Below, piece by piece: positions 1 through 64,000 of a stretch of DNA of 64,000 bases. The stretch comes from Rhyzopertha dominica. Lineage: Eukaryota > Arthropoda > Insecta > Coleoptera > Bostrichidae. The DNA is taken from assembly GCA_025024175.1 (NCBI GenBank), contig QCXZ01000137.1, forward strand, positions 13,826,001 to 13,890,000, read 5' to 3'. Within the stretch, counting starts at the first letter, position 1. Every line of letters begins with the position of its first letter. The notes below the pieces were generated by a model, which was not told the DNA's origin, ran no database searches, and was given only the letters and a program-made list of their open reading frames with translations. Made by a program: the position numbers and the translations under genes.

Positions 1-108
1 CGTTTTCATATCCCCACCGCTGCCATTCTCGAATTTGCAAGTAGACCACTGGCCGATGCTGACTATAAGCTCTTCAAACCATGGAAATGGAACGTGCTTG
101 TTAAATAA
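1..108 (+). CDS. possible C-terminal exon, cut by the window edge
   Basis: Frame 1 is open from the first base to a TAA at 106-108 (35 codons). Its composition is richer in G and C than the sequence after it, and it ends in a residue-diverse segment (LFKPWKWNVLVK) rather than the Lys/Asn/Ile/Phe runs typical of chance frames here. Downstream the DNA turns AT-rich at once. It could be the last coding part of a gene entering from the left, or an alternative last exon. I do not recognise the protein family. No strong polyadenylation hexamer follows within 100 bases. A chance open stretch of this size is possible, so confidence is low. Confidence 0.3.
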   Translation, partial: RFHIPTAAILEFASRPLADADYKLFKPWKWNVLVK

Positions 109-3100
109 CGGCGAAAATATTTAAATGCATTAAAGTAAATGAAAAGAAATTCCTTTAAATATATAGAAAGGTCGTTTGAGCAGCTTCGACCATAATTTTA
201 AAATGACAGAACACTTGCAGCTGAGAGGCAAGTCAAAACTGTGGGTTTGAACGCAACTTGTCATCGTAGCAATTGATAGTGCCTCACATTTTTAGGAAGT
301 TAGGTCCATTTAGGTTTTAATTACCCATAATCCTAGTCTAGGCGCGTGCTGGCCCACTGGGCCACCGGGTACTTCCCGGTGGGTCCTCTTACCAAAGCTA
401 AAATAGTCCAGTCAGATGAACTTGAGTCGTTTCGCATGGAAACAGTATAAAATAACCCTAACCACAATATTAGAAAATTACAATGATCTATAAACATATT
501 TCAGCAGCTAAGCTGCCATCTTCAGTAGTTAAAAAATATAAATAAGGCGACTTCTTGAAATCTGGCTGCATTAACCGAAGGATATTCTCACCGAAATTTG
601 AGTGGAAGTGGAAGTTTTTATTTAGGCGTTTCGCCACTCGTAACTGGGCCCTTCCAATTTACTATACATTTAGCTGGTTAATTACGTGTGTACACCTAAA
701 GATTGTTTTATTTAGAAAATTGTAAATACAGTAAAATTTATAGGCAAGTGATTTCACAATTTTCATCCAGAATTCTTACTTGACCCTTGCAAATGACCTT
801 CTCTAATAAGTCGTTGTCAAATGGTTTCCAAGCTTAATCGATGCCAAGTGCGTTTTGAAGCTGTAACTGCAACATTCTGGTTGTTACGAATCGTTGTCTG
901 AGGGGGGATACAGCTTTAAAAGACTATCTTCGTCAGGATGACTCATAACACGATTTCTGCTTAGTTCAGCTCTTCTACCTTTTCCTACAAAGATTGTTCA
1001 ACTAACTACTGTTATATGGAATCACATCAGAATCTATCATATATTCGGTGATAAATCTAACTTTTGTCACTTTTGTGCCAAATTTCTATATCCACATTAC
1101 ATTTTAACAATTAATACAAAAAACAAAAACAAAATTAAAAATCCATCCGAACTCACGTTTATGAAAGTCAATTTATTTAATATAAGATTTAGGAATCCAG
1201 TAAAAGCGTTATCAGCATGAATGAAAACCCGATGTGTTGTAAAAAATGCAATTAAATATATTTCAGTTTATTTAAATGAAGCCTAATTTTCTTAAAATAT
1301 TAAGTAGTCGGTTAATTTTTGAGAGCAATGCACTGGCGATCTAAGAAGGTTGGCTTGACGCATAATGCTGAGGCATTTGTCATTCTGAGTTTTAATAATG
1401 TTAATTATTACTACAATTGTATCTTTAGCACCTATACATATGAACTCCTAGCTTAAGTTTCTAAAGCTTGTGGTGTGAGAAGTTGAAACTGTACTAAAAG
1501 CGCATCGGTTAATGTATTAGTCTTTGATATGTGTTAATTCTGAATCAGAAATCCTATTAGTAGAACTTTAAGGTCAAATTTATGTTCCTTTGGTATTTCG
1601 TATGATATCATTATATATTATTTGGATCACCGATCTATATTCTCCCAAATAAAGTGTATAAACTCATTTTTTGTTAAACGCGATAGCGATGCAACTGAAT
1701 GCGCGTCACCTAACTGAGTTCATCAATAACGGAATTAGTAATAAAAAGGGGCATTGTATGATCAGTGTACATAGAAAGCATACAAATAATTTGGGTCTTT
1801 ATTTTACAGAAGATGTTTTAAGTCACCTTGCAGAAAATCCACGAAGATTATTCATGGAATAAATGCTTCATTAATTACTTAAGTACCTATATCTTATAAA
1901 CATTTATTATTTCTATTTATGTTGAATTATACTGTACAGAACGTTCCTGCTTTGCCCCTCCCCCTAGACCAAAAGCTGGGTACGCCCATGGGTGATGTGA
2001 AAGTTTAAGAATTATTAGTCTAGTCAAACTTTGCTAAACATCTTGGGTAGGTAGCGATTTAATATTTTCATTCTATTGGAGGGTGATAAATATAAAACTG
2101 ATTTCGCTACTGCAAAACTGCCTACTTAATCGCCATTTCGAAAATAAGAGCGAAACAGTTTTATTTAACGATATCTCTGTAAATATTATCGTACAAGAGG
2201 TCATATTAATGAAATTTTCATGTAATCAAAAACAAAGCATTGTCATTCTTATGCAAAAAAACCGCGTCCGTATATTGAGTTCAGTGCCTTTGTATACTAA
2301 CAGATAGCAGAATGTTGTTCTTTTTTGTTGTGCACCGCAATAATGTTGAATTAACTTCTTTCAATATTTGCCGGTATTTAAAAAACGTCNAGGTTGATTT
2401 CATTGATTTTTGTCGAAGCCCATTATTTATATTTATTTTGCACTAGTACTTACGTAAAGAGAGATACTTAGACCAATTTCTCCACATTAAAAATGATCTA
2501 GCTAACAGACTACATTCAGTTGTAAGTAAAATTTTATTCTTGTTAAAAATCTAAAACAGCTATTTCTTAGAAAAGCCACATTTAGTTTACTAATGTATTT
2601 CACCAACTGAGAAGATTATTTTACTCCTTCAGGCTTAGAAATGCCTGATAGCATAAAACAATTCAAAAGGCGCTCCATTGGAAATTATACATATGTTTCG
2701 CCATTTAGAAAGTACAACTTGTTTACTTGTAACTAAATATAGTTTAATAATAATGCTATAAAAACATGATAATTTTAAAGATAAAACCTTAGACCACTTC
2801 TAATGTGAAAAAGTTGCGCAACTGCCATCCTCTCTGTTCTGCTGCAACCATCTGGGTGTGTGAATTTTCATTTAAACCTATCTAGTCGTTTTTCAGATAC
2901 TAATGTAAATAATAAAAAGGAAATCAATATTAGCGCCCAGTTCAATGAAGAGAAGCAACATTCAATTGATGCATATTGTCTTGCCATGCACAATGCATTA
3001 AACTAAAACTACTGGCATGTATAAGCATGACTAATTCTCGACTGCCCTTTATTTAGGCATAAGTACTTATTTTATTTCGCATGCTTATTTCATAATGATG

Positions 3101-4400
3101 GCTAAATGGATGGGGTTGCAATCCCGAAAACTGATTAATTAACTCCGCAAAATATTATAAAAACAAAATCAATACCAAAATGTTCAATCAGCTCCTTTTT
3201 CCGACCTATTTGCTTGTTATCGGACTAAAAGTACAGTTTTTGACCTATTCTATGGAAAATTCTGAATCGTATAATTGGCGGTCAATGACTATTACGGAGC
3301 TAAGCAACATATGTTCTAAAATAACAAACAACGTGCCAAAACATGTCCTTAGGATCTGCGAAGTTATGTTAATCTTGTTAAATAATTATAAGATGATGAA
3401 AGAGTTTANAACGTTTGCTAAATTGTGGTCTCGTTTGTCAAAGGAAAATTTTGGAGACATTTACGAAAATGAAAAATGTAGCAAGGATCTTGATGACAAC
3501 GATGTGTTTTGAGAAAAATAGCAGCGTCTACACTGTAACTATAAGTGACAAATTATCCATAATTAATTACGAGCATAACTCTTTTATTACAATAGTTCTT
3601 AATGTTTTACCAAGAGAACTCAGTTCATCATATCTGTTATAATGTTAAATGAGGCTATTTTATTTATTATATTTAGTTCCTATCTGTACATACATTTTAT
3701 TTTAACTTTTTTACTTATTTTCTTTTACGGACACTAATTGCTATTATTAATAAACATTGATTCGGCGTGAGACGTTATATGGCCAATTCTTTGATCATAC
3801 AGATTTTCGCCGGACCTCTCTTATCAACCTACAGCGACAGGGCGTATTGTAAACATTCCAGCTATACTATTGGTCAATTTCAATTTACCCCACCAATAGT
3901 AAGCGAAGTGCCAAAATTTTTACCCGAATTTGAACACATTGAACTCGTTAGTGGCANTTACACTTAAATTCTCAAGTAGTTAGTCTACCACATGCCTTTA
4001 AATCTTATTATAAATATGTATAGCTTTGTTCACGCCCCTACTTTACTTTTTTTCCTATTCTTACCACACCAATGTTTAATTTGCAGAGAATTTATTAAAA
4101 AACATGGCACCAATATTTTTACACTATAATAACAGAGTTATTTTGGTAGTAATTAGATCGAATGGAATTTCCTGAGTAACCCTAGCTCTAAAATCTACAA
4201 ATTTTGTTCCGTATTGCATTTACCATTGGAGAACAATGTACATGTAAAATGGAATTAAACTCATACATAATTTAGCATTAAAAGGTCAATAGAGACAGTC
4301 TTATGGTATACATATAATGATTGTAACAACCTGCTTTATGATTTTTTTGTTGTGAAAAGTGTAGTAGCTAAATACTTATGCTAAATGACGGTGGTTATTA
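109..4400. other. AT-rich non-coding stretch, nothing recognised
   Basis: No open frame that I recognise as a protein, no clear repeat and no RNA gene. Short open stretches near 1671-1862, 3180-3512 and 3767-3967 resemble no family I know, and the last two contain N. Their codon use is that of the surrounding AT-rich DNA. Probably intronic or intergenic sequence with unrecognised old repeats. Confidence 0.5.
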
Positions 4401-4409
4401 TTTTATGGG

Positions 4410-5680
4410 AAAGGTACGAGTTGGGTCCCACTAATCTCATGTGTACCTGCTAGCTAGAAAAGTTCCTATGCGAGTTGGGTCCCACTAGTTCCTCCCAATA
4501 AAGCAATTACAGGGGTTTATCACTGAGAATATTATATTTCTCAAATCTCCCGTTCCTGATATTTTATCATTCTTTGGTTATAAGTTTACAATTTAGCCGC
4601 CCATTTATAAAATGTGCAATATACTTGGACTAAGACAAGTGAGTTTAAGTTCTGCTTTCATGAATTTATATACGAAGGGTCGTAAAAAGGTGGATGTGTG
4701 CTGGGCATTTATCAAGAAAGAGAGTACGTTTTACTGAGTACGTTTTTATATAAGTTTTAATCTTTTTCTTTCGGTTTTTAATGCTGTAAGATTCCAAATC
4801 ATTGTAGAAAAACAACACATACTGTTTTGCTCGCGACTGTTTTCACAAAATGAAAGTTCAAATTTTGAATATTATTTTTAAATTGAGTACTAAACAACTG
4901 ACAATTATTGTCAAACATGCTTATGTGACATTCAGTAAATAATTAAAGAAAAGCGTGAAAATTTATTCAAAATCAAATGGTGAAAACGATATCATACAGC
5001 GCCAAAACGGCAAAGCTTTAGTGTAAATCATTTACTTGTATTTTAAACAGTACAGAAGTGTTATATATTTACATATTAAGGTTTGCGTTGTTCTTTATGC
5101 CTAAACATAAGTAAATATAAAATATTATGCAGGGTGTTTCAGCTAAAAGCTAATTAAAGTTTCTTGGCTTATTTAAAGGGGGTGTTTATATAAAGAGTTG
5201 AAAGTCTTGAAAAATGAATGAGATGGGAGTTTTCAATTGTTTTCTAAAAGAATTAATAAATCAAAGCGAATTTTGGCACAATAGTAACACTCACCAACTA
5301 TCTTTTTGCTACATATTCATAGTTTTAAGTTTACCCTGAGAGGGTGAAGTACACTACTCCTTTATTTTTAACAGAATTATTTTGGGGTTTAAAAGAATAT
5401 TTTTTGAAAGCAGCCTGTTTCATTTTAATCGCTGTTTCTTTCTTATAATTTGTTCGTATCTCGCTCGGTTTAGCCATAAAAACTAAAATCTACATAATTG
5501 TATTTCTACATGTTTTATTGTTATTAAGTATATAAGTTATTCAATATACCTATACTTATTTATGCTTTCACCATATTTATGTGGAATTTGTATTATGGAA
5601 TTTCTAAGAAAATATTTTTTAGAACACTACGGCTAACTGGGACTTAACTCGCCTGTGTTTGGGACCGAACTCGCATTTTA
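4410..5680. mobile_element. putative non-autonomous DNA element with inverted pairs of a GCGAGTT-GTCCCA motif
   Basis: The 15-base motif (A/G)CGAGTTGGGTCCCA occurs at 4416-4430 and 4470-4484 on the + strand. Variants of it occur at 5638-5652 and 5660-5674 on the minus strand (cores GCGAGTTAAGTCCCA and GCGAGTTCGGTCCCA). Two direct copies facing two inverted copies 1.2 kb away is the layout of terminal or subterminal transposase-binding repeats. The interior has no coding sequence. It includes CAGGGTGTTTCAG at 5132-5144, a sequence resembling transposon ends seen elsewhere in the window. I could not fix exact ends or a target duplication, so the borders are approximate and the superfamily is unknown. 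Confidence 0.45.
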
Positions 5681-5699
5681 TGTTTCTCCATAAATTCAA

Positions 5700-6730
5700 T
5701 GAAAGGAAAGTCTCTAAACAGCATTTCCATTCATTTTAAATTTGTTCAGTTCTCAAGTTTTATCTTCACCCTTTACAAATGTAATCGCCACCTCATTTCC
5801 CCGCCGATGTGAACTTAACGATTAAGGAGCACTATAGCCGAAAAAAGCGCGTTACGCCAGCGAGTAATTGTCGGGGCATCATTGTTACATCATTTGGCAA
5901 ATACGCTCCGGGTATTGGGCAACTTTGCAGATTTTTATGTCGGTAGTTAGCCCAGCTTTCACTCCGGCCCGTATGAGGACCTTCGTCGACGCATTTGCTT
6001 TATACAGTACGAGATGAAGTATTGAGAAAGAATTGGATCGAAACACTATCCCCAATATAGTCCGCTAATTTATTAATTATCTACTCAATTAAATTGACGT
6101 TATGCTGGAGTACCTACTTTATACATCTAAACCTTTACTTTTTGTGTTCAGAGATAACTAAATTGTTTCTTCTATACAATTTGTTTTAATATCTTACAAT
6201 ACACGGATTACTTTAATAAAATGAAAATGTCATTAAGATCTCGCATTGTTCACTTTTTTGCTCGCTTAATTCCTAAATTGATCTATCTAACGTTAATGTC
6301 ATAATTGATTAATCTTGTTTATCATACTTTATGCTAACAACCTGTCAATTGCTTTTGTTTCGACTTAGAAGATGATGTTATTTATCTTTATTTTAATACC
6401 TCTGTCAGATTTGTCGACAATATTTTAAGAACTCACCGATGCTTACAGTAAATGATTTGTTAAACCTTGTTTTGATTATAACATTCAAAAGTTCGTTAAC
6501 TTTTGGTTTTACTTTAATGTAAACTAGAATCAGCTGCATGTAAAGAACTAAATTCATGGCTTTCATTTTTTTTATTTTCGAGTCTAGTCATTCTATTGAG
6601 ACACAAAAAATCGTGTGATTCTAACTATTTATTTTGTTATTAAGCATCGTATTTTGCCACGATAATATTTTGTAGATAGCATTCCATTTATTAGATCGTT
6701 TAAACTCCTACTTTAATTATTTGTGTAACT
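5700..6730. other. non-coding; GC-richer island at about 5780-6020
   Basis: No gene seen. The part from about 5780 to 6020 is distinctly richer in G, C and CpG than its flanks, with no repeat structure, as expected of a conserved regulatory island. The rest is AT-rich and featureless. Confidence 0.35.
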
Positions 6731-6798
6731 TGTATTTTTTTTATTTTTCAGGTAAGTTTTAATCCCACCTACAACATAATACCAGCGTATTGGTAAGT
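6731..6798 (+). promoter_or_regulatory. recursive-splice (ratchet) type site with possible 41-nt RS exon
   Basis: A long T-rich tract (about 6733-6748) ends in CAG at 6749-6751, followed directly by GTAAGT at 6752-6757. An excellent 3' splice site therefore abuts an excellent 5' splice site with no exon between. A second GTAAGT starts at 6793, so a 41-nt cryptic exon (6752-6792) could be defined. In flies and vertebrates this arrangement marks recursive splicing points in very long introns, sometimes with a skipped RS exon. What is seen is the sequence; the function is inferred. It implies a + strand host gene spanning this position. A true 41-nt microexon is the alternative. Confidence 0.55.
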
Positions 6799-7426
6799 TT
6801 TTTTTTACAGTGTAACTTTTCATAATTTATCTGACCGACAAGAAAATAATCAATACATCTGGCAAAATACTTTAATAATTCTTTGGTTTAATGGTACGCT
6901 TCATTATGTTATGAAGGAAACACAAACTAACACAGAGTTGGGTAATTTTATTAAAGAAAATAACATAAACACAACAAATACATTTGTCATTACACGTATA
7001 AAATGTAGCAGCTTTCATTTCATTGAATTACCTTTTGATATTTATTTACACGCCAATCGTATGTTTTGTGGGCATAAGCCAGAATATACATTAGCATAAA
7101 TAAATTATACAAAATGATGCACAGATCGTTGTTATCAGAAGATGTTATTAAAAGTAAAATTTTGGCTGATAGTAGTAGTAAAGTACTGGTAATAAAATAA
7201 AAACAAAGCAGCTCCCATAAAGACATGAAATATTTCAGATACAACGTTTTTGCAGCTCACAGGTTTTGTTTATTACTTTAAAGTCTCTGGAATTGTAATG
7301 AGTTAATAATGTTATATTAATGGTTCAATATTTTCTGCTAAATACTCTCATTATTACATGCTGAAATGAAACTAAATGGTTTTAGAACAGCCTGATTTTG
7401 GTTGTGATTTGTCTTTTATTAGTTAT
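6799..7426. other. AT-rich non-coding sequence
   Basis: No gene or repeat recognised between the splice-like site and the hAT insertion. Confidence 0.5.
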
Positions 7427-7434
7427 CATACAAC
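7427..7434. repeat. 8-bp target-site duplication, left copy (CATACAAC)
   Basis: CATACAAC sits immediately before the left terminus of the hAT element and recurs exactly at 10053-10060 immediately after its right terminus. An 8-bp duplication is the hallmark of hAT insertion. Confidence 0.97.
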
Positions 7435-7840
7435 TAGGGTTGCCAGGTCTCATATATCTCATATGAGATACATATATTCAAACAAAATCTCATATATCAT
7501 ATTGAACATTAAATATATGAGCAAATCTCATATATTATTGAAGTATCCTACAAACATATATTTTTTCTATTATTATATTGTTTAACTATTATTATAACCT
7601 GCAAAAAACACGCGCCAAAATACAAATTTTGTGACGCTGTCAAATCCTTCCACCAGCAGACTGTTCCACCACCACTCTGCGCTCTACTTGTGGTGCGCAG
7701 TTGAGCACGTCAAATCACATGTCATTCAGCATTCCACCGATTCGGCTTTTCTTCTTGTAATACCTTATGCTGTAATAATAACTTTGCTGAGAACTTTCAG
7801 AGGTTATAATATAACGTGGTGCATTGTGTTAATTTTCATT

Positions 7841-9885
7841 ATGTGCTCAACAGTAAGTGATAATTTAGAAACAGAAACGCTTGGTTCCGAAGATAATAGT
7901 GATAGCGAAGAAGAAAAGGGAATCAGTCAAACACGGAAAAAACCGAAGTATGATTCAAATTATAGAACAGAGTGGCAAAAATGTTACTCTTGGTTAAGAC
8001 CTCACAAAACTAATAAACATAGAGCCTTTTGTGTACTATGTAAGAAGGAATTTTCAATAAACCAAGGTTTACATCAGGTTTGATTACTGCAGGTAATAGT
8101 TTGTGCATGATGATATAATGAACTATATTTTTGTAGATCAGACAACACGAAAAAACTAGACAACATCAAGTACAGGCAGCTGCTATTAAAAATAATAATA
8201 CAATAGCAAAATTTTGTGTTCCCAATTCTGAGTATCCTTCACAAGATTTAATAGGAACTGCTATTGAAATTGCACAAGTTTACCACAACATCAAACATAA
8301 TTTATCTTACAACAGCTTAGATTGTGGAGTTAAACTATTAAAGCACATGTGTAAAAATATTTCCATTATAAAAAGTATAACGCTCGGTCGAACAAAAGCT
8401 GAAAGCATATGTATGAACGTTTTAGCTCCTGAAGCATTAACTATTGCTCTGCAAGGTATTAAAGATAAATATTTTGCAATACAATGTGATGCGTCCAACA
8501 TAAAAAACAGAAAATTTTTTCCCATAGCTATACAATTTTTCGATAATGAATTAGGAATTGTCAATAAATTGCTTGATTTTCAAGAAAATGCTGACGAATC
8601 TGCTCTTGGGATGTTTTCAATGATACGTACCACTTTTCAAAGATTGAATTTAACTTTTGATAATGTGTCTAGTTTCAGTGCTGACAACTGCAATGCAAAT
8701 TTTGGACAACACAATTCACTTTTTAAACATTTGTGTTCAGAAAACCAGTTTATAGTAAAGGCAAATTGTCACGCTCATATAATACACAATACAGTAAAAA
8801 AAATCGTTGATAATCTTGATTATGACGTTGAAAATTTAATTTTAAAAGTTTACGCCCACTTTTCAGTATCTGCTAAAAAAAGAGAAACATTAAAACAATT
8901 TTCTGAATTTAATGATATTGAATATAAAGACTTATTGCATCATGTTGTTACAAGATGGCTATCTCTTAACCCTTGCATTGAGAGGTTTTTAAGAAATTAT
9001 CTAGCATTACTGTCTTATTTTCGTTCGTTACGTGATTGTCCCCAACATATTAAAAAATTGTTGTATTTAAAAGATGATGAATTTGAAAATACGACACTCA
9101 ATAACATACCAGAAATATACTTACTTTTTTTAAATAACTTATTAAAGCTTTTTGAAGAGGTCATTAAAAAGTTAGAAAAAAACTCAACTTCAATTATTGA
9201 AATTTACCTTATTTTTGAAAATTTAAATAAAAAGCTTGTTGAGAGAAAAGAACAAAAATTTTTTGGGTATACGGTCAATCAAAAGTTAAAACAACTGGAT
9301 GCGCCGAAAGCAAATCAGATCGAAAATGATTTATTAAATGGTTTAACTTATGCTATAACTTATTTAAACAAATGGTTTAATTTAGAAAAAGATAACAATT
9401 TTTTATATAATGTTAGTATGTTGAATTTAAGTAATCAACCTATTGTATACAGGGATATGTGTAATATTTTATTATTTTTTTCTGAAAAATTGGTATCTTC
9501 TATTGATAAAGACTGTTTGTTTGATGAAATTACTACATTGAATGAGATTATTCGTACTGTGACAAGCGATGAGCAATTTAAATTATTAGACCCAGTAATG
9601 AAATGGGTCTATATCTTCAAAAAGACTAACGACGAGTTGGTCAACTTAAAAAGAATATTAGGGTTTGTTTTAAGCATACCAGCATCAACTGCCTATACTG
9701 AGCGTGTATTTTCGATAATGGGGAATAAATGGAGCGATGTTAGAAATAGATCTACACTTCAATTAATTAAATCCGAATTGTTAATTACATTAAATTTTGA
9801 CAAAACTTGTTCTGATTTTTTTGATGATGTTGTAAAAGATCAAAAATTACTCATTAAATGCAAAAGCGGGGCTAAATATGCCTAA
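7841..9885 (+). CDS. hAT transposase with BED zinc finger, two exons (7841-8077, 8137-9885)
   Basis: Predicted 661-residue transposase acting in the nucleus to excise and reinsert the surrounding element. The first ATG in frame is at 7841. Exon 1 (79 codons) joins exon 2 in phase 0 across a 59-nt GT-AG intron (8078-8136). Visible parts: an acidic stretch about residues 7-25; a BED-type zinc finger with C64, C67, H83 and H89, whose two cysteines are in exon 1 and two histidines in exon 2; a RNase-H-like core with probable catalytic D197 (in QCDASN) and D262 (in FSADNCNANFG); the conserved W353 in VTRWLSLNP; and the C-terminal hAT dimerisation block ASTAYTERVFSIMGNKW, with E601 the likely third catalytic acid (assigned by family pattern). 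Length fits the family. All these residues are present and the frame is unbroken. The open frame extends upstream to about 7631 but lacks another ATG. Confidence 0.93.
8078..8136 (+). other. 59-nt intron inside the transposase gene
   Basis: The donor is CAG|GTTTGA at 8078 and the acceptor is TTTTTGTAG ending at 8136. Removing it joins two open frames in the same phase and completes the BED finger (cysteines before, histidines after). Without splicing, a TGA at 8081 stops translation right after the CxxC half. A second possible donor (CAG|GTAATA at 8093) would retain that TGA and give a truncated product. Confidence 0.8.
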
Positions 9886-9949
9886 TTTGTATGTTTTCTT
9901 TATGTTTATTTTTGTTTATGTTTACATTTTAGTGTTTTTTTATGAAGAA

Positions 9950-9955
9950 AATAAA
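9950..9955 (+). terminator. AATAAA polyadenylation signal of the transposase gene
   Basis: Canonical hexamer 65 bases after the transposase stop codon and about 97 bases before the element end. Confidence 0.7.
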
Positions 9956-10052
9956 TAATAATTTTTGTGTTGAGATATGTATTTTTTTTCCTGTCTCATA
10001 TATTTTTTTCATTTGATTCATATATATTTTAAAATTGGAGATGGCAACCCTA

Positions 10053-10060
10053 CATACAAC
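10053..10060. repeat. 8-bp target-site duplication, right copy (CATACAAC)
   Basis: Exact match to 7427-7434, abutting the right terminus of the hAT element. Confidence 0.97.
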
Positions 10061-11940
10061 ATTGACGATTATTTTCATGGCTTGCTATGATAGCTGATTA
10101 ACTATTAAAATTACACAAACGATTTAGATAATTACATATACATTAGTTAGGTACATTAAAAGGCAAAAACGTTGAAGATAACAATATTAGAATGAGGTAT
10201 TCAGTGGATATTAGTATTCACCATACATTTCAAAAAGTTTTGAAAATTCATTTCATCTCGAATATTTGAAGTCGACAGTTGCTGTTAAGACTATGTATTA
10301 CTGTGACATTAACAAAAACAAAAGTACATTTCGCCTTAAAAAACTTACTTTGTGTAGTGACACCTACCTATGGAGGGAGGAAGAAAATATTTGGCATATC
10401 CCATTTTTTATTTTATCCAATGTGCTATATGTATGTTATTCGATTCAATGTATATTTGATTCAATATATGACAAATTAAAAAAAATTTTACACCGCCATA
10501 ATATGTTCGAGTAGAAGAAAGCGATACGGTGTTTCTTGGTTTGTAAACACTCCATACAACAGAGAATAATTCTTAGTATTTTCAAACAAAGTAGCCTCCT
10601 AGGAGACAAAAATGACTTTCAATTCGTCTCACGGACCACACCGATAAGCGGGTTGATTGATAAGACATTTGCATTAGGTAATAGCGTGAAATAAACACGA
10701 TCCGCTGAAAACGAATGTGGTTTTCAATGTTGGGTGCGTATATCCGGTAAAAGTGGAACGCAGGAATGGAGTAAGGTAAACGGCGCAGTAGTACAGGGTC
10801 GGCAATGCATCACAACCGGCTGTCGCACAGAAATACCTGGATTTAAGTGTTTTCCAGTTTGGCGTGGCGTTCATGCGAATTAAAGGAGATATAATGATTG
10901 ACATGTTTATAGGGAGCCAGACATAAATTTCTCGTGGCATAATGGGTTGCGTTGATGGGGTATGACTTACACGGAATACATTGTTGGTACATAAATTAGT
11001 AATGGCGTTTACAAATGAAGACGAATTGCAAAACATGAAGATTTTAGCTTGTAAGCTATAATCAAAGGTTTCATTTTTTCATGAGCACAGAAAGTTACCG
11101 AAACACCACCACTTTGGTAGTGGCTACCAATGCGATGGGCTTATGGCAACTCTTTCTTTTTTTGTTGTTCGATTTGCCTCCTTTCCAATGTTCTATAATC
11201 TTATGAGAGTAGACTTCTGTCGAATTTATTAACAAATTTTTTAAGTAACTTCAATCGGGCCGATAGTAAATGGAGCAACCCAATCGTTTCAAGTAAACAA
11301 ATACACTCCCTACATTTCTCTTATGGGAGTTGAAATCACACGGTCGGTCGGTTGAATTATTTGGTAGAACTATGGTCGTTTAGTATTCATTTTTTAATTT
11401 TAAATTTAGTGTATCTTATCATTTGTTATGGTTTATTACTTAAGCTTTTTTAAGTTTTAGGTCTGCCAAATGAAAAATTCCATTAATTTACAAAATATTT
11501 TCGTAAATCGCACTAGTTTTATCCATTTCCTTTTAATTAACTGAGCTTGTAAACTTGTTTATACTTGTAACTATGATTTTTAGCAAAAAGACGTTCATCG
11601 ATTATTACTCTTACAGACATACTTCAGTAAATAGGTTTTGGTAATAAAGATATTCAATGTATTTTCCACAGAAGTAATAAATAAAGAGCAGTTCTTTTCA
11701 AAGAGCTTAGCTGTGCATACTAGTGTTGCAAGGGCAATCCCAAAAGTAAACGTCCAAAGCGCTAACAGCATAGGCAAACTCTTAGTATCGCTGGTAACCG
11801 CACTCTACCCTTATGGCTACCCCAACTTTTAAACGAACCATCGCATATCCCTTTGAGATGTTCATTTTCTCAGCCCATGATCTGCACCCACTTGCGATGA
11901 AGCTCCGGCTTACTGCTACTTCATGTGTGGATTTCGCGCA
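10061..11940. other. non-coding sequence; slightly GC-richer 10620-11040
   Basis: No recognised gene. About 10620-11040 is less AT-rich than its flanks. A 120-codon minus-strand open frame there (10674-11036) resembles nothing I know and is likely chance. The right part may include undetected 3' sequence of the retrotransposon relic that follows. Confidence 0.4.
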
Positions 11941-11949
11941 TCACGAAAT

Positions 11950-13690
11950 CTGTGATAGATGGGCATTTTTGTAAAGTGGATCGCGCAAGTTTTGCCACTT
12001 TGGCAAGATTAGCTTCCAAATTCGTCCTTTTTGTCTGCATAACGTCCAAGAAATTCGCACTATCGGATCAACATGATATTGTTGGCAGTCTTCTTTGAGT
12101 ATTCGTTGGATCTATAGTGCGCAGATCGCACAAATAACTTTAAAATTAGTGGTAGTCCTATAAAAGGTGCATTAAGGAATCATGAAAGGCATAATAGAAT
12201 ATCATGAAGAATGACTAACAATTGCCAAATTGAAGATTTCCTAGACTTATGCTTTCGCATTCCTGAATATGATACATCCCTGTCCCAGCTTTATCCTTTG
12301 TCTTCCGATCTCTTCAGCATGTTGTAAATCTATTAACATTAAACCTTTTTCGGCTTTAATCTCCACGTTCTTCCATCCATGCACTTGCAGTACCACATAA
12401 CTTATGCTGTTTTACTAATAATCTTTTCCGGATGGGCGTTAATTTCATTCTGGTATCATTCTGAAGTGGTATACATTTATCCCCAGAGCTTCCTCTGCTG
12501 GTGAATGTTATTAGTGACGTCTTGTCAGATTCAATGGCAGCCTTGCACACCATCTTGCAAGGTTTTTAGTGCCTGTTATGTCAGATTCGCCAGTTTCTCC
12601 AAACTTTCCGCACACAAAGATGGTGATATCGTCCGCGTACCCTTGTGTACCTTTCTGTTGTCCCAAGAGATCATCTACTACAATATTCCACAGCAGTAGC
12701 ATCAAGAAATGTTCCTGCGACAGCTCTTGTTGACTACTTTTTTTGTGGTTAAAAACTTTAGGATAGTCCCTATAGCCTATATACGATCCAGTTGAGTTTT
12801 TAAGGAATCTACCTCCTTAATGAAAAAAGACACTTCGTGACTTACTACAGTTCTCTTAATTACATCAAATGAGTTGGTGTCAAAAGCTTCCTCAATATCA
12901 AGGAAAGCTCCAAATACAATTTCTTGTTATTCCTAAACCTTTCCAATACTGTGGCTTAACTCATGAAAACCAATTTACAGAATTTTGCTATTTGATAAGC
13001 AGTCTGGTTTTGATTCAAAGGCATTTACACCAAAGTGTGAATAAACATTATTCCTAGCATACCTATGAATACAAAACTGATAGGAAGGAGCGTTGTGCAT
13101 TTTGATGCACATATAAACGGTACGGTAACGGCCATGATGAAGCTCCATTATTTTGTATAGAAGGTAAGGTAAATATATTTTACACAATAATTATTTGTCT
13201 CAACTATACTGCCTTACGCATCGCCAAAGCAGAAATAGTAATCGGCCATATGCAAGCTCCATTCTGGTCCCACAAATCAAATCATATGCTCCTTCCTGTT
13301 AGTTTTATGTTCAAAGCATAGACTAATTTCTCCAAAGTTTTTAAGAGAAATGATGTTAAACAGATTAGCCTGAAAGCTTCGGCGTGGACGTAACACTCTC
13401 ACCCTGGCTCAGGTATAATAAAAGCTATTTTCAAACAAGAAGGGCATAAGTTTCTCTATACAGGCTTTATAGGGTGTCGCCAATTCCTGCTCTAGATCTT
13501 CTTGCAACATAACGAGATAGATTCGATCAGTTTCAGGAGACTTGTATGGTATAAAGCTAAACATCAAGTTAATCCTTTTGTCTACCAGTGCCCAGTCCTC
13601 TTTGTTAGCCCAATAATCCGATTCTGGGATGGGTCCTGCGCAATTCTACTCCGTGATGGTCACACGCCCCTTTTGCTTTGTTTTTTGGTA
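11950..13690 (-). pseudogene. decayed non-LTR retrotransposon (LINE) reverse transcriptase relic
   Basis: Read on the minus strand with several frame changes, the order of reverse-transcriptase blocks is correct. A segment near 13500-13600 reads YKSPETDRIYLVMLQ, matching the PYKSPGPDGI-P-LLQ block of Jockey/I-like LINEs. GAFLDIEEAFD lies near 12877-12911, matching the LDIEGAFDNTSF block with the first catalytic aspartate. The catalytic GYADDI motif (Y-A-D-D codons at 12628-12639) follows LLWNIVVDDLL. Next comes the WC-x-LNL / SDKTSLITFTSR thumb region around 12400-12550. Weaker similarity (EANLAKVAKLA) reaches about 12000. Stops and frameshifts show it is long dead. No ends or target duplication found. 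Clade assignment is by family resemblance only. Confidence 0.8.
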
Positions 13691-16690
13691 ATGAAGTAAT
13701 TACATTAGTACATTCTCCACCTGGAAACATATGGCGGGGTCAATTAATTCGAACATTTTTATTTGGGTTTTCTTGAAATTAAATGACCAGACTTTAGAGT
13801 TTTGTAGGTAGTCGGTGTCCTTATTCCATTTCGTTCCATATGTCTTGTATTTAAGTATGCCAATATATTTGCAGACATTTTGCAAATCTATATTTGGAAG
13901 ACGGTAAATTTCACATAGCTTTTAATGCTTTTATAATCTGATAGAATACCATTGACAACCCAAAAATGGAGCAAAATATAAACACAACCCCCGCCTTAGC
14001 TGTGGAAAATATTTTTAATATACAATCTCCGCGATCGTAAACATTATTTACTGTATACTAATTGGATGCATTTGAGCAGCTTTAAACTGCGTCTAAAGTA
14101 TTCAGCAACAGCTGAAATTAAATTCTGCCTGTAATAAAAGTTTTCTTGCGTAGGTACGCGTTATACATGGTACTGAATTCTACCAAAACAGTCCTTGTAA
14201 ATATTGTAATTTTCCAACAGGTTCTAAATTGTTCTGATGTAAGGGGTGTAGGGAGAAAAGGTCATTTAGATTATTTTCCAATTTTCAGTTGTTGTTGACT
14301 CAATTTATTACTACTTCTTTAGTCGCGCAACTGAATAAAACTATACATGAAACAACAACACAACATGCTGAACTTTTTTGCCGACGTTGTACCTTTCAAA
14401 TATTTTCGTTGGCTTCTGACGTCACCTTTATTGATACATGCTTCATGCGAGAATTCCTAATACATATTCCAAATTCCCGGACTAAATATTTTATGAAAAA
14501 ATGTAATATGTAATTCTGTTATCCGAACAGGCATGTTCGTTCGATGCAAAATCCTCGAATATTGAAGTTGGGGAAATTATACCCCGCGAAAGCTTGAATA
14601 TATAACGATATTACAGAAATCCATCCAACAGGTGTTCATGAAATCGAAGTATTTGGACTAATTTTGTGTGGGTTGATAATTAATAATTTGGTCAAGGTTC
14701 TAAATATGAGATCATATCATTTTTAAAAGCGTTATCCTAAATAATACGAATGAAAGATAGTTAACTTAATAAGAGAAATGTGACTTTATTTGCGGAATTA
14801 AAAACTTTAAATGTTAAGCATTTACTCACTTAACTTGATTTGTATCAGACTGATAGTAGTCAAACATTTTTTTGCGAGACTCTTTTAGTAAACTACATAA
14901 TCAGATGCAATAAATACAGTAAACTTTTGTGTCATAAGTGTACATTGCATTGTAGAAGAGATACCAACATTAAGTGCCTACATTCGCTTTCCAGCCTAAT
15001 AAGAATTTGGAAAACCAGTAAATAATTGTTTGATAACATCAATTTGCAACATGGTTAATGGAAAAAAATAACACTAGAATCAGATTTCACCAGAGGTATA
15101 CAAGATGAAAAAACGATATTTCATTAATTAGCTAAAAGGGTTTAGCCAGATTGCAAAACTCGTGTCATTTTTAGTGATTCTTTGTCGTAATCAAACATAC
15201 ACTTAATCAGATTAAGAACCTCAACTACTAATAGAAACAATTCCACACAAATATATGTTTTTTTGTTACTTATTTCATGTAAAAGTATAATTCGTGTATA
15301 CATACGCATAGCTTATCAAGTAGCTGTTGCTTATTAGTAAACCTAAAACATGTAGGTATATATAGTAATAGTACAATTTATTGTAAACATCTTAATATTT
15401 AAAACATTACTAACCCAACTTAGTCTTTTATTCATACTAATAATTTCGCACTAGAGCACTATCAAGTATAAGCTGTTTCAGTACAGCAACCATATAATAA
15501 CTTCATATGGAAAAGTATGATCATAGTCAGAGGGTTGATACTTAATTACTCTTTGTAAGATCTCAAGTTGACTTTTAGAACTAGTGTGATGATTCTTAAG
15601 ACAACTTTATCTTGTATGCTGGTAGAAAATGCCGTGTTAGGTAACCAATCATTTATAGTCAGAAAGATGTACTTGACAAAGCAGTACTTGAGGATTATAG
15701 AAAATGAGCAATTCTTGGATATAAAAGATTGACTGACATTTTACTTCATTAGAAGACTTGCTGTGGTTTTTTAAGAGAGGCGTTTAAAAATAGCTATGTG
15801 ACAGGCTTGTCAAATGAGAATATTTCACAAGTGTTTTCTGTTTTATTTAAAGTAGCTAAATTAGGTAACAATCAGCATTTCGCGCGCTCAGATTGCGATT
15901 CTGTTTCCAATGTGACGTCATGCAGTATACATTAACAAAGCACAATCAGTACAATAACCGCAAAGAAAATTAAAATAGAGCTTCATTAGTCTGCGAAATT
16001 TACTTTAAACTTTTATTTCCTAAAGCATTTTTACGTATTCGGTATACCAAAGCAGAGAATATAGCATTATCACGCCCCTCTGCAGTTATTCACAAGGGTA
16101 ACAGGTGCCAATCTTGTAAATTGATCCTGAAATCGCCCGTTAACATACTTAGCATGCCTGAGCAATCCAAGTGGTTGCACATTTTCTTAATAATGTGTCA
16201 TGACTGCTGGAATTCTTAACCTCCAAATGGGAGTCAAATGCCTAGCTCCAACCCCATATGTTAAACGTTTGGGTGGTTAGGGGTTGTACTGGGACAACAG
16301 GTGACAAATGAGGTGTCATCCTTTCCTCTGCTCTCTCTCTTGCCACTCCATCCGCGAGCAACAGTCGGATACACGTCATTAAGTAAACAACTAAAGCCAC
16401 ATTTACTCTTCGTAAATACGGCGTATATTTTTTTATTTTTTCGCTAGTTGGACTTCGCAACGGTATTATGAGTAGGTGTCGTGAAAAGCTACATGAACTG
16501 CTTTCGTGTGAAAAAGAGTGGGTAGGCACTGACGAATCGATAAACTTTCCGTAATTTGATTTTGTTAAAGGGGTGTGTTGTCAGGGTGAGGAGGTAGCTC
16601 ATGCAAAAATTGTTAGGTGATTTTTTTGCTATCTAACAAGGACCGTCGCTTCCTAGTTCCCAGGATCTGCGTTCTAAGTGTACTAAAAAT
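13691..16690. other. AT-rich non-coding stretch
   Basis: No gene, RNA or clear repeat recognised. A 95-codon minus-strand frame at 16242-16529 has no family resemblance. Confidence 0.45.
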
Positions 16691-16699
16691 TTTGCGCTT

Positions 16700-17330
16700 C
16701 ATTTTATACAGCGAATATTTACTGCTTATATATTACACTTTCTTAATTTTGTTGCAGCTTGAATAAAAAACCCTAAACTGCAGTGGTCAATTAGTTGTAT
16801 TGCAGTTAAAAGAGAGGACAGCGCGAATGAATAATAACCACTTTGCAGCAGAATATAAATGCAGGAATNTATAGTTCCAGAGTCGTCGTGAAACACTTTT
16901 TCAGCCATTTCCGGTCGTTTTTGCCACTTTTGATTTTCCTAACATGGATAATAATCAAATAATCTTTGCGGTAATGACCTTTCCTCTTTTTAAATGATCA
17001 ATAAGGAAAATTTGTTTATGAGAAATCCTTTGCCTTTATGCAAGTTTCGTCCACTGTCACCAAACGGCGAAAAAAGTCCGTTGGATCCTTCTGATACTCG
17101 AATTCTTTTCTGTTCAGGTGTGAGTAGACTTCGCATAATTTTTTCATCTGCAATTCATTATGCAAATTTGCCCATCGGCTAAATCCAGATTGTTCTTCAG
17201 AAAGAGCGGCATCCATAATGCTTTAAACTAATTTATCCAAATTCGAATCGGCTGATTTTGCTTCAAAAAAAAAACTTATGCGCGATACATTTTTGTTTAA
17301 GCAGTTGTCAAACGTCGAACTATTGGCATA
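16700..17330 (-). pseudogene. mariner transposase relic
   Basis: On the minus strand, 17016-17216 encodes KEFEYQKDPTDFFRRLVTVDET. This matches the mariner block around the first catalytic aspartate (usually FL-R-VT-DETWI); the usual W after DET is C here. Lower down, 16726-16908 reads AEKVFHDDSGTI followed by a GYYSFALSSLL segment, matching the mariner AGKV-FWD-G-I and YYS-LL blocks. One N interrupts it. Between the blocks the frame is lost, and the third catalytic residue is not identifiable. No terminal repeats found. Confidence 0.7.
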
Positions 17331-19310
17331 TTGACTTGAGGCTACAGAATATTTATTCTCACGAATGCAACTTTATGACTGCATACACAGATGACTCTAA
17401 CATCTGCTATTAGTACACAATTTATGAAACCATCTTCGTAGCTTACCTTTGTACTTTATTTTTTCTTTAGTTCTTGCTTTTATGTATAATAGCAAAAGTC
17501 AACATGATATTACAGTCATTCTAGTACAGCGTTCAATATTTCCCTCTTTCCTTGTTCGTCATAATACATGAGTATAATTTGCACTCTTAGCTGTATTTTG
17601 CCTGTTTCGTCGTTTAAAGATATACTTCACTTAAATTGGACTTAAATTTAGGTTAATTTACTCCTCAATTGTTAAGGCAAACAAAAAACAGATTAGATAA
17701 ATATTAAAATCTAGGGGGCCAATAATAACGGCAAAACAATTAATTTAAAAAATAAACCAATAAGTACGGGAACAAGTAAATTTAGTCTCGGTTCTTATGT
17801 GCCTTTTTCTTTGTTCTTTATAATGTATGCATTAGATAAGCATCCGTCGGTCTCTCATTCTATAATTTTAATGAAAAAGTTCATATGGTCGTATCCTTCA
17901 TCCTAAATTTTAACAATGTTGTCGAGCGTTGGACATTTAGACATTATTAATTTCTTTGTGACTTTTATTATCATTTCCATTATGTAGTTAATTTTATTTG
18001 TACCTTTTTTAAACAGAGACATGTCTTCTTGTACCCCCACAGATAATAGTGGAGAAGTGTGAGATCAGGTGATATCGCTGAGGAAAACTTTCCTTGGGCT
18101 CATCCTTTGACCACTAAACCTGCTCGTTTAAATTAATTCTGCAATAATTCTGGCAGCACCTAACTTTCCCATGCCACCGAATGGTCTGACCATTAATCGA
18201 AAAACGGCTTTGAAAATGTCTCTGGTCATAATGGAAATTTTATGCACCGAGAGAACTGTTATTGGATTCCTATTAAAACACAATTCGCAATTCAGCGCAT
18301 AATTCCTTCAATGCTAAGTGGGTATTCTTGAGGTTTCAAAGCTTGGACCAATGTCGTTAACTGTTCCTTGTTTGGGCAGCAAATATTCGTTGTATGTTGG
18401 TGGACGTACTGCATTGTATAATTTTTAATTGCACCGTTTGCAGTTAAAATACATTTTAGCTATTTTTGCTATGTAGCTCGTAACAGTATTCGCATTGTCT
18501 ACGATTAGGGAATGGTGTTTTACTAAAAAAAACATGAAAGCTACAAAATGGTGTAGTAGTGATTCGAAAATTTTTTTATTTTTATGTAATTACAACTTAC
18601 ATTTGTGACAAAAAAGACAAATAGAAACCTAATAGGGAGCCAGTACATTTCCTTTTAACAGCTTTATAAACAATTGATATTTCTCCAGGAAGAAAAACCT
18701 ACTTTTATTACTTACTTACTACTTACTTAGTTTATCTGTATCTACAAACCGATCTATTTTTACAAGAACTTTTTGACTCAGGATAGCCTTATCTAGACGA
18801 CGCTTGTTTAATACGTCCCTCCGAGTTGCGAGACATTTTTATTTAAACGATTTTATTTTTTCTCGGACATGTCACTGATGGGTTCATCCACAACATTTAT
18901 TATGTTCAAGCAGGTGATGCCTAATATCATTTCAGGTACCCCTCGTTACCAGTCGGGCGTAAAACATACCAAACTTTAAGCAGATTCGATTTAAAGCTTA
19001 ATGAGAACGCATAAATCCCAAGAACTTAGTTTGTATGGCCGCAATTTAATACCACTGAAGTGATGGAATTTATTTCGTGGAACGTGCGGTTTCTGTTGCC
19101 GTGGCCCATGACATACCTACATCATAAAGAATTTGATCAAAACACAGAATTTGAACTGTTCCACATTACTGTTTCTACACTTAGCATATTAAATGTTCAA
19201 TGACACAAAGTGATCAAGAATATTTAATTGTGTCGTGCTTTACATATTTCTAATATTTCCTGCTTCTAACGCGTTTGTTTTGTATTNCAAATTATTTTGT
19301 TAATTTCAAG
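17331..19310. other. AT-rich non-coding stretch
   Basis: Nothing recognised apart from a tetranucleotide-like TTAC run near 18709-18731. Confidence 0.45.
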
Positions 19311-19312
19311 CT

Positions 19313-19545
19313 GTATACAGGGTGATCCGTCAGTAATTGTTCATGGATACACTCCTAGCAGATTCTTAACTAAACTAACGAAATATTACGATTTGGGCCA
19401 ACTTGTCTTAATAAAAATCCCATATGAAGCTAGATACAGGGTGTAAAACCTGAACTATTATTATTTGAAATAACCCAATAACTCAGAATCATAATCTGAT
19501 ATCATTTTCTTGAGCCGCATTGGTGACAAGGTACACCCTTTGTCG
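19313..19545. repeat. fragments with ACAGGGTG-type transposon ends
   Basis: ACAGGGTG occurs at about 19317 and 19436 just outside the fold-back element, whose own end has it again at 19550. Such ends are frequent on insect repeats. These may be remnants of related insertions next to one another. No coding sequence. Confidence 0.35.
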
Positions 19546-21368
19546 TTGTACAGGGTGAGCAGATAAGAGAGGTGGCCGGTCATATCTCATAAACTAGTAA
19601 CCCTAGAGCTTTGAGGTAAAAAATATCTTAAGTAAAGTGGCCAAGAGAAATTGCTGGAAAATATTTTCGAGTTTGTAACGTGAGGGCGCTGTGGTACCTC
19701 CAAATTACAAAATTAATGTTTGTGTCATTTTTAGCCTAATAAATGTCTGCTGTATTAAACATTTTAGGATTGTTTGGACTAAAATCTACTATTTTTGTTT
19801 CGTACATTTTTTTTTGTTAAATGTCAAATAAAGGAGTGGTGGGCGGGTGAATATTAATATAGAAAATCGCTAATATTTCAGGTTTGGCTTGATCGATTTC
19901 AACCGACGAGGTGTCGTTTTCAAGAGCTTATGTGCCCTTATAAAAAGCAATTTTAAGTGTCAGATCATTGTTTGTGTGTTGACCACAAGAGGGCGTTTTC
20001 TGAGTTTACTACCTAAATATCAATTTTTCTCGAAATTTTTAAATGCAAAGTTATAAGGCTGTTTACTTTATTAAATGAACAATTGAATATAGACTAAAAT
20101 GGTGAAAACCGCACCATTTAAAAAAATTTGGAAAAATCGATATTTAGATAGTAATTTTAGAAAACGCACTCTTGCGGTCAACACACAAACTATGTTCTGA
20201 CTTTGAAAATTGCTTTTTATAAAGGCATATAAGCTCTTGAAAATGACACCTCGTTGGTTGAAATCGGTCAAGCCAAACCCAAAATATTAGCGGTTTTCTA
20301 TATTAACATTCACCGGCCCCCACTCCTTCATTTGACATTTAAGAATAAAATGTTCTAAACAAAAATGATAGATTTTATTCCAAGCAATCTTAATTGCTGG
20401 AAAATATTTTCGAGTTGTTAAAGTGACCACTAGGAGGCGCTGTGGCACCTCCAAATTACAAAGTTAATGTTAATATTTTTTAACCTAATAAATGTCTGTG
20501 GTATTAAACATTTTAACATTGTTTGGATTGAAATCTACCATTTTTTAGAACATTTTTTTGTTAAATGTCAAATAAAGGAGTGGGGGGCGGATGAATATTA
20601 ATATAGAAAATCGCTGATATTTTAGGTTTGGCTTGACCGATTTCAACCAACGAGGTGTCATTTTCAAGAGCTTATGTGCCTTTATAAAAAGCAATTTTAA
20701 GTGTCAGAACATAGTTTGTGTGTTGACCGCAAGAGGGCGTTTTCTGAAATTACTACCTAAAATCGATTTTTCTCGAAATTTTTAAATTGTGCGGTTTTCA
20801 CTATTTTAATCTATATTCAATTGTTCTTTTATTGAAGTAAAATAGCCTTATACCTTTGCATTTAAAAATTTCGAGAAAAATAGATATTTAGGTAGTAACT
20901 TCAGAAAACGCCCTCTTGCGGTCAACACATAAACAATGTTCTGACACTTAAAATTGCTTTTTATAAGGGCACATAAGCTCTTGAAAACGACACCTCGATG
21001 GTTGAAATCGGTCAAGCCAAACCTGAAATATTAGCGATTTTCTATACTAATATTCACCCGCCCCCACTCCTTTATTTGACATTTAACAAAAAAATGTTCT
21101 AAACAAAAATGGTAGATTTTAGTCCAAACAATCTTAAAATGTTTAATACCGCAGACATTTATTAGGCAAAAAATGACACAGACATTAATTTTGTAATTTG
21201 GAGGTACCACAGCGCCCTCTAGCAGTCACTTTACTAATTTCGAAAATAAATATTTTCCAGCAATTTCTCTTGGCCACTTCACTTAAGAAATTTTTTACCT
21301 CAAAGCTCTAGGGCTACTGGTTTATGAGATACTACCGGCCACCCCTCTTATTTGCTCATCCTGTACAA
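19546..21368. mobile_element. fold-back element, a hairpin followed by its own inverted copy (1.8 kb)
   Basis: The ends are inverted: TTGTACAGGGTGAGCAGATA at 19546 and, read from the other strand, TTGTACAGGATGAGCAAATA at 21368. About 510 bases at each end are inverted copies of each other with scattered differences. Between them lie a shorter inverted arm (about 20110-20388) and a shorter direct arm (about 20397-20795). The spacers at about 20056-20110 and 20796-20865 are themselves inverted copies. The whole therefore reads as arm-loop-arm' followed by the inversion of the same unit. Blocks recognisable in all four arms include AAGAGGGCG and a GGTTTGGCTTGA-type segment. No coding capacity and no clear target duplication. 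Superfamily unknown. Confidence 0.8.
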
Positions 21369-22372
21369 GTTAGTGGTCTTTTTATAACTTTGGCAGTATG
21401 TAGCAATCCTATTTCTCATTTCTGTATTAGAAAAATTACCATGTCATCTGCTTTTTTGTTAATTAATAGCAAAACTAGCAAAGAAGCTATAAACTGTCAG
21501 CAACAGCAACACTTAGCTGACAGTAATATTTTGGACGTCCGGCTACTACGTCAATATTTTGTATACACAATTGTGTAGCTGACTCATAAACCGAGATTAT
21601 CTCCAAAAACGAACAAATTTTAAGACTAATGAAATATAAATATAAAATTTGATCACATTATCCAACTCGCTTCTATTTAAAATACATATAGAAAACGCAT
21701 CAGAACGTATTATGTATATCGAATATGCGAAAATGATATTTGACGTTGTGAATATGGAACACTGTGTATATCCGTTTGTTTTGGTCGACATCCCGCTTGC
21801 TGAAATACCTATAACTATTAAAACCGGACAGTTCCTTTTGTTGTTGTTTATCAGCCTCGCTAATTGCACCTCCTGCTTTATTGAGGTTAAAGAACTCTTG
21901 TTTCCTTGTTGTTTGTTTAGAATATTAAAATAACGAACCAATAAGTAATGTACCCGCCTACTGGATAAAATTTCATCCCTTACAAAACACCCGCGGCTAC
22001 AGTTTACTTCAAGTTTTACATGTTTCGGTATAAGCAGATGCTACTACGCTATAGATACACATTTAGTCGCCATACCGATTCATCTTTTATACTTTATACA
22101 CAGCGGAATCCTGAAAGCTGAGCCTCGTCTTTAATTGACGTGCCATCCATCAATTACAATATTCTGAGTTTTGACAAATAGGTCTGAAATTACGTCAAAT
22201 TGGTAACATAACTCAAGGGCGTGGCTCAGGGCCGGCTTCAGGCCAGTTTTCGTTACATCTGTATCACCTTCGCCAGCAGTCTTCTTTTTGTTATTTAGTA
22301 GAGTCATTCTAGTATGCTGGTGAGTTCTGTATAAAAATCCTCGGACACGTTGACTTCTATTTTTTTTACTGG
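21369..22372. other. non-coding sequence
   Basis: Open frames on both strands at 21597-21941 show no family resemblance. A 19-base string (CGAACCAATAAGTAATGTA, 21934-21952) recurs at 38074-38092. Confidence 0.4.
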
Positions 22373-22380
22373 GTATCCAT
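22373..22380. repeat. 8-bp target-site duplication, left copy (GTATCCAT)
   Basis: Exact copy recurs at 23391-23398 on the far side of the TATCGA-repeat element. Confidence 0.8.
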
Positions 22381-23390
22381 TAGACAGGTATCGATATTCG
22401 ATACCGGTGCAGTATCGATACTACTCAAAAGTATCGAAGTATCGAAAGTATCGAAGTATCGAAAGCATCGAAGTATCGAAAGTATCAAAGTATCGAAAGT
22501 ATCGAAGTATCGAAAGTATCGAAAATATCGAAAGTCTCGAAAGTATCGAAGTATCGAAGTACCTAAAGTATCGAATAGGGCTGAGCGATAGCATTAGACA
22601 AGTATCGATATTCGGTACCTTCAATATATTTGATGCTGTCAATATTTTGGACGCTTATATTTTTTTTGATACGTACTTTTCCAACTGCATTGTTTTAATT
22701 TTTAATATTTTCATTACTATTAACAACGCCGATGCATTGGATGCTGCAATACCTATGGAGCTTCTCATGCTTTAAATTAGTGCAATACTCGATTTTCAAC
22801 ACATTTGATACTTTCAGTACCTTTGAATACTTTTAATACTTGAATACCACGACAAAGTGGTATCGATACTCGATACCGGTAGAGGTAACGATACTTTGAG
22901 TAAGTATCGATACTCTGCCCAGGCCAGATCAATGCTTTCTAATTTTCAATATATTTTATACTTTCAGTACTAATACTATCGATACCTCGATACTTTTCAG
23001 TACTTTCGGAACTTCTATACTTTTAAACACTTTCGATACTTCGATACTTTTGAATACTTTCGGATTTCGATACTTTTGAATACTTTTGATACTTCGATAC
23101 TTTTGAATACTTTCGATACTTCGATACTTTTGAATACTTTCAATACTTCGAGACTTTGAATACTTTCGATACTTCGATACTTTTGCATAGTTTCGATACT
23201 TCGATACTTTTGAATACTTTCGATACTTCGATACTTTTGAATACTTTCGATACTTCGAGANTTTGAATACTTTCGATACTTCGATACTTTTGAATACTTT
23301 CNATATTTCGATACTTTTGAATACTTTCTATTTCGATACTTTTGAATGTGGTATCTACCGCCAAAGGTATCGATACCTTGCCCAGCCCTA
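22381..23390. mobile_element. hAT-like non-autonomous element built of TATCGA repeats (1,010 bp)
   Basis: It is bounded by perfect 8-bp direct repeats GTATCCAT. The right end reads, inverted, TAGGGCTGGGCAAGGTATCG, a typical hAT-like terminus; the left end is TAGACAGGTATCGATATTCG and appears to have lost part of that terminus. The left part (about 22428-22575) is an array of 8-9-base AGTATCGA(A) units. The right part (about 23030-23345) is a tandem array with a 27-base period made of the same monomer on the opposite strand (CTTTTGAATA-CTTTCGATA-CTTCGATA). Internal end-like sequences (TAGGGCTGAGCGA near 22576 and GTATCGATACTCTGCCCAGG near 22905) suggest that a second related copy is nested inside. 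Contains Ns at 23262 and 23302. No coding capacity; frames through the arrays are artefacts. Confidence 0.85.
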
Positions 23391-23398
23391 GTATCCAT
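23391..23398. repeat. 8-bp target-site duplication, right copy (GTATCCAT)
   Basis: Directly follows the TAGGGCTGGGCA-type right terminus and matches 22373-22380 exactly. Confidence 0.8.
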
Positions 23399-26100
23399 TT
23401 TAGTTTTGGTTAACCTACACATTAAGTTGTTTTTTTTTGTACAGCAACTTCCATTTTTTGTCATAAATCAATAGATTTTGTTTTTCGCAATACAATAATA
23501 CCTCATAAGTGGGATATGCCAAAGAAATTCAGTTAGTTATTGTATGCTACGACAGCAGAAAACACAAACCTAACCGAAAATGTTCATAATTACCTTTCAA
23601 CTGTAGTATTGTTCTAAGTAATTTATTTTGCCGTATGTAAGATGCTTATTCAGAATCAAATTTATTGACTTCTTGTACTGTTTAGCTGCTGCAACAAATT
23701 TTACATTGTATTCTACAATAGTTAGCGAGTCCAGCACTGTAGTTGTAGCGAGTTTCACACGGTGGCGCTTGGCAGGTCCGCATATGCACTTAAATCTGGA
23801 ATCTGATACCTTTGATGTCACCACCAGACATAACATTTACTGCCGTTATTATGAGTCCGTGGCCTAGCAGGTCCAATTTTCCCCAAGGACTATGAAATAT
23901 GGGTGCCTCCGGGATCAGGCGTCATGCTTCTTGCATTGGAATCTGCGGAATGTTAATTGGTTATTTTATGCGTAGCAATATTCAGAATTTTTTTACGCAA
24001 AGTCCAATATTTAATCATAGCTACGAGAAGATATCTTTCTTCTTATGGTATTTCTTATATAAATTAGTAAACATTTTATTGATTCAAAACCTTTAATATG
24101 CAAACAACCTTTAAATTGCATTTTTAGGGGTATATTGCATTGCCTCCTCAAGCAACCTCACCTATTTCCGTTGGAACATTTCCTTTATGATTTTTATATT
24201 CAAAGATTACGAAACAGATGAACAGTTGCTGATCTGCAATAGAATACTAACTAGATATGAATACCCCTGCTACATTTAGAAATGTAACCAACAAAGGGTT
24301 GTGTGATTTGATAATCACCCTTTGACCTACGCCATCTACTGCAAACACACTTGAAACAGTTAAGCAAGCACAATCTCGCGAATTTACTTCTGTCAAATTC
24401 TGCCCACCAAGCTGTTTATTATTCAGGACCAGACATCAACATAACAACGTAACGTTATTACTCTATTTTGCATGTTACATAAAAGATTTGACCCTAATCA
24501 TCTCGTTAAAATTTTTGCATTCAGTTTTTATTGGCGCGTTCCAAATACCTCGTAATTGCCGACTTAGAAAAAGGATACAGTTCCGCCCAGAGCAAGCTTG
24601 ATTGATACTATGGAATTAGTCTAACCAGAAACGTCTAGTATGTCGCTCGATCAAGTGACATTCAACGTGACCTAGATGCCTTGCAAGTTTGGACAACACC
24701 TAAATTTGCGGAGTGAAATGCAAAAAAGTATACTTTGAAATATTTAGTTTAGACATTTAATGCATTTTAGCTTAGGGGCTATTTATCTTTTGTACACTCT
24801 AATAGCGTTTAAAGTTTGCAGGTTAACAAAGATATGTAGTAAACGAATTGTGTGAAAGTGTCGGTATTAAATTTGAATATTAAATAGTACACGACCAATA
24901 CGGTATTTACTCGTTCATTCAGGATTTACACTTGATTAAGGCCGTAAAAAAGCGAATCTTACGAGAGTTTGAAGAGGTAAAACGTCAATGTTTAAGGACG
25001 CACAAATATTTTTTACTACGTCGAATTTAAAAAAAGAAGAACAAACCTATACACAAGAGGATTTTTTAAACCTGGACTACTTAGAGTACTGTAAATAGAG
25101 GAAAAATTAAAAAAAAACTGGTTCTTACTAGAGTCTAACAAACAATATTTGTTAGAAAATGTTATATCTACCGGATTGGTTAGTTATCTGTTTTTCTCCA
25201 TAAGCCATTTGAAAAATCGAACGAGTTTTTAAAATAAAAATAAAAACATTTTAGTCACAGCCATAGTGAAAGTGTTTTTTTTTTTAACTGCCGAAAGGGT
25301 AGAAATTGTGAGTGCAGAAATTCCAGCTCGCTGAATCTGCACTAAATATAAAATAGGAGGAGTAAAAAGATTAGTTGATGGCATGGGCCATTTTATGATG
25401 AACCCAGCTAGCTTCTTGCGTAGCGTTTCCGCAGCTACATTAATTTCTTATTAAAGAAAATTACAAAGCCGTACAAATTACATCCATATGAGATGGAGAC
25501 ACTCCAGGAAAAGGTTATAGTAAATCCAAATCTAAGGAATAATATTTTTCTAGGTCACACGCAAGTTCCTCAGAAACTGAATGCGTAGGCTGCAATATTT
25601 ATTATTGACTACGTAATTGTAGGTGCAATTTTCATTAGCGGGACGTTGAATGGTGGAATGTATTTAGAAATTGTTGAAAATAAAGTGTAATTCATCGTCT
25701 AATTACAGAGCAATTACAAAACCAACGTGACGTTGAAGGAATGAAAATTTTAACAAATAGGTACCAGTTGTTTTACCATTATGATGGAACCCTACCCCTA
25801 AAAGCAAATTTTAAGTATATTGTCCGTCTTTTTTAGATATAGCATTTTTAACGTGTGCTGTTTTAAAAAAAATCATCCTGTAAATTGAATAAGTAATATA
25901 GCGAGGGACAAATGTGTCATCGAAGTATTTTGGATTAGTACATGTAAATATAATATTTTTAACCAGATAATTGGGTATTTGCCATGTATTTATATTTTAT
26001 TAAATTGCATATTAATAGGTAGCATCTAATCCACAAAACAGCTGTGATAGCTTATAAATTCGAAAAAGTGGATCGTAAGGTGTATTTTTAATATTGAAAA
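23399..26100. other. non-coding stretch
   Basis: No recognised gene or repeat. Overlapping frames on both strands near 23597-23867 are unlike any family I know. Confidence 0.4.
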
Positions 26101-26102
26101 TG

Positions 26103-27125
26103 TGAATATTTAAAGGGACCGCCAAAACGCGAATATATTGGCCGTGACGTCATGTGTCTTGCAAATGGCCGCTTGTTTACATCTGGGGTCAGTGCGTCAC
26201 GCGTCAGCCTCAACTCGTCAGTTTATCAGTTTGTTGTTTGCATTCATTTTGTGGCAAGTGAAATAAAATACGCCAAGAATAAGTGAAATACTTATGAGTT
26301 ATGACTTCTGAAGGCATGTTCATTGTTATGGAATTTGTGTACAGCGACGAGCGGTTCAACGCAAAAGCAACAGCATAAGTGAACTTTTTATCAAATTAAC
26401 GTAGCATTGATAATTTGATCACAGTGGGTTGTTGAAACCATACTATTTGTAGACATAAAAATGTAAGAATGAAAAATGTACCCTAAACGACATTTATTTT
26501 AGAGGTCAGAATAAATATAAATTGCCATTTATTTTCGGGGCTCTTGCGGCTCGTTTCCGGTCTGGCTAATAGTCGAATATATGGGGAACAACCTCGTTCT
26601 TTATTATAACATTTCCCTCTATCAACTTAAAAAGCATATAATTTTTCATATACTCTTCAAGCTATAACAAAAGGGAAACTGAATGGTAAACATTTATAAC
26701 CCCAAAAAGAATAATAAAACTTACAGTAAGAATTAAGATAATCTTCACAACAGAAAAACAAACTTTGCGATTTCGGCATATCACGTTTAGGGGCCTTAAA
26801 CAACTTTTTCATACGCTGATAATCTCGAGGAACGGTGACAAAAATTTTGTTAGCTGTACTGACTGAAGTACTTTTGTAACTAAGTATAAAATAACACTTG
26901 TTTTGTTTTCCATGCATAATAGATACTTGTAAAACTACACAAATCACTTTTTGGTGCGACCTCTTACACCAACCTTTCAATAAACACCACACAAAAGCTT
27001 TTCCAATACAAGAATGATACTACACCATTAAACAGTACGCTCTTCGGTAATGTTTACATGACACTTGACGTCACGAGTTGAATAACCTTGGATAGAAGCG
27101 TTTTGGCGGTGACTCCTAATATTCA
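26103..27125 (-). mobile_element. element with 28-bp terminal inverted repeats enclosing a THAP-domain relic
   Basis: The left end (26103-26130) and the inverse of the right end (27098-27125) agree at 23 of 28 bases. They share TGAATATT at the start and ACCGCCAAAACGC at the inner side, followed in both by a GTGACGTCA block and a GTTTACAT string. The interior carries the first part of a THAP-domain gene on the minus strand. THAP domains are the DNA-binding part of P-type transposases and related proteins, so this is probably a shortened P/THAP-type element of about 1.02 kb. No target duplication was identified with confidence. Confidence 0.6.
26540..26917 (-). pseudogene. THAP-domain protein relic, two exons
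   Basis: Minus strand from an ATG at 26917. MHGKQNKCYF begins like a THAP domain; the middle KIFVTVPRDYQRMKKLFKAP matches the F-x-VP-D-R-x-W region, and SLFFCCEDYLN matches the closing CCEDHFN. Two zinc ligands are altered: the second cysteine of the first pair is missing, and the final His of C-x2-H is Tyr. A GTAAGT donor lies at 26724-26719. After TTTCCCTTTTGTTATAG the frame resumes as LEEYMKNYMLFKLIEG and VVPHIFDY, the usual continuation of this family, then a TAG replaces the expected Gln before PDRKR. The exon junction is no longer in frame. Dead gene fragment. Confidence 0.65.
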
Positions 27126-29530
27126 AATTTCAGACCTGTAAATTCTCTACCTACAATTGTTTTTCGTTTTTTTTAACATAACGTACGATATATATGCACT
27201 TCATCAGATTCATTTTACGTAATTTAAAAAAAAGTGATAATACCCAATTGCAGAAATAAGCATATTTTTATTTGAAATATTCCTACACTACATAGTGGAG
27301 TACTTGATCTTGTGCTCGTCGGAAACAACATCACATCAACAGCATAAGGAACATCTTCCGCTGTTTAAGGAATACTCTTTGATATCACTAGAACACTGGA
27401 AAGTTAGTATGTAAAAAAAGATTTGAATTGAAGTTAGCTTACGATTTTCCTTGCTGCAAATTGATTGAACTTTTCCGATAGCTCAGAAACCTATTTACCC
27501 TAGCATTTGTTTTGCCATTGTACCGAGACATTGTATTCGTTTACACAAAGACCTTTGTGCAAGCCTGACCTTTCGTAATGGAAAATGTGTTTTCCCATTG
27601 ACATGTATTAAATCACTTCGAGGCGGATGTTTTGCGACGTTAAATATTATTACGCCCTCGTTCGATCTCAGAGAAATCAAACCAGACGTGGTAAACAGAG
27701 AAAACATAGAAATTAAGCGACGTTCTTCTTAAAGGGGGTCGGTTGTGGGCGACCCCATACAAGAGGCGCATACGGAAAGTTCCCAGAGCTTTTCCACACT
27801 TCACGGGGTATTGTTGCTGTCAGAACTGAAGAAACAATTCGCATGTGTGACATAACTGGTTTTATTCTGTATCAGGGAAGAATTCAGAGTGGCATTCCCT
27901 TTGACAATATATTGTTAGTAATATTTTTGAAATATAACTGCATAGCTACGCGTACACGAGAACCGTTTCTTCAATAATGGAGCCGATTGTACTTCATGTA
28001 CACTTGCATTGCTAGTGTTTGTTTTACAATACATTAGCTAGAATTATTAACTAGTTATTAATTACAATTATTTATTAACCAGAAAATTCAACACTGAAAA
28101 CTCAAAATTACATGTCAAGGCGGTTTTTAATGTCACATTAGAATAGTATCTAGTCGCCTTCTGTTGAACAATGTATCTAATCAAGGATAATTATGTCCTG
28201 AATGTATTTATAATGAAGATATAAGGTAGTTATCGAGATAGCAGGCCAATATATGTTTTTGAAAGGGTATTGCCTATCGTGGCGAATTCCGCTCTGTAGC
28301 TCGAAAATACTGAGCGACGAGCGATTCAGCTACAAATACGCCAGAAGGCGTTCAGTAGCGTTACATGTAGGAAAACATTGATGTATATATGCCGCTTTGA
28401 TCAAAATCTAAGTAGGGCTTTAGTGGTGCAATGGCATCAAATCTAAACTGCAATTAAAAGTTCTTTTCAAAAACACCAATTCATCACTTTGTGCACCAGA
28501 CGTTTTTCAGTTTTTCATTTAGTTGGTTTGTTTGATTATTAAAGCTGGATCATCCCTTATCATGTAGTAACTTTTGAAACGATAGTACTTTACATAGAAT
28601 AAGTAATGGGTATAATGTATTTGCTGTCGGTGTCTACTGAGAGATGTACATGAACAGTAATTACCGCTTTAGATGAAATTATGCTGTGAATAATTTTTGT
28701 ATTATCTTCTCTCTCTCCCAGGAGGATCCAGGCACTGTATGACGTGGAAGCTTTTTACTAGTAATAATACCATTGTTTCTCTTGCTGTGTGACAGGTCCT
28801 TCCATCGCGTTGATACATGATATCATTTTAAGTTCATCCATCCACCTCCAGACAAAAAAAAATGTCAAATTCGATGGTGGCTATTACCATGTGCGTCTCA
28901 TCATGACATGACGTAGATTGTTACAGNAAAGGCCCAGTAAAATAAAATTATCGAAAAGATATTATATTAATTTTAGCTCAAAGCTAACTACCTTCTCTAC
29001 CACGTATCGAAAATAAATTTGTCCACCTCAAACGGGTGTATCAAATATACAACCAACAGGGATTTATGTTCTGGTGCGACAAAATTGTATTGTTCCAATA
29101 ACCAACTGGCGAGGTTTCCCTGCTTTCCATTATCGGTTAGCTTTAACGCTTTGGTCAGCTATTGCACTTTCATGTCACACAAGTTTTCAACTTAGAAGAT
29201 TCAGTGGAGGGTGCTGCTCCTGATGTTTAAACGTTTGGACGTTGTGTAACACTTCCTCTCACAGCAACGATGTTTTCAGCAGATCTTGTAGAACTATGAC
29301 GCCTAAAATGACGTCTGTCAATAAACAGAACTTCTAGGGAGAATGGTTTGTGTACGAAAATGAGCAGCCATCACACTGAAACTGTAGGCAAATATATACT
29401 GCAAAGGGTGCGAAACAAAAAGTAAAAATTCTGAAATTACTCAAAAAGTTGACGATATCTTCCTTCAAGATCGTCAGGAGAAGGTATTCCCCATTATTAT
29501 GCCACACTAACTCCTGAACCTAGTGTAGTA
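27126..29530. other. non-coding stretch with a GC-richer island at about 27490-27860
   Basis: No gene recognised. The 27490-27860 part is CpG-richer and unrepeated, and ends with a short hairpin (GGGTCG / CGACCC at about 27737-27756). One N near 28927. Confidence 0.35.
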
Positions 29531-29539
29531 ACCATTTTA

Positions 29540-29775
29540 CATGGGAATTTGAATATGAGTAAGTTGTCAGTGGATTCTCTAACTGTTGACCAGAAGTTGC
29601 AGAGGCTGCTAAGTTCGTAAGACTTGGGTGCATCCCGAAACAGTGGTTTCGTAAAAGGTCTTTATGTCAGAAAGGGCAAGCCTACAACCATATACTGTAA
29701 AACTACAACCGTTGTTTTTGGAATATGAGGGTATAAATCTTCATTGAAAACAACTGAAATGTGTACACATTGGAG
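29540..29775 (+). pseudogene. mariner transposase relic, copy 1
   Basis: The + strand reads NMSKLSVDSLTVDQKLQRLL, matching the mariner L-x-MSKVSARWVPRLLT-DQK block. It is followed by a broken version of the DETWVHHWDPE block at about 29621. The next 150 bases (29621-29770) are homologous to 30163-30310, so both derive from one family. Heavily decayed; no ends found. Confidence 0.6.
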
Positions 29776-30119
29776 AGAAACAACGAGAAATAAAGTAAAA
29801 TAAAATCGGCCACGACTTACAAAAGCAACAAAGCTACATAGTTGATTTAGTAAATGCAGGTCCATACAAGGCACGTAAATACCACTTTTTATCATGATTC
29901 GAGATGTGTTGCTCATTGTGGTAGCAAACACGGCTTCCATGGTCACGAGAAGATAAAGGAGCATGCATCGTTTGCTAATTACTCGACTAAGACCCACTGA
30001 ACTTTATTGGAAGCGTCTTGTTTATTAGCCTGGCTCACTGTACTCGCTCATACTGCGCAATAATATTTCTTGTCACGCAACTAGCTATTATCGTCGAGTG
30101 CAAAGTTATTTGGTTGCTT

Positions 30120-30340
30120 TGGAAGGATTTCTGACTTTAATGCACAAACTGAATGGTGAAGAAACTTGGGTGCGTCGCTGGGATCCCGAAATAGTGGATT
30201 CATATCTTTGTGCCAAAAAGGGCAAGCCCACCATGTTGTAAACTGACAACGGTTGTTTTTAGAATATGAAGGCATATTTGCATGCTCGTTGAAAACAGGT
30301 GAAAGGGACTTTGATAAGAAATGCAAATTATGGTGCGGAT
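30120..30340 (+). pseudogene. mariner transposase relic, copy 2
   Basis: The + strand reads FLTLMHKLNGEETWVRRWDPEI at 30128-30193. This matches mariner F-x-R-x-VT-GDETWVHHWDPETK, with the catalytic Asp of DET changed to Glu. It then loses frame. Same orientation and family as the relic 540 bases upstream. Confidence 0.6.
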
Positions 30341-30479
30341 CTGTTACTTCAGATTAATGAACAGGACTACATCGAATACTATAATTGTCCAAAAAGTTGC
30401 ACTACTTTTAATTAGCACGCAAGGTTCGTCGATAAGTGGTTCCATTGTACTAGCAAATCGACATCGGAGCATGTCATGA

Positions 30480-30900
30480 TAAATTGGAAGTAATCGACCG
30501 TCGTGTTGCAGCATGGAGCGTTGTCCGCCCGCGCCCATCGTGGCGCTAGTTGTTTGCATTTTACCCCGATTAATTTCCATGTTATTCACATGAACCGTGG
30601 AACTGCCGGTGGCCATGTCGAGGGGTGACCGAACGCGGGCCGAGGTGACCTTCCCGGAGTATCGAGCGCGCAGGGAGGCCGGGAGACGGCGCGTTGCCAG
30701 GATACGTCGCCTGCTGCCGCCGCCGCTGTGCCGGTCCGCCAAGGCCGTACACTGACCCACCTGTCTCTCCTCTTCTGGCTTGATTGATTACGGGCAGACA
30801 CCCCCACACACCCCCAGCGGCACCTCCACTGCGACGCTGCGTGCAGAGGACCGCGTGGGCCATCTGTTAACGTCACGTCTCCGATGCTTCCTATCGATGC
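30480..30900. promoter_or_regulatory. CpG-rich island
   Basis: The most GC- and CpG-rich stretch of the window (GCCGCCGCCGC at about 30716, many CGCG/GGCC strings), in an AT-rich background. Several long frames cross it on the minus strand (for example 30344-30760), but GC-rich DNA gives these by chance and none resembles a known protein. A regulatory island, enhancer or alternative promoter in a long intron is the likeliest meaning (inference). Confidence 0.35.
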
Positions 30901-31161
30901 GATAGATTTGTAATTATCTAAGTGAATGGGGTTTATTTTCGGGATGGGACCCGAACGCTTTCCGCGGGTTTTCTCATTGCCAAAACAAACAGACCCCAGT
31001 TCGAAGTAATTGATTCGTTTTATTGCGAAGTGGGGACGGGATTCATTGACGTTTAACTAGAATTGAAAAGTCTGCTAGACTCAATCGGGTTTTTTGATTG
31101 GATTTGATTGGAAAGTAGCGCCGATAGATAAGTTGATGGATGTGTCATCTAAGCTTAGTTC

Positions 31162-31434
31162 CTAATCAAAAAGTTGCCATGCCAACATCCCTTCCGAGGT
31201 AAACTTTAGCTTTTTTAAGCCTTTATAAAAATATTTACCATTTGTATAATCAGGCGGTCCATGTGACTTCTTACAGATCAGTATTGTCCAATCCGCTGGT
31301 TTGGAAGCTGGACCTGTTGAATAACGTGTTAAAGTAGCAGATATTATGGCAGAAGCTCCATCATGCGTGTCTGTCAGTTGTTGATTATCAAATAGATATG
31401 GTGATTGCGTAACCGTTAGGACAAAAATTTTCAT
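31162..31434 (-). CDS. unrecognised 90-codon open frame
   Basis: ATG-initiated minus-strand frame starting MKIFVLTVTQSPYLF and containing SKPADWTILICKKSHGPP. Residue use is more protein-like than that of most frames here, but I recognise no domain and see no clear splice sites that would make it an exon. It could be a piece of an unknown element or chance. Confidence 0.15.
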   Translation of the reverse strand: MKIFVLTVTQSPYLFDNQQLTDTHDGASAIISATLTRYSTGPASKPADWTILICKKSHGPPDYTNGKYFYKGLKKLKFTSEGMLAWQLFD

Positions 31435-31539
31435 TCGATTGCACCGTATATGTGTTTATTGACATGTTGAGTGGACGCAAAGTATCACTTCATCGACCTA
31501 GAATTTCTTCAACTCGAATAATTAGAATGTTGATGCAAA

Positions 31540-31770
31540 GTTAAAGAATTAGTAAAAGAGCCGAAAGGGAGGTATAAAACTTAAAATTGCATGAAATAAT
31601 TAAAAAAAATCGTTGCGGGTCAGATAAAAGGCAATCGAGGTGAAATACTGACAGAATGCAATGAAATTATGAACAGAGGGATAATATTTCCAAGAGCAAT
31701 AGCACAGCTGTATAAAAGACGTGAACCAAATTCACATAAACCACAAAGTCGCGAAGCACACAGGATCATA
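31540..31770 (+). pseudogene. LINE relic, left fragment (upstream of a mariner insertion)
   Basis: The + strand frame reads KELVKEPKGRYKT, two stops, then KIVAGQIKGNRGEILTECNE and IMNR. This is the linker found in insect endonuclease-reverse-transcriptase LINEs just before the RT domain (usually G-ILTE-EEI-NRWREYF). It breaks off at 31770, where the mariner begins. The frame continues across the insertion with the fragment at 33465. Confidence 0.6.
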
Positions 31771-31891
31771 TAGGAGGGTCATATTAAAATTCCTGCACAC
31801 AGAAATACAGTTCACAAATGAAACATATATAAGATAATATTTTGTCGAATAGATCGCTGTCTATTGAAAACACTGACAAAAAATTAATATT

Positions 31892-31931
31892 CTGACGTTT
31901 CGATTACACCTGTAATCTTTGTCAAAGACGA
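31892..31931 (-). ncRNA. degenerate hammerhead-like motif in the Penelope 3' region
   Basis: Minus strand: TTTGACAAA, then stem GATTAC-AGGT-GTAATC, then GAAAC-GTC. Stem II, GAAA and the following C-G are like those of the hammerheads of Penelope-like elements. The box that should read CTGATGA is not matched, so cleavage is unlikely. Confidence 0.35.
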
Positions 31932-32109
31932 AGAACCTCAAAATTTGCCTGACACAAGTTCAAACAAAATTTTGAAAGTAAATAAACGAATCACCAAGGA
32001 TGCGAGACGTCATAGAAACAACGTGCCAACCTGATAAAAAAAGGAACCTAACGATGAAAAAGGAACTACCTACCTACTAGATATACACGAACTACTGGAT
32101 AAAAGATAA

Positions 32110-32708
32110 CTACAAAATAGCCTTCCAAATGTCACCTAACTCATAATTTCCACAATCCCTATTAAAATTATTAGTATTCCTGCAAATTTCTATAGCTTCT
32201 TTTATTAGACTTTTGTGATAATATTTTTCTCTATGTAAAATTTTTGTTTTATCAAAATCAATCATGTGTCTAGTCAAATATGAGTGTTCAGCTACGGAAG
32301 ATTTATCTATCTGTTGCAACCTAGTAGCACGTATGTGTTCTTTCAAACGCGTACCTACTTTTCTTTTTGTTTGACCTATGTAACACTTTCCGCAAGAACA
32401 AGTAATTTTGTAAACACCTTCACTCTCTAAATGTACTTTATCTTTAGTAGAACTTAAAATTTTTTTAAATTATTATATGTACTATCAACAACTAAAATAT
32501 CATGTTTTCTAAGCATCCTCTTTAATTTTTCCGAAAGGCCTTGTACATAAGGCAAGCTCAACTTCAATTTACTTTGTCGTGGCTGAGAATTTACTTGATT
32601 TGGATGAGCACTTTTATTAAAAACTGACCAAATATTCTTACTACTATAACCATTTTTCATTAGCGCTGATTTAAGATAATATATTTCTTTTTTTTGCAAT
32701 AAAGCCAT
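32110..32708 (-). pseudogene. Penelope-like RT C-terminus plus GIY-YIG endonuclease, one frameshift
   Basis: First part (32708-32454): EIYYLKSALMKNGYSSKNIW and LPYVQGLSEKLKRMLRKHDI, the region after the RT core of Penelope elements. Second part (about 32460-32110): GVYKITCSCGKCYIGQTKRK, VGTRLKEH and SSVAEHSYLTRH, a clear GIY-YIG nuclease with the CxC, GK-YIGQT and R-EH signatures. Penelope-like elements use this nuclease to nick their target. The two parts are in different frames, separated only by a run of seven T/A bases (32460-32466). One more base there would join them, so this is either a decayed homopolymer or a sequencing error. The stop is at 32110-32112. The RT catalytic core is missing. 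Confidence 0.85.
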
Positions 32709-33464
32709 TTAAAATTTTGTCAGGATGTTTCAGCAGTTGAAACGCAAGCTGCTGCAAGTCAATAAATCGGACTTCTCTTTCTTTCTTTCCTTCTTTCTTT
32801 CTCCTTTCCACTGGTGGAACAGAACGAAATCTGGAGGACTCATATCAGGGCTGTACAGGGGATGTGGGCTAATTTCACAGGAGTTCTTCTCGCAAACTAC
32901 TTTGACTGACACTGCTTTATGCGATTATGTGTTATCGTGCAACAGGATTACGCCGCTTTTGTAATCATACATTTAAATTTTCTAGAAAGAAGACATTTAT
33001 ATATATTTATTTATCTTTTGGTATTTGACTATTGCTTGTTTGTACATGTCTTTTTCCATTATTGGAGCCACAATACAGCAAAAATGTTGGTAGTAGTCTG
33101 AGGTCTCCAACTTCTGTGGTCGTCTTTACCACTAGTACAACGCTCTGAAACGCTTATTCCATCGAGTTACTGTTGAACTATCCACATACGACTCCTGACA
33201 AGCTTCTTGTAACGCACCGTGAATTACGGCAACCGTTCTTTCAGTTGTTTGAATTTTGATATACGCACATTAATCCGCTGCAGTGACCAGTTACATTGCA
33301 TCAAACTACCCCGATTGTTTACACATCAACTGAGTGAACTACCCGCACTCTATATATAGCTTAGTGAAGTCCCAATGATAGACTTTCATAATTTGACAGC
33401 ACTTGTTTTTTCACCATCACCAGTTCAGTTTGATATGTGCAGGAATGATGACGTGACCCTCATA

Positions 33465-34270
33465 TTTACGATTGAGCAAATGGTCGAAAAGATAGACAGA
33501 GAAAAATAATGTGTATTGCATTTTTTTACTTTGAGAAGGCATTTGATAACATTCCTAGAAAAAGTGGCACTGGAAAATGTAAAGAAAAGGGGTATAAATA
33601 ACAAACTTAGAACCAACATATATAGTAACATCAAAAATTACGTTAGAACAAGTAACTTGGAATCAATTGTTTATATTGTCGGAACAATCAACAAAGCTCA
33701 AATAGGTTTCAAGAATTTAAACGTGACACTGATACTGATAGAGTGTGCTTTTGGAAACTACCTAATGATCGGTCTAGAAAACTAAGAGAAGTTGCAAAAC
33801 TTAGAATGGTGGGAGAAATAAGTAACAAAACGTAAGATTTCGATAAATACCAACCAAACAAAAACAACGGCCATAGGAAAGAATGACAAAATGATAGACA
33901 TAACCATAAATGGAATACAAACAGAACAGGTTGAGAGTTTGAAATGCGGCGCAGCTACAAATACAGTACGACGAAAGAATGGATAAGGAAATAAGCAAGA
34001 AGACAGAAATGACGGCATACAAGACCATTTATAGACCAATTTTAACATATGAAAGTTAAAGAAATTTCAAAGAGAATAGACTAAGTGGTTTAGGCACCTG
34101 GTGAGAATAAATGAGCAAAGACCAACAAAACGAGTACAGGGAGTAAAAGTACAATGAAGGAAATGACAGTAGCAGAGACGTTAAGGAAGAAGAACCTCAA
34201 CTGGGATGAAGCAAGAAGGGTAGCAAAATACAGAACTAAGTGGAAGAAAATACATCGTTAATAGGACAGT
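33465..34270 (+). pseudogene. LINE relic, right fragment (RT and C-terminus)
   Basis: Continues the fragment ending at 31770: IFTIEQMVEKIDREK, a stop, then in shifted frames YFEKAFDNIPR (F-DFEKAFD block, first catalytic Asp, near 33527-33560), LENVKKRGINNKLRTNIY and NIKNYVRT. After an apparent deletion the end of the family protein follows: ITINGIQTEQVESLKC (33900-33945), YKTIYRPILTY (34018-34050), RHLVRINEQRPTKRVQG (34095-34145) and LNWDEARRVAKYRTKWKKI (34196-34254). These are the standard C-terminal blocks of endonuclease-RT LINEs common in insects. The YADD region is lost. Many stops. Confidence 0.75.
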
Positions 34271-34299
34271 AAATGAAAGATACTGTATGCATTTGCTCC

Positions 34300-37200
34300 T
34301 AATGTATAAAAAAAAGCAAATAATTGTATTGTATATACAATGGAATGAAGCTACAGTATTGGTTGTTTTAATGTCAGTCCCATTTACCAAGTTTCAAAGT
34401 GGTGACAAGAAACTGTAGTGTTGTCAGTTGTCTTGTTGTCATCTAGATTTGGTAGTCTAATGCAGTTTTAATTCCCTATTATGGTGCCATCTAGAAGAGG
34501 ATTGCGAGAATACATGAAGCGACCCTTTATAAAGTTGCACAAGTCTACTTGACAATATTATTGTTCTTATATTCGCAAGAATTGTACTTATGTATTAACT
34601 GAACAATGTATCGATTTCCCCAAATGTTCTTTAAATTCCGGCAGTGTTGCCTTATCCTAGTATAATACTCGTAAATTGCTTAACAAATTCGGAAACGAAT
34701 TGTAAGATAAACGTAATTAATATATTAAATGCGCGTACTTTTAAAAACCCTTCCAAAGAACGCAGACATCCCTTTGTCTCTAGGGGACCAAAAAATAACA
34801 AATTCGAGATATATTCCTCATTATTATACAGTCGCTGTACTTGTTTGGTCATATACTGCGCCTTATCCAATAATATTTCACATTAGAACCCAGCTGATAT
34901 TTTTTGTGTAAAGTTATATTTTTTCTATTTTATTAATGATAACTATATCGTTTTGAGGTATCAGCTATAAAAAATCACTCTCACAGACAAATTATAAGCA
35001 GCACTTTTTTAAAACTTACTAATTATTTTAATAAAGGGTTTTAAAAATTCTACCCTTACTGTCTTTCTCACTTATCTGAATAATAATCAAAGAGAGTGCC
35101 CTGAAAGTTCCACTAAAGCACATCGGCAAGAATGCTATTACACCAACTCATTTAGCTTTTAAGCAGATTCCAACTTAAACTTAGCTCGGAATAATCCACT
35201 AACAGGGACACGGGCTGGTGCCCGTATAACGCTAAAGCCAAATTTCCATCGCCTCCGGCATTACCATTTTTCCATATCTAATTTCCCTGCTCCCGACTAC
35301 TGAAGTTTTATTTGATGTGACAGCCTCAGCGCGAGCCCTGCGTGAAATGTGATGTGAAACACAAAAAATGCTTCAACTTTTCGAATAAGCTGAAATTATT
35401 AATGGCCAGGGGAGCCACCTTCGTCTGGAATGTAATGTCGTATGACATGTTCTTATGTAAAGTTTATCGTCAGAGTAACGCTGCAAAAATGTGGACACGT
35501 GTGTAACCTTGAACGTGGATCAAAAAAACTTTAGGGTCCGGTTACTTAAAAAAAAAGTTACAAGCGTACGTTAGATACATCATAATAGTAGGTAATCTTG
35601 ACTTACATTTTTAATGAAAGCGATGTGAGGGTTCCAGATATTATCATAAGGCATTTGAAGTGTTGTTAGATAATCTACCCGTTTTTTTTTTCTATCTGAG
35701 CCTCCTTTTTTTTGTTCTTGCAAACACTTTCATCCTCTCCATTCTTCTTTGCGTAGTTCCGCTGTTTCGTCGTGTTTGCGAAATCTTTTGGCCCCAAATG
35801 AAAACGAAACTGTTTTGTGCGAGATTCCATCGATTTTCCCTTTTGCTTTTCGTGGCCTCGAGCCTCTCCCAATGTATTCTTTGTTTGCTTTCACTAGCTG
35901 GCGCGGTGCCAACGCCGGTCGCAGTGAAAGGAGTCGCTGAATCGGGGCTCATGAATATAAGGAGCAACTCATTCTCGTTTGTGCCGTTAAAGCCCCAAAT
36001 TATGGTTTATGAGGTCCCTCGTGGATGAAGTGTGGAGCCTCAGGAATGGGGTAGTAACGATGTAGGAGGGCAGAAACATACCTACGAGACGTACCACCAA
36101 GTATATGTTTGAGTAATATGGATCATCTTTCTTATTGTACTACGAAAGGTACATAGAACTTTTCTTTATAGTGACGACACTGTCGTGGTCCAACTGGAGT
36201 GATGCCAAATCACTAACGTACACGGTCGTAGCTAGCTGGGGCTTTTGAGGTTCAACCCGTAAACAAGGAAATTTTTGCCACCTGTCTTTAAAGAACATTC
36301 ACGATAAACACACCCTTACGATCATTTCCGGAATTTAATCATATTCAAATTGAACGCTGATAAAAGCAAGACCAGACAAAACAGAGAGTGACGTTGTTTA
36401 AAAACCACCTAAAGTATGGTGGAATTACGCCTAGTGCCAAGTTTTGGTGGGAATTGCTCATCTGTAAAGATAAATAAAGAAGAAATATTAGGAATTAACA
36501 AATATTTTATCATAATATCAAACACGATCCCAAAAACATAATGGTACTGACAGCTCTAATGCGTATAGTATTATAAATGAGTTCATTTATTCCAGTTTTG
36601 GTATTTTGAGATTGGAGTAAAACATTTACTTTAGCAAGTCACAGTTTTTTAATAGTAAGATTTGATCAAAGCTCCCAAATTTGGTCCGTTGTGTAAAAGG
36701 CATAAACAAAGAAAACAGTTTTAAATTATTCAATTGTGTCCGCATTTCAACAAATAAAAAGAGAGTATCATCTATTTCTTATATAAGTACAAATATAATA
36801 AATAACTAAAACCCCATACCTAATGTATAACTTAAAAACTGAATTGACAACGATTATTAAACTTTTATTGAGAAAGAGATAAAATGTTCAAAAACGTCGG
36901 GAAATTGAGTTTCATTACTCCTGCTGCTCATATTCCCATTACACCTCCGCTATGCATTACTCAGTATTCAATGGACGTCAGCAATATGAATCAGGATTGA
37001 TTGTAAAAAGAAAAAACATAACAGTGGGATCAAATATTGAATTATACTTACGATGGTAATATAAAAATAATTTACAAGTTTTGATCGCGTAGTAGGTGCG
37101 TCAGCAGCTTGCGGATGGTTGAGTATTATATAAAATCGGATGCAATGTTATTATCTAAATACTGAAAAATTTATCAGACACGTAGACAAAAAAATAACAA

Positions 37201-40200
37201 CATTGCCTACAATCCTTGTAAATTGAAGACAAATTTGGACGTTCTTTTAATCACACATTTTAATTAATGTAAACTATTGTTTAAGAAATAATTATGTACG
37301 ACTTGCATTTCAAACCCTTGACTGTAAACCGGCCATAGAATGTAAACGAAAATTGAAAAATAGGGCCTACCCGATTATTCGTGCAAACTTTGTATTCGGA
37401 CTCCAGACCATGTCCTGGTTCTTCTATAGTTGATGCAGGGATCAGTGGAAGACAGTACTAATGCATATTTCATAACATCTCTGAGCACATAACAAACACA
37501 AAGTTAACAGTCTAACTTCATTACTTAACAAGTTGAAGAAAATAGTAGCTAAAATACATACAGCTTAAAAAATGGAAAACGTGCTGTAGCAGATCAATTT
37601 TAACTTAAAGGGAACCGAATTTTATCTTATTTGTTTCTGCGTCCTTCAAGCACCCAGAGTCACCCTCTCAAATATTTGTATAGCAAATTTGAATGATTCT
37701 CTTTTTAGGTTAATGAAATTTTTACAATTTTCAACTTTCTCGTTCAAATTGTAAACAAGATTGTTGTGTTACGAGTTAGCAAAGAAGGTTATCTTATATG
37801 AAGTTTTTACCTGATTCCATAAATTGCTGTCGTTAAATTACGAAGTTCAAAATAAAAACGTCAAAACAAAGAATTATACTAATGAAACTGTACTATGAAA
37901 AAACATGTGTGCCAGTGTAACTGCTGGACTCCAAAACAAATCTGTTCTATTTGTAAGTAAGTCGTCAGTAACGACGCTTAACAGTACTTTGATAGTATCG
38001 AAATATCGGTATTCTGAGCACCAAATGTTGATAATTTATATCAAAACTGTTTGCTTGATATAGTATGTGGTATCGAACCAATAAGTAATGTAAACTTTAT
38101 TACAGCATACTTACACATTGCTTAGCGATTGTTGTCGCCAACATTCGTAAATTAAACTCTACAGTTTGGAACAATTTATAATTTATACAAAGAGACCAGA
38201 AAATTCTTGCAGTTTCATACTCAATGTTGCCAAACATACAGTTTCTTCAATAGTAGTATGTGATGGTAGATCAGCCTGTTTGACAGTAGAATTTTGATAA
38301 TTACATTTATGTAAACAAAATAGGACAACGAAAAAGTAAATCTTAAACTACAGACAAAAAAATAGAACTAAAGTTTAGTGATATTATGTAATACAGAAGA
38401 AATGAATTAAAATAATTTATTTTCTTTCATAATCTGCTCGTTCTAATAGTTTCTTTGTGCATTTGTAAGTTGTAAGTAAACAAAAACAGGAGTATAGTGT
38501 ATTAAGCGCAAGAAGCAGTAGATCTTCGCTAAAAAGGGACGTCTGCAATACTATTTCTTGTTTCTGGTAAACCCCATCTAGTGCCATCCCGATATTCCGT
38601 GTATCGATATTTTTGACATGGTATCGTTCGGTATGGATAATGGCAAACAACAGTATCGACGATACAAAATATCAATACTTCCGTCGTTTCTTAGCAACCC
38701 CAATCGTCATTACGTAACTAGTTTGCGAAATTTGATGAAAAGTCTCATCATTGTGAGCGTTCTGTTTGAATTGAAACTGTTACTTTATCCATACTTAATC
38801 ATCTTTTAATGAATAATAGGCAATCTATGAGAAAAATTAGTTAAAAAATCAAAAATTTGTTAACCAGTAAAAGAAAATCGTTCAATTTTGGATAAAAAGT
38901 CGTGGTTGCATAGGCAATGAAAGTAGCTTCAGCATAATGTGTGTTCGACCCCATCTTGCTACCTAAATTATTTTAAGGGGTGGTTTTGAGCGCTAGAGTG
39001 CAGAAATGGCGTTCAAATGAAAATAAATTAGGTCCGCTTCAACAAAAATTAACCTGTTTTAGCATTTTTTCAAACACGCAGAAAACCGGAGAATATAAAT
39101 ATATACTAGTAATACTAATTGTCTATATATTAGCACTACAAATTATTGGCTATGCATCAACACTTCAGAAAAGAACTGTACAATTCAGTTATATATAATT
39201 TTCTTTATGAATGTGTCCTACCTTTTGAATAGTATCTGTGTATTTTCTGTAGTTCTGTAACTACATTAACGCTCGAAACAAGTGTCTCTTAAACAGCATT
39301 AATCCTAGTTTTTGCTTGAGAAACGTACATTCCCTGTTATTTAATTTCGCATCACTTCTTTAGCGATTGTTCGGCCTCGACAATGATTCGGTGTCTGCGC
39401 GCTTTATCACACAAACTTTTGACACCCCTCGTAGGCTGCGTAAAGTCGGGGGTGGCTGAGCCCCCAGCGAAGCCGGGACCGTGGGTAAGGTCAGTGATTC
39501 GCCAAGGTCGAGGGCGTAGACGCAATGTCGAAGGGCGCTTGTAACTATTTGCTGCTCTGTTGCTCAGCTCCAGACTAAATTGAGCAATTAAAATGATTTT
39601 CGGGTAATTCGGTAACGAGCGGCCTTTGAGCGGCGGCGTATACCAGAGCCAGACGCGCACAATGCGCGTACACAAGTTTCAATTTCGGTTGTTAATGCAT
39701 ATTCACAAGTTAATTCGGTTCGGTCCTCAAGTTGGGAATTTTCGATGTCTGGAAACTTGGGAAAATTAGATGTCTCCCCGCTGTTACGGGTGGATAATTG
39801 TGGTTTAGATGAACAGATCCCGTTAATGAGCTCCACCCAGGTTTAATAGAGGCCGAAATAAACCAAATTTGTTTATGAAAACAAACAGCCGTGTTGTGTA
39901 TTTTGAGTTGGCGAGGGAAAGTAACATTTGCTCAGATCATCGCTAACTGGATTCCTTCCAGGGAATGACAAAAAGAATTACTAGAACATATTGATATCTA
40001 CTGTAATTAGCCCGGATACTTCACTAAACAAAAGTTAATTTGGTGGAGCTGGTAACAACTATGGTGTTTTATAAATAAGCTAACAAAGTTTGGCATCCAA
40101 AAGTTCAGTTGTGACAAAATACTTGCTTCAAATAAAAAAGTCTGAACACAACTAGTTTGAAACACTACTATTCTAACACTATTAATTCACTAAATCTTGC

Positions 40201-40600
40201 ACACACTTACAATAAAACACCTGCTTCACTAGCCTTTCGCCAGCTTGATAACCGCTGGTCGAATTCAGAACTGCTCGACATATTCTCTCGATTTAGCACC
40301 GTCAAACTACTATTTATTCCCAAAGCTTGTAAACATTTGAAAGGAAAAAAAAGATTTTTGACAAATAACTGAGTTATATGTGCCGTCCGTTGAGGAGTGG
40401 CTTGCAGATTAAGATAAATAATGTTTTTCAAGGGCTTAGAATTATGTTGAATAAATTAAATTTTGTTTTAAAATATTGTGGCGTATTATATAGTGGGCCA
40501 GATATATATCAATATGCTGTCGAATGTGTTCTATTTGTTTCTGTGTACAATACTACTCATGGTATAATATCATCCCTACATTTAAAATAAAAACCCTAAA
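34300..40600. other. long non-coding stretch with GC-richer islands
   Basis: No gene recognised. GC/CpG-richer, non-repetitive islands lie at about 35180-36050 and 39370-39860; elsewhere the DNA is AT-rich. TATCGA-type strings near 37990-38095 and 38585-38680 may be remnants of an element like the one at 22.4 kb. Open frames crossing the islands on both strands (for example 35660-36028 and 39352-39675) overlap one another and resemble nothing. Confidence 0.4.
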
Positions 40601-40619
40601 AGTGCCCTAAAATGCACGA

Positions 40620-41150
40620 CATAGTACCGTGGTAACTTCGCTGGAGCATTGCGCTAAGGAGGAACATCGTTTTGTAATTCGTTTGTCAGTCCAGCGAGTA
40701 GTGTGGAGCCGTTTCATTGAATCCTTAGGAAAGGAAAATGCTCTGATTATCCTGGATGAAATCACTGCATATTCGGAAATGGCATGCATATTATGCACCA
40801 TATCCTCAATTTTCATAAAGTACAGTAAGGTTGGTGCCAGAATAATCAACCCCAAAATTGAAATGACGTCTTGATTTATGTGAAGCAGAACAGGCCTTTC
40901 TGACAAGGGTGATGACTGGAGTTGGGTTGTAAGTACACTATCAACCAAGCCATTATCATGTCCTTGGTCAACCTAAGGAGCCATTTGGTGGATAAAATTT
41001 CAAAGTAATCATGATCGAGGTGGTACATGAGTGGCTCTGCACACGCCCAAAAGAATGTTTTTTCTTCGGTTATTGAAGAATGTAATTGAGGCTACGTCGA
41101 AAAATGACATACTTATTTATAACATCGCTTTAATAAATTTTACACAACAA
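40620..41150 (+). pseudogene. mariner relic with N- and C-terminal parts, middle deleted
   Basis: The start is clear: VTSLEHCAKEEHRFVIRL (40632-40685) matches the SETMAR-type mariner N-terminus (S-EHC-KEEQRSVIRFL). The end is clear too: YHVLGQPKEPFGG, then VVHEWLCTRPKE (41020-41055) matches the C-terminal Y-VFGPLK and V-EWL-TQPK blocks. The 3' sequence at 41101-41140 is shared with the minus-strand relic at 60.05-60.10 kb (same subfamily). The catalytic middle is missing or unreadable. Confidence 0.65.
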
Positions 41151-41159
41151 AGTTTTTAA

Positions 41160-43530
41160 AGTTTGGTCGTCTGCACGAACTCTTGTATTTTAGGAAAGCA
41201 TTGGCGGTCTTCCATCAAACGTTGGTGATGCTGTTTATGTGATGTGCAGAGGTCCAATCTATGTCTGTTCGTTGATTTAGAGCAAGTACCCTGTGGCGAG
41301 TATTCTATCTCCTTTTTTCTTGAACTCTCTGTTGATAGCCTTCTTGATATGCGTTCTGACGTATCCCTTCTTTTCGAGCGGTGCAGCTTGTCTTCTAGAT
41401 CTCTCTGATCATATTAGCCAGTTCTGATGTCAATTTGTTAATAGCTCCTTCCTTCTGGTTGACATGTCATCTTCCTCTCTCGTCACCATAATGAATTTCA
41501 TGCTTTTGTGGATAGTATTTAGTGGTCCTTCCTAAAACTTCTTCAAGGTCTGCTGTACGGAGAGCCAGATGATGCATGTTTCGTCTACATATCAGAACCA
41601 GCTAATACTTAAAGCATGCTACTTTCAACGCGAATTGCCAAGAAAATTGACTTCAAGCGGTTATTCGCTAGTGGGTTTTCTTTTCGTTTGCTATTGCAAA
41701 ATCTATAAAATGTTATCTGAGCGAGTCACTCCTGCTTTGGATGGTAATTTTAATGGTTTTTGTTAATGTTATACCCTACGACATGACAGCCTCTTAATAC
41801 ATTGGAATTTAACTGTTTCAGCGCTGCGAGTTGTGGAAACTACGGCTACCAAAATTAACTAGATATTTATTAGTTTTTCATACCACGCTTGCTTTAGTAG
41901 TCCAGCGAATACGGTTTTAAAATAATACCCATATGCAATCCATTCAGCAGGAATTATTTTTCGTACCTGGTCTCATATTACATGGGAGTGACAAATACTC
42001 GGACTGTACTTGCGGCCTTTATCCCCGGCCCTCTTTTTACGAACCCTAGCTTTTAAAAGACCAAGTCCTTGGAGGAGATCTTAAATAGCCCGGATTATGG
42101 GTAAACCCAGATTAATTGCTGGCCGCGTCTTCCGACCGGCTCTTTATGTTCGGGCAATCAATCAGGATGTTCCTCCGCTAAGAAGTCTGTACTAAATTAT
42201 ATTTACGACGGGAATAAAATGCTTCCATCCATATTGGGAGCGAAATATAAGTTTATTTCTGTCGAAAACGGAGCCTTCTGATTTCAGTAAAGAGCAGACA
42301 CACTAAACTTTACGACTTTCGTCTGAGAGTTTTGCTGAAATAGGAAGATTTCTTCTGGAAATGAGTTTTATGGTTGTTCTTTTGTTGGATGAGAGTTCTC
42401 GGCCTTGAGAAAAAATTACGATGTCGTCCGTCGTTATCTCGTTTTTCCCGCTTCTGGACGAAAGTAAATTATTACAACCTTCCTATTTGTTTGTGTATTG
42501 GAGCAGGTATGCTCGTATATGCTTTACGATTAATTTTGAGTTACAAGAAATAATATCTTTAACTGCCATAATGAAGCTCTTGTGAGGATAGATATTTTTA
42601 TTATCTTCATTGGTGCTAAAATGCATCTATATAAAATCAATATTTTCATTATCTCTTTTAATAATTATTGAGCAGTGGTCACTAAATATATCTTTATAGC
42701 TTTCTTCAGAAGTAATTGAATTATTTTTAATGTTGTGAACCACTTGGAAAAAACGGAAACAAGACGTAAAACACCTTCTAGAAGATGCACCACATTTTAA
42801 CTGATGCCGGCGAGCATTATTTTACTTACATTATATCACTTTAATGCGTTACTGTCAAGGTGAATTTGCTTAATCGAAATATACTAATGTTATTGTAGGA
42901 TAAACCCTTAAGTTGCAAGAAAGTGTATAAATAAATACTGCTACCAATATCCTAAACTGTTTGTCACATTTGCAAGAAAATGATATATATTCAAAATTAG
43001 GCTAATGTTGATTTTCAAATTAGTTACATTCTTAACATCCAATATCTCGGAGAAAAAAGTATATTTTGTGAAATTCGAGAAGTATACGTTTCTTGAAGCA
43101 TGTAACCTAACCTCAATTTTTATATGCCATCAAACATAGAGCAGCCTCTATCTCCAAGCCACTTTGTATACTGGGTAATCTATAAATATTGATTCGTAGC
43201 TGACTATAGTCAATCCTGGTTTTCAAGTTTACTACACGGAAGTTATAATAAATAAAAACTGACAGGTGCCACATTCAAAACCGTCCATCTCAGAAAGACA
43301 GAAGCAGAAGAAAAAACTTGCTAAGAACTTCGTCTAGTTTTGTCTTGCTTAACATTTCCCTTAAAATTGTACCTGCAAGAAACGTCTAGTTGAAGTTTAA
43401 AGTGATCTGTAGCTTAAAGGGGCAACTTTCTTCCATTTTAACAAATTTGTTCCTTTTTGTTCCCGCACTTTATCAATTTTCGGAGAGTTAACACCGAATC
43501 TGCAAATTAAGGTAGTCATTTAATTTTTAA
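41160..43530. other. non-coding stretch with a GC-richer island at about 41980-42480
   Basis: No gene recognised. 41980-42480 is GC-richer and unrepeated; flanks are AT-rich. Confidence 0.4.
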
Positions 43531-43536
43531 CGTTTA

Positions 43537-43990
43537 ATACTTGAAGTCGTGATTCGTTGTTGCAAATATGTCCATATAAATGCATGTCCTGTATATTTGT
43601 CCCCGCAATGAGTGCTGGATACATTCCACTAGTACAAATGCCAGTATCTTGTTTGATACATTTTCGTTCTTATATTTGATGAAAACGGTTTGTAGGAACA
43701 CTATCCTGTCTGCCTGTCTTAGAGAAAGATACTTCTTGAATATCGTCCTGTGCTCAATGTTGCCATCATCAGGTATTGCATATTTTCGCCCATTGTTAGT
43801 TTTGGATGGACATATATTAATGGTCAGAGCTGTATCTTTATTTTGGATATTAGCAATCAGTAAATCGAACATTTTACTTCTTCTACACGAACTAAAAAAT
43901 GACACAAACAGTAACAGTCTTCAGGAACAAGCGGGTGCATCAATGATACTTACGTATTTCCTTTTCAGTGAAAACAAGTAACTTTTTTTA
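43537..43990 (-). pseudogene. Crypton-type tyrosine recombinase relic
   Basis: Minus strand. A 123-codon frame contains ICPSKTNNGRKYAIPDDGNI followed by IFKKYLSLRQADRIVFLQTV, then IKYKNENVSN. This matches the central part of insect Crypton-type tyrosine recombinases (P-SKT--R-F-I--E---I--KY--LRP----RFF--Y--GKC). A frameshift near 43590 then gives KYTGHAFIW, the position of the box usually reading YTGHCFRRS; the catalytic arginines are not preserved, and the tyrosine end is lost. Known role of the family: site-specific recombination and mobility of Crypton elements. Here it is a dead fragment. Confidence 0.55.
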
Positions 43991-44560
43991 GGTTCGTATC
44001 TTTTATTTGTTACTTTCATAGACGGCTTATATGGTAGCAAATGATATTCCTCTTGTAATTACTATTATTGTTTGCACCATGGAATGCATACGCTAAAGAT
44101 TGAAATACTTGTCCACGAACAGGAACATTTCGTTCCAATTTTCAACTCACTTTTTCGATTATAATTGCAAATAGTTTCATNTTTCGTTCACTGTTTATTC
44201 ATGAACGGTAATGATGTTTATTCTTCAGAAATATAAGCTGGAAAAAACAAAGTTGGGTTATTTTGGCTGTGATACATAAAGCATTGTACAATATTCTGAC
44301 GAAACAATATTATTTACGCACTATGTTATTACCCTAAATTGCCGTGCGATGTCGTAGAACAATTTGGTACTAGGCGTGCGATAATGTCTATACTTCACAT
44401 TCACTATTAAAACTTGGTAACTTATAATATTTATCAGACTATTTTAGCATCGTACGTAGGAGTTCATTAATCGCACCCAAAATATTCTTATCACAATACA
44501 ATGTACGGAAAGCTTAACAAGTATAATATGTATACGTAGCTTTTGTCCCAGAAAAGTGTT
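43991..44560. other. AT-rich non-coding sequence
   Basis: Nothing recognised; one N near 44181. Confidence 0.5.
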
Positions 44561-44569
44561 CTTCTCCGT

Positions 44570-45560
44570 GCTGGCAAAGCTTTTATCGGGAGTATATCCC
44601 CTCGATCATTATGTTCATAAATAACCTTATTTTTATCAGCGCGCCCCTCTCGTCGAGCGCGGTTCATTTGTGCTCGCGGTGGCGAAGCGTTTTGCGATTT
44701 ACGGCGACAAAAGCCGCCCCCAGTTCGAAGGGGAAAAAGCCATTTTACAAATTCATTCGGTGTAGACCCGCAAAAGACTAACAGGTCTCTTTTGAGGCAC
44801 ATTTGCAGAGCGAGTGAAATTGTTTCCTTGAACTTCTGTAATTTGCCGAGCTTTCTGGGCGCCAGACGCTCCAATCGATTTTCCACTGCCTTTCACTCTC
44901 CCCCACGGCTCTCCACTCACTTTCCCTCTCGCTCACTCGCTTTCGCGCCGCGGAAAATGTTCCCCCCACCGCCGCGTGTTGTTTGTGTTCCGTTGCCAAT
45001 CGACGAACACTTTTTTTTGTTTGTTTTTGATTCCAGCGTGTTACTCCTGTCGTCCTCAAGGACTCGCGAATTTTTAAAGTTCGGCCTTGGAGCGCGATCC
45101 GTTTTCCGCTCCTTCAAGTTGGAAAACAATTCGACAGGCTAAATTGATATATGGCCAATTCCCTGTGGCGTTGGCTTGAAAATTTTCAGTGGGAGGTGTC
45201 TGGAGATTAATTAATCTGTATAAGACAAGGCTGTTAGCGACTATAATTGACGGGGAGGAGGGATTTCGCGCTCGCAGCTGATAGACTTCGTTCCTTGTAA
45301 CACGTTAAAGGAAAATTAGCCCTTTATTATATTTTTGGTTTGACGCCCACGAGGAATATCGTAACTTTTAATTTACTTCCACTTTTTGTCCGCCGAATTT
45401 TAAGACCAGTTCTATCCCATGGGACGCGACTCGTACAAAGTAGCTCTCGCTACAATTGAATTGTCCGCTTAACTTGGTAAAATTAATTTTAACGAGCTCC
45501 AGACTCGCACCGCCTTGCCCTCCTTTTTAGGCAACTGAACAAATACCCCCGTCTTCTAGG
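44570..45560. promoter_or_regulatory. CpG-rich island with GAGA-factor and PHO-like motifs
   Basis: GC-rich, unrepeated kilobase. It holds a cluster of CTCTC/GAGAG strings at about 44894-44935 and GCCATTTTAC at 44739-44748, matching the core recognised by PHO/YY1. GAGA plus PHO sites are features of insect Polycomb response elements and developmental enhancers. Long frames on both strands (for example 44491-44886 minus and 44792-45142 plus) overlap and are unlike known proteins. Regulatory function is inferred from composition and motifs only. Confidence 0.35.
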
Positions 45561-48510
45561 TATTATCGACTGAGCTGAATGTTCAAGCTCGGGAGTTTTG
45601 TTTATCTCGTCATCGCCGGGAGATGTTAAGATGATCCANTCAAATATTGACTGTANGAGATNCTCCTGCATGTGATGTAATATTCGCTGTTAGATGCTTA
45701 AACATTCCGCTAACCAGAGAAAGGGAGATTGTTATGCTTAGCAAGAGGGAAACTGGGTTACAGCCTATCCAGAGGGTGGATACATAGCAAACTGTAAACC
45801 CAGTGTCTTTGTGGCCGCAAGACTTGAAATTCAAGACGTTTGCCGTGATAACTTTGTCCTTGTGGGGTATATGTTCATATACGAGCTTTAAACATATAAA
45901 AATTACGTCTTGCTACATTTCTGTATATAAAAAAAAACATCTACTGGATTCAATAGATATATTGCTTTAATTGAACACCTACAGAGATGAACCACAGTCA
46001 GTATAGAAAAGGAAGAATAAACAGGAGGAGAACAAAAGCGCTAAGAACAACAGGATCCTGAACAAAAGGGATATAATTGATTTCGGACTTTGTTACNTCG
46101 GGGTTTGCTATCGTAACGCCCTAAAGTTTCCTTTTTCTTGTCGTTTCCCTGACCAGGTCGGGTTAGCCAACAGGAATACTGAACAATATACCAGGTTTGA
46201 TTATACACGTTGTTTGTCGTCTTAAAAAACATGACCCATAGAGAGCTGGATCAGTTTGTAAATGTTGATATAAGCGTCAATTATTTGCTTTATATAATTA
46301 AATTGAAAGTGTAAAAGGAATATTATTTTTAAAGAATTTTTATACCCTAACATTAACGTAACAAATGCACACAATGTTGCCCTACCCGCTATTTGGTTTT
46401 CTCGGAAAAAGTTACAAAAAGCTAGTTTTTAGAGCAATCATCTTTTTTTTTAACTTTGTACTAATTCCATGTGATGCGTATGGAATTTATTTATTTTTAT
46501 TATGCGGTGTACTGCAGATAAACTAACCTTTGATTGATATGATGACGATTTTCCTCGATCATTTTCAAAACTCTAATTTCATTGCCAGGGCCTGCGGCTG
46601 TTGTTTCTCTTGATTTTTTCATAGGTGACCACTTTGTCCTTAAAGTTAGCTAATTCAAGTCTCCTACTTCTACTTGGAAAACGTTTTCTTTATAAACGGA
46701 CAGCAGTAGAAGCATTTTTATTGCATTCGTCATAAATTAAAATCATATCTGTCTTTTCGTTATTTGAATACATTTTGACTTTTAATAGATACAGTGACTG
46801 ACAAATTTCCGCCAATTTATTTTTTAAATAATACTGTGAACATGAAAACCATTGGCTTTAAAATTATTGTATTATGCTTTGCATTTGCAAATCGGTTAAT
46901 CTTATCACTCGTGAAACCCATTTTATAATACTGTGAATTAACGAACACAATAAAAAAATTTAATGCCATTAAGTCCTCCCAAAACTATGCTATAAACAGC
47001 CTTGAACTGATTTATATCATTTATAAGTCACATATCAGTCAATATCAGTCAATATCGATAAGTTTACAACAATTTATTGAATGAAAATAGATGATATATT
47101 CAACCAGCTTTAATTGCGAAAACAAGAAGCAAGCTTTGTGAAATAAACAATATCAAACTGGACTTTAATTTTAAGGGTACTACTAAAAACAAGAAATGAA
47201 TACGCTTTATTTTAATTCTCTTTGTAATATATTAATAAAAATAACTAATTTTCCTACTTTTTAAACTTTGAGTATTTCTTAATTAGGGTGTTCTACCCCA
47301 AAAGGTACTCGTTCTGCTAAACCTGAACAAAGCGAAGCAATTATTATAACGCTTACACTGCCGAATAAAACTGTAGCAATACTTACAACGAAATCAAAAA
47401 GGCCCGTATATACAATTACTTTGGTAATAGGGGAAATTATGAACTATTCATATTAGAACGTCATAGTGGGCTGGTATTGTAGCCGGAGAGATATTGTATT
47501 CAAATAGTGTTAGAGTTGGTAAATTATGACTTGTGCGTCAAAAGTAAAGCCACTTCTTGATTTTTTGGGAAAAAAGGGAACTGCCAACAAGGTAATCTTG
47601 AAAAGAATTACTGCGAGATTAGCTTATAAATATCAGTATTCTTTAGCAGAAATAAAAATTCTAAAAGGTGAATTATTTTATATAGAGGTAAAATAAATGG
47701 TGGTAAATGCCCAATTCTCTGTTTATTTTTCTCGCAGATATACGCCAGAATATTTCAATAAGTGATGCTAATCGTCACTTGGCAGCATCAGTTCTTAAAT
47801 TTTGATCTTGCTGAATTACTGTTGCGGAAATACTGTGCCATCGGGATAACTTTTCTTTGTTTCCAGATTCTTAAACGCAATATCAAAGCACAGGAAATAT
47901 TTATTGTAGAAACAATTTTTTTTCAATACTGTTTCTCATACTCGCTCTGTTTGCAGTGAATTGGATTTGTATTGTGATTCGTGTGACGAAACCAGATCAT
48001 CACATATCTCTGTCAATTTTTTTGAGGTATTGGGTGACTTGAAGTACAACTAATTTCATATAGAAAGGCTTGTCCTTTAGTTGTTAATGTAGCATACACA
48101 ACTGTCTCATTGTGCCATTGTGGACATTTTAAACATTTGAAGCCTAAGAGTAAAGACACTGTTTTTGTTTCAAGAGCTTAAATCTACTGCACTGCGGAAT
48201 ATAGCCGAAAATTTCAATAATTGAATAGCTTTTTTTGATTTGTACGTTTTCTGTGTATAAGAAGGTGGAAAAATGGGTCTATTATCGGCTGTTAAAGTTC
48301 TAACTAAGAAAACTAGCCACGGTAGGATTATGGGGTTTTCTATGCAAGCGAAAGTAGAAGTGGACACAGATTATATAGCCTTTCTGTTTTTTTGATAAAA
48401 GATTTTTTCATAAAAATTAATTTTCGCCCAAGCCTGCTTTGTACGGTATATCCAAACATAAGCACATTTTATTGAAAAAGTCATTTAATGATACCACTTC
48501 GCAGTTCTGT
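45561..48510. other. AT-rich non-coding stretch
   Basis: Nothing recognised. Three Ns between 45638 and 45663. Confidence 0.45.
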
Positions 48511-48519
48511 GCACATTTA

Positions 48520-49240
48520 TGGGCCCCAATAATTTACGTGCTATAAAATCCTTATGTGCGAGGGGGTGTTTTCGTGACTAACCGAAAATTCGCGCACACG
48601 AAGAGTTATTCCCTCAAGGTCCCCGAGCCGTCTCCTGAAGGAACTGGTTTTTGCGGCGTAGCGAAATAAATGATCCTGTCAGCATATCGTTTTGCGAGGC
48701 TAATAGCGTGAGTCATCCCTCCTTTTTATCACCCTCCTTGCTCATCCGCCTTGACTATTTTTAGCCACCGCGCAAAAACACGTCGATAGGCATTAAATAA
48801 AATAAGTCGGTTAATTTTGGTGGAAGCGCCGGGTGAATATTTTCACGGGCTGTAACGACTTTCTATTTTTTGCCGGTCTCGCGGGGTTGCAGTAGATTTC
48901 CATTACAGCTTATTGACAAGCATATTTCCAGCGGGCCGCCTGAATTATTCAGGTGTGCGCATGCGCGAGCCTACCTCAATTCCCAGACGCTTGTCGTGCA
49001 GACGCCAACCCCGACGCTTTCCCTTTCCGGTATCCCCACTCCAGCGTAAAGCTCCGGATATCCCCCCTCCACTTGGTGGCGCGTCCGTGAAAACACAACA
49101 CCTCCCACCAGCCGCCGGAGCTTTCATAAAACTACGTAGATTGTGATGGGCCACGTCACGCCAACGCTTTATTTTTTTTGTGCCGCCGCAAACACACATG
49201 TGCCTGTGTTTGTTGATTTAAGCCCTTCGGCATGTTTATC
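48520..49240. promoter_or_regulatory. CpG-rich island with a CTCF-like site
   Basis: GC-rich, unrepeated island. CCACTTGGTGGCGC at 49069-49082 differs at one base from the CTCF core consensus CCA(C/G)(C/T)AG(A/G)(G/T)GGCGC. Overlapping frames on both strands at 48913-49199 are probably chance. Insulator or enhancer role is inferred. Confidence 0.35.
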
Positions 49241-49249
49241 CCCAAAATG

Positions 49250-52190
49250 AAATATATCAATAGAGGTTTATATGTAAACCTTGTAGTGCTTCGTATTGAT
49301 TTTCCGGATGTTCATAATACGAGGGGGTAATGATAAATAGTCATTCTTGACTGTTTGGAGTATTATAACATCTCGTTTCCGCAGCACTATCTTTTTACTA
49401 TTTAGAAGTATATCAAGAAATAAAAAAAGCCAGCGTACGGTCAGCATTTCTGCCACTCCCTGATATACCGACGGGCCGGCCGTCTACGCTGGGTTGGAGG
49501 GGTATATGCTAATAGTGCGATTGCCTAGCGCACGTTCATATTCTTTTTATGTTTTCTTAGTGTTGTTGACTTAATCGGTCCATTTCAGTGTTGCTTTATT
49601 AATTTCTCGTTTCTTGTCATTTCTAGCTATTATTCTTCGTTCTTCCTAGACTTCTTAATAGTTGTTTTCTCTTCCTCTTTTTCGTTGGTCTTCGCTTAGT
49701 TCCCAGGTCTTCCTCAATATGTTTCTCTCCTTAAGATGTGTCCCTAGTATTTATCTTGAAGAGTTTCTTGCAAGCTGCTTCCGAAGTTCCATATGTTTTG
49801 TCTGGTGTGATTTACAGATTTTCTTCTTATTTTTGTTGCCGGATTTGTGTTTTATTGCTGGACAACGTTCTCCGCATATATCTATTTCGTGAACCAATGT
49901 GTTCCGTAGGTTGCTTCTGTACCACAATTGCGTAATTTCTTGTATACACTTGTTACGACGACAATAATAGTAATCGCAACTCAAACACAAGGATGAGATA
50001 CACATTATTAATACAAATTCTAAAATTCAGTATTATTGTTTAACGCGACGCTCATCTTGGGCCGGTGTTTTTCAGCTCCATTTTGGCTCTTGGAACAATT
50101 CAGCAATTCGTCTTTGATGAAAGCGGTTAATTTCCATTTACTGCAAATGTTACATTTGTAACTGGTGCCTAGTCTATTCAAGAAGCTTTCAGGTTAAAAA
50201 GGAGATTATTCAACTTCTCAATTTTGGTTCCTTCGAATTGCGCAAATATTCTCGCTTCTTTGAGTCTCTTCCCAATTTTCATTGTTTAGCAAGTCGCAAA
50301 GTTAATCAAAATTCAGTTGACTTTGTTTTTAAGGTCAAACCTTTAAAATATGGGTTATACAAAACATGCCACAACTAACATACTCCCATGCAGAAAATGT
50401 AATCTTAACTTGAGTCACAATCTCTTTTGTCTTTGGTCCTTGTCATGCGAAAATGACTTTAAAGTCATTAAAACTAAGTGATGGAGAAATATTTTCAGTA
50501 TCCGAGCAAATCGTGGGTTTGCAAATTTAGTTTTAAAAATTCGTTTGTAATAATTCCGCTTCTTGATAAAATTGTGAAAATATGCAACAAATTAACATTA
50601 TCTTGTATTAAAACATCAAATATCACAGTGAAAATCGTTTGCGTTGGTTTCAGGATTACGAGAAGCAAGTGATTGACGAGTTTCAATAGGTACAAATTAT
50701 TTTAATTTATCCATACCATTTTAAATTAATATAATGTTCAAAATCTGAAAATTTGGATTGGAAAAAATTCGATAAGTACCGCATTGCATTTTATAATTTC
50801 ACGGCGTTTCGTTTTAAATCAAAAGTGTTGTATACAAAATGTGTTGGAAAAGGTTTTTAAATGGAAAAGTTAATTATCAATTTATAAAAGTTAAAAGACT
50901 TACCGTGTAACACTCCGTTTTGAATTTATTATGGACTACAGCTCAAAATCTTTTTGAGCTATTGCCTGTTCCGGTAATTACATTCAATTAGAGAAGGCAT
51001 TTCCGTGTAGCAAATAACGAAGCTTCTTTGTACTTGTAGCCGCTTTTGCAGTTTAGCACTATACATTTCTTACCCTAACCATTTAATGAGACACCAAGGA
51101 CCTTTGACAAATTGGGAATATGTGTTCAACAGATCTTAACACGTTGGCGTACATTATATTACTAATAACACTAATTTGAACAAACATCCATTTTAATCTT
51201 TTGATGTTTGCTTTTTAAGTAATCATTATACCAAAAAATCCTCCCGATTTACTATAGATTTTCAATTAGCGCTTAATCACTCACAGATTCCATGTTTTCA
51301 TCCTACTTGCTACAAAGTCACGTAATCTTACATAGAATCGATGATAATTTACACTTTAGTATCGGTTAAATCAGGATGTATAATTTGGGTAATTTGCCTT
51401 TTAAGCTAACGAAACTAACAATTATACGTACGTAGTTCTTTATAATATAATTTTTTATAATCAGAATGGGCTTTATTAAATTACCTAAGGAACAAAATAA
51501 TCTTTCAACGAATAAATCTTTACGAAAAGTTTGGAATACAGGTTGCTTAATAAGTCTAATTAATTTGTTCCATTTAATGAAAACTAACTTTTGACAAGGC
51601 AGTCTATAAAGTATTTCAGCTTATTTTAGCGATTATATAAGAAACAGACGATTACAAAAACTTCATTAAAACTTGTGCTAATTGTTATAAAATCGATACC
51701 AACGTTTTATTCATCGTTAGGGACACGAACTTAAAGTTAGACATTATTTTATAAATAGGAGCTTGAATATACTAGCAAGTTGTTGGGAATATTAAATAAG
51801 TGTTCTTAAAACGGAATACCTGTACGCGGAAACTTTGACTTGCAAAAACCACCACAGAAAACTTATTAATTGCAGAATAATATTAGAATCAAAGCAAATG
51901 GGCCAATACACTTGTTGAACAAAAAAATAAACGGCCACATGTAGCCAAGGGTACTTTGGATTATTATAAAAAGGCAACGTCCACTTATTGCCTGGTTAAC
52001 CAATATCTCCACAATTTTTGCCCTACATTATGGGTAGAACATTACAAAGTTGTACAAGTGCATGGATTTAGACTTCTTAGGAGGATTGAGTCGATGACGA
52101 GACCCCTTAGTGAGTATGTTTCGCTATTTCTGTCCTATATTTGTCTGTTCTTTAATGATTTACTTACTTTACTCCAAAAGTTGCTACAAA
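49250..52190. other. AT-rich non-coding stretch
   Basis: No gene, RNA or repeat recognised. Confidence 0.45.
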
Positions 52191-52196
52191 TAGAAC

Positions 52197-52210
52197 ATTT
52201 ATTACTTAGT
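52197..52210. repeat. 14-bp target-site duplication, left copy (ATTTATTACTTAGT)
   Basis: ATTTATTACTTAGT recurs exactly at 52559-52572, on the other side of the hammerhead element. Confidence 0.85.
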
Positions 52211-52265
52211 AAGAATTTAGGATGGCAATGCCATCTGTCAGCATTACACTGACACGATGACAAAG
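52208..52265 (+). repeat. 58-bp perfect inverted repeat, left arm
   Basis: Identical to the reverse complement of 52339-52396 at all 58 positions. Its first three bases belong to the target duplication. The arm itself holds two small palindromes, GATGGCA-A-TGCCATC and TGTCAG-CATTACA-CTGACA. Confidence 0.97.
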
Positions 52266-52338
52266 CCACCTAGCTGCCTTAACGGGTACTACTTCCTAAA
52301 GGAAGTGACCTGTAGCCTGACAAATTGGCATGCAACTG

Positions 52339-52396
52339 CTTTGTCATCGTGTCAGTGTAATGCTGACAGATGGCATTGCCATCCTAAATTCTTACT
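52339..52396 (-). repeat. 58-bp perfect inverted repeat, right arm
   Basis: Exact inverse of 52208-52265, separated from it by 73 bases that include the hairpin ACTTCCT-AA-AGGAAGT. Confidence 0.97.
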
Positions 52397-52436
52397 TTCA
52401 TCATACCATTGCTTTGGTATATAAGCAAAACCAGTT

Positions 52437-52540
52437 CTATGCCGTGTTGTCTACACTAGACCTAAACTGCACTGATGAGCTGTAATGACAGCGAAATAGC
52501 ACTATCTGCAGTTGGTTGAGGTGTAGACAGCACAGCATAG
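52437..52540 (+). ncRNA. hammerhead ribozyme, complete core (type I)
   Basis: Core box CTGATGA at 52472-52478. Stem II GCTGT-AATG-ACAGC (52479-52492). GAAA at 52493-52496. Short stem III TAG-CA-CTA (52497-52504), then T-C, placing cleavage after C52506. Stem I inner helix AACTGCA (52465-52471) pairs with TGCAGTT (52507-52513). After an internal loop, an outer helix of 20 pairs (52437-52456 with 52521-52540) has one mismatch and one G-U. All conserved core bases are present. The short stem III is typical of hammerheads of Penelope-like elements and retrozymes, which often work best as dimers. Self-cleavage is predicted, not shown. Confidence 0.92.
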
Positions 52541-52558
52541 ACTCAGACATGCATTTTA

Positions 52559-52572
52559 ATTTATTACTTAGT
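52559..52572. repeat. 14-bp target-site duplication, right copy (ATTTATTACTTAGT)
   Basis: Exact match to 52197-52210. Confidence 0.85.
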
Positions 52573-55500
52573 GTTATTATTATCACATAACTGTTCAAAT
52601 TTTATAGATATTNTTGCAAGANTAGGTAAAATAGTAAAACGAACAAAATACACTACTTGTAAAACTTTAAAATATTTATTTGCTACATTTATTTAAGTAC
52701 AGTGTTTGCACAAAACATACGCATGTGATTACAAAAAAATAAACATTTGTCAGTATCACGGCGACATAATCATAAACATAGAAAGAAACAATAACAATCC
52801 TCAATAAGCAATACTCAAACAATGGAAATGGCAAGGAAAAAGCAATTGTTAAGATAAAAAAAGATCACATTATCAGAAATAGCAGACTCATAAGTTTACA
52901 TTTTACTAAGCATAATACATATCATTGTTTTAGAAACGTTTTTCTATTATTTTACCTTCAAACTCTGGAGGACAAGAAGAACAAAGGACCAAGAACGGAT
53001 CCTTGTGCAACAAAATCTAACATTATTAAATTTATTAACTGTCAAGAAAAAAATAAAATTTGATTTTAATATTTAGAATGCCACGTTTACCAAAATGTTA
53101 TTCTTAATTAAAAAAATGCTACAAAAAATAAATTAGTACTCGTGGTCGAAGATGTTTAGAATATATGGTTGCTTCTATAAAGAATAATTTAGTTTTGGTC
53201 AACTGGAATTATCCTATAATAATCTACAAAATTTTTAGATTAAAACCGTTTGATGACTACAAAAGTACTCGTAACTAATTTAGTGAATAATATGTTTAAA
53301 TTCACACTCATCCTTTCTAAATAATATTTTATTTTCTATTAGTATTGTGTAGTGTTTGAAATAAAATTTTGAAAACCCCGGTGCTCTATAATGTATTTTT
53401 TAGCATTTAAATTTTTTTACTAAAGTAGGTTTCTGCACACTTAGATTTTCAGTGAGACCGAAAGTCGGCAGAATTTATTTTTTTCCTCAGCAAACCACAA
53501 TTTTCTGGTATTTTATATATCCAGACCTTTGAAAACGGTTTTGTTTGTATTTGGTAGAAAACCGGCATATTACCATAAACGAACCAGCATGGCTTCCTGT
53601 AGAAAGCATTCTGGGAAAAAGGCATTTCGGTTTCACCGTGTTATTTATTTTGGTAAATGAGTTGAGTTGAATTAGTTTTTCTGACGATAATAATTCGATT
53701 GCTTTACAGGAATTTCTCTTTTAGATGTGAATTTTGTTCAGTTTTACCTTAAACAAAACATTCGTACCTGATCGTGGATTTTTAATTTTAATTAATTTGG
53801 GTGTATCATTATTAAAAGTGTCAATTTCCTATTTTTATCTGTTAACATAATATATGTTTTTGTTTCTATAAATTTTAATCTAATATAATTTTTAACCCAT
53901 TAAACTCTTCGGCTTACAATGAAAAAGTAAAAAGTTTATCAGTTTTTTTAATAATATTTTAGTCGGATAAAGTTTATCATGTTTAGTTCTAACAGTTTGA
54001 AATTTATTCGTTTTCCTAATAAAAAATTGCAAATAATTATTTAGTCGTTTTATTAGCAGCTTAAATATTTATGTGGGTAACCTCTAACTCTGCAGGACCA
54101 GGTACAGTATTTCATCAATGACGATCTTTTGTTTATCGTTTAGATTAGATGTGAAGTTAAAAAAGTTAAAAACACATAAATACTGTCAATGACAAAGAAC
54201 TATTTTTGTAATCGTTAAAAATATTTTTTATTCGCATAAATTTTTATACGAGTAATGCCCAACTGTGATTTTGATGTAATTGTTGTTAATGGGCTATTTT
54301 GTCCCGGTCCATTTTGTCGTTCCACCTCTATATTACTATATTACATATGACATTGTCGATGACTGTCCTTGTTGCACCTGTGACTCTGGTAAAAGACAGC
54401 TGCCACAACATTTTTTATGTGATAATAACCATTCATTAAGACTGTATCTAGATATTCCTGCACTGCCAGAATGTCCCCCAAAATCGATGTTTATGTGTCC
54501 AATGATGTGTTTTCTTCTAAATAAGAGTTCAGTCACTGTTGAATTTAAAGTTGCTGTTTAATGATCTGTAAATTATGGTCAAATTGTGCTTTTCCGGGGT
54601 GATACCTAAACGGTTGCAGAATATGAATTAGTATATGGGGCAAACACGCGTTGTGTTGATTTCCTCAACGAATTCCATGAGCATTTAGGTTCGCCCCTTT
54701 TGAAGCTTACATCATGTTGAAATAAGGCCCGGGAATATTCTGAAGCAGTTTTCAATTAAGCCAATCCCTCAGGATACGCGTAACAAAGTAGAATCCTTCG
54801 AGTTCAATCCGCTACTAATCCATCGACAAAGTTTCTTTTCAGTTCTCCCCGAGTGCTCGATCGCTGTAGCGTTTCAGCGCACGCACAAGGACCGCCTGCG
54901 AAAATTTTGCAGTCCCCGATTTCCTTCGCAAACTCGTGTCCTTTTACGTGACGACTTTACAAAATAATCCAGCACACATCTAGAATCGCCTCTATGTTCG
55001 TCTTGATGAAACGCTCTGTCCAAGGTGAATATGAGTTCGACCCAAATAAACAGAAAAACCAACAAGCGCGCACATGACAGCGGTGTACCTGGGTTATTCA
55101 CTAATAAACTCGTATATGGTTGTGTGCGTCACCGTTGCGCTCCTTGACATCGTTAGTGTTGACTTGGATATGGCACCTCATCAGCTGGTGCAAGAATTCC
55201 GACTTATCTGGAAATAGAAACATGTTACCCATGAGCACGCGGATGGAAAACGATGCTGATGCAAATTGAACACATGTTTCTATGATTCCTAATTTTAACT
55301 GCGCGTAATCTGTGTCAGCAGCAAGCAGGTGGTATATTAGGGAACCATATTGATGGGAACAACGGATATATCACAGTTGTACATAAATACATTGTACAAC
55401 TTTCTTCAAATTTCTCGTATACTTCTGCATTCAACCTTTCCGCAGATCATCTTCGAATTCTAAATATATAGCAATGCTCGTTTTGTTCTTTCTGCAAAAA

Positions 55501-57880
55501 GAATCCATTAATTGTTTTTATTTTTATTTTCTTTTTCGTATGTTTAGATATTGCCACCGACCTTATGACGTCATCATCACTTTATTTTTTATGGGCAACC
55601 TCTCTTAAATGCAAGAGTAAGATTACTGGGTTTTTACTTAATTGTTATAAAATCATTCAATTATTTTTGTGAAAAACTGCAAAAAGCCAAAAAGAATGTT
55701 AATTCCGAAATTTGAATTACACTAAAATGATTTCTTTTTACAAAATTCTTAACATTGACATTTAATGTATTTCAAGTCAGCTGGTCAATAATTTTTAATT
55801 CCTGTGAAAACTGCCTGCTAAAATGAACTGGATAAGCGCCATGGGGATGATGAACACTTTTCCCTTCTCTCAGTTCGAACATTTATGCGAATAACTTTGA
55901 AGCTATTGGGTGTTTTCTAATTGAATTCAAAGTACGAAATAAAATATTAAAACTTCCATGTTTTTGTACAATTAATTCAATAATCCTGTAAGAAAAAACC
56001 CATCAAACTTGATATCTTTCTACACAGTGAAAGAAATATATGGGGTTGTCAAAAAAGTTGATACTGACTTCATATCTGGAACTTCTGGGATTCTAATGGA
56101 GCCATCTTATGAAGCATTATACGAAAAGGTGCAGAAAGTCACCGTGTCTTGGGATTGTTTAAAATAGTTTAAAATAACAAAATTTTTATTTCCATGTATC
56201 ACTTTATCGCGATCTTGAATAAATTTGTACATAATTCGACAATTTCATAAAAAATTTCCAATAGAAATCGCATTACCAATGTTTTCGTTCCAATTTTCTT
56301 GTACTATAGCAAGTATGCTTTTGCGAACTTATTACAAAGTTTATTACCAGTCGAGTTTCCTTTGCCATCCCATTTATTCTCAACTGCAGCTTGCAAAAAT
56401 CTTTTTAAACGCTCTTTTTTCAGCAAAACTAAAACCTCTATTGACTTTAAAATATTATTCTAAACAATAAACTAAAAATGTTAATTTGAACTGCAGCCTC
56501 GAATGTCGTGACATTTATACCATTGGGCCAGGCATACATTTCGTACTTTTGTTCCTGTGTCTTATAGCATATTAGCCTGAAAATGACCGAAATTTCTGCT
56601 TTTAGATTAGGTGTTAATGTAAAAATACCATTATTGTGGTTTGTACTTATATAAGCATTTCGAGGATGGCCTGCATTTTCAATACAAACAATACTAAATC
56701 TACTATTTTAGCTTAGGATATTACACATATATAAGGAATATTTCTCGTAGCTATTTATTTTTAAACCAGCTGATTTGAAGAAAACATCAATTAGCGACAC
56801 CTACAGTAGAGGTAATATTTGTGGGTGTGATGCAATTGCGTCCTCGAAGCTTTTGTGCTTGTTGAATGTTTTTTTAGTTTTGTGGAAATGTAGTGTCAGA
56901 ACGTAGTGATCAGAACACAAAATGGAATGTTTAAGGGTTTAAAGAAGAATAAATGCTTTAGGAAATAGCGAATTTATTTGGCCTTTTGTGCACCCTATAG
57001 GTAGGTTACGAATATCAGTGTCAAACAAAAACGATTACTTTTAAATTGGTAACTGTAAATATTGTTTTTTATATATAGAGCCCTTCTTAACGCACTTATC
57101 TGATTATCACAAGTTTTGCCTAGAAATCTGTATGTAATAATAATAGTAGCAAGGTTCATTTTAATCCAACATACATTACGTCTAATAGAATACAAATGAT
57201 AGTAATATGAATAATATTTAATGTACATCTCAAAAGAAAAATGCTTATAAATCAACATCAAAAGCCAAATTGACGTATACTATTTAGTATTGGCGTTATA
57301 AACCACAATTTAGTCATTAAGTTAGAACCATTAATTATTATTATCGTTGTCAAGCTTATTCAGCAGCATAAACAATGGCTCAAGTTCGGGTATTAACAAT
57401 TGTGTTGGGTAACTAAGAGATGGGTAATGGTGATTTTTAACGTAGAATAAGCTTCTTTTCGTCGTATAGGTGTATTACGTTTGCTCAAATGAGATACTCA
57501 TATCAAGTTCTTCTGACGAATGTAAAAAGTATATTTAGATCACACACGCAAAAGTTGGAAAGTGTGTGATGTTCCGAATTATAGGTATGACTTAGACACA
57601 TATAAATCTGCTGTGCAAGGGATACTTATCATTCAAACATATCATATAAGTTATTAGCCAAACACCAACTATTTACTGCATTTGTTCAATTAGGTCTATA
57701 TAGACGTCCTTTATATAACTTATCCACTACTGGAGATATTTTTTCCAACATTAAACGTAACAACCTTATGTATGTCATTTTTAAAAATGATTTTTTAAAT
57801 TGATGGTGAAATGTAGATGCTTGTTTATTGTAAGTTTGTTATGGTTATTATTGCACGGTCTGTTATAAATGAATCCCAAA
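52573..57880. other. non-coding stretch; GC-richer part at about 54590-55220
   Basis: Very AT-rich, with Ns at 52613 and 52622 close to the hammerhead element. A 93-codon plus-strand frame at 54280-54561 resembles no family I can name. 54590-55220 is GC-richer and unrepeated. Nothing else recognised. Confidence 0.4.
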
Positions 57881-57885
57881 TAACG

Positions 57886-57946
57886 ATTTTTCTGTTTTCA
57901 GGTAAGATACCTACGACTTCTACAAGNCACCGTCCACACCGTANGT
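57886..57946 (+). promoter_or_regulatory. second recursive-splice (ratchet) type site
   Basis: A pyrimidine tract TTTTTCTGTTTT runs into CAG (57899-57901), directly followed by GTAAGA (57902-57907). GTANGT starts 39 nt later at 57941; with N = A it would be a perfect donor, framing a possible RS exon 57902-57940. Same layout, strand and spacing as the site at 6752. This supports a long + strand intron (inference). Confidence 0.5.
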
Positions 57947-59990
57947 GAACTTTCCTCGACTAATTCTTTAAGGAAACGAGCGTGGTAATGAATATATTAG
58001 AAAGCAAATCATTCGCATAGTTGTGGATGTGAACAGAGAACTTTTTGCCCTACTTCATAAGCTTCCTGCAGAAGTATGAATTAGTCTTATTCTAGCTATA
58101 AATGAGTATCACTTACCTTCCACTTTCTAATGCCGTTTGAGGATTTTTGCCATTCTTGTTTCAACTGTTACTTTCCGTTGTCTCATTTCGCACTACTTGC
58201 TACTTATTCATAACTGACTATTAATTCCAAGCGCATTTCAAAACTACTCCTAACTATCCTGTGATGATTAAAAATTCAATCGTATTATTTTCGCATATTT
58301 TACAAACTCTGTGGTTAAATTCTTGCACGTCGTTCATCGAACTCTTTCTTCGATCTCGAGTGTATTCGAGTCTTTTTAGGCGATTTAGTTATTTTTGTAG
58401 CGTAATTAGACTAGATTTATTTACCTTCTTCACGGCTTCTAGCGACCTACATTTTTACTTTCTCCGTTTTATTCTCAGAACACGTCTTATTTTCCGGTCT
58501 CATGTAGAAAATAATCTACATAGCTAGCATTGCTGATATATTCGTTCATCTACTAATTAAACGCTGTTTTATAGTGGATTGTTTATAGGCAGGTGAAAGC
58601 TACGATGATACAAACAATAATCCATTGTAAATCACTTTTTCTACATGCAGCTGCTGATTAAATCAATAATTGTTTATAATGAATATTTGTGATTTCATAA
58701 GTAGGCTGTGAAATGAATACGTTAACGAATATAATATGTAATCAACATATCAGTCATAAATTTTAAGAAGGTATCTTTTTAGCCACTTGATACACTAAAT
58801 ACATTCCACCTCGCTGGAGACCTTGCAAATGTAAAGAACATTTCACCGGCGGTAATTCGTTTTCACGGTTTTTGCAGCAACCCTTCTCTTTTGTTATAAT
58901 TGACAATTATACATCAATATATTAAACCTGTGTCTGGCAAGTTGGCATGCACCTGCACATGCCAACTTGACAACAGGCTTACTTGATGCTTTTTGCTGAG
59001 GACTGGTGAACAAATGGTTAGTTGATAAAGTGAATCTAAAACAACTGTAGTCTTATGGAATTCATTCCTGGAGATCAGTTTGGAATATATAAATCTTACA
59101 ACAAGAACTTTAAGCTAAAGCGGTAAAAACAATCAACGCGCCATGGTTTATGCCACAACACACTAAAATACTTTAGAAGATACCAACTATGAGCGAAGTA
59201 TCAAAAAGCGTAAATTTAAAATATTTGCCACGTCTTCGAGTTCATTCAAATTATCCAGTTGTGAATCTGCTTGATAATAACCAACAAACGTACAGAATGA
59301 AACGTTTAACACTATTGACCTATTTTACTGTCATCAGATTATGTAAGTTAAACTTTATAATATAACAGTAAATTTAGCTACTATTATTTTTTTCTACCAT
59401 TCATGGACAGATTTTAAACATTAATGGAGTTAGAAAAAAGAGATATAATTGAGATAACAGTAACCAGATAATCTACCTTTCATATGTACTCATTGCTTAT
59501 TATTTTTTGTTTTCTAACGCCTTTCTATTTTAAGACGCTAAAAAGAGACTATACCTTACAAAATGCATGTAATGAATTCGATTACCAGATTAAACCTGAG
59601 CTCCTGTATCTTTCCAAAGTATATATAAGCACTACTGTTAATTACGTCTAGATCAATTTTGCCAAGAATTGTCTCGTAAATAAGGCTCAGACAGACTCCG
59701 TTAATGAACATAATTTACCCCATAGAAATCCGACGCTAATGAACTAATTCAATACAAATTGAAACGCATATTGCTTCAACTGTAACCTAACCCTGACCGT
59801 GGCCACTAAACTACGACTTGTCCGCTATTTCTGACGTCAGTGACGCATAGCAACTCATCGCCTACCCTAACAACTGCCGCGTCGCGACGGTGCAGTGGCG
59901 CACCCCGCTACTTACCAGGGGTGCTCATTAACTATAATTCAAGAAATAATACTGTAGCATTCGTTTTAAACCAATGCCCTATTTTTAGGT
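57947..59990. other. non-coding stretch
   Basis: No gene recognised. A fragment at about 58926-58960 resembles part of the hammerhead element and forms the hairpin CAAGTTGGCATG / CATGCCAACTTG. Confidence 0.4.
58926..58971 (+). repeat. hairpin related to the hammerhead element's spacer
   Basis: CAAGTTGGCATG and CATGCCAACTTG form a 12-bp perfect stem with an 8-base loop. The left side (ACCTGTGTCTGGCAAGTTGG and on through GCATGCACCTGC) aligns over about 30 bases, with a few differences, to 52304-52340 inside the hammerhead element. Confidence 0.5.
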
Positions 59991-60039
59991 AAAAGATAAA
60001 TCTGTGTTCAGTACAAGGCAGAGTCAAATAAAAACCTTT

Positions 60040-60620
60040 AAAACGTTGTCATATGAATTTATTAAAGCGATGTTAACAACAAGTATGTCATTTTGCCACT
60101 TCGCCACTTGGAAGTGCTTCAATAGCCGAAGAAAAAATTTATCTTTAAGTTGATCACTTAGGGCGAGGTCAGGGGAATAAGGAGTATGTGGTAGACACCC
60201 AAATATACAATTTTGGATTTAGGCGCAGTATGCGGCCGTGCTGTATCATGTTGCAAAAGAATAACCTTACTTGGACATCCTCGCCTTTTGTTTTTGATGG
60301 CTGGCTTGAGACCATTCTTCAGGGATCCAGAGTATGTGGTACTTCTTAACACTGACCCCAGTAGCCATATATCTTCCAAAATTACCCCATTTGCGTGACC
60401 TTTCCTGCCAAGAGCTGTGTATGAAAGAGTGACGCCATCCTTTGCCTATTCTCTGTGTTTCAAGTTGATGATATTGCACCCACAACACATCTCTAGTCAT
60501 CACCTTTGTCTGAAAGGCGTCAATTGCTTTGGCACCCGTGTTGCTGATGCTTTATACAAATTGAGAATATCGAGCATAATGTGCTGTAAAGAATCATGAG
60601 CCCATTTTTTTTTAATTTGT
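60040..60620 (-). pseudogene. mariner transposase relic (SETMAR type)
   Basis: Minus strand in shifting frames: VLWVQYHQLETQRIGKGWRH (near 60430-60490) matches DETWV-HYEPETK-QSMEWRH. Then PAIKNKRRGCPSKVILLQHD and TARPHTA (about 60225-60310) match KRRG-LSKGVILQHDNARPHTA with the second catalytic Asp. A shifted YSPDLALSDQL (about 60140-60175) matches the third-aspartate block. The 3' sequence (60050-60095) matches that of the relic at 41.1 kb. Several frameshifts make it inactive. Confidence 0.75.
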
Positions 60621-61129
60621 CGCTTCATTCATACACTTGCTGGGGTGACAAATATGAATGGGTCAGGTCAGATGTACTCGTATTGATTGTAGAAATGTAC
60701 TAACGCCTACTCGTGATGAGGCTTGAGACCTAGAAATTCATAGGAAGTATAAGAAATGCGTGCTAGAAACAAAATGATGTATTTTTAAAGCATTAAAACA
60801 TGTACTTGATTTATTTATTTAAATGTTGCTCAAAATTTTAGGCTTTTGTTTGCAGCTATGAGTATGTAGACATATTTTCTAAAGTAATAACTGTTGAAAC
60901 CAACACAATTTGTACAACCCTAACGATAAATCTCAATGGGTTTTACTGCTTCACTGTGTAGGGAACAAACGTTGTTGCTTCCTACTGAAATGCTTCAGTG
61001 GAGTTTCCACTTTAAACTCCCAATGCAACAGCACTTAAAAACTTTTCTTACTACATGTCATCAGCAGAGCTTTCTAGATCTTTTAGATCTTCATAATTAT
61101 AATAATTAATAATAATTTCTATCACTCGG

Positions 61130-61220
61130 CCAATCAAATGGTTGATGCCTTCTTGTGGTAAGCGGTCCCAGAAATATTGAACACGTATTCGCAATTTATT
61201 TCAAGTTTATCGTGGCTGTG
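61130..61220 (-). pseudogene. possible Tc1-like transposase C-terminal scrap
   Basis: Minus strand reads FWDRLPQEGINHLIGRVIE, resembling the Tc1 C-terminal W--IPQE-I--LI-SMPRR block. Short and isolated. Confidence 0.35.
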
Positions 61221-63300
61221 GCAATCACTGAAGTGTTCTGCCTGTGCTATTTCATACATGTTTTCCTAGCGATAATGCAATGAATTTTGCAGGGCAATCT
61301 AGAACCCTTACAGAATATTGTCAAAAGTCTATGGTTTAATGGACTGTATGCGGTCTGGCGCTGTCTTATTGGAGGGCATTTGGACTCAATGCAAGATACA
61401 GTAACATTTTGTAAAATTTAACTGTCACTATGTTAAACTATCCCCAATGACTAGATATTTTAACTTTGCTGCAAGCTTCTCGTGGCACATGCTTTCTAAA
61501 ACAGAAGCAATTTTAGTTTGAGGGAAAAGAGCGCTTAAGTTTTGATAATGGCGATTTAAAGTTGACAACGTGGAAACAGATTTGCTTGATTGACTTTTTG
61601 GCATNTTAATACCCACATTTATGCTTTGAACATGTTATACAAGACCTGCAAATTAAATCCCCAGGTTTCTGAAAAATTAACGAGCCACCTTACAACGCCA
61701 CTGGCTTGACCCAACCCCTTTTCATACTTGTATTACTTCGACAATAGAAATATCACACCCACTTGATAGCGAGCAGCCATCCGAGATCAACAGACACCCC
61801 GGTAAATCATCATTTCACTCCAGCAAGCGTCTGTCTGGAAAGTTTCATAACTGACTGACGGGGCTGCAAATCTTCGTTACACATTTTTTTACACCTGCCA
61901 AAGGCATTAGTCAGTCTCAAGGTCAAGGTGAAGTGCGCGCAGCTTGACGTCTAATTGGGAAGTTTTAGCGAAGAAGCATAAAATTTAGTTGGCCTCAGAT
62001 TTTTTCGGCGCGGGAACGCTCCAGTGGAAAATTCATTTTAAGTTGTGGATTTATTGCTTTCTGGGCATCCGCGGATACTTCTCTAGGCTTCTGGGGAAAG
62101 CTTCGGGATTAAAATTTATAATCGGTACTCACCTGTTACCGTTTAAGACAATATTTCGGATAAAAGTGGCAGGAAAAACTAAACGAACATATTTCAAGAC
62201 TATGTAGCTCTTCAAATAAGAAAATTTAAAGTAACATCAAATTTGACCGATTTACATCTGTATATCCTGGAAATATTTAGCATTTTGTTCTTTACATGCT
62301 CGATATATTTCTCATATTGTCCATTGTAGTGGTGTGTATGTAGCAATAAGCCCGATTAAACGTTTTTAAAAGATTCTTTTTATTAATAAATGTTTCGGAA
62401 ACAAAGGATTCTTGAGTTGGCTGAATTTAAAATCGCATACTTTAAGTTTTCATTCATTAGAGAGTAGTGCCAAGGATATGCATTACGTCAAAAAAGTATT
62501 CTAGATATGAAACTACTCAATTATACAATGACTTCTGTTCTCTTTTCGATGTGCGTTCGGATGTACACAATGGAAGAAACTTGATATCCGTAATCCTGAA
62601 TACCCACAAACTGGTTATAGACTGTCTGTCTTTACGTGATATGGTAAATTGCTGGTTCAACGTATAGTAAGAGTTTTCTTGGTAGTTCAGGAGGAAGACT
62701 TCTTGCTATTGCTAGATATTAGTTATTTTCAAAGACACACTGTTTGCTCTAAGAGGCTTCTTTCCTTGACGACCGCATATATTTGCTACCGTTATCAGTT
62801 TCAAGAAATTCCTTATTTGAGAAATGCTTGCAAACTCAAAAAAACCAGCCAGATTTAATTTATGTCGAAATAACTAGGCGACAGGAGGATAATGGCATTT
62901 TTCACTCCAATATTTCAAGTATAAATCTCTAAACACATAAAACGTACTAGGTATCGGTAGTTTGGCAATTTTACGGCTAACCAGTTATCGGACAATTGTT
63001 GTTAATATAATTTGGTTATAAAAGCTACATCTACACAATGTGTAAGTTTATCGTACAAAAATCGTCAATACTAAGGTTGAATAAAACAGCTTACTGGCTA
63101 ATCAATTTATCTGTTACACAAATATTATCTTCTACTGACAAATGAATATCGTATACAGCATCTATAATTATAATTATGTTTGCTATTATAAAAGTAAATG
63201 CCAGACCTTCATGAATAGATCTTTTATGTAGAAGTGCAAAGTGCTCTTGATCGGAGTGTGGGCTTCTACCAATGCTACTTGTAATAAAAAAGCTGATCTA
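61221..63300. other. non-coding stretch with a GC-richer island at about 61690-62110
   Basis: No gene recognised. The island is unrepeated and may be regulatory. One N near 61605. Confidence 0.4.
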
Positions 63301-63309
63301 GTAAGCATC

Positions 63310-63620
63310 ATTTGTGGGATAAATACAATGTAAACTGCATAGTAATGCAATAGGGACTGACATTCGGTGATTTTGAAGAAATCCTAGAATATGTACTGTG
63401 GTCAAGATTCCTGAATAGACTTGTCACCAATGATGACACCTGGGTACAGTTTTACAGCACTCAGACAAAAACAGTCGATGGAATGGAAACAGTCAGACTC
63501 TCCATTATCAGTAAAGTTTCGGGTGTAAACATCGGCCGAAAAAATTGTTGTTTCAGTTTTTGTGATAATTGTGGTGTCAGGGGAACACGATAACAGGTAC
63601 ATGCCAGTTTTGCACTATTT
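63310..63620 (+). pseudogene. mariner transposase relic
   Basis: The + strand reads FLNRLVTNDDTWVQFYSTQT (63409-63468), matching FL-RLVTGDETWV-HY-PETK, with the Glu of DET changed to Asp. After a frame change comes MEWKQSDSPLSVKFRV, a stop, then TSAEKIVVSVFVI, matching MEWKHSDSPRPKKFRVQ-SAGKVMASVFWD. The second and third catalytic regions are not recognisable. No ends found. Confidence 0.7.
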
Positions 63621-64000
63621 ACTATAGATACTAAAATATGTTCCAGTATCAGTAGGAAGAATTCAATTGAAACGCTCATCTGTACTAAATCCTCAGTTCC
63701 AAGATCGGACGAATTATTATTTTCTTTTGTTTTTTGGTAGGTAGGTTGTCTTTCAAAAACAATAAAAGAGGTGAAAATTTTTTAAAACCTCCTAGATGAT
63801 GGTGGAAAAACTCGAACCATGTTTGCCTCACCCGATCTGTCAATCAAATAACGGTATAGAAAGTGCTGAGACTTTGTATGAAAGGAGCTTATTTCACTAG
63901 CATTTTTTAAATTAATTTATCTTTAAATTAGTCTGAATTACAGATTTTTTTATTTTATCTAGAAACAACATTTTCTAGTGAAATAAACTGATATAAACTT
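63621..64000. other. non-coding sequence at the window edge
   Basis: Nothing recognised; may still be part of the mariner relic. Confidence 0.4.

Follow-up and report, generated by a model that had tools for sequence, protein, structure and literature searches.

The 64,000 nucleotides of Rhyzopertha dominica DNA analyzed here (contig QCXZ01000137.1; hereafter the window) contain a short segment in which a hammerhead ribozyme lies beside a long, perfect inverted repeat, the whole enclosed by two copies of the same 14 bp. What kind of element is this, and how did it come by its inverted repeat? An earlier note, made from the sequence, had proposed a small retroelement with a hammerhead, a target duplication and no coding sequence, similar to the retrozymes of animals, and had offered a template switch as one possible origin of the palindrome. 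The first proposal is borne out by the 14-bp duplication, the hammerhead core and open reading frames of at most 55 aa. The second is the option that fits best, and it has a counterpart in inverted copies of Penelope elements that have been read as products of self-priming.

The borders of the element are set by ATTTATTACTTAGT, which stands at 52197-52210 and again at 52559-52572 with 14 of 14 positions identical and bounds an inserted segment of 348 bp (52211-52558, forward strand). Shuffling rules out a chance origin for this direct repeat, as it does for the inverted repeat and the hammerhead described below. When the 1100 bp around it were dinucleotide-shuffled 200 times, no direct repeat of at least 14 bases appeared, and a length of 13 was reached in three; the repeat stands as the earlier note had described it. 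Exact 14-base pairs spaced 100-1000 bp apart number only three in the window (pairs starting inside a repeat block at 19.5-23.5 kb being left out), and the remaining two are A- or T-rich runs. The target sequence is A or T at 12 of its 14 positions, its first bases being ATT, and two single N bases lie close by (52613 and 52622). Another exact 14-bp repeat, ACAAAAAAATAAAC, is found around the element at 51919-51932 and 52731-52744. We set this pair aside as an alternative duplication because, being of low complexity, it is probably a chance match; it could also be the mark of an older insertion enclosing the element.

The inverted arms occupy 52208-52266 and 52338-52396, are complementary at 59 of 59 positions and stand 71 nt apart, while the longest inverted repeat in 200 dinucleotide shuffles of the same 1100 bp was 18. 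What had been described as a mismatch-free palindrome of 58 bp is indeed perfect, but its length is 59 nt and it is not continuous, being an inverted repeat interrupted by the 71 nt between its arms. The left arm adjoins the left ATTTATTACTTAGT, its outer 3 nt (AGT) being common to that target copy, whereas the right arm is internal to the element. An arm that stops at the left target copy would have been there at insertion or have arisen during it; a separately acquired palindrome would have needed to land on the exact left border. None of the 59 pairs is G-U, in contrast to the outer stem of the ribozyme, where 21 positions include one G-U and one C-A. This difference points to recent copying rather than to an old selected hairpin, and together with the identity of the arms (0 differences in 59, a divergence of at most about 5% as a 95% bound) it leads us to read the left arm as newly copied. 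The left arm would then be a truncated inverted copy, on the reverse strand, of 52338-52396, with the right arm (forward strand) as the presumed original sequence and the 71-nt loop (52267-52337, forward strand) as the place at the element's 5′ end where the strand presumably folded back.

Toward the 3′ side lies a type I hammerhead ribozyme (52456-52526, forward strand) with its core at 52465-52513, matched by an Rfam family and by a descriptor. Rfam HH9 gives 27.3 bits, the only hammerhead among the matches listed at relaxed thresholds, with E = 1.2e-4 on 601 local bases and 0.013 on the whole window; this score falls below the curated HH9 cut-off of 52 bits, and at gathering thresholds the whole window gives no match to any Rfam family. 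The descriptor called for a stem I of at least 5 bp, CUGANGA, a stem II of at least 3 bp, GAA, and a helix III of at least 3 bp starting with A-U, followed by H. With stem minima chosen when the sequence was already known, it finds one match across both strands of the window and none in 60 shuffles. It places stem I at 52465-52471/52507-52513, the beginning of the core sequence at 52472, stem II at 52479-52483/52488-52492, GAA at 52493-52495 and helix III at 52496-52505, all on the forward strand. The three stems measure 7, 5 and 4 bp, the last becoming 3 bp with a GCAC tetraloop if a 2-nt loop is disallowed, so that helix III consists of the core A-U pair followed either by two pairs closed by a tetraloop or by three pairs closed by 2 nt. 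Self-cleavage is predicted after C52506 (AUC / UGCAG, 52506-52507). As far as the sequence can tell, the descriptor agrees here with the earlier note, which had called the hammerhead complete and had placed the cut at 52506/52507.

An outer stem clamps the ribozyme, its 5′ side at 52436-52456 being complementary at 19 of 21 positions, plus one G-U, to its 3′ side at 52521-52541 (both on the forward strand). In the energy model the ribozyme misfolds when this clamp is removed. The unconstrained energy minimum does not contain the canonical core, part of which pairs otherwise; keeping the core open costs about 2 kcal/mol, with helix III then unpaired. The helix III decamer pairs with a second copy of itself at 8 positions (-2.9 kcal/mol). 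This modeled pairing between copies makes it possible that the ribozyme acts as a dimer, a mode of action reported for other type I hammerheads (PMC7229834; PMC6155905).

The element has no coding sequence, in line with the earlier description, the longest open reading frame wholly inside it being 55 aa. A six-frame Pfam search of about 5 kb to either side, with E values up to 0.01 admitted, returned no family, Penelope or other, and the two incidental open reading frames of the element, used as queries in a protein collection, yielded no candidate. An open frame of 121 codons (51887-52249, NQSKWANTLVEQKNKRPHVAKG...) enters the element from the left; it has no Pfam match in the flank scan and could contain an exon. 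The G+C content of the element, 43.1%, is not exceptional, as 23 of 193 flank windows are as high. With both arms, the whole element is predicted to fold at -187.2 kcal/mol (z -20), and strong self-pairing persists in the 292 nt that are left once the left arm is taken away (-104.2 kcal/mol, z -6.3). Upstream of the ribozyme, a TATATA motif (52418-52423, forward strand) is a possible promoter element. The last 17 nt (52542-52558, forward strand) form the 3′ end of the element, which adjoins the right target copy and is the presumed start of reverse transcription.

Relatives of the element were sought within the window and beyond it. The window holds no second copy: apart from the element's own inverted arms, the best match is a 32-nt stretch at 58926. 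This stretch (58926-58956) is half of a short hairpin resembling the 71-nt loop, with 27 identities in 32 columns and one gap, at 32.8 bits, a score reached by 1 of 300 shuffled elements; the likeness stops with that hairpin, and we regard it as a curiosity rather than a relative. A 27-base pattern of the hammerhead core was absent from viral and from prokaryote contigs, a gapped stem I pattern was absent from viral contigs, and of the arm patterns one was absent from viral contigs and another from prokaryote contigs. A 20-base core pattern hit one contig (L001) with a 22-nt identity. We attribute this hit to chance, the identity lying inside a translated frame open over 100 codons with no CTGATGA core beside it. 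A distant blastn search of the element against phage records gave no match. Among the literature matches listed, no title or abstract opening named a retrozyme whose 5′ end bears a long inverted copy; on snap-back or self-priming in target-primed reverse transcription, one review was listed.

The window contains several other repeats. An apparently complete hAT DNA transposon at 7435-10052 is flanked by an 8-bp duplication, CATACAAC (7427-7434 and 10053-10060), and has terminal inverted repeats TAGGGTTGCCAGGT and TAGGGTTGCCATCT that agree at 12 of 14 positions; its 512-aa open reading frame includes a hAT dimerization domain and has named relatives in insects, fish and others. A large fold-back structure spans 19546-21368, with arms at 19546-20393 and 20513-21368 and ends TTGTACAGGGTGAGC..., internal direct repeats about 744 bp apart, no evident target duplication, and a weak MIR530 match at 20728-20920. 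Minisatellite blocks at 22411-22575 and 22972-23347 are built of AGTATCGAA-like units in opposite orientation. An inverted pair of 82 nt at 41058-41139 and 60056-60137, 80% complementary and 19 kb apart, is probably two copies of one dispersed repeat.

On balance, we judge it somewhat probable that the element is a short, non-autonomous retroelement with a type I hammerhead, an animal retrozyme in type, which entered by target priming and gained its left arm by fold-back self-copying. The template would be an RNA with the type I hammerhead, and a Penelope-like element would be the likeliest source, in trans, of the endonuclease and reverse transcriptase. An AT-rich site would be cut with a 14-nt stagger, and target-primed reverse transcription would copy the RNA leftward from its 3′ end at 52558 and on beyond the ribozyme. 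Somewhere around the 71-nt loop, and presumably at this stage, the 3′ end of the new strand would fold back and copy 59 nt of itself (52338-52396), leaving the left arm as a truncated, head-to-head inverted copy. The folded-back end would then attach to the target, a match of 3 nt (AGT/ACT) perhaps serving for the join. The RNA may also have been cleaved or have formed circles. Counting against this reading are the presence of one hammerhead unit only, with no second copy in the window, when retrozymes are mostly tandem; the lack of a Pfam domain within about 5 kb; the absence of the core from the energy minimum; and the sub-cut-off Rfam score. Such a duplication could also come from LINE machinery.

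Comparison with known systems bears on both halves of this reading. Animal retrozymes are described as non-coding units of about 170-400 nt with low G+C (<50%), type I hammerheads and a mostly tandem arrangement; their target duplication, when present, exceeds 4 bp, their RNA is highly self-paired, and in invertebrates helix III is given as two pairs plus a tetraloop (PMC7229834, Cervera and de la Pena 2020). The present element resembles this description in being non-coding, in its 348 nt, 43.1% G+C and 14-bp duplication, in its predicted RNA fold, highly self-paired with or without the left arm, and, as judged from sequence and with an HH9 score below the cut-off, in its type I core with a short helix III. 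It differs in having one unit and one ribozyme within the window in place of the usual tandem repeats, in the perfect 59-nt inverted copy at its 5′ end, and in its TATA-like upstream motif, retrozymes being reported to lack promoters (PMC7761336). The W-elements of Schistosoma are described as short, non-coding, putatively mobile and satellite-like repeats, some with functional hammerheads (PMC8490949). They are alike, by description only, in length, lack of coding and hammerhead, one of them having a putative target duplication, and different in being satellite-like and in that the available part of that account does not describe a comparable inverted arm (PMC8490949).

The alternative that survives best accepts the retrozyme and makes the hairpin a family trait. 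The source RNA would already have had both arms, and the 348-nt unit would be a normal monomer with a built-in hairpin serving stability, protein binding or the blocking of reverse transcription. A length inside the retrozyme size range, the high self-pairing of retrozyme RNAs and the whole fold of -187 kcal/mol (z -20) agree with such a monomer. The 59 perfect pairs, free of G-U where the ribozyme's outer stem has drifted, do not, and neither does an arm that ends exactly at the target; we hold this alternative to be a serious though unlikely one.

The preferred reading, in which the arm arose by fold-back copying during insertion, draws its mechanism from Penelope elements. In Adineta vaga, Pen families are reported with inverted pseudo-LTRs lying head to head and palindromes where these join; several copies have duplications of 8-10 bp, and in one family the pseudo-LTR bears at its 5′ end a palindrome of 38 bp that is nearly perfect (PMC3846280). 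The pseudo-LTRs contain a TATA motif, solo pseudo-LTRs are reported, and the authors infer self-priming for the inverted copies, favoring a version in which the template is antisense (PMC3846280). Our element shares with them a partial inverted copy, head to head at the 5′ end, a feature seen there in many but not all copies, as well as a junction palindrome, a TATA motif and a target duplication (8-10 bp there, 14 here). This anatomy, including inverted junction palindromes and one palindrome of 38 bp, is already on record for Penelope elements (PMC3846280), so that the palindrome is not as unusual as had been claimed. The element seems to belong to an established type, not to a new one.

The element also differs from Penelope. 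Penelope-like elements carry an open reading frame for a reverse transcriptase and, in canonical ones, a GIY-YIG endonuclease, whereas this element has no open reading frame for either. Their pseudo-LTRs are formed by tandem or partial-tandem copies, and the window contains no second direct copy or pseudo-LTR. Penelope hammerheads are usually described as being without helix III (PMC7761336, PMC6155905), while the element's helix III has 3-4 bp with the core A-U pair, though it is weak in the energy model. A Poseidon-type Penelope enzyme from the anole offers a further comparison. It is reported to prefer AT-rich DNA with ATT and to start copying inside the RNA, usually 111-118 nt into the ORF; the ribozyme is reported to cut at 26 and its cleavage to be unnecessary for insertion in vitro (PMC11167929). 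The anole element is alike in that its hammerhead lies shortly upstream of the reverse-transcription start and its target is AT-rich with ATT; it differs in being coding and in that its start lies 85-92 nt past the cut (by subtraction), against 52 nt here (PMC11167929). Because cleavage is dispensable for insertion of the anole element in vitro, the intact ribozyme of the present element need not have acted.

These likenesses also admit that the element is not a retrozyme at all and is instead a fragment of a coding Penelope-like element, namely a solo pseudo-LTR whose 5′ end bears another pseudo-LTR, truncated and inverted. The inverted 5′ copies, palindromes, TATA motif and solo pseudo-LTRs reported for Penelope (PMC3846280), and the TATATA at 52418, would all suit such a fragment. 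Helix III, usually missing in the Penelope hammerheads described (PMC7761336, PMC6155905), is present here, and no coding trace is found inside the element or within about 5 kb, which leaves this origin improbable in our view. By analogy, the element gives the impression of a retrozyme RNA that entered the DNA as a Penelope element would.

Two further explanations account for the arms differently. In the first, two unrelated events would have placed a fold-back or MITE-type element (52208-52396) beside a hammerhead sequence, the arms being readable by eye as terminal repeats of 59 bp, with the dinucleotide TT flanking each end. That element would have needed to insert exactly at the left border of a duplication whose other copy lies beyond the ribozyme, a coincidence to which we assign very little credence. 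That the perfect arm is an assembly or library fold-back artefact, as identical arms and the nearby single N bases at 52613 and 52622 might hint, is scarcely credible, since it leaves unexplained a 14-bp duplication that fits both the outer end of the palindrome and the 3′ end of the ribozyme segment.

The return of retrozymes to DNA is described as unproven, with Penelope-like elements suggested as helpers (PMC7229834), and the palindrome would fit this idea of Penelope machinery moving retrozymes. The two would be linked by a junction of just this sort, in which a unit of retrozyme type has both a clean 14-bp duplication and an inverted 5′ copy in the style of Penelope. We therefore propose, tentatively and as a possibility that we rate below an even chance, that a retrozyme-type hammerhead RNA bearing the self-primed, head-to-head fold-back signature of Penelope is structural evidence of Penelope-type machinery mobilizing animal retrozymes, with self-priming on a first strand of about 290 nt. 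The identical arms suggest that the element is recent enough for comparison with its source copies. If the palindrome proved common to the family, it would instead represent a new structural variant of retrozyme RNA.
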